Virus record (IMG/VR): IMGVR_UViG_3300028025_001883
Location: 1-21,124 of that record
From: a virus
Reading direction: 5' to 3' (one strand)
Length of the DNA stretch: 21,124 bases
Each line of letters opens with the position of its first letter. Positions within the stretch are counted from its first letter, which is position 1. Below the pieces are notes generated by a model. It saw only the letters and a program-made list of their open reading frames with translations, had not been told where the DNA came from and did not search any database. Below, piece by piece: positions 1-21,124 of the stretch. Made by a program: the position numbers and the translations under genes.

Positions 1-2217
1 AAGGACTTCAAGCAGTTTTACGATACCTACAACGAAAGGCTGGACGCGCAAGGACTCCCAAGAATCGGGATTGAAGATGCGGCTGTTGAGTTCTTCACAG
101 ATAATGGAACGGCAGCTTTGTTTGATGACGTTGTATCTGGCAAGCTAACTAAGGCTGCGGTTAAAACTCCATTACGGAGGAAGATCGAGGACATTTTTGA
201 GACTGTCTTTGCGGCAACTCCAATCGTTAAGGATCTTCACTACAAGCTAGGTGGGGCTACGGATGTGAACGGCAACCTAGTCATGGGGTCTGGATTGCTG
301 GCAGACGGCATGAGGGAGCTTCCAGAGGTGAAAGCAATGGTTCGCAAGATGTATCGTGAATCCGCTGGATTGCCAAAGTCGCCTATTAAGCCAGGCTTAA
401 CGGATGACCTTCCATCATCCAATCCAAAGCACTACAAAGCTGGAAAGATCATAGATGAAATAAATAAGAAGAACGTCAAGGAGGGCAAGCCTTTGATTGA
501 AGGTGTGATGATTCCTGACAAGAATGGAAATGGGACTGGATTGCTTTCGGACGAACACTTTCAAGCACTTGAAGAAGCTGGTGTAATCAAGGAGGGTGGG
601 GCGCAAGAGCTTGTTCTTATCCAATCTGCGTTCGATGCAGACAAAGCAGCATTGCTAGATTACACTCCGATTGAGCAAGGGCGTTCCGTTCAAACAGCAG
701 GAAAGACCGCAAACAAAGTCAAGCCAATCGACTTCATGGTGAAGAATGGAAGGCTTTACATGGTTGGGATGGATATTGTCCAGCTTGGCTTGAACATCAA
801 AAGGTTTGAGCGCAGGGCGGCAGCAATGGGAATGTCTAGGGCAAACGTCCTGACTGATATTGTGGAGACTGCCAAGCTGCAAAAGAAAGGCACTGCAACC
901 GATGGCTACTTTAAAAGCGTTGGCGGTAAAAACTGGAAAGAAAGGCAACGGTTTATTAACGCAGTTCAGGGACTTAACACAAAAAGCCAGCGTCTCATCA
1001 ATCCAGCGTTTGATAAACTAGGCATGGACAAGCAGACAGGAACTTACCGCACGTTTGCCTATGACCGCATTGATGGATTTACCGACCTTACTGGCGATAT
1101 GGTTATTCCGTATGGCAATAACGCTTACTACACGCTCAAGGCGAATCTCATGCCCCAAGCCCCACGAATTAACGTGAAGGGAGAGATTGTAAAGGATGCA
1201 CCAAATGTTCGTCTTATGCCACAAGGCAAAGCTAAAGCTGAACCAACAAGACTAGCAAAAGACTTAGCTCAAAAATACAAGGTTCCTTTATCAAAAATTA
1301 CAGGATCTGGCAAAGACGGGACAATTACACCTAATGACATAAGATCATTCTTAGCCGAGCGAGATAAAAAATTCAAGCCCCTATCGTTCCAAAAAGAACC
1401 CCCAATGGCAGTAGAGCCTTCTATTTCTGACTTGGTTGGAGGAAGGGTTGAATACGATGGGATGCGCGGAATGATTATTGATGAAGATGGTCGTCCATTT
1501 TTTAGTTCTGACAACGGAGCTGTTTACGATCTTCCTTTCAATTACTTTACGGATCAGTCTATTAGGCAGCTTGGCATTAAGCCATTGCCCGATTTTAAAA
1601 AGACTCAAGACCTTGTAATCAGCAAGATGGCATTAGATGAGAGGCCAGCACTGCAAGACATATTTGGCGAATTTGATAAATCGTCAGACTTGGTTCTTGA
1701 AATATCTGAACTAGGCGCATCAATGGTTGGTAGAGGCAAAAACGCTAAAATGGTTGCTACAACGCCAGAATTTGATACATTTGTCTCAAGGGTCTCCGAT
1801 GAAAAAATACTAACAGCATGGGAGCAAACTGAAAAAGCACTAACTAAAGCACAAAATGCAAAAAACCTTACAGAATCAACAAAGCAATCCGTTATCCAAA
1901 AACTTGAAGGGGACATCAGAAACCTTGAAGCCCTTGCTTCAGCTTGGGAAAATTGGAAACGTAAACGGATTCCTCGCAAGGTTGGCAGCGAGCCAGCAAA
2001 GGAGGCTAGGCCAGAAGTAAATTCAGCTATTGATAAGGAGATTGAAAGAGCATTGTCTATTCAGTCTGCTATTGAACGAAGAGCCGCAAATGCAGTTTCT
2101 GCTAATGTTCCTTCCGGTTTACAAAAAACACCTCAAACTGGAATGCCACGCGATAATAGTGTTGCAACTGGAATCGCCGTAGCTTTAGGTAGCTCTGGTG
2201 AAAAACGAAATGATTGA
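1..2217 (+). CDS. C-terminal part of a very large phage polyvalent-type protein
   Basis: The frame is open from base 1, so this is the last 738 residues of a longer protein; the TTG at 118 is not a convincing start. The first 110 residues (FFTDN..., PLRRKIEDIF, then an E-L-P-E-V-K-A-M helix) resemble the helical segment of phage polyvalent proteins, which are often packaged or ejected with DNA. Residues 415-451 (bases 1243-1353) match an E3-binding, peripheral subunit-binding fold: RLAKDLAQKYKVPLSKITGS followed by GKDGTITPNDI. Residues about 477-515 (GGRVEYDGMRGMIIDEDGRP) look like a small beta-barrel, followed by a helical, probably coiled-coil tail (about 600-690). It overlaps the next gene by 20 bases and lies directly upstream of the terminase. 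The family assignment is inference; the E3-binding motif is seen directly. No enzymatic motif is visible in this part. Confidence 0.75.
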   Translation, partial: KDFKQFYDTYNERLDAQGLPRIGIEDAAVEFFTDNGTAALFDDVVSGKLTKAAVKTPLRRKIEDIFETVFAATPIVKDLHYKLGGATDVNGNLVMGSGLLADGMRELPEVKAMVRKMYRESAGLPKSPIKPGLTDDLPSSNPKHYKAGKIIDEINKKNVKEGKPLIEGVMIPDKNGNGTGLLSDEHFQALEEAGVIKEGGAQELVLIQSAFDADKAALLDYTPIEQGRSVQTAGKTANKVKPIDFMVKNGRLYMVGMDIVQLGLNIKRFERRAAAMGMSRANVLTDIVETAKLQKKGTATDGYFKSVGGKNWKERQRFINAVQGLNTKSQRLINPAFDKLGMDKQTGTYRTFAYDRIDGFTDLTGDMVIPYGNNAYYTLKANLMPQAPRINVKGEIVKDAPNVRLMPQGKAKAEPTRLAKDLAQKYKVPLSKITGSGKDGTITPNDIRSFLAERDKKFKPLSFQKEPPMAVEPSISDLVGGRVEYDGMRGMIIDEDGRPFFSSDNGAVYDLPFNYFTDQSIRQLGIKPLPDFKKTQDLVISKMALDERPALQDIFGEFDKSSDLVLEISELGASMVGRGKNAKMVATTPEFDTFVSRVSDEKILTAWEQTEKALTKAQNAKNLTESTKQSVIQKLEGDIRNLEALASAWENWKRKRIPRKVGSEPAKEARPEVNSAIDKEIERALSIQSAIERRAANAVSANVPSGLQKTPQTGMPRDNSVATGIAVALGSSGEKRND

Positions 2218-2764
2218 AGAACAACTCCAGAAGCTACAAGAAAACTACTACGACGACCGCCCTGACAAGAGCGAGTGGTTTCTTGAGGTGAAGGAACGGG
2301 CGAAGTCGCTTCACCGCAACAACGTCGAGCATTACGCCCCGAATAAGGCGGCGTTAGCATTATTCATGCTGTCCCAAGGGGCAAGGATTAGCGAAATATC
2401 CCAAAGAACAAGCCTTAGCCGGGACGTTATCCGCAGCTTGGAATGGCGGCACACCGACACGCTGGAGACGAAACGAAAGGAGTTCTCCATGCGCTACGCC
2501 ATCGCAGCACAGGAATACACCGATTTGCTATTTGAACGCGCTACACAGCTATTTGACGATCCTGACAGCCTTGCCAAGATTTCCCCTGAGAAGCTGGCAA
2601 TCACAGTTGGTATCCTCACGGACAAGGCGGCACAGCTTACCGGCATGGCGACTACCGTTGTGGAGCATCGCAAGGGCGCAAGCCTGGATGACGCTGCCAA
2701 CCTTATCAATGAAGCAAGGTCGCGTATCGCCAAAGGCAAGGTAATCGAAGCAGAAGTCGTATGA
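2198..2764 (+). CDS. terS: Putative terminase small subunit (helix-turn-helix DNA-binding protein)
   Basis: A 188-residue, mostly helical protein whose stop overlaps the large terminase start by ATGA. The segment LSQGARISEISQRTSLSRDV (about residues 53-72) has the pattern of a helix-turn-helix, as expected for a subunit that recognises the packaging site on concatemeric DNA and hands it to the large subunit. The rest (TDLLFERATQLFDDPDSLAK and following) is helical and could mediate ring oligomerisation. The start is uncertain: GTG 2198 has an AGG about 8 bases upstream, while ATG 2210 gives a product shorter by four residues. The call rests on position, size and HTH; small terminases diverge strongly, so a different regulatory DNA-binding protein is possible. 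Confidence 0.7.
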   Translation: MKNEMIEEQLQKLQENYYDDRPDKSEWFLEVKERAKSLHRNNVEHYAPNKAALALFMLSQGARISEISQRTSLSRDVIRSLEWRHTDTLETKRKEFSMRYAIAAQEYTDLLFERATQLFDDPDSLAKISPEKLAITVGILTDKAAQLTGMATTVVEHRKGASLDDAANLINEARSRIAKGKVIEAEVV

Positions 2765-4359
2765 TTTGGAGACCGCATCAAATCCTCACTCCACCAACGG
2801 ACGAGGAGCTAATCGAGATGACACCGGAAGAGGTGTTGTCTATCCATAAAATCTACCACGAAGCGATAGAAAACGCGGAGAAAGACCCGTATGAGTATGG
2901 TTTCCGACTTCCCCACTGGACGAAAGCCGAAGAGCAGCTTCACGAAGTAAACGAAATCCTTGCACTTGGCGGAAATCGCAGCGGGAAAACTCAGTGGGGT
3001 GCATTCTCCGTTGTCCGTGCTGCGGTAGAAAATCCCAACTCCGAGATATTCTGCTTTGCCCAAACGTCTGAGGTGTCTATTCGTCAGCAACAAAGCGCGG
3101 TGTGGGCGTGGCTTCCTGAGTATCTAAAGACCAAGTTCACTAGCGCAAACGCTTACATTTCCTACAAGAAGAAAACCGGATTCACTGATTCGTCGCTAAT
3201 CCTCCCGAACGGATCGCAGATTATCTTCAAGACGTATTCACAGTATCAGAACAATCCGACGATTCTGGAGGGCGCGGAGCTTGGTTCTAGGAATCCTGTC
3301 TGGCACAATATCGGCGTATGGCTCGATGAATATCTTCTCGGCCCCGAACTGATAAACACTCTTCGCTTCCGTTTAGCTACCCGTAATTCCAAGATGCTTG
3401 TCACGTTCACCCCGATTGACGGGTGGACTGAGGTTATCAAGGAATATCTGGACGGCGCGACAACCATTGAAAGCAGGGAGGCGGAATTGCTGAATGGCGA
3501 GCTTGTTCCGTATGTCCAGAAGTCCAAGAAGCTGAATGCGTCCGTTCATTACTTCCACTCGCAGGACAATGCTTTCGGCGGATACGAGCGCATCAAGGAG
3601 ACGCTGAAAGGTAGGACACGGGAAGAGATTCTGATTCGTGCTTACGGAGTGCCGATGAAGTCACACGCTACCAAGTTTCCCAAATTCAACAAGGTGGTCA
3701 ACGTGGTGGAGCCTGAGAAGATTCCGACTCGCAACGTCACAAGGTATCATGTTATCGACCCCGCAGGATCGAAGAACTGGTTTATGTGTTGGATCGCCGT
3801 AGATGAGACGGGAACAATGTGGGTTTACCGCGAATGGCCTGGGGTTGACGTGGGCGACTGGGCGGAATGGCGGAATGGCAAATGGATGCCGGGAGAGGGG
3901 GCGAAGGGGCAGGGCTACGGTATCCGCGACTATGTTGATCTTATCGAGGAAGTGGAAGGTGAGGAGGACATCTTTGAAAGGCTAATTGACCCCCGATTAG
4001 GAGCGGCAAAGTATCAGGTTCAGGACGGTTCATCTTCGATTATCGAGGATTTGAACGATGCCGGAATGGTTTGCATCCCCGCTCCTGGATTGGAAATCGA
4101 CGATGGACTGCAAGCATTGATCGGGAAAATGGCATGGGATACATCTAAGCCGTTGGATTCCATCAACCGTCCGCACTTTTACGTTAGCTCCGACTGCGAG
4201 AACATCATCCAAGGGTTGTCAGAATACACCGGAGATGGCGGATTAAAGGAAGCATGGAAGGATGTTATTGACGTTTTGCGTTATGCGGCAATCGCTGGGA
4301 TAGATCATGTTGACAATTCCGTCAGTTTGGTTACAACTCAGGGAGGTGGAGGCTACTAA
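2761..4359 (+). CDS. terL: Terminase large subunit (packaging ATPase-nuclease)
   Basis: A 532-residue motor that pumps DNA into the prohead through the portal and cuts concatemers. The ATPase domain shows Walker A GGNRSGKT (residues 70-77), Walker B GVWLDE (185-190) with the catalytic Glu, and a coupling motif VTFTP (214-218). The C-terminal RNase H-like nuclease shows acidic residues in the expected places: YHVIDPAGS (Asp333), RLIDPRLG (Asp410) and DVIDVLRYAA (Asp501/Asp504). Length is typical of the family. It follows the putative small subunit with a 4-base ATGA overlap and is followed two genes later by the portal, the standard packaging order. All key motifs look intact. Confidence 0.96.
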   Translation: MIWRPHQILTPPTDEELIEMTPEEVLSIHKIYHEAIENAEKDPYEYGFRLPHWTKAEEQLHEVNEILALGGNRSGKTQWGAFSVVRAAVENPNSEIFCFAQTSEVSIRQQQSAVWAWLPEYLKTKFTSANAYISYKKKTGFTDSSLILPNGSQIIFKTYSQYQNNPTILEGAELGSRNPVWHNIGVWLDEYLLGPELINTLRFRLATRNSKMLVTFTPIDGWTEVIKEYLDGATTIESREAELLNGELVPYVQKSKKLNASVHYFHSQDNAFGGYERIKETLKGRTREEILIRAYGVPMKSHATKFPKFNKVVNVVEPEKIPTRNVTRYHVIDPAGSKNWFMCWIAVDETGTMWVYREWPGVDVGDWAEWRNGKWMPGEGAKGQGYGIRDYVDLIEEVEGEEDIFERLIDPRLGAAKYQVQDGSSSIIEDLNDAGMVCIPAPGLEIDDGLQALIGKMAWDTSKPLDSINRPHFYVSSDCENIIQGLSEYTGDGGLKEAWKDVIDVLRYAAIAGIDHVDNSVSLVTTQGGGGY

Positions 4360-4360
4360 C

Positions 4361-4624
4361 ATGAAAAAAGAACCAAAGAAACGTGGGCGACCAGCAAAGG
4401 TTGTTGAAGCTGTCATTCCAGTTGTTCCCGACCTTCCAGAAGCCCCCATAAAAGCCATGATTCTAGGAGCTTGCAATAACCCGACATGGGTAAAGGGCAG
4501 GATTGACGGATTCAGCGTCAACGTCAAGGTTCCCGCTCAGATGGCAAAACGCTTGATTGGAAAGCAAGTTGATGTTATCCTTGTTGAATCCGACCTTGGG
4601 GACTACTACCAATACATACCATGA
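4361..4624 (+). CDS. Small basic protein with an AT-hook-like N-terminus
   Basis: An 87-residue protein between terminase and portal. ATG 4361 is chosen because a good Shine-Dalgarno, GGGAGGTGGA, ends about 10 bases upstream; a longer frame starting at 4307 would lie inside the terminase gene. The N-terminus MKKEPKKRGRPAKVVEA contains RGRP, the core of an AT-hook that binds the minor groove of AT-rich DNA. The C-terminal half (GRIDGFSVNVKVPAQMAKRL, then GKQVDVILVE) looks like a compact beta-rich fold. The stop overlaps the portal start by ATGA, so the two are probably translationally coupled. It may bind DNA during packaging or simply be a head-associated protein; function is unknown. Confidence 0.75.
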   Translation: MKKEPKKRGRPAKVVEAVIPVVPDLPEAPIKAMILGACNNPTWVKGRIDGFSVNVKVPAQMAKRLIGKQVDVILVESDLGDYYQYIP

Positions 4625-6687
4625 ATCCAATTCAAGAAATAGAAGATGAGTCCCTTGTTTACGTGGACAAGGAGCCGGACATTGGTGCGTTGGCAAATGC
4701 TTACGACACTTGCCTGATTGATCTGGATTACTACTTTGAGTCCTGCTTGCGTTCTTACAATGACCGCAGGAATATCTGGGATGGGAAGTCGGACGACCTT
4801 CGCAAGAACGGGGCAAACGCTTTTCCGTGGCAAGGTGCTTCTGACCAAGAAGTGAACGTAGTTGGCGAGCGCATTGACCTGTATGTGGCCTTGTTTGACC
4901 AAGCGTTAGCACGTTCCCACATCAAAGCATTCCCAACTTCGATGACGGCAATGCCCCGCGCTGCGGTTGTCTCCGGCTTCCTCAAATGGATGCGTTCCAC
5001 CTACATTCCAGACTTTAAGCGGCAGATGGAGCTTGGCGGGAACTACCTGATGGAGAAGGGGATTATGGTTTCCTACGTTGGTTGGAATCGTGAGAAGCGT
5101 TCCTATCTCCAAAGCATCACCCTGGAACAGATTGGCGAAGCATCCCCCGACCTTGTGGAGTTGATCCTTAGTGGGCAGGATGACGAGTTGTTGCTCAATC
5201 TGATCCAAGATTCATTCCCTGACCTTTCAACAAAGAGGGCGAAGAAGGCAATCAAAGACCTTCGCAAAATGGGCGTGGCGGAAATCCCGCTTTCTCGCCA
5301 AACGGTTGACTGTCCGGTTGTCTATGCTTGCGCCCCCGATGGTGAGGTGATGTTCCCGTCTTACATTTCAGACCCGCAACGCGCCCCATACATGTTCTGG
5401 CGCACGTTCCTTACCGCTCAAGAGCTTGAGAAAAAGGTGACGAACGAAGGCTGGGATAGGAAATGGGTGGACAACGCCATTGAAACACTTCGTGGGAAAG
5501 ACTCCATGTATCTCGATGGAGAGAAGGTTAAGACGCAGACAAGCCTTCCAATCACCGACGACAACGACCTTGTGATGGTTGTGTATGCGTATCAGCGTTT
5601 GATTGACGAAGAGGATGGTTCCGAGGGCATCTATTGCACCGTATTCCATCCTCAGACAGATGGCTATGCTAAGCATGAACTACTGAACGGGTACGATGAC
5701 TACCCCTTTGTGGTCACCCGCCTAGCCAATGACCAAAAACGAATGTATGAAGTTCAGACTTTTTCAGATATTCTCCGTGGTCCACAGATGCAAATTAAGA
5801 CAGAGCGTGACAGCCGGATTGATCGCGCGTCTCTTGCTACTCTACCTCCTATTATGCATCCTGCTGGACGTCCTCCTTCTGATTGGGGGCCTGGCCGCAG
5901 AGTCCCGTATCGGCGTTTGGGTGAGATTGCATTCGGCCCAATTCCTCCGAGGGACGATGGTTCTGTTGAAAGTGAGTTGGCGATGCGTGGTCAAGCTGAC
6001 AGGGCTATTGGTCTTGATCTTACGAATCCTCTTTCGTCGGCGCGGCAGCAATACTACATCGGAAAGTTCCTAGACCATGTGAGGGACGTTCTTGCGATGG
6101 CATGGAAGCTGTATCAGCGAATGGGGCCAGATGAGGTTTTCTTCCAAGTTACCGGAAATCCCAATCCACAGGTGATGCAGAAGGGAAGTCCCGATGACAA
6201 TTTCAGCATTACGGTTTCGTTCGACTCGACTTCCACCGATCCTGAGACAGCGGAGACGCAGTTGAAGAACATGGTTCAGTTGGTTCAGTTGGATCGTAAC
6301 GGCATCATGGATGTGAACAAGCTGCTTGAGTTTGCGGCTTCCTCGATCAATCCGATCTTTGCGGATTACGTTCTGCAACCTGCGGAAGAGGCACAGCAGA
6401 AGGTGGCGAAGAACGTTACCGATGACCTCGCCAAGATCTTCGCTGGCATCGAAGTCCCCGCCCAGCCGAACGGTGCGCAGATCGCCATGCAGATGGTGCA
6501 GGCATACGTCCAGCAGCCAGATGTGGCGGCGAGAGCGCAGTCTGACGAGGCTTTCGCGGCACGCTTGCAGAAATACATGTCCCAGTATGCGTTCCAGCTA
6601 CAGCAGGCCCAGAACGCCGAGGTCGGCAGGATCGGTACGGCACCGGCTGAGATGGGCGGAGTCACAACCCAAGGAATGGAACAATGA
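4621..6687 (+). CDS. Portal protein
   Basis: A 688-residue protein placed directly after the terminase pair, the usual site of the portal, the dodecameric channel at one capsid vertex that docks the terminase and later the neck. The N-terminal region (YFESCLRSYNDRRNIWDGKS, then NAFPWQGASDQEV) and the middle stretch (LLNGYDDYPFVVTRLANDQK; RAIGLDLTNPLSSARQQYYI) are typical of large podovirus-type portals with a helical wing and stem. The C-terminal 100 residues are Gln/Ala-rich helices (QKYMSQYAFQLQQAQNAEVG), like portal barrel extensions. The last codons (TTQGMEQ) lie in a 22-base sequence repeated at 6909. No enzymatic motif is expected or seen. Confidence 0.9.
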   Translation: MNPIQEIEDESLVYVDKEPDIGALANAYDTCLIDLDYYFESCLRSYNDRRNIWDGKSDDLRKNGANAFPWQGASDQEVNVVGERIDLYVALFDQALARSHIKAFPTSMTAMPRAAVVSGFLKWMRSTYIPDFKRQMELGGNYLMEKGIMVSYVGWNREKRSYLQSITLEQIGEASPDLVELILSGQDDELLLNLIQDSFPDLSTKRAKKAIKDLRKMGVAEIPLSRQTVDCPVVYACAPDGEVMFPSYISDPQRAPYMFWRTFLTAQELEKKVTNEGWDRKWVDNAIETLRGKDSMYLDGEKVKTQTSLPITDDNDLVMVVYAYQRLIDEEDGSEGIYCTVFHPQTDGYAKHELLNGYDDYPFVVTRLANDQKRMYEVQTFSDILRGPQMQIKTERDSRIDRASLATLPPIMHPAGRPPSDWGPGRRVPYRRLGEIAFGPIPPRDDGSVESELAMRGQADRAIGLDLTNPLSSARQQYYIGKFLDHVRDVLAMAWKLYQRMGPDEVFFQVTGNPNPQVMQKGSPDDNFSITVSFDSTSTDPETAETQLKNMVQLVQLDRNGIMDVNKLLEFAASSINPIFADYVLQPAEEAQQKVAKNVTDDLAKIFAGIEVPAQPNGAQIAMQMVQAYVQQPDVAARAQSDEAFAARLQKYMSQYAFQLQQAQNAEVGRIGTAPAEMGGVTTQGMEQ

Positions 6688-6930
6688 AAAATGGTTGCAA
6701 TTCAGAACTAGGTCGCCAGACTCCGGTTGCCAATGAACGCCACCACAGAACAAAGAACTGAATTCAACCTCAAGATCTACCAATGCCCTGATGGGTCTTG
6801 GCGGATTCTCTCTGAGGATTACATTGACGAATGGGCGGACGACAAACTTCGCGGCCTAGACCCTGAAGAGGTAGCCTGCGAAATCAGGAAGCTCCTCACC
6901 CAGTAACCACCCAAGGGATGGAGCAATGAA
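6667..6930 (+). repeat. 22-bp near-perfect direct repeats flanking a 57-codon gene
   Basis: The sequence ACCCAAGGRATGGARCAATG followed by AA occurs at 6667-6688 and again at 6909-6930, differing at only two bases. The first copy encodes the last portal residues and runs into a 25-codon frame at 6684-6761 (starting MKNGCNSELG). The second copy contains the Shine-Dalgarno-like AAGGGATGGAG and start of the 48-residue basic protein at 6926. The arrangement suggests that the 242 bp from copy to copy, carrying the gene at 6733, arose by insertion or duplication behind an ancestral portal gene that led straight into the gene at 6926. Confidence 0.75.
6733..6906 (+). CDS. Small acidic hypothetical protein (57 aa)
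   Basis: The product begins MNATTEQRTEFNLKIYQCPD and ends EEVACEIRKLLTQ. It has a beta-strand-like start followed by an acidic helix (YIDEWADDKLRGLDPEE). I do not recognise the family. It sits between the portal and a string of very small genes and lies wholly inside the segment bounded by the 22-bp direct repeats, so it may be a recent insertion. There is no strong Shine-Dalgarno (CCGGTTGCCA precedes the ATG); it could be reached from the overlapping 25-codon frame at 6684-6761. The coding call rests on amino-acid composition and gene packing only. Confidence 0.55.
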   Translation: MNATTEQRTEFNLKIYQCPDGSWRILSEDYIDEWADDKLRGLDPEEVACEIRKLLTQ

Positions 6931-7072
6931 GAAAAATCTGGTCAAACGAGCTGATGGTTCCTACTCTCCTCGCGGGATGTGGGACAACATCCGTGCAGCT
7001 AAGGGCTCCGGCAAGAAGCCAACCAAGGAGATGCTGAAGCAGGAGCGTAAAATCAAACGCAAGACCAAATGA
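6926..7072 (+). CDS. Small basic phage protein (48 aa) with conserved GMWDNIRA motif
   Basis: A 48-residue, very basic protein containing SPRGMWDNIRAAKGSGKKPT and ending KQERKIKRKTK. This pattern is, from memory, a recurring small protein next to phage portals, of unknown role; the charge suggests nucleic acid or capsid binding. A good Shine-Dalgarno-like AAGGGATGGAG lies just upstream, within the second copy of the 22-bp repeat. The stop overlaps the next start by ATGA, placing it in a tightly coupled run of small genes. Function is not assigned. Confidence 0.75.
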   Translation: MKKNLVKRADGSYSPRGMWDNIRAAKGSGKKPTKEMLKQERKIKRKTK

Positions 7073-7254
7073 ACTGGCTACCAAACGATATCGCCCGATG
7101 CAAGGGCATGTGGGTGGAAGAAGGCGAACACTCCGGCTGGCGTGAGGGCTGCGAGAACTGCCTACGGAGAACCGCATCACGTCCAGAATACTACTCGCTG
7201 ATTGACCCTCCTGCTATCCTTGCTTTTGAGTGCGAATACCTGATTGAACCGTGA
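7069..7254 (+). CDS. Small Cys-containing phage protein (61 aa)
   Basis: The product begins MNWLPNDIARCKGMWVEEGE and contains GWREGCENCLRRTA, then IDPPAILAFECEYLIEP. The cysteines at C-K-G and GCENC could form a small metal site, although only three or four candidates are present. The EGCxxCLRRT...PPxIIAFxCE pattern recurs, from memory, in small phage proteins of unknown function. It overlaps the preceding gene by ATGA and its TGA overlaps the following ATG (TGATG), which indicates coupled translation. No function can be given. Confidence 0.75.
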   Translation: MNWLPNDIARCKGMWVEEGEHSGWREGCENCLRRTASRPEYYSLIDPPAILAFECEYLIEP

Positions 7255-7496
7255 TGCAAAAGAGATTCACAAAAATAGTCACCAATCCCGCCACGGGACG
7301 CAAGAGAACCGTGAAGTTCGGGCAAGCTGGCAAGGCTGCGGATGGTGGTGATCGTATTCGTCCTGGAACAGCCAAGGGGGATGCTTACTGCGCCCGTTCC
7401 GCCAAGATCAAAGGTGATTGGAAGTCAGACCCCAACTCACCAAATAACCTTTCCCGCCGCAAATGGAAGTGTAAGGGAAGCAAATCCATGAAATAA
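7254..7496 (+). CDS. Conserved basic phage protein with GDAYCARS motif (80 aa)
   Basis: An 80-residue, strongly basic protein containing VKFGQAGKAADGGDRIRPGT, then KGDAYCARSAKIKGDW and a C-terminal NNLSRRKWKCKGSKSMK. The motif set (GDRIRPGTxKGDAYCARS, NSPNxLSRRxWxC) recurs, from memory, in phage proteins found near portal genes; the biochemical role is not known to me. The basic, glycine-rich sequence would suit an internal virion or nucleic-acid-associated protein. Start: ATG 7254 overlaps the previous stop; GTG 7251 is the alternative and adds one residue. It is followed by about 95 bases without a convincing gene. Confidence 0.8.
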   Translation: MQKRFTKIVTNPATGRKRTVKFGQAGKAADGGDRIRPGTAKGDAYCARSAKIKGDWKSDPNSPNNLSRRKWKCKGSKSMK

Positions 7497-7592
7497 CTTC
7501 ATCCGTAATCCCTCTTAACAATGGATCGACTGCGAATCAACGCATGAACTTGCAGGACGCTGCAAACTAGGTGTTTATATCTCGAAAATAAC

Positions 7593-7775
7593 ATGAGAGA
7601 CTACAAGAAAGAGTATCAGGAATATCACGGTAAGCCGAAACAGATTTCTCGCAGGGCAGGTCGTAACGCTGGACGCGCCAAGGCTGTGAAGCTAGGCATG
7701 GCATCCAACGGAGACGGCAAGGATGTTCACCACAAGAACAACGCTGAGTCCATCCACCCCGAATCGAAGCCCTAA
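7593..7775 (+). CDS. N-terminal half of an HNH-like small protein, interrupted
   Basis: A 60-residue product beginning MRDYKKEYQEYHGKPKQISR with an arginine-rich helix and then GDGKDVHHKNN. In the HNH-like family, HH is normally followed by N-P-x-x-N-R-x-x-N-L and an S-x-N-R tail. Here the sequence after HHKNN (AESIHPESKP) does not fit and stops. The missing C-terminal half, PKDNRASNLASTSVSKNRGF, is found 421 bases downstream in another frame. Joining base 7741 to 8163 restores an uninterrupted frame. Whether the short form keeps any function is unknown; the basic helix may still bind DNA. It could be annotated as a pseudogene fragment. Confidence 0.7.
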   Translation: MRDYKKEYQEYHGKPKQISRRAGRNAGRAKAVKLGMASNGDGKDVHHKNNAESIHPESKP

Positions 7776-8162
7776 GATTATGAAACAAAACCAAACTGAA
7801 TCGAAGCAGAAAGACATTGAAGAACCCCGTGATGAGGGGTTGGATGAGACGGCTTGTTCTCCGTCTTTTGTCGGGTATCTGCCCGAAAGTTGGTCAATGC
7901 TGAAAGACTCGATTTATGCAGCTCAAGAGGCTATCAGAGCAGGAATCGAAAACACTCAGGAGTTGCTGGCCGATCACGACGTGAGACTAGGGCGGACAAC
8001 TCGAAGCAACCGCTACACGGCGGAAAGGCTGGAAGGCGAAATCAGGCAAATGCAAGCCGCGCTCGATGGGCTCCAAAAACCAAACGGATGCGCCTACGGG
8101 GAAAGCTCGCCGATGGCTCCGCATGGTGCGCGGCGGCAAGTGGATCTATCTCTGGAGAACAA
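7735..8162 (+). repeat. AGAACAA direct repeats bounding the 421-bp interruption of the HNH-like gene
   Basis: AGAACAA occurs at 7735-7741 and at 8156-8162. Removing one copy plus the intervening DNA (7742-8162, 421 bp, one more than a multiple of three) fuses the HHKNN codons to the PKDNRASNL codons in frame. The repeat could be a target-site duplication, a recombination scar or microhomology at the junction. The inserted DNA carries its own start codon and a helical protein. No terminal inverted repeats or intron core were recognised. Confidence 0.6.
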
Positions 8163-8265
8163 TCCCAAGGATAACCGCGCCAGCAACCTCGCCTCTACCT
8201 CCGTAAGCAAGAATCGCGGATTCCCCCGCACAGCAAAGAATAAGCCCAAAGGACGACTCAAATGA
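7780..8265 (+). CDS. Coiled-coil protein fused to the C-terminal tail of the HNH-like protein
   Basis: A frame of 161 codons from ATG 7780. Residues 1-110 are acidic then helical (SWSMLKDSIYAAQEAIRAGI; ENTQELLADHDVRLGRTTRS; AERLEGEIRQMQAALDGLQK), a coiled-coil pattern that recurs, from memory, in small phage proteins. From about residue 128 the sequence changes to PKDNRASNLASTSVSKNRGF and a basic end, which is the expected C-terminus of the HNH-like protein begun at 7593. The fusion therefore looks like the product of a rearrangement. Between 8066 and 8206 another frame (M-G-S-K-N-Q..., with KARRWLRMVRGGKWIYLW) also looks protein-like and may be the cut-off start of a further small gene. The stop overlaps the next ATG (ATGA). 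Confidence 0.6.
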   Translation: MKQNQTESKQKDIEEPRDEGLDETACSPSFVGYLPESWSMLKDSIYAAQEAIRAGIENTQELLADHDVRLGRTTRSNRYTAERLEGEIRQMQAALDGLQKPNGCAYGESSPMAPHGARRQVDLSLENNPKDNRASNLASTSVSKNRGFPRTAKNKPKGRLK

Positions 8266-8474
8266 CCCCACTACCCAAACCAACCATCCAGCAAGCCGTA
8301 GCCGCCCTCTCAGACCGTGACGAGTTCAAGGCCATCATCCAGTTCATCCAAGACGAGCGTGAGAGATTCTTCGCAGACTTGCGGATGTGCGCTGATACAA
8401 ACGATGTGATGAAGATTGTTGGCAGCGTGGCAACATTGGATGAGCTTTTATCCTTGTTGAAAAAAGAAGGTTGA
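8262..8474 (+). CDS. Small helical phage protein (70 aa)
   Basis: The product begins MTPLPKPTIQQAVAALSDRD and contains FKAIIQFIQDERERFFADLR and NDVMKIVGSVATLDELLSLL. It is predicted almost entirely helical. The D-E-R-E-R-F-F-x-D-L-R and A-T-L-D-E-L-L pattern recurs, from memory, in small phage proteins of unknown role near portal genes. It overlaps the upstream fused frame by ATGA, and is the last rightward gene before the terminator at 8539. A function cannot be assigned. Confidence 0.75.
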   Translation: MTPLPKPTIQQAVAALSDRDEFKAIIQFIQDERERFFADLRMCADTNDVMKIVGSVATLDELLSLLKKEG

Positions 8475-8538
8475 CATCCCCCGCTCCCGTGCTTTTATTG
8501 CCTCGCCGTTTCGTTTTCGGCGTGTTTGTGTGTCTCAG

Positions 8539-8576
8539 AGAGCCGTAGGGGTTAATCCTCTACGGTTCTTTTGTTT
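8539..8576 (+). terminator. Rho-independent terminator ending the packaging/portal unit
   Basis: A 13-bp stem (8539-8551 with 8557-8569, two G-T pairs), a 5-base loop TTAAT, and then TTTTGTTT. It lies about 65 bases after the last rightward gene and points rightward. A smaller CGCCG/CGGCG hairpin precedes it at 8504-8522. It ends just where the first attC-like palindrome begins. Confidence 0.85.
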
Positions 8577-8627
8577 GAACAGGTCGATACACTGAACGCT
8601 TTGCGTCAGTGATCTTGGCTGTTCGGC
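8577..8627 (+). repeat. attC-like palindrome A
   Basis: Folds as GAACAG (8577-8582) with CTGTTC (8619-8624); unpaired GTC opposite TTGG; GAT with ATC; extrahelical A8589; CACTGA (8590-8595) with TCAGTG (8606-8611); extrahelical A8596; CGC with GCG; loop TTT. The right end is GTTCGGC, one base off the integron R-prime consensus GTTRRRY. Two extrahelical bases separated by six paired bases are the hallmark of integron attC sites, and they lie in the left half, giving a rightward polarity. The stop codon of the leftward gene at 8606 is inside the stem. Nearly identical to the site at 17771. A structured terminator is the alternative reading. Confidence 0.65.
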
Positions 8628-8932
8628 AGACACAAAGAGCATCGGTGCGAATCGTTTGGACTCATGTTGAGTGCGTCGATTTTCCTCCGTAGGCGCATTC
8701 CAATGGTGCACGCTTCGCGCTCCGTCATCAGTCCCGATTTTTCCAGCGCCGCGAGATTACGCTGCATATCCAGCAGTCTGAGCGCCTGTCCTTTTTGCTC
8801 TGGACGCCAAGAGAATCCATCATCCTCCGCCTGCCTCCAAAAGCTCTTTGCATAGACTCCAAGACTGGGACGGAAGCGTGCCGAACAAGTCGCCGCACGC
8901 AACGGGCTATCGCTTTTCAATTTCTTTTTCAT
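8606..8932 (-). CDS. Small helical hypothetical protein, leftward cassette-like gene
   Basis: A 108-residue protein starting MKKKLKSDSPLRAATCSARF (a start 45 bases further upstream at 8977 is possible). The middle is helical (QKGQALRLLDMQRNLAALEK, MRLRRKIDALNMSP). I do not recognise a family. The gene starts inside the variable loop of attC-like site B and its stop (TGA read leftward, 8606-8608) lies in the stem of site A, so the gene spans almost exactly the DNA between the two sites. The C-terminal residues LPNSQDH are encoded by the palindrome itself. No clear Shine-Dalgarno is visible. The overlapping rightward frame at 8664-8855 has a poor, Ser/Cys-rich composition. Confidence 0.6.
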   Translation of the reverse strand: MKKKLKSDSPLRAATCSARFRPSLGVYAKSFWRQAEDDGFSWRPEQKGQALRLLDMQRNLAALEKSGLMTEREACTIGMRLRRKIDALNMSPNDSHRCSLCLPNSQDH

Positions 8933-8973
8933 AGTCGTTTCAGGTTCGCCCGTGCGTGGGCTAGACGTTCGCC
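8880..8973 (+). repeat. attC-like palindrome B (long variable loop)
   Basis: Left box GCCGAAC (8880-8886), right box GTTCGCC (8967-8973). Pairing: GAAC with GTTC; spacer AAGTC opposite TAGAC; GCC (8892-8894) with GGC (8959-8961); extrahelical G8895; CACGCA (8896-8901) with TGCGTG (8953-8958); extrahelical A8902; CGGGC (8903-8907) with GCCCG (8948-8952); then a 40-base variable loop. The primary sequence is unlike site A, but the order and sizes of paired and unpaired elements are the same, including the six-base separation of the extrahelical bases. The stop codon of the leftward gene at 8961 is in its right half. Confidence 0.65.
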
Positions 8974-9197
8974 TCACAAACGGAATGCGGAATCCCCGTT
9001 ATCAACCTGTCTGCGCCGGGACCGTCCATGTTCCACACAGTTGCGTCCACCGTATCAGCGTGGACTGCTTCGATTGTTGCCGCGCAATCAATTCCCCATC
9101 GGTTCTTGATCGGCACAGTTACAATGTCGCCCACAGAAAAAGGCGAACAAGGCGGTGGACCCAACAGAATCCCGTCGGTGTTTTCTGGTGTATTCAT
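8961..9197 (-). CDS. Small beta-barrel-like hypothetical protein
   Basis: A 78-residue product beginning MNTPENTDGILLGPPPCSPF. The core FSVGDIVTVPIKNRWGIDCA, then ATIEAVHADTVDATVW, alternates hydrophobic and polar residues with a V-G-D-x-V-x-V opening, as in small SH3-like barrels; this is inference from pattern. An alternative start at 9227 would add ten residues but overlaps the next gene. The C-terminus CEANV and the TAG stop are encoded within attC-like site B. Its start lies a few bases downstream of the stop of the gene at 9202, so the leftward genes are probably co-transcribed. Function unknown. Confidence 0.6.
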   Translation of the reverse strand: MNTPENTDGILLGPPPCSPFSVGDIVTVPIKNRWGIDCAATIEAVHADTVDATVWNMDGPGADRLITGIPHSVCEANV

Positions 9198-9201
9198 AGA
9201 T

Positions 9202-9492
9202 TTATTTTTCGGGACTCTGTGAGTCACCTTTGGCGTTCGGCAGAGAATTTTGACGGCACTCCACGGAATCCTCCCATGCTGGCTTGGGTGCGGGCTCGTG
9301 CTTCAGCCAGAGCTTGTGGCGTCCGCAGTCCACCAGCGTGTAAGCCTCCCAACGTCCACAGGGTTTGCAGTTACGGTGATGGTTGCAATTCGGGTGATCG
9401 TAGATCCATTGATGCCACCCGATCAGGCAACAAAGATGCCGAACAAAGCGTGCGAGAGCAATCCGCCCCCGCTGTGTTATCGAAGTTTTCAT
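9202..9492 (-). CDS. Small Cys/His-rich protein, DUF1660-like
   Basis: A 96-residue product starting MKTSITQRGRIALARFVRHL. It contains LCCLIGWHQWIYDHPNCNHH followed by RNCKPCGRWEAY, giving C-x-x-x-G-W-H and C-x-x-C-G pairs that could bind zinc, similar to the small prophage proteins grouped as DUF1660. The C-terminal tail ends LPNAKGDSQSPEK. The LPNAK codons are the right half of an attC-like sequence (GTTCGGC on the plus strand). The frame is open further upstream to 9591, but that extension overlaps the neighbouring gene. No clear Shine-Dalgarno. The rightward frame across 8952-9497 is judged a shadow. Confidence 0.6.
   Translation of the reverse strand: MKTSITQRGRIALARFVRHLCCLIGWHQWIYDHPNCNHHRNCKPCGRWEAYTLVDCGRHKLWLKHEPAPKPAWEDSVECRQNSLPNAKGDSQSPEK
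9213..9241 (+). repeat. Possible degenerate attC half-site
   Basis: GACTC TGT GAGTC forms a 5-bp hairpin (9213-9225), followed by ACCTTTGGC and GTTCGGC (9235-9241), very like the right half of site A (ATCTTGGCT then GTTCGGCAGA). No GAAC-type left box occurs at the expected distance, so it cannot fold as a full attC. It overlaps the 3-prime end of the leftward gene at 9202. It may be an eroded site or a truncated duplicate. Confidence 0.35.
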
Positions 9493-9497
9493 GGTAG

Positions 9498-9785
9498 TTA
9501 TTTTGCTTGGTGAGTATCGGAGGTCGGTGTCGGGGCGGATGCCTCCACTTGGTCGTTCGTAGGTAAGAAATGCCGTCCTTCCTTGCCGCATACGTCACAA
9601 CCAAAAAGTCGCTCTAGCCTAGAGACTTCCCTTCGTTGTGACTTGCAGAATAAATTTGTGAACGTCTGCACTGTTTCGCCAGTTACAAGGGATACTTTTG
9701 AGCTTAGGGGGCGGACGCAAACATCAATGTCCCTGATGTGTTTGTGGTGCTTGCAATTTCTGCAAATAGGAGTTTCAGTGTTCAT
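9498..9785 (-). CDS. Small Cys-rich zinc-ribbon-like phage protein
   Basis: A 95-residue protein with MNTETPICRNCKHHKHIRDI (C-x-x-C-x-H-H), V-C-V-R-P-L, F-C-K-S-Q-R and a second pair in GCDVCGKEGRHFLP. The order C-x-x-C...C-V-R-P...V-S-L-V-T-G...F-T...C...C-G-x-x-G-x-x-F recurs, from memory, in small phage proteins that probably bind a structural metal; no enzymatic role is known. It is the first gene of the leftward block; its leader lies in the 945-base control region and includes a GGGG/CCCC hairpin (9802-9816). It is followed by the gene at 9202-9492 after 5 bases. Confidence 0.75.
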   Translation of the reverse strand: MNTETPICRNCKHHKHIRDIDVCVRPLSSKVSLVTGETVQTFTNLFCKSQRREVSRLERLFGCDVCGKEGRHFLPTNDQVEASAPTPTSDTHQAK

Positions 9786-9960
9786 GGTGTTGATTTGTTG
9801 CGGGGTTATTGTCCCCTTTCTCTCATTTGATTCAAGAAGAATCTTTTCTTTTTTCAGTCAACGTCCCTGGTGGTGATCCTCCGAAGCGGACACGGTTGTC
9901 CCGTTAAGGAATCAACCGTGATTTAAGAACGTCCCTGTATGGAGCCACCCCCTTGCTTTC

Positions 9961-10047
9961 TCACGACGGGGATTGAACCCGACCTTGTATCGGGAGTAGG
10001 ACTGTCTCGGTAGAGTCTCCCTGCGAATTGCTCCGCGTGATACAAGG
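9961..10047 (-). ncRNA. Structured element with tRNA-like T-arm, possibly a decayed tRNA
   Basis: Read leftward, CCTTGTATC (10047-10039) and GATACAAGG (9991-9983) form a perfect 9-bp stem. Just beyond is TCGGG TTCAATC CCCGT, a good tRNA T-arm, and then CGTGAGA, which pairs at six of seven positions with TATCACG (10042-10036) as an acceptor stem would. The implied length of about 85 bases suits a tRNA with a long variable arm. However, no acceptable anticodon stem-loop with T33 could be built, and the 9-bp stem competes with the acceptor stem. It could be a decayed tRNA, a tRNA-like structure or an unrelated RNA. Confidence 0.3.
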
Positions 10048-10191
10048 CTTGCCCAGTCTTTCGACTGCGACTGATTACCCGTGCGCTGACAACCTAAACG
10101 CACAGAACCTTGGATTTCCAACTAGCCGAACTTCACGCCATTTCTCAGACTGCTCGGTTTGATATGTTCGTAGCCTTCCCACTGGAAATGA

Positions 10192-10240
10192 AAAGCTCCG
10201 AGGCGGGAGGTAGCAATACCGCACTCGGAGCTTTCTTTAT
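10192..10240. terminator. Bidirectional terminator-like hairpin
   Basis: AAAGCTCCGAG (10192-10202) pairs perfectly with CTCGGAGCTTT (10224-10234), enclosing an inner GGTA-GCAA-TACC hairpin. It is followed by CTTT on the right and preceded by AAAA on the left, so it could act in both directions. It would insulate the leftward block from the rightward capsid unit. Confidence 0.65.
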
Positions 10241-10308
10241 GCCAAGCTGATCAAGCGGCGGCTGTTGGAGAACTTTAACGTTGAGTGCTACCTCTCGTCG
10301 GCGCAAAT

Positions 10309-10457
10309 CTACGCAGGATTTTTTGCCAGCGCAAGAAAAATCTTCCTGAAAATAAAAACGCCCCCCTCGCGAAAGGGGAGCGTTTCTCTGAAAGTCGAAT
10401 TGGACAGCGACAAGCAGAGGCTACCCATGTTTTTCTGACAGCGCAAGAGAAATCTTC
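10309..10457 (+). repeat. 37-bp imperfect direct repeat
   Basis: 10309-10345 and 10421-10457 match at 31 of 37 positions; the shared core is CAGCGCAAGA followed by AAATCTTC. The copies lie either side of the hairpin at 10350-10385. A-rich iterons of this kind may bind a regulator or initiator; no function can be read from the sequence. Confidence 0.6.
10350..10385 (-). terminator. Leftward terminator-like hairpin
   Basis: AAACGC-C-CCCCT pairs with AGGGG-A-GCGTTT (one mismatch) around the loop CGCGAA. Read leftward the stem is followed by TTATTTT-like sequence (plus strand AAAATAAAAACG), a good intrinsic terminator for leftward transcripts. In the rightward direction the tail TTTCTCT is weaker. 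Confidence 0.55.
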
Positions 10458-10537
10458 AAAGAAAAAGTAACCCGTAACGTGGGTCAGCCGTATCCCATAC
10501 CGGAGTCACCCGGCTTGCCACTCCCCCTGGGATAATG

Positions 10538-10565
10538 GGGTAGGTGGTCGACTAGCCACCGACCC
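10538..10565. other. Strong hairpin upstream of the capsid unit
   Basis: GGGT-A-GGTGG (10538-10547) pairs with CCACC-G-ACCC (10556-10565), nine base pairs with one mismatch, loop TCGACTAG. It has no T-run, so it is not an ordinary terminator. Two other hairpins precede it: CCGTAT with ATACCGG (10488-10503) and CCCC with GGGG (about 10523-10540, which competes with it). Together they may form a leader or packaging-related structure. Confidence 0.4.
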
Positions 10566-10660
10566 TAGCGATGTGTCCGACAACCTGCGTAGCAATGGCG
10601 TTAAGTTCTCATTCATTTCACAAGGCATCAAGAAAAATCTCAATGAATTTACATCGCCTA

Positions 10661-10689
10661 TTGACAACTGCAATAAATTCGCATAAAGC
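10661..10689 (+). promoter_or_regulatory. Candidate promoter for the scaffold/capsid unit
   Basis: TTGACA at 10661-10666 is a perfect sigma-70-type -35 box; 17 bases later is TAAAGC (10684-10689), a weak -10 match (three of six). Transcription would start near 10696, about 35 bases before the scaffold ATG. Position after the terminators and hairpins supports it; the weak -10 lowers confidence. Confidence 0.35.
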
Positions 10690-10730
10690 TCTTTCAAGTC
10701 GCACCGCCGAGCGTAAATGGCGTTTCCAAT

Positions 10731-11747
10731 ATGAGCAATCCAGAAGCTACCGCTGAAGCTATCGAATCAGTGTCTAACCTGTCATTTGAAGAGCTTGTAG
10801 CTCAGAGAACGGCAAGACAAAATCCAGAACCTGAATCCGAGGAGCAACCCGAAGAAGAAGTAACCGAAACTGAGGAGGAAGAGATTTCTACCGAAGAAGA
10901 AGAAGCCGAAACAGAGGAAGAACCCGAAGAGGAGGAAGAGGAAAGCGAAATTGATCTACTGTCGTTGACCACGGAGCAGATTCAATCTTTAGCCAAAAAG
11001 GGTAAGAGCCGACTCCTTCAACGGATTGGCGAGCTAACCGCTCAGAAAAAAGCCTTAGAGGAAAAGATTCAATCTCAACCTAAAGTTAAGGAAGTTCCAC
11101 AAGAAGAAATTCCGATTCAGATTCGAGAAATAAAATCACTCGATGAATTAGAAGCGAAATATGAAGAACTTGAGAACACCCTTGAAGCAACGGAAGAATT
11201 ACTAAGACAATACCGAGATTATAGTCCTGAAGATATAATCCTAGTAGGAGACAGGGAATTCACCAAGAAGCAGATTGATGACGCTAACTTCAATAGCCGC
11301 AAGTCATTGAATAAATACATACCTGCCCAGAGAGCCAATATCCAACGGATGGCTCAAATGGATCAGTTGAAAAATCAATACATTGCAGCTGCACAAGAAG
11401 AAGTTCCAGACATAACGGATGAAACCACGACTGTCGGGAAACAATTCAAAGATTTAATGTCTGACCCGCTTATCGAAAAGCTACGCAAACAAGTTCCTGA
11501 AATTGGCTACCAAATAGAATACATCCTGGCTCATGCGTCAAACTCCATCAACGGTGGAACGAGAATCAAGAAGCAACCTGCGGTGGCGAACAAGCTGAAA
11601 ATCAGCCCATCATCTTCGCCATTTGGTGCAGGAGCTGCGAAATCCTCGGCCCCCTCCACGAAAAAGGGGACGGACGCATACAGCCGCTTTGAAAAAAGTG
11701 GGAGTCCGGAAGAATGGGTTGCTGCTAGAATCGCTAAATACAAGTAA
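10731..11747 (+). CDS. Putative head scaffolding protein
   Basis: A 338-residue protein directly upstream of the major capsid gene, the classical scaffold position. Residues about 30-75 are an extreme Glu-rich tract (for example EEEEAETEEEPEEEEEESEI), followed by helical, coiled-coil-forming sequence (RIGELTAQKKALEEKIQSQP; LEAKYEELENTLEATEELLR). The C-terminus is flexible and then basic (TDAYSRFEKSGSPEEWVAAR), as expected for the segment that contacts the capsid protein. Scaffolds guide prohead assembly and are then released. The gene is more A-rich than the capsid gene and its start (CCAATATGAGC) has no Shine-Dalgarno. A different internal head protein is possible but less likely. Confidence 0.8.
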   Translation: MSNPEATAEAIESVSNLSFEELVAQRTARQNPEPESEEQPEEEVTETEEEEISTEEEEAETEEEPEEEEEESEIDLLSLTTEQIQSLAKKGKSRLLQRIGELTAQKKALEEKIQSQPKVKEVPQEEIPIQIREIKSLDELEAKYEELENTLEATEELLRQYRDYSPEDIILVGDREFTKKQIDDANFNSRKSLNKYIPAQRANIQRMAQMDQLKNQYIAAAQEEVPDITDETTTVGKQFKDLMSDPLIEKLRKQVPEIGYQIEYILAHASNSINGGTRIKKQPAVANKLKISPSSSPFGAGAAKSSAPSTKKGTDAYSRFEKSGSPEEWVAARIAKYK

Positions 11748-11765
11748 ATTCAACCAACTAAGAAA

Positions 11766-12761
11766 ATGCCTATCTCAAATACTTATCAGCCATCCGCCCC
11801 CGCCGCAAAAGCGGGTCAGGGTTCCGCCGTCTCCAACCGTGAGGATCTAAGCAACGAGCTTTCCATCCTCGCACCGGAAGAGACTCCTATCCTTTCGCTC
11901 TGCGGCAAGGGTAAAGCATCTGCCACCTACACCGAGTGGACTGTTGACAGCCTCGCCTCTCCCGCAACCACGGGTATCAGCGAAGGTTCTGACGTTACCT
12001 CGTTCTCCGACAAGTTCGCGGATCGCGCTCGCCTTGGAAACTACATCCAACTCATGCGCCGTGACTACATTGTGTCCAACCTCCAGCAAGCCGTCACCAG
12101 TGTCGGCCCTGCTAACGTGGCACAAGCGGAAGCGAAGTCCATGCGTGAAATCAAGCGCGATATCGAAGCCACCATCGCCTCCGATAACGAGATGACGGTT
12201 GAGAACGGTGCTGGCACTCCTTACGGAATGCGCGGTCTTGGCAAGTGGATTCAGTCCACCGCCCAAGCAACCAACCCAGTTCCCGCTGCTTATCGCACCC
12301 CATCCGGTTCGATCATTGCTTCTACGCTCAGTGAGTCCTCGTTCAACACGATGATCGGCAGCATCTTCGCCAAGAACGGTGAGATGAACAGCCTGACCCT
12401 TGTTGCTAACGTGGCACTTCGCCAGCTTATCAGCAACTTCACTCGTGCAACTCCGGCGTCCGCTGGCGTTACCTACCACGTCAACCAAGACGCTACGAGC
12501 AAGCAAATCACCCTTTCGGTGAACCTGTATGACTCCGACTTCGGACTTGTTAAGATCGTGAACGGCAACCCTAGCTGTATGCCAACTGGCTCGACCAACG
12601 TGGGCTACGTCCTCAATCCTAAGTATCTGGGCTTCAACACCCTGATTCCTATGGGTGCTACTCGCCTTGAAAACCAAGGTGGCGGCGAGCGCGGCTTCAT
12701 TGACGTTGCAGGAACCCTGTGTGTCAAACACCCACAAGCCCACGGTAAAATCGCATACTAA
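11766..12761 (+). CDS. Major capsid protein, SU10-type (DUF5309-like)
   Basis: A 331-residue protein with the N-terminal signature NREDLSNELSILAPEETP, then LSLCGKGKASATYTEWTVDS and TTGISEGSDVTSF, which matches the SU10/DUF5309 capsid family (HK97 fold). The family forms the icosahedral shell after scaffold-assisted assembly. The middle (MRRDYIVSNLQQAVTSVGPA; RDIEATIASDNEM) and the C-terminal P-domain-like segment (YVLNPKYLGFNTLIPMGATR) fit. Codon use is more regular and GC-rich than in neighbouring genes, as in highly expressed genes. That bias creates a long antisense frame at 11847-12797, which is not a gene. The leader CAACTAAGAAA has no Shine-Dalgarno. Confidence 0.92.
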   Translation: MPISNTYQPSAPAAKAGQGSAVSNREDLSNELSILAPEETPILSLCGKGKASATYTEWTVDSLASPATTGISEGSDVTSFSDKFADRARLGNYIQLMRRDYIVSNLQQAVTSVGPANVAQAEAKSMREIKRDIEATIASDNEMTVENGAGTPYGMRGLGKWIQSTAQATNPVPAAYRTPSGSIIASTLSESSFNTMIGSIFAKNGEMNSLTLVANVALRQLISNFTRATPASAGVTYHVNQDATSKQITLSVNLYDSDFGLVKIVNGNPSCMPTGSTNVGYVLNPKYLGFNTLIPMGATRLENQGGGERGFIDVAGTLCVKHPQAHGKIAY

Positions 12762-12788
12762 TCCCGATAAAAAGAAAGAAACAAAAAT

Positions 12789-13205
12789 ATGCCTCAACTA
12801 GCTAATAATGAATCGCGTGGGTTTACCCACTACTTCCGCATGACTGCTGCTGACCTTGTTGCTGCTGGTACTTCAGCAAAGACAATCGGTGTAGTTCCTC
12901 GCGGTGGTATCGTCACCAATGCTGCTGTAACTGTCATTAGTGCCATCACAGGTGCTTCTGACATTACTCTGACACTTGGCGTTACCGGAACTGCTGCTGG
13001 ACTTATTGCATCGACTGACCTTGATGCTCTTACCGCAACGGCTTACAACACGGGATCGCTAGTCGATACCGAGCCTGGTTACGTCAACAACACCACCTCG
13101 CCAGTGAACATTATCGCCACCCTTGGCGGAACTGTTTCAAGCATCACTGGTGGTGAGATTGTGTTTGGTCTGACCATCCTCAATCCGTTCGACATCACCC
13201 CATAA
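12789..13205 (+). CDS. Probable head decoration or minor capsid protein
   Basis: A 138-residue protein right after the major capsid gene. It is rich in Ala, Thr, Val and Gly with alternating beta-strand pattern (GVVPRGGIVTNAAVTVISAI; ASDITLTLGVTGTAAGLIAS; GGTVSSITGGEIVFGLTILN). Small beta-rich proteins at this position commonly coat and stabilise the capsid surface; no specific family is recognised, so the role is inferred. The leader is purine-rich (AAAAAGAAAGAAACAAAAAT) without a canonical Shine-Dalgarno. The gene is followed by a strong terminator, so it probably ends the highly expressed scaffold-capsid unit. Confidence 0.65.
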   Translation: MPQLANNESRGFTHYFRMTAADLVAAGTSAKTIGVVPRGGIVTNAAVTVISAITGASDITLTLGVTGTAAGLIASTDLDALTATAYNTGSLVDTEPGYVNNTTSPVNIIATLGGTVSSITGGEIVFGLTILNPFDITP

Positions 13206-13214
13206 ACCCAAATC

Positions 13215-13253
13215 GGGGAGGGAGGTTAAAATCTCCCTCCCCTTTCTTTCTTT
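13215..13253 (+). terminator. Rho-independent terminator after the capsid genes
   Basis: GGGGAGGGAG (13215-13224) pairs perfectly with CTCCCTCCCC (13233-13242), loop GTTAAAAT, followed by TTTCTTTCTTT. The next gene's ATG is at 13254, immediately after the T-run, so this terminator probably lowers expression of the neck and tail genes relative to capsid. Confidence 0.85.
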
Positions 13254-13532
13254 ATGCTGGTTGACGAAGAAATCAATGCCGCCCTTGTCCGTGAGTTATG
13301 CTCTGGACGCAAGTTCATCGAGAGCTTGGAGAAGCGCAGAGAGATTGAAGCCGCTGCTGAAGCAAGGAAAATGCGTGAAGTGAAGTCCATCGCGGGAAAA
13401 CCCGTTGGATCAATTCCGCAACGCGAGTATCTACTACTTGCAAACAAATACGGAAATGAATGCTGGGATGACCGGGAGTTCGTCCGTGACTTTTTCAAAT
13501 CACAATCACACCTTAAAGCAGGGAATATCTGA
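13254..13532 (+). CDS. Small helical protein between capsid and neck genes
   Basis: A 92-residue charged helical protein (MLVDEEINAALVRELCSGRK; KRREIEAAAEARKMREVKSI) with a C-terminal YLLLANKYGNECWDDREFVR. No family recognised. Its stop overlaps the next start (TGATG). The start codon follows directly on the terminator T-run and has no Shine-Dalgarno, so translation initiation is unusual or the true start is internal; no in-frame ATG with a better leader was seen nearby. Position suggests a minor head, neck or assembly role. Confidence 0.7.
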   Translation: MLVDEEINAALVRELCSGRKFIESLEKRREIEAAAEARKMREVKSIAGKPVGSIPQREYLLLANKYGNECWDDREFVRDFFKSQSHLKAGNI

Positions 13533-14146
13533 TGCAGACAAGAACCTACGCTGAACTGCTTTCCTTAATTCAGTCGCTGTGCGGGGTTGTCTTTGCCACG
13601 CTGGAACTTGGCAGGATTAAGGCTCTGATTAACCGCAGGGCGTTAAGGGCTTATCGCTCGACTAACTACTGGCCTCGCTTTCTAAAGATCGGTGAGGAAC
13701 GCGCTGTGACTAGCGATGTAGTTCCCTACACTGAATCTGGCAAGAGTTCGATTGACACTTACTTGCGTATTCATGTGCAAGCTCCTTATGTGACTACTTC
13801 CGTTCAGGAGTATGACATTATGGTGACGGCAGATGGAGCGAAGCTGGTGGCTGGGAATACCGTTCCTACATCGGCGTTTGTTACCTACAAAGCGCAACTT
13901 AGCGATACTTACGGTGATGGAGCGGGTGAATCCACATCAATTCCCGCTGAGTGGTTTCAATACATGGCGCATGGCACTTATGCGGATTACCTCCGTGCGG
14001 AAGGGCAGCAGGAGAAAGCGGCACTAGCAGACCAAGAGGCTGATATGCTGCTTCAAGAGGAGATGATTCGCATTGACGAGCAACATACATTGCAGCTTGT
14101 TGCAAACAGGATATTCACAAACGCTAATATGCAGATGCGCTACTAA
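13532..14146 (+). CDS. Putative neck / head-tail adaptor protein
   Basis: A 204-residue protein downstream of the capsid genes and upstream of a tail-fibre-like gene. The N-terminus TYAELLSLIQSLCGVVFATL, then GRIKALINRRALRAYRSTNY, is helical, and the centre (PAEWFQYMAHGTYADYLRAE) has the aromatic-rich helix seen in podovirus neck proteins that dock to the portal after packaging. The C-terminus has further helices (ADQEADMLLQEEMIRIDEQH). The assignment relies on position, size and helix pattern. It overlaps both neighbours by one base or a few bases, indicating coupled translation. Confidence 0.55.
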   Translation: MQTRTYAELLSLIQSLCGVVFATLELGRIKALINRRALRAYRSTNYWPRFLKIGEERAVTSDVVPYTESGKSSIDTYLRIHVQAPYVTTSVQEYDIMVTADGAKLVAGNTVPTSAFVTYKAQLSDTYGDGAGESTSIPAEWFQYMAHGTYADYLRAEGQQEKAALADQEADMLLQEEMIRIDEQHTLQLVANRIFTNANMQMRY

Positions 14147-14982
14147 TGAACTACTCACTTTCAAATATGCTTGGTAGGCGGATGGCGTTGGCGTCACTTG
14201 ATCCAGATGCTAAAGGATACATTGATGCAGTTGTAGCTGCTGGTGGCACGGTTAGCGGAGGGCAGAAGTCGGCTATCAATACCTTCTACAAGACAGGAAA
14301 AAGTGATGGTTGGTATTCCTCGCTAAAACGCCTCTATCTTCCAATATGGGGAGTAGCTGCACCTAATGCCATTGATATGATCGGTCTAACGAGCGGCACG
14401 TTTGTTGGGGGGGTGACACATAGCTCAGGATATGTCACGGGCAATGGATTAACTGGGTATTTTGATACGGGCGTTGACCCAGTAACCCTAGGACACACAA
14501 ATGCGACTGGGTTGCTCATTGCTCTAACTTACATTTCAAGTGTGCAAACCAGTGGGGGAATGCTTTCTTGTGCCGAATTGTTAGGTGCTAATCCTATTAC
14601 ATCCCTTCAACTGGGTACAAATGAAACCGTAGGACACCTACATCAAATTTCTGGTAGGCTGAGATACACGGAGCCCGGGGGGGCTGCTGATAGGGTTGGG
14701 ATTTACACTGTTTCAAGGACAGCAACAAACGCAATAGAAATGCGGAGACGGAGAACGGCAGGGGCAATACAACTTGTATCTGGAACATCAACAACAGTTG
14801 CGGCATCCACCAGAAACCTTTATGCAATGGCCTCTAATTACGCGACCATCGCTAGTATTTTTAACTCATCTAGCTTTGGATTGTATGGGGCAGGATTGGG
14901 GATGTCATCTGCTACCCAAGACCAATTATCCGCCTCACTTAAAACCATGTGGGAAGGCGCAACCGGACTTACCTTGCCATGA
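14146..14982 (+). CDS. Tail-fibre-like or virion surface protein
   Basis: A 278-residue Gly/Ser/Thr-rich protein. The start contains DPDAKGYIDAVVAAGGTVSG and INTFYKTGKSDGWYSSLKRL, a helical segment that recurs, from memory, before the receptor-binding part of phage tail-fibre proteins. The remainder is beta-rich (TNATGLLIALTYISSVQTSG; ATNAIEMRRRRTAGAIQLVS; FNSSSFGLYGAGLGMSSATQ), consistent with a concanavalin/LamG-like jelly roll binding host glycans. It lies between neck and lysis genes. It is short for a complete fibre, so it may be one module of a tail spike or a separate tip protein. The stop overlaps the following gene by ATGA. Confidence 0.6.
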   Translation: MNYSLSNMLGRRMALASLDPDAKGYIDAVVAAGGTVSGGQKSAINTFYKTGKSDGWYSSLKRLYLPIWGVAAPNAIDMIGLTSGTFVGGVTHSSGYVTGNGLTGYFDTGVDPVTLGHTNATGLLIALTYISSVQTSGGMLSCAELLGANPITSLQLGTNETVGHLHQISGRLRYTEPGGAADRVGIYTVSRTATNAIEMRRRRTAGAIQLVSGTSTTVAASTRNLYAMASNYATIASIFNSSSFGLYGAGLGMSSATQDQLSASLKTMWEGATGLTLP

Positions 14983-15281
14983 TCGGGTTTGTAGTCACTC
15001 CAGAGCAAGCACAAGCCGTCAACGCTGCTATTGCAGACGCGCAGACAAGCCGTGGTATGCCCGTGTTCTGGCTGGCTGGCAGCTACCCTATTTACAGAGG
15101 ACAATACGCAGGAGAATCTTTTATTCCATGCGACGACGAAACGCTCGCTACTCCACTTATCGGACACCCCCCGCAGACCCCGCAGGATTTCCCTGAGTTC
15201 GCCACGATCATTGAATCAATAGGTGGGCTAGACGCTCGCATTGATATTCCCGCTTTCGACATTACCCCGCCTGAGCCATGA
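14979..15281 (+). CDS. Small tail-associated hypothetical protein
   Basis: A 100-residue product starting MIGFVVTPEQAQAVNAAIAD; this start gives an ATGA overlap with the tail-fibre-like gene and is preferred to one 30 bases upstream. The sequence GMPVFWLAGSYPIYRGQYAG, then IPCDDETLATPLIGHPPQTP, is followed by an acidic Pro-rich end (RIDIPAFDITPPEP). Coupling to the fibre gene suggests a chaperone, capping or accessory tail protein, but no family is recognised. It overlaps the next gene by ATGA. Confidence 0.65.
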   Translation: MIGFVVTPEQAQAVNAAIADAQTSRGMPVFWLAGSYPIYRGQYAGESFIPCDDETLATPLIGHPPQTPQDFPEFATIIESIGGLDARIDIPAFDITPPEP

Positions 15282-15685
15282 GCGACAAGTTTCCAGACAG
15301 AGCAGAGTTCGCGTTAGCTGGCATCCGCAGGGGAAGCAGGACATTTATGCTTACCGCTCCGTTCAGATACGATTCGCGGATAGGATGGCTCACCGTTCCT
15401 TCTGGATTCCTCACTGATGGGGCATCCATCCCACGGGTGTTCTGGTCTATCTTCTCTCCTACTGGCAGCTACTTTGAGGCGGCGTTGATCCACGACTATC
15501 TCTATTCCAACGTAAGCACATGGCGCATTGACCGCGTTATGGCAGACAAGATATTCCTTGACGCAATGCAGGAGATTGGAGTTGGCTGGCTTACGAGAAA
15601 AACCATTTACCGCGCTGTTCGCCTTGGCGGATGGAAGGGATACAAGAAAAGCAAACTACAAGATGATTTCCAGCCAGATGAATAG
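15278..15685 (+). CDS. DUF1353 family protein
   Basis: A 135-residue protein with GWLTVPSGFLTDGASIPRVF, SPTGSYFEAALIHDYLYSNV and a C-terminal basic helix (TRKTIYRAVRLGGWKGYKKS). V-P-x-G-F-x-T-D-x-A-S-I-P-R and A-x-x-x-H-D-x-L-Y are the defining motifs of DUF1353, a family common in phages near tail and lysis genes. Its His-Asp pair suggests a hydrolase-like site, but activity is not established. Length is normal. It overlaps both neighbours, and the holin-like gene starts within its last codons. Confidence 0.85.
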   Translation: MSDKFPDRAEFALAGIRRGSRTFMLTAPFRYDSRIGWLTVPSGFLTDGASIPRVFWSIFSPTGSYFEAALIHDYLYSNVSTWRIDRVMADKIFLDAMQEIGVGWLTRKTIYRAVRLGGWKGYKKSKLQDDFQPDE

Positions 15686-15842
15686 AGAACTTTTCCATAG
15701 CGTAGTCGGCACGTTTGCTCCAATCTTGGGTGTCATTACGTCCATGCAAGAGCAGATTGAATACGGACTTCGTATCAGTGGCTTGGTTGTCGGATTGGTT
15801 GCTGGATTACTTAGCTTATGGCAAATACTCAAAAAGCTGTGA
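15678..15842 (+). CDS. Holin-like small membrane protein
   Basis: A 54-residue product: MNRELFHSVVGTFAPILGVI, a short polar segment (TSMQEQIEYGLR), then ISGLVVGLVAGLLSLWQILK and a basic end. One strong transmembrane helix (about residues 33-50) and a weaker one (about 9-21) fit a small holin, which permeabilises the inner membrane to release the endolysin. It overlaps the DUF1353 gene by 8 bases and the endolysin gene by 25 bases, the typical holin-endolysin pairing. With such a short sequence, another membrane protein cannot be excluded. Confidence 0.75.
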   Translation: MNRELFHSVVGTFAPILGVITSMQEQIEYGLRISGLVVGLVAGLLSLWQILKKL

Positions 15843-16339
15843 AAGACCTCATATCGGAAATCGTCCGCATCGCAAAGGCGGAAGTCGGTGTCCGTGAAAT
15901 CCGCGATACAAACTGCGGAGAAATAGTCAATGAATACAAGGCGGCAACATGGCTGAACCCAAAGAAGGGCTGGCCTTGGTGCGCTGCTTTCGTCTGCTGG
16001 GTAATCCGCGAGGCGTTGAAATCTTCCGGCGTGAAGGAAACCAAAACCTTCAAGCGTCCCCGAACCGCTGGCGCATGGGATTTCGAGAACTGGTCTATTG
16101 ACCAAGACTCAACCACATGGATGAGGAAACCGCATGACGGTGATATTCTCCCAGGGGACATCGTGATCTTCAAGTTTTCCCACATCGGGATAGCCGTCTC
16201 CTCACCTAACAAGGACGGGAACGTCATCACTGTTGAGGGGAATACTGACTCTGCTGGATCGCGTGAAGGTGGCGGCGTTTACCTCAAGACTCGCAACCTT
16301 TCCAAGATCCGCAGCCGGATACGCTTCAACTTAAAGTAG
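15818..16339 (+). CDS. Endolysin, CHAP-type cysteine amidase/peptidase
   Basis: A 173-residue enzyme that cleaves peptidoglycan at lysis. It has the CHAP pattern: AKAEVGVREIRD at the start, GWPWCAAFVCWVI with nucleophile Cys55, GDIVIFKFSHIGIAV with His122, and VEGNT with Glu140/Asn142 completing the active site. There is no signal peptide and no separate wall-binding domain, so export depends on the upstream holin-like protein, whose gene it overlaps by 25 bases. The length fits a single-domain endolysin. A virion-associated peptidoglycan hydrolase is the alternative. Confidence 0.88.
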   Translation: MANTQKAVKDLISEIVRIAKAEVGVREIRDTNCGEIVNEYKAATWLNPKKGWPWCAAFVCWVIREALKSSGVKETKTFKRPRTAGAWDFENWSIDQDSTTWMRKPHDGDILPGDIVIFKFSHIGIAVSSPNKDGNVITVEGNTDSAGSREGGGVYLKTRNLSKIRSRIRFNLK

Positions 16340-16341
16340 CC

Positions 16342-16650
16342 ATGAAAACAGACCCTCCCGCAGTAATCAACATAGGAGGGCGAGTCATCACCGTCCGCAT
16401 TGACCCACGGCTGGAATCATGGGGCGAATATCACGCGGATGAGCAGGAGATTGTCCTAGCGGCGAGGACACTTGAAAGGGAGTCAACCCTACGCGAAACC
16501 CTGCGCCATGAGATTCTTCATGTTTCTCTTGACGTGGCTGGTTTATCCCATCTTACTGTTTACCAAGAGGAGGCGATAGTCCGTTGTATCGACAACATAT
16601 TTCATCCTGCTTGGGACAAAGTTAGAAAACAACTGAGTCCATCAGATTGA
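16342..16650 (+). CDS. Minimal zinc metallopeptidase-like protein
   Basis: A 102-residue protein with the HExxH motif in RHEILHVSLDVAG (His56, Glu57, His60) and a following acidic helix YQEEAIVRCIDN that can supply the third zinc ligand (Glu76 or Glu77). This is the layout of very small gluzincin-type peptidases, related to ImmA/IrrE or SprT-like enzymes, often found in phages near lysis genes. It may cleave a host or phage regulator, or process virion proteins; the substrate is unknown. The start follows the endolysin stop by two bases. A 57-base gap follows. Confidence 0.8.
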   Translation: MKTDPPAVINIGGRVITVRIDPRLESWGEYHADEQEIVLAARTLERESTLRETLRHEILHVSLDVAGLSHLTVYQEEAIVRCIDNIFHPAWDKVRKQLSPSD

Positions 16651-16707
16651 GCAGACATCCGCGCAAAACAAGGGGGTTGCGTCCTTTTTGAGAAAGAAAC
16701 TTCGCAA

Positions 16708-17508
16708 ATGAAGCCAATAAAAAGCAAAGCCAGAATCATCGTCCTGCTGTCAGACTTACACATCGGCTCCGTTGTCGGCTTATGGCCTTCGGATTTTGTA
16801 TCCAACGAAGGATTCCCCATCGGGCAAAACGCCTTCCAGAAATGGCTATGGACTTGTTGGGAGGATTGCCATGAGTGGATAGCCAAGACCGTAGGGGATG
16901 AACCTTACGACCTTGTGATTAACGGTGACTTGGTGGAAGGTATCCATCACAGGACAACCCAAGTGATGAGTGCCGACATAGGGGATCAATCTTCCGCTGT
17001 CCTCCAGATCCTTGAACCCGTGACAAGCAAGGCATCCGCTGTCCACATCATCAAGGGGACGGAGTGCCACACGCGCAATGATGAGATTCGGCTTGGCAGG
17101 GTATTAGGCGCATCGAAGAACCCTGAGAACGGGCAAAACGCTTGGGATAATCTCGATATTGAAGTCAACGGAACCCTTATCAACTTCGCGCACCATATCT
17201 CCGCAACCTCCCGCCCGTATCTTGAGGCAGGAGCGCACAGCATCGCATTGGGAACCATCACGCATACCCGCGCAAGAGTCGGCAAGCGCGTCCCTTCGGT
17301 CATTTGCAGGGCGCACAGGCATCGTCACGGCATCTGGACAGATGGCAACCAGGCATCGCTCATAACAGGCGCATGGCAGGGGCTTACCCGCCACGGCTAC
17401 AAGGTTGTCCCAGACGCTATCTCAGAGCCTTCCTGCATCATTCTAGACACAAGAACAACGGACAAGGGTGATCTTCCCCTTTTCCACCAACGCAAATACA
17501 TACCATAA
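16708..17508 (+). CDS. Calcineurin-like metallophosphoesterase
   Basis: A 266-residue enzyme of the two-metal phosphoesterase superfamily. Motifs in order: SDLHIGS (Asp16, His18), NGDLVEG (Asp74), KGTECH (residues 116-121, in the place of the usual G-N-H-D/E), AHHIS (His162/His163) and AHRHRHG (His203, His205). Members hydrolyse phosphomono- or diesters, including nucleic acid ends and nucleotides; the substrate here cannot be told. It sits between the metallopeptidase and a winged-helix gene in the late operon, which suggests DNA processing or nucleotide signalling. Its stop overlaps the next start by one base. Confidence 0.88.
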   Translation: MKPIKSKARIIVLLSDLHIGSVVGLWPSDFVSNEGFPIGQNAFQKWLWTCWEDCHEWIAKTVGDEPYDLVINGDLVEGIHHRTTQVMSADIGDQSSAVLQILEPVTSKASAVHIIKGTECHTRNDEIRLGRVLGASKNPENGQNAWDNLDIEVNGTLINFAHHISATSRPYLEAGAHSIALGTITHTRARVGKRVPSVICRAHRHRHGIWTDGNQASLITGAWQGLTRHGYKVVPDAISEPSCIILDTRTTDKGDLPLFHQRKYIP

Positions 17509-17735
17509 TGGCAAAGAGCATCCCGAAAGTAAGCGGCATGGACTGGATTGTTGAAAAATTCACCCAAGTTCAGATGGAACCGGACGAGTTTACCGCAGAC
17601 ATGGTTGCCCAAAAAACAAAGACAACCAAATCTTCAGCCCGTCACAGGTTGAAAAGAATGATGGATGAAGGAGAGCTAACAAGCAGGAAGATTTTGCAGG
17701 ACGGACAGTGGATTAACATTTACCGCAAAGCCTAA
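17508..17735 (+). CDS. Small winged-helix DNA-binding protein
   Basis: A 75-residue protein with a helix-turn-helix and wing: FTADMVAQKTKTTKSSARHR, LKRMMDEGELTSRKILQDGQ, then WINIYRKA. The spacing (helix, recognition helix, E-G-E-L, beta-hairpin wing) is that of a compact winged-helix transcription regulator. It starts on the last base of the phosphoesterase stop codon. It is the last rightward gene before attC-like site D. A role as late regulator is possible; no operator could be identified. Confidence 0.75.
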   Translation: MAKSIPKVSGMDWIVEKFTQVQMEPDEFTADMVAQKTKTTKSSARHRLKRMMDEGELTSRKILQDGQWINIYRKA

Positions 17736-17770
17736 GCCCTCCCGCAAGGATAAGGGCGAAGGCGTCAATC

Positions 17771-17821
17771 GAACAGGTCGATGCGGTGAACGCTGCGCGT
17801 CACCGATCTTGGCTGTTAGCC
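17771..17821 (+). repeat. attC-like palindrome D
   Basis: Folds like site A: AACAG with CTGTT; spacer GTC opposite TTGG; GAT with ATC; extrahelical G17783; CGGTGA (17784-17789) with TCACCG (17800-17805); extrahelical A17790; CGC with GCG; loop TGC. The right end GTTAGCC differs at one base from R-prime consensus GTTRRRY. Compared with site A, two stem pairs changed on both sides (A-T to G-C and C-G to G-C), keeping the fold. The TGA stop of the leftward gene at 17800 lies in the stem. It separates the rightward late module from the second leftward block. It could also act as a convergent terminator, though it has no T-run. Confidence 0.65.
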
Positions 17822-18033
17822 AGAGCAATCAACTCGTTAGCAAGTGCCCGTAATTGGTCTGGCGTTACATCCACCCCAAACCAACCGTCACAGCATTCAC
17901 CCACCGTAAAATTGCCGTCTTTGCCGAGTTTTACATCAAACACCCTATTGGCTTTCACGGCTTCTAGCATGGTTTGGTATTCCACAGTTTCTAGGTTTTC
18001 GTTTGACGTGTATTCTTTAATTTCGTAGGTCAT
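17800..18033 (-). CDS. Small hypothetical protein ending in attC-like site D
   Basis: A 77-residue acidic protein: MTYEIKEYTSNENLETVEYQ, LEAVKANRVFDVKLGKDGNF, TVGECCDGWFGVDVTPDQLR, and a C-terminal helix ending ANSQDR. The pattern suggests a small alpha/beta fold; no family recognised. It is the last gene of the second leftward block. Its last codons and stop are part of the attC-like palindrome, exactly as for the gene at 8606, whose C-terminus (PNSQDH) is encoded by the same palindrome half. The upstream leader (TCCTTCTTTTTATATTT) lacks a clear Shine-Dalgarno. Confidence 0.7.
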   Translation of the reverse strand: MTYEIKEYTSNENLETVEYQTMLEAVKANRVFDVKLGKDGNFTVGECCDGWFGVDVTPDQLRALANELIALANSQDR

Positions 18034-18093
18034 AAATATAAAAAGAAGGATAACAAGTGGATGCTGGCAACGGCGGGAAGTTGCCTGTTTGGT

Positions 18094-18324
18094 TTATTCG
18101 GAGCCCTGCGCCCGCCGCGCCAGATCCTTGTCGTTCGTCTCAATAATCTTCCCTGCCCAGTCGGTGACAGTTCCATCGGGATGCGTCACCTTGCCGTTTT
18201 CGATGGTCACTTTCCCGTTGCCCACCGTGAAGGATTGAAGCACGACTCTGCCGCGTTCGCTTTCTGTTGTTGATCCAAGCACGCGATATTCGCGGCCTCC
18301 AATAGTTTTCAGTTTCGTTTTCAT
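18094..18324 (-). CDS. Small beta-rich hypothetical protein
   Basis: A 76-residue protein: MKTKLKTIGGREYRVLGSTT, SERGRVVLQSFTVGNGKVTI, ENGKVTHPDGTVTDWAGKII and a charged end (TNDKDLARRAQGSE). Repeated G-x-V-T turns indicate a small beta-sheet or barrel. No family recognised. It lies two bases downstream of the Cys-rich gene at 18327 and is followed by a 60-base gap containing a GGCAAC/GTTGCC hairpin (about 18069-18088). Probably part of the leftward operon. Confidence 0.7.
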   Translation of the reverse strand: MKTKLKTIGGREYRVLGSTTESERGRVVLQSFTVGNGKVTIENGKVTHPDGTVTDWAGKIIETNDKDLARRAQGSE

Positions 18325-18326
18325 AG

Positions 18327-18584
18327 TTACCAGAATGTGCAGTCTTCAGCTTTGCCTGAGCCTCCGCAGCAGGTGCAGCGATAGAATTGATCGGGATCAT
18401 ACCAGCCTGGATCGCCAAGCTCGGAGCCTTCCACGAGTCCCTCACCGCCGCAGAAGTGGCAGGGATCGTCATCATCGAATTGGCAATCGTCGTCCTGCGT
18501 TGAAGAAGACGAACAAGACACTCCTGCCAATGCCTGCCCGTCGGCAGTTTGGTCAGGAATCGGAGTTTGAGGGCGGGCAGTCAT
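18327..18584 (-). CDS. Small zinc-finger-like protein with DnaJ-type Cys motifs
   Basis: An 85-residue protein with a Ser/Asp-rich N-terminus (SCSSSSTQDDDCQFDDDD) and a C-terminal half containing CHFCGGEGLVEGS and YRCTCCGGSGKAEDC. C-x-x-C-G-G-x-G and C-x-x-C-G-G-S-G are the two halves of a DnaJ-like central zinc finger, here reduced to one zinc-binding unit. Similar very small proteins recur in phages, from memory, with no known role. It overlaps the gene at 18581 by ATGA, so it is translationally coupled. Confidence 0.75.
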   Translation of the reverse strand: MTARPQTPIPDQTADGQALAGVSCSSSSTQDDDCQFDDDDPCHFCGGEGLVEGSELGDPGWYDPDQFYRCTCCGGSGKAEDCTFW

Positions 18585-18910
18585 GGCAGAGTTTTTGCGT
18601 TCTCCAATAAAGTAATAGAGATAATTGTCAGATCTGATGGCGGAATGGGGTTCTCAAACTTAGACACAATCGCAGCTTTCAGATCCATGTAATCCGTCCA
18701 CGTGATGATCGGCTTGTTCTGTGTAGCGATGCCGTCGGTATAGGCCGTCCCCCCAGTTTTTGGCGCGTGGACAGCGCAGTAATGGTAAATCCATCTAGGA
18801 GAACAAGCCGCGGCAGACGAACCACGAGCACACGTCTCGCACGGCTCGCCTTTCATAGCCATTCCGTCCGTCATCCCGCATACTGGGCATTGCATTATTG
18901 AGGTGCTCAT
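18581..18910 (-). CDS. Cys-containing hypothetical protein (109 aa)
   Basis: The N-terminus IMQCPVCGMTDGMAMKGEPC, then ETCARG, has two C-x-x-C pairs that probably bind zinc. A middle aromatic segment (PRWIYHYCAVHAPKTGG) and a helical end (TWTDYMDLKAAIVSKFENPI, PPSDLTIISITLLENAK) follow. The W-x-D-Y-x-x-L-K...P-P-x-x-x-T-I-I-S-I-x-L-L pattern recurs, from memory, in phage proteins of unknown role. It is in the leftward operon, overlapping the gene at 18327 by ATGA and 18 bases downstream of the gene at 18929. Confidence 0.75.
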   Translation of the reverse strand: MSTSIMQCPVCGMTDGMAMKGEPCETCARGSSAAACSPRWIYHYCAVHAPKTGGTAYTDGIATQNKPIITWTDYMDLKAAIVSKFENPIPPSDLTIISITLLENAKTLP

Positions 18911-18928
18911 GGTCGCTGCGCTGTGGCG

Positions 18929-19114
18929 TTAGTATTCATGCAGTGTTTCAGGAAACTCATAGACGGCGTGAATCCGTTCCATGATTGCGGATTGAACAGC
19001 TTCCTCGATTTGCTCGTAAGAAGGATCTTCCGTGTGCTTATGCGCTCTTGAAACGCCGTATCTACAGCCTTCCTCGATGCAGTTGCTCAGTATTGCTAGG
19101 TGTTTTGGTTTCAT
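18929..19114 (-). CDS. Small helical hypothetical protein
   Basis: A 61-residue product starting MKPKHLAILSNCIEEGCRYG and continuing VSRAHKHTEDPSYEQIEEAV and QSAIMERIHAVYEF. It is all-helical and acidic; no family with known function. The start at 19114 lies one base after the stop of the RuvC-like gene; ATG 19135 is an alternative that would add seven residues and overlap that gene. The pattern L-A-x-L-x-x-C-x-x-x-G-x-x-Y-G with R-A-x-K-H-T recurs, from memory, in phages, which supports the shorter form. Confidence 0.7.
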   Translation of the reverse strand: MKPKHLAILSNCIEEGCRYGVSRAHKHTEDPSYEQIEEAVQSAIMERIHAVYEFPETLHEY

Positions 19115-19115
19115 A

Positions 19116-19544
19116 TCAGTGTTGTTTAGTTCCATATGTTGCGATTAGTAGAGAGTCTGCTGTTGCGTGAGTGACCTTTAGGCTTGGGAAAAGCTCCTGA
19201 GCCTTCCGCTTGGTGATGTTTTTATCTCCTTTCGTCATACATCCAAGCTCTTTCTGCCAGACTTGAGGACGAACCCTTGTGAAGGGGATTCCCGCCGCTG
19301 TTAATGCCATCTCAAGGTGTCCGAATCCATTGCCGAAAGTGAAGGCGGATTTCACTCCCATCTGAGGGGATGAATGGACTTGCTCGATGTAAGCATGGCA
19401 ATACTCCTCGCTGGAAACTTCAATATCGCGTAGCATCTCCCACAAGTCTTGCAGGGTGTCCGGCATCTTCTCCACGCAGGGTTTCCCGCCCGTGATCCAT
19501 GCGATACCGCCATTGACTCCAGGGTCACAGCCTATGACGGTCAT
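19116..19544 (-). CDS. RuvC-like Holliday junction resolvase
   Basis: A 142-residue RNase H-fold endonuclease. Catalytic carboxylates sit in the expected motifs: MTVIGCDPGVNGG (Asp7), AYIEQV (Glu54), and THATADSLLIATYG (His126, Asp130). A segment with glycine-rich loop and helix (KSAFTFGNGFGHLEMALTAA) and RVRPQVWQKELG match phage RuvC-type enzymes, which resolve branched DNA before packaging or in recombination. Length is near that of small phage resolvases. It overlaps the upstream gene by ATGA and belongs to the leftward replication/accessory operon. Confidence 0.88.
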   Translation of the reverse strand: MTVIGCDPGVNGGIAWITGGKPCVEKMPDTLQDLWEMLRDIEVSSEEYCHAYIEQVHSSPQMGVKSAFTFGNGFGHLEMALTAAGIPFTRVRPQVWQKELGCMTKGDKNITKRKAQELFPSLKVTHATADSLLIATYGTKQH

Positions 19545-19942
19545 GGTTTTGCGTTCTGGGTTAGGGATTGGAGGGCTTCGTCTGCCATTTCTAAGACGAC
19601 CTCACGATATTTCTTGAGGGCAGGCTCAGGCATTGTGTCATAATCAAATGATGATACATTGAAAATTTCTTTCAACGCCTCCGCCAGCCTGTCGCGCTGT
19701 TGTTCCAGATCCTGCACGTAACCATTTCGGCTGATTGTGACCGCTCCCATCGTTTGTGTGAGTCGTGATTTGAGTTGTCCGACCTCCTTCGCCAGCCTGT
19801 CGCGCTGCTCGGTGACGGCGGCGAGTTGACGCTCTAGGTATTGACTTTTATCGTCAGCGGCTATCCACGCTTTACGCAACCCTCTCGATTCAGCTCTTTC
19901 AGCGTTTATTGCACCGTGGTCAGGGTCATTGCATTCATTCAT
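19541..19942 (-). CDS. Coiled-coil protein with QRDRLAE heptads, paralogue 1
   Basis: A 133-residue product starting MNECNDPDHGAINAERAESR. Long helices contain QLAAVTEQRDRLAKEVGQLK and QDLEQQRDRLAEALKEIFNV, two copies of the QRDRLAxE unit, a coiled-coil pattern. The end ALQSLTQNAKP is nearly that of the neighbouring gene at 19939, and a 19-bp identical sequence (GTTAGGGATTGGAGGGCTT) encodes it in both, so the two are tandem paralogues. The start at 19942 gives an ATGA overlap with that gene; a start at 19993 would lie inside it. Function unknown; proteins of this style recur, from memory, in environmental phages. Confidence 0.75.
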   Translation of the reverse strand: MNECNDPDHGAINAERAESRGLRKAWIAADDKSQYLERQLAAVTEQRDRLAKEVGQLKSRLTQTMGAVTISRNGYVQDLEQQRDRLAEALKEIFNVSSFDYDTMPEPALKKYREVVLEMADEALQSLTQNAKP

Positions 19943-20328
19943 AGTTCGTTCGGGGTTAGGGATTGGAGGGCTTTTTGGGCAACAGATCTGCATCCATGTC
20001 CATTATCGCATTGCATATCTGTGTAATCGAATGTCGTAATCATTTGTAACGCCTCCGCCAGCCTGTCTCGCTGCTCAGTAATCTCGGAGAGTGTTTTCAT
20101 GTCCCCTAAAATCTCAGCCAGCCTGTCCCGCTGCTTTATTGCTTCATGCAGTTCCGCGCCCAAATACTCGCAGCATTGACCTTTGGCTAACCATTTTTCG
20201 CGCATGTCATTTCCCTGTTTCCGCGCCTCGTCCCGCTCGCGCCTAGCTTCTTTTAAGAGTTCCCATGCAGCCAGTTCACATTGAAGGTCGTTCTCAGCAT
20301 CCGTCTCAGGTGTTGGTCGTGTGTTCAT
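19939..20328 (-). CDS. Coiled-coil protein with QRDRLAE heptads, paralogue 2
   Basis: A 129-residue product starting MNTRPTPETDAENDLQCELA, a T-P-E-T-D-A opening that recurs, from memory, in this kind of phage protein. Helical segments contain LLKEARRERDEARKQGNDMR, EAIKQRDRLAEILGDMK and EITEQRDRLAEALQMITTFD. The end CRSVAQKALQSLTPNEL resembles the downstream paralogue. It is expected to form an extended coiled coil; no catalytic motif. It overlaps both neighbours by ATGA. The repeated QRDRLAE coding unit occurs four times across the two genes at DNA level (near 19682, 19792, 20053 and 20119). Confidence 0.75.
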   Translation of the reverse strand: MNTRPTPETDAENDLQCELAAWELLKEARRERDEARKQGNDMREKWLAKGQCCEYLGAELHEAIKQRDRLAEILGDMKTLSEITEQRDRLAEALQMITTFDYTDMQCDNGHGCRSVAQKALQSLTPNEL

Positions 20329-20648
20329 TCGCCCCCCCTATCCTTAACGAATACTCCGTCAACCATCTTCCCAGTCCGCTTGGAAATGACATCGTATGCG
20401 ACTTGGAGGCATTCTTCCAGCGTCCATCCATACATCTCGGCGAGAAGGATTAGGGTAACGGTTGTATCCCCGATGCCGTCTTTGACATCCATGAGATCAT
20501 TGTATTTAACAGCCATTGAAGTTTCAACTGCTTCTTCAAGCATTTTGTTTGCTTGTCCTCGGTGAGTCCCCTTACCGTTATCCCCGATGATGTTTTTATC
20601 AATCCCCCATTGGAGGACGTTTTGAATTAGTTCGTTCATGTTATTCAT
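20325..20648 (-). CDS. MazG-like nucleotide pyrophosphohydrolase
   Basis: A 107-residue all-helical enzyme of the MazG/dUTPase-like fold. The metal-binding acidic motifs are visible: KMLEEAVETSMAV (Glu38, Glu39, Glu42) and MDVKDGIGDTTVTLILLAEM (Asp54, Asp57, Asp61), followed by the conserved C-terminal KRTGKMVDGVFVK. Such enzymes hydrolyse (d)NTPs or alarmones to monophosphates and may adjust nucleotide pools or host stress signalling during infection. Start at 20648 (MNNMNELI) or 20639; both are close to the stop of the preceding gene. It overlaps the downstream gene by ATGA. Confidence 0.87.
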   Translation of the reverse strand: MNNMNELIQNVLQWGIDKNIIGDNGKGTHRGQANKMLEEAVETSMAVKYNDLMDVKDGIGDTTVTLILLAEMYGWTLEECLQVAYDVISKRTGKMVDGVFVKDRGGE

Positions 20649-20844
20649 TCCAAATGCGTATTTTCAGTTTCTTCGCAAGGCCGACAACCGCGTCAACCTC
20701 GTCATCATGCGTGAAATGGTGTTGCGTCTCGCTCTTGTAAGCAAGCCATTTTCCATCTTTTGTTTTCATCGTGTGGATGTTTTTCCCCTCCATCCATTTC
20801 AGGCGAGGGGAGAGTTCTTCGGGTAGTTCGGGGAATAGGTTCAT
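20641..20844 (-). CDS. Small hypothetical protein (67 aa)
   Basis: The product starts MNLFPELPEELSPRLKWMEG, continues with NIHTMKTKDGKWLAYKSETQ and ends DDEVDAVVGLAKKLKIRIWN-E. The pattern L-S-P-R-L-K-W-M-E...W-x-A-Y...A-x-x-L-x-I-x-x-W-N-E recurs, from memory, in small phage proteins of unknown role. ATG 20844 is chosen for its ATGA overlap with the gene at 20841; a start at 20901 would lie inside that gene. Its stop overlaps the MazG-like start by a few bases, consistent with an operon. Confidence 0.75.
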   Translation of the reverse strand: MNLFPELPEELSPRLKWMEGKNIHTMKTKDGKWLAYKSETQHHFTHDDEVDAVVGLAKKLKIRIWNE

Positions 20845-21047
20845 AGCAGTTCGGATTTCAGCCTTCCCACTTCCAGCCCTCGCCCCGTTTCGATAATGCA
20901 ATGGTCAATGCCGATCATGTCGATAAGCACGTTGGTTAGATATTCCCTGTCAGTCTCTCCGTTGGTGTATGAGGTCGTGATGGACTGGTATCCGCGCTGT
21001 TCGGCTTCATGGGTGGAGTAGGTTGGAGGTATTGGTGGTTGTTTCAT
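20841..21047 (-). CDS. Small hypothetical protein (68 aa)
   Basis: The product starts MKQPPIPPTYSTHEAEQRGY and continues TSYTNGETDREYLTNVLIDM then IGIDHCIIETGRGLEVGRLK. It has a Pro-rich start followed by an alpha/beta pattern. No family recognised. It overlaps the upstream partial gene and the downstream gene, each by ATGA, so it is part of the same leftward operon. Confidence 0.7.
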   Translation of the reverse strand: MKQPPIPPTYSTHEAEQRGYQSITTSYTNGETDREYLTNVLIDMIGIDHCIIETGRGLEVGRLKSELL

Positions 21048-21124
21048 GTTGGTTGATTTGAGCGGTTCTTGGCTTCGCCTAACGCAATCTGCATTTCCAG
21101 ATGGACGGATGCAATTCTTTTCGA
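21044..21124 (-). CDS. 3-prime end of a leftward gene cut by the window edge
   Basis: Reading leftward from the right edge, 26 codons (KRIASVHLEMQIALGEAKNR, then SNQPT) lead to a TGA at 21044-21046 that overlaps the ATG of the next gene by ATGA. The continuous reading and the overlap style shared with the downstream genes support a real gene, but too little remains to name it. Confidence 0.6.
   Translation of the reverse strand, partial: SKRIASVHLEMQIALGEAKNRSNQPT

Follow-up and report, generated by a model that had tools for sequence, protein, structure and literature searches.

A probable integron-type gene cassette interrupts an HNH_3 gene in a phage genome fragment that carries two cassette arrays

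An HNH_3 gene encoded by a metagenomic viral contig (IMG/VR record IMGVR_UViG_3300028025_001883) is split by a 418-bp segment that is, with high confidence, an integron-type mobile gene cassette, presumably integrated at a secondary site by an integron integrase supplied in trans. The stretch analysed, referred to as the window, is a single contig of 21,124 nucleotides. The insertion has exact ends and an attC-like structure, part of it is found as a module elsewhere, and cassettes in the arrays of related phages have been cleanly swapped. The features at the interrupted gene are as follows.

7593..7741, plus strand: HNH_3 gene, 5' half (31 uninterrupted relatives; PF13392 match of the restored protein)
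7593-7775, plus strand: 60-aa ORF left by the split 5' half, ending in the cassette-encoded tail NAESIHPESKP
7742..8159, plus strand: probable integron-type gene cassette, 418 bp (registers 7740-8157 to 7743-8160, sharing AAC)
7740..7858, plus strand: attC-like hairpin of the inserted cassette, AAC to GTT (identity with contigs L048 and L049; folds, with bulges on the 3' arm)
7780..8265, plus strand: chimeric ORF, 161 aa, from the cassette gene via LSLEN into the HNH tail NPKDNRASNL (translation)
8160..8265, plus strand: HNH_3 gene, 3' half (comparison with uninterrupted relatives)

The original prediction that an HNH-like gene had been split is borne out by the uninterrupted relatives whose search it had proposed, and by the domain match of the restored protein. 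A search of IMG/VR with the spliced protein retrieved 45 relatives, of which 31 (L001–L031), with 85–96% protein identity, are uninterrupted at this point. The restored protein of 84 aa (HHKNNNPKDNRASNL) matches the Pfam family PF13392, HNH_3 (E 1.2e-6, 28.4 bits, cut-off 24.8). All 31 uninterrupted loci carry three Asn codons at the split site (AAGAACAACAAYCC and synonymous variants), which can be recreated only by deletions of 418 bp; these come in four equivalent registers, with AAC common to all. The insert had been predicted to measure 421 bp and the spliced gene 83 codons; given the three Asn codons of the empty sites, a 421-bp deletion takes one codon too many. The sequence AGAACAA is present at both junctions as claimed, but the 7-bp direct repeat inferred from it is mostly coincidence: the register ambiguity extends to AAC only (GTT on the other strand), which is all that target and cassette ends have in common, and both the longer repeat and the longer insert arose because one target codon was counted into the repeat. 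Compared with the 31 empty sites, neither junction displays a target-site duplication, the hallmark of insertion sequences and transposons. The ends of the insert carry the complementary boxes GGAGAAC and GTTCTCC, as expected for one cassette.

The insert comprises an attC-like hairpin followed by a gene body and reads in the direction of the HNH gene. Two unrelated viral contigs, L048 and L049, end in a sequence 100% identical to the insert's left part (7740-7861); other genes precede the module there, and yet it begins at the same AAC. As the left end coincides with a module boundary in two other contigs and the end boxes are complementary, the clean ends are more than chance. In both contigs the gene preceding the module gains the tail NAESIHPESKP and a stop, fused at the AAC codon, like the HNH half; these preceding genes match window genes at 9233-9557, 17808-18142 and 18597-18820, and the matches also break off at AAC. 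Homologues of the 60-residue protein ending in HPESKP had been named in advance as evidence against a split. The tail does occur on these two contigs, yet the split stands, since the travelling attC site encodes the tail and appends it to unrelated genes. The protein encoded by the right part has an 81% homologue on viral contig L047, encoded there by an ordinary gene that has a start of its own. Translation confirms that the downstream frame is, as predicted, a chimera of cassette protein and HNH tail.

Two cassette arrays are present elsewhere in the window, both on the minus strand and spanning, with their anchor hairpins, positions 8578-9557 and 17772-18930.

8578..8623, minus strand: anchor hairpin of array 1 (AACAGCCAAGATC...GACCTGTT), equivalent in position to attI; the pattern recurs in nine viral records
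8624..9557, minus strand: cassette array 1, three cassettes, attC-like units at 9557-9442, 9237-9146 and 8969-8884
17772..17817, minus strand: anchor hairpin of array 2, 46 bp
17818..18930, minus strand: cassette array 2, attC-like units at 18930-18802, 18601-18512 and 18135-18052

Read on the minus strand, the gene bodies start with GTTNNNN, finish with the complementary NNNNAAC and are separated by units of 84–129 bp in both arrays. Both arrays terminate at the same 46-bp hairpin, which occupies the attI position but resembles a compact attC. The hairpin is absent at array 1 from the relatives G005 and G004, the former of which looks complete because its two ends overlap when mapped onto the window. 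Exchange is directly visible at one locus in five relatives: L071, L076 and L077 differ from the otherwise identical L074 and L075 by the exact replacement of one cassette, the swapped segment running from the hairpin's G|TT to the one that follows. In 84,980 species genomes, neither the anchor hairpin nor the one cassette protein searched found a match, so that no host integron or host emerged; nucleotide comparison with isolated phages returned trivial matches only, and PADLOC and Pfam assigned no confident function to the cassette proteins.

Three further observations concern the arrays and their surroundings. At the far end of array 1, the gene at 9498-9785 (minus strand) derives its C-terminus (NDQVEASAPTPTSDTHQAK) from the first attC unit and may represent a second case in which a cassette has modified a phage gene. 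A RuvC-like Holliday junction resolvase (19116-19544, minus strand; phrog_1770, 3.2e-25) lies just upstream of array 2. The 73-kb phage record G026 harbours two copies of the anchor hairpin, at 52502 and 57020, together with long cassette arrays, and no integrase match was obtained in it.

The attC-like character of the units was assessed by permutation. In integron chemistry the R' box of a circular cassette is formed by that cassette's start, which predicts that the two ends of each cassette should be complementary. Over 16 cassettes, some of them from related phages and hence not all independent, the four box-adjacent bases of the cassette's own ends are complementary at 62 of 64 positions, compared with 32 of 64 across the intervening unit; a value of 62 was reached in none of 200,000 permutations. 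Arm pairing was tested in the same manner in preference to an attC covariance model, because loop lengths vary widely. In 14 units the hairpin's own arms pair with a mean of −28.8 kcal/mol against −16.7 kcal/mol for exchanged arms (0/200,000 permutations); the own arm is the best partner in nine units, and in the remaining five it does not rank first against foreign arms. Together with the folds, this test identifies the units as imperfect hairpins. In gene sense it is the 3' arm that carries the bulged bases, matching the bottom strand of the aadA1 attC. A G|TT crossover and an R'' box complementary to the cassette's own start are likewise present. The core boxes depart from GTTRRRY, being mostly GTTCNNN, with GTTAGGC and GTTAGCN also found, and several long units give weak z-scores when folded as a whole. 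A simple scanner requiring two hairpins and complementary ends recovered four distinct cassettes in the window arrays and two chance pairs in 12 shuffled windows. In ordinary integrons an attC unit belongs to the gene body that lies to its left; here, end complementarity and the clean swaps assign it, in gene sense, to the body on its right.

The orientation of the genes is reversed relative to standard cassettes. The aadA1 gene lies on the top strand of its attC, whereas in the arrays examined both the gene-sense crossover (AA|C) and the position of the bulges identify the gene-sense strand as the attC bottom strand. Cassette ORFs usually begin inside their own attC unit and run past the cassette end into the next site; in the cassettes followed by eye, the crossing AAC is read in frame as Asn and a stop follows within a few codons. 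Some ORFs terminate short of the crossing point, and the automatic ORF list includes chance pairs. The other, non-exchanged box is crossed in two different frames. As the exchange point is crossed in one frame (AAC as Asn), the proteins acquire tails from neighbouring attC sites, a phasing that may reflect selection for exchangeable C-terminal tails.

Neither the window nor the close relatives that were searched, the seemingly complete G005 among them, yielded a tyrosine recombinase or intI; the intI that a complete integron carries in the same element was thus not found, and the enzyme presumably acted in trans. A scan of viral records with one attC unit of array 2 returned 19 stretches, and five of the records concerned encode an integron integrase. 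The integrase of the near-identical records G016 and G024 scores 287 bits against TIGR02249, above the cut-off of 265, and that of G018, G025 and G029 scores 194 bits, below it. The best PDB match of these phage enzymes is the Vibrio cholerae integron integrase 2a3v (1e-53 and 1.4e-32), with which the G016 protein aligns across most of its length. The integrase gene begins right after the last cassette and a AACAGTTAA... site, which adjoins intI in the integrase-bearing records, and lies on the same strand as most cassette ORFs. The last attC unit of array 2 (18135-18052) is 96.7% identical over 91 bp to units of G018, G025 and G029, and identity to the G016 unit is 92.1%. The phage nature of G016 is evident from terminase and portal matches, and that of G018 from a terminase match.

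The records G018 and G025 are nearly identical, but with their cassettes, one of which is DNA methyltransferase-like, reshuffled. The methyltransferase-like genes adjoining the phage integron integrase (G018 14161-15639; G025 11295-12071) suggest anti-restriction cargo. Separately, the terminase ORF of G016 (L113:5465-8149), read by eye, seems to be interrupted by an intein-like segment (HDDDCFIRGTMILTPSG...GILVHNCLADAIAW).

The sequence of events leading to the interrupted gene can be outlined on this basis. The integrase would come in trans, either from another phage or from the host, and would fold the single-stranded attC of a circular cassette (GGAGAAC...GTTCTCC). The hairpin would then be joined to a secondary site present by chance within the HNH_3 gene, GATTG|TTGTTC (minus strand). 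The outcome is an insertion with clean joints and no duplicated target, a shortened HNH protein bearing a cassette-encoded tail, and a chimeric ORF; there are two fusion products because the target AAC is in frame. HNH function has probably been lost. The cassette is likely to stem from a pool kept by these phages at two fixed anchor hairpins, with one array at each, and whose members would be exchanged through the same G|TT joining. Counting against an integron origin are the absence of an integrase in the window and in G005, the GTTC boxes, the reversed ORFs and the weak z-scores.

Other routes to the same arrangement are much less convincing. Phages are mosaic and the joints have just three bases in common, so that illegitimate recombination, driven by microhomology or annealing between phages, might have brought in a foreign fragment, with AAC matching by chance; this is improbable, considering that the left end of the insert is the module boundary of L048 and L049, that the right end carries the complementary box (4/4), and that the same AA|C joints return in all arrays and clean swaps. 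Slightly less probable again is an assembly chimera, in which the repeated attC module would have led the assembler to join non-adjacent pieces. The module does occur in at least three contexts and contigs L048 and L049 end inside it, but neither junction with an HNH half falls inside the repeat, the two having only 3 bp in common, and the two insert ends match each other as one cassette.

The least credible explanation, which can practically be dismissed, is an intron-like element taken out of the RNA or one bypassed during translation. It would account for the exact restoration of the frame upon deletion, yet a 418-base insert between AAC codons restores the frame for any cassette so phased, the insert is a DNA cassette module found at unrelated genes, and no Rfam family, group I and II intron structures included, matched at gathering thresholds. 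Among the readings originally offered, mobile cassette insertion is thus upheld, in the specific form of an integron-type gene cassette, and an RNA-removed intervening element is disfavoured by the Rfam result and the recombination ends.

Work on integrons has centred on their role as platforms for resistance and defence genes in bacteria, with few phage examples. Here, phages without overall similarity share near-identical attC units and carry arrays at fixed anchors, and some of them encode an integrase beside methyltransferase cassettes. A broader scenario, to which we give about even chances, is that phages keep an integron lineage of their own: cassette genes would be read from the attC bottom strand toward attI/intI within a phage operon, the exchange point would be a fixed in-frame Asn codon, so that each move swaps a C-terminal tail, phages devoid of integrase would be served by the enzyme of other phages, and off-target moves would generate fusion proteins in other phage genes, as in this window. 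Cassette trade from one virus to another, the exchange of tails at a fixed codon and the origin of fusion proteins through off-target insertion are now directly testable.

Phage integrons as such are already known; what is new is the polarity, the phasing and the in-gene insertion. No paper describing a reversed-polarity phage integron or an in-frame exchange codon was found in a literature search that covered few subscription journals and no preprints. Qi et al. 2023 (PMC9892861) reported integrons and integrase-less attC clusters (CALINs) in phages, with some phage attC sites usable by IntI1 in an assay, and typical same-direction arrays in two virulent phages, with mixed directions elsewhere. 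The present phages resemble that survey in the pattern of attC clusters without integrase in virulent phages and few phages with one, and differ in having ORFs on the attC bottom strand, an exchange codon in frame, one attC family shared with integrase-bearing phages and one cassette within a phage gene. With the canonical class 1 cassette (aadA1 attC) they share the imperfect hairpin, paired boxes, bottom-strand bulges, G|TT joining and cassette-end complementarity; in contrast, the gene is on the attC top strand there and on the bottom strand here, and the boxes here are mostly GTTC. Off-target integron recombination at secondary GTT sites has been described by Souque et al. 2023 (PMC10127599). 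In both cases GTT triplets outside an integron serve as targets, with disruption of genes; the earlier events were experimental plasmid inversions, whereas here a whole cassette is situated in a phage gene, in a record without an integrase.

Follow-up and report, generated by a model that had tools for sequence, protein, structure and literature searches.

The phage locus and its attC sites

In this study, a stretch of 21,124 bp (hereafter the window) was analysed, a virus record, itself incomplete, from a tailed phage. Its genes include those for a terminase, an SU10-type major capsid protein, a CHAP endolysin and a RuvC-like protein. Nine integron attC sites were identified in three clusters, which comprise the arrays A-B-C-E and D-F-H-I and a single site, G, belonging to a cassette that lies within an HNH_3 gene (Table 1). 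Both arrays fit the description of two or more same-orientation attC sites within a few kb with no integrase nearby. The cassette proteins of the window gave no convincing match in Pfam, PHROG, NCBIfam or PADLOC, and the OXA and lanthipeptide rows returned for them lay far below cut-off and were taken as chance. Beyond the attC chain, the place of the gene at 9498-9785 is taken by other genes in related phages.

Table 1. Positions of attC sites, cassettes and associated genes in the window.
Feature	Position	Strand	Description
attC site A	8574-8627	+	27.0 bits; 3-nt loop; left end of array
attC site B	8880-8973	+	57.3 bits, E 1.9e-13 (covariance model); also found by the structural scanner
attC site C	9142-9241	+	58.6 bits, E 9e-14; loop holds ATG of gene 8961-9197
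attC site E	9438-9561	+	46.7 bits; right end of A-B-C-E; loop holds ATG of gene 9202-9492
attC site G	7736-7862	-	38.8 bits on -; loop holds ATG of + strand cassette gene
attC site D	17768-17821	+	28.8 bits; second copy of the A-type (putative landing) site, 83% identical to A
attC site F	18048-18139	+	38.8 bits
attC site H	18508-18605	+	46.5 bits; start of gene 18327-18584 inside site (L' arm)
attC site I	18798-18934	+	41.2 bits; start codon of gene 18581-18910 inside site, probably in the L' arm
Cassette 1	8621-8966		346 bp, from G|TT of A (8621) to G|TT of B (8967)
Cassette-1 gene	8606-8932	-	108 aa; antisense to attC
Cassette-2 gene	8961-9197	-	78 aa; runs from loop of C to a TAG stop inside site B
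Cassette-3 gene	9202-9492	-	about 96 aa; runs from loop of E to a stop in loop of C
First gene of the putative leftward operon	9498-9785	-	Cys-rich, 95 aa; beyond the attC chain
Single cassette in HNH_3 gene	7741-8157		at bare AAC (GTT on - strand), AAC at both ends
Site-G cassette gene	7780-8265	+	161 aa; antisense to attC; start in loop of G
N-terminal remnant of interrupted HNH gene	7593-7775	+	stop from site G
Four genes of the D-F-H-I array	17800-18033, 18094-18324, 18327-18584, 18581-18910	-	antisense to attC

Identification of attC sites

A structural scanner was set to the layout of AAC, a spacer of 4-6 nt, a 3-bp box, a single unpaired base, a helix of about 6 bp, in most cases an unpaired A, a stem and a loop, followed on the far side by the mirror arrangement with 4-7 nt ahead of GTT. 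In the window, it detected 6 sites on the + strand and 1 on the - strand, compared with 4 matches altogether (one strand) in 600 dinucleotide shuffles of the window and no site in 98.8 kb of unrelated phage loci. A covariance model built only from 36 Verrucomicrobia attC sites, most of them adjoining integron-integrase genes, recovered nine sites in the window at 27.0-58.6 bits, the next best candidate scoring 13.1 bits (E 0.045). Covariation within the training alignment is partly built in, because the training sites were picked by the structural scanner; the test on the window is unaffected. Chance folding, a doubt that the initial annotation of the window had attached to its own proposal, is excluded by the shuffles, the unrelated loci and the independent covariance model. 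An Rfam search of the window returned nothing relevant, with a single sub-threshold ctRNA match.

All nine sites possess the palindrome R''-L''-loop-L'-R' with AAC/GTT cores, and extrahelical bases at a fixed spacing in L'', which give the strand, are present (extrahelical base, 6 nt, then A in sites A and B, and similar in the others). The R' consensus GTTRRRY is not met, most sites of the window having GTTC and sites D and I having GTTAGCC and GTTAGTA; the Verrucomicrobia sites that served to train the model likewise favour GTTC. Site B and the eight others are genuine integron attC sites, and recombination at them is inferred from breakpoint footprints at GTT, no recombination assay being available.

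Site B consists of R'' (GCCGAAC), spacer AAGTC, box GCC, extrahelical G, stem CACGCA, extrahelical A, stem CGGGC, a 40-nt loop, and the far side GCCCG, TGCGTG, GGC, TAGAC and R' (GTTCGCC). This architecture, with its boxes, spacer, extrahelical bases, stems and 40-base loop, had been proposed in the initial annotation and held to the base, and the covariance-model match ends exactly where that annotation had placed them (8880-8973). Site B scored 57.3 bits on the + strand vs 6.1 bits on the - strand, and the direction of the attC sites is thus fixed. The distance of about 346 bp proposed between A and B is also confirmed, being 346 bp from G|TT to G|TT. Two further claims were incomplete: three attC-like sites had been recognised, and the window has nine; exactly one gene (8606-8932) had been placed between A and B, and that gene runs antisense to the sites and spans into both of them. 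The initial annotation had overlooked the other six sites, the antisense direction of the genes, the HNH-gene cassette, the link to Verrucomicrobia integrons and the complementarity of the A and B boxes.

An integron cassette opens with bases (TTRRRY) that are complementary to the R'' box of that same cassette, and in consecutive sites the R' of the first is therefore expected to be reverse-complementary to the R'' of the second. The R' of site A (GTTCGGC) is the exact reverse complement of the R'' of site B (GCCGAAC), so that cassette 1 has complementary ends of its own (TTCGGC/GCCGAA), and this exact complementarity is the signature of a single cassette. Chaining was 7/7 for the pairs A-B, B-C, C-E, F-H and H-I and 6/7 for D-F, and in phage and host loci elsewhere at least 6/7 was reached by 52 of 62 adjacent pairs. 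A 73-kb phage contig carries a run of seven attC sites with perfect chaining, and the type of site F recurs in the array of a 73-kb phage. The chain rule is thereby demonstrated directly.

An imperfect inverted repeat of 34 nt (8079-8112 and 8674-8707, 74%) is shared between two different cassettes. It was considered as a sign of related genes and rejected, the protein comparison giving no similarity.

Exchange of cassettes behind site A

At least 598 terminase relatives were found in IMG/VR, and among 65 distinct versions of the locus 12 carry site A. Its upstream flank and hairpin are common to these relatives, and the sequence immediately after the GTT differs in 12/12 (mean identity 0.29, maximum 0.42 over 60 nt), so exact breakpoints are directly shown. 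Two contigs, L118 and the 70.6-kb L090, have an identical stretch of 190 bp (100%) behind site A and different upstream flanks. No match to site A was found in bacterial species genomes, phage records or plasmids.

A protein search with the product of the cassette-1 gene matched three contigs, in each case over no more than the 17-22 residues that site B encodes, followed by a different gene body. The gene is not universal among related phages. Leaders shared by different gene bodies are directly observed, namely MKKKLKSDSPLRAATCS, the leader of the cassette-1 gene encoded by site B, and MNTPTNSEALPLTNCS, encoded by another attC type. The check proposed in the initial annotation, a comparison of related contigs at the G-TT positions, thus showed the flank and site A kept and everything beyond GTT changed; its proposal of a CALIN-like cassette bounded by attC sites without an integrase is supported by this comparison of related phages, and its other doubt, that relatives might always contain the gene, was not borne out, the body of 8606-8932 being missing from the contigs that share its leader.

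Several variants of site A were also observed. In L021 (6718-6730) it seems to have collapsed to GAACAGGGCTGTT, as though the hairpin had been deleted, and the A-type sites at L106:3205 and in L108 (- strand) are truncated on the right side (GATCTTGGTTCGTG) and followed by nearly the same sequence. Two contigs of 70-73 kb with A-type sites carry single ORFs of 4,291 aa (L190:29-12904) and 5,098 aa (L202:1612-16908).

A cassette inserted in an HNH gene

The cassette of site G falls in the HHKN..NR region of a conserved HNH protein, which it interrupts, and the cassette gene forms an in-frame fusion with the C-terminal portion of that protein (NPKDNRASNLAS..). Ten relatives (L003, L014, L018, L020, L021, L040, L052, L088, L123 and L144) have the uninterrupted junction, ..AAGAACAACAATCCC.. 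or a close variant of it, and the window reads ..AAGAACAAC|GCTGAG .. GGAGAAC|AATCCC... The intact gene in L003 encodes an HNH_3 protein (E 1.2e-6). The precise insertion is thus directly demonstrated. Insertion of cassettes at GTT outside attC and attI, termed attG, has been described in bacterial genomes (Loot et al. 2024, cited in PMC12901181), and the cassette at 7741-8157 meets the definition of a precise insertion at GTT without attC or attI and with a known empty site. By analogy, it resembles a natural attG case, the finer sequence requirements of attG not being covered here; it differs in that a phage gene was hit and that the event was recognised against uninterrupted relatives. Insertion at a bare GTT has so far been described for integron integrases on bacterial genomes, and the HNH case, set against uninterrupted relatives, constitutes natural evidence for it.

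Alternatively, the sites might be conserved intergenic hairpins of regulatory or terminator-like function, with gene content varied by homologous recombination between the repeats. Some attC modules (A, B and the MNTP-leader type) are indeed conserved enough for homology, and phages recombine readily. However, the HNH-gene insertion shows no end homology other than AAC, which largely refutes this explanation; twelve different neighbours all break at GTT, and the R'/R'' chaining would be unexpected from repeat-mediated exchange. We therefore regard the hairpin explanation as very improbable, and integron cassettes remain the preferred reading.

Gene orientation and start codons within attC

Every cassette gene of the window lies antisense to its attC sites. 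This rule is not positional, because the genes are on the - strand in the two + strand arrays but on the + strand at site G. By ORF length, 28 of 52 phage cassettes were called antisense, 7 sense and 17 ambiguous, vs 0 antisense, 46 sense and 7 ambiguous in Verrucomicrobia arrays analysed with the same code (Fisher p 1.5e-15), and this orientation bias is shown directly. On inspection by eye, at least some of the phage cassettes called sense look misread, and the counts given are those before any such correction. A canonical cassette would carry an attC-sense gene with attC at its 3' end, which is not the case here, the genes being antisense.

Frames of at least 60 codons that begin at an antisense ATG within the loop were found at 70 of 107 phage sites (those with a loop of at least 20 nt), vs 8 of 77 bacterial sites. 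Within the window, gene starts lie in the loops of B, C, E and G (the 40-nt loop of B holds the ATG of the cassette-1 gene), inside the site and outside the loop in H and probably in I, and just outside the site in F. Sites A and D, with 3-nt loops, supply stops only: the cassette-1 gene, the last one on the - strand, takes its stop codon (..NSQDH*) from site A, and its last codons and stop are inside that site, past the crossover point. Since the genes run antisense and often start inside attC, the attC appears to be both swap site and expression signal. A promoter scan for the leftward operon found no sigma-70-like consensus.

Among the ten longest antisense frames, four match Mom, N6_N4_Mtase, Methyltransf and PAPS_reduct, and domain matches were obtained for 0/10 of the longest sense frames. 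Cassettes encoding Mom, an N6/N4 methyltransferase, another methyltransferase and a PAPS-reductase-domain protein were located at L228:9618-10448, L237:21-881, L229:7916-8737 and L223:1994-2914, respectively.

It could be argued that the arrays are immobile relics of host integrons picked up by chance and that the antisense ORFs are an annotation artefact. In favour of this, phage CALINs have been attributed to mosaicism and illegitimate recombination (Qi et al. 2023, PMC9892861). Against it, the same 190-bp cassette stretch occurs in two different contexts, the HNH insertion is present in this contig and in 0/10 relatives, different cassettes follow site A in 12/12 cases, and Pfam domains are found in antisense and not in sense ORFs, with host arrays oppositely oriented. 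The relic explanation is thus highly unlikely, and mobile cassettes with antisense genes are the reading we retain.

Integrase and host

No tyrosine recombinase (PF00589) was found in 20 phage records of up to 73 kb, and no integron integrase (TIGR02249) in 20 phage records, the largest of 197 kb, the two sets partly overlapping. A complete integron, with intI, attI and Pc beside the array, is thus not represented, given the lack of TIGR02249 matches in these 20 records; an integrase elsewhere in these phages is not excluded, because many of the contigs are fragments. A single attC type, AACAANNCGTGNGAGGCAACGC, was used as a probe and occurred in 4 of 84,980 species genomes, all of them Verrucomicrobiota MAGs, and a slightly shorter pattern occurred in 46 stretches of IMG/VR. 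The L254 contig, which belongs to one of these MAGs, has an integrase (330 bits) adjoining an attC array, and in Verrucomicrobiales, the order of this MAG, 70 of 190 genomes passed the TIGR02249 cut-off. Since no integrase was found in the phage records searched and both the attC type and integrases occur in Verrucomicrobiota, the host integrase is the likely catalyst, putatively acting in trans on phage attC. Verrucomicrobia are the probable host, an inference from attC similarity and from weak terminase homologs, which were found in 8 of 388 genomes and make a poor host link.

A further alternative is that the attC-like sites are cut by a phage- or satellite-encoded enzyme that follows the same G|TT rule. 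This is consistent with the systematic difference in gene orientation between phage and host, which suggests that the two pools are at least partly separate, and with the incompleteness of many phage contigs. Nevertheless, no candidate enzyme appeared among the PF00589 and TIGR02249 searches above, and phage sites reach as much as 58.6 bits under a model that was built from host attC sites. An enzyme of phage or satellite origin thus seems very doubtful, and we favour the host integrase.

Proposed mechanism and relation to known systems

Taken as integron attC cassettes with antisense genes, mobilised by a host integrase in trans, the arrays are very likely explained (probability about 0.85). 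In this model, an infected verrucomicrobial cell would supply its integron integrase, which would act on the bottom strand of attC in its folded form, and small cassettes would be cut and joined where the R' box reads G|TT. Site A and its copy D would be landing sites borne by the phage, behind which different phages hold different cassettes, and cassettes may also land at bare GTT positions such as that in the HNH gene. The array would be read as a leftward operon transcribed from the right, each attC putatively providing a stop for the preceding gene and, mostly, equipping the following one with its upstream region, start codon and leader peptide; this scheme of transcription and translation is inferred. 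A new body joined at G|TT would therefore bring its own start and find its stop in the neighbour, and gene bodies could thus be swapped without loss of expression signals. The DNA-modification cargo in cassettes of other phages may shield phage DNA from restriction, a benefit such as counter-defence being likewise inferred. More boldly, phages might keep a cassette pool of their own in which attC serves as hairpin and opposite-strand expression module, spreading between unrelated phages through a borrowed Verrucomicrobia integrase and delivering DNA-modification genes among others, a proposal towards which the balance of evidence tips slightly.

Attachment-site arrays without integrase in phage genomes are not new. 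CALINs have been reported in 21 phages, with attC sites of virulent phages recombined by IntI1 and two virulent-phage arrays oriented as typical bacterial arrays (Qi et al. 2023, PMC9892861). The phage family of the window differs in that its cassette genes are antisense to attC. The sections of PMC9892861 that bear on the matter mention no Verrucomicrobia, no start codons in attC, and no swaps or insertions between close relatives, and, unlike that report, one phage family here combines a Verrucomicrobia link, starts in attC, swaps and insertions. Chromosomal integrons of Verrucomicrobiota share with the phage arrays the attC architecture and R'/R'' chaining, and a model from their sites finds the phage sites; however, their genes are sense (46 vs 0 antisense), an integrase is present, their loops are longer (median 61 nt vs 35 nt in phages) and starts in the loop are rare.

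It has been reviewed that translation can be coupled through ORF-11 of attI1 and short ORFs of attC, and that antisense promoters are known in ORF-less cassettes (PMC8876359). As in ORF-11 coupling, an att site here provides translation signals to a cassette gene. The difference is that ORF-11 works in the sense direction and aids a gene with its own start, whereas phage attC carries the start and first residues on the opposite strand. No cassettes with genes starting inside attC on the opposite strand were found in the open-access literature searched, subscription papers being mostly outside the search. While phage CALINs and attG insertion are already known, a phage pool of antisense cassettes with starts supplied by attC is likely to be new.

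If the proposal is true, integrons serve phages too, and a phage without a recombinase could swap small genes singly by means of the host integrase. A host integron capturing an antisense cassette would not express it in the usual way, which could keep the pools apart. Antisense cassettes also bear on the open question of cassette origin, because one attC module joins many bodies and supplies the start.

Elsewhere in the window, adjacent - strand genes at 19541-20328 repeat the motif ..QRDRLAEAL.. and have in common a 27-nt repeat (19552-19578 and 19947-19973, 96%); they encode coiled-coil-like phage proteins with no link to attC.
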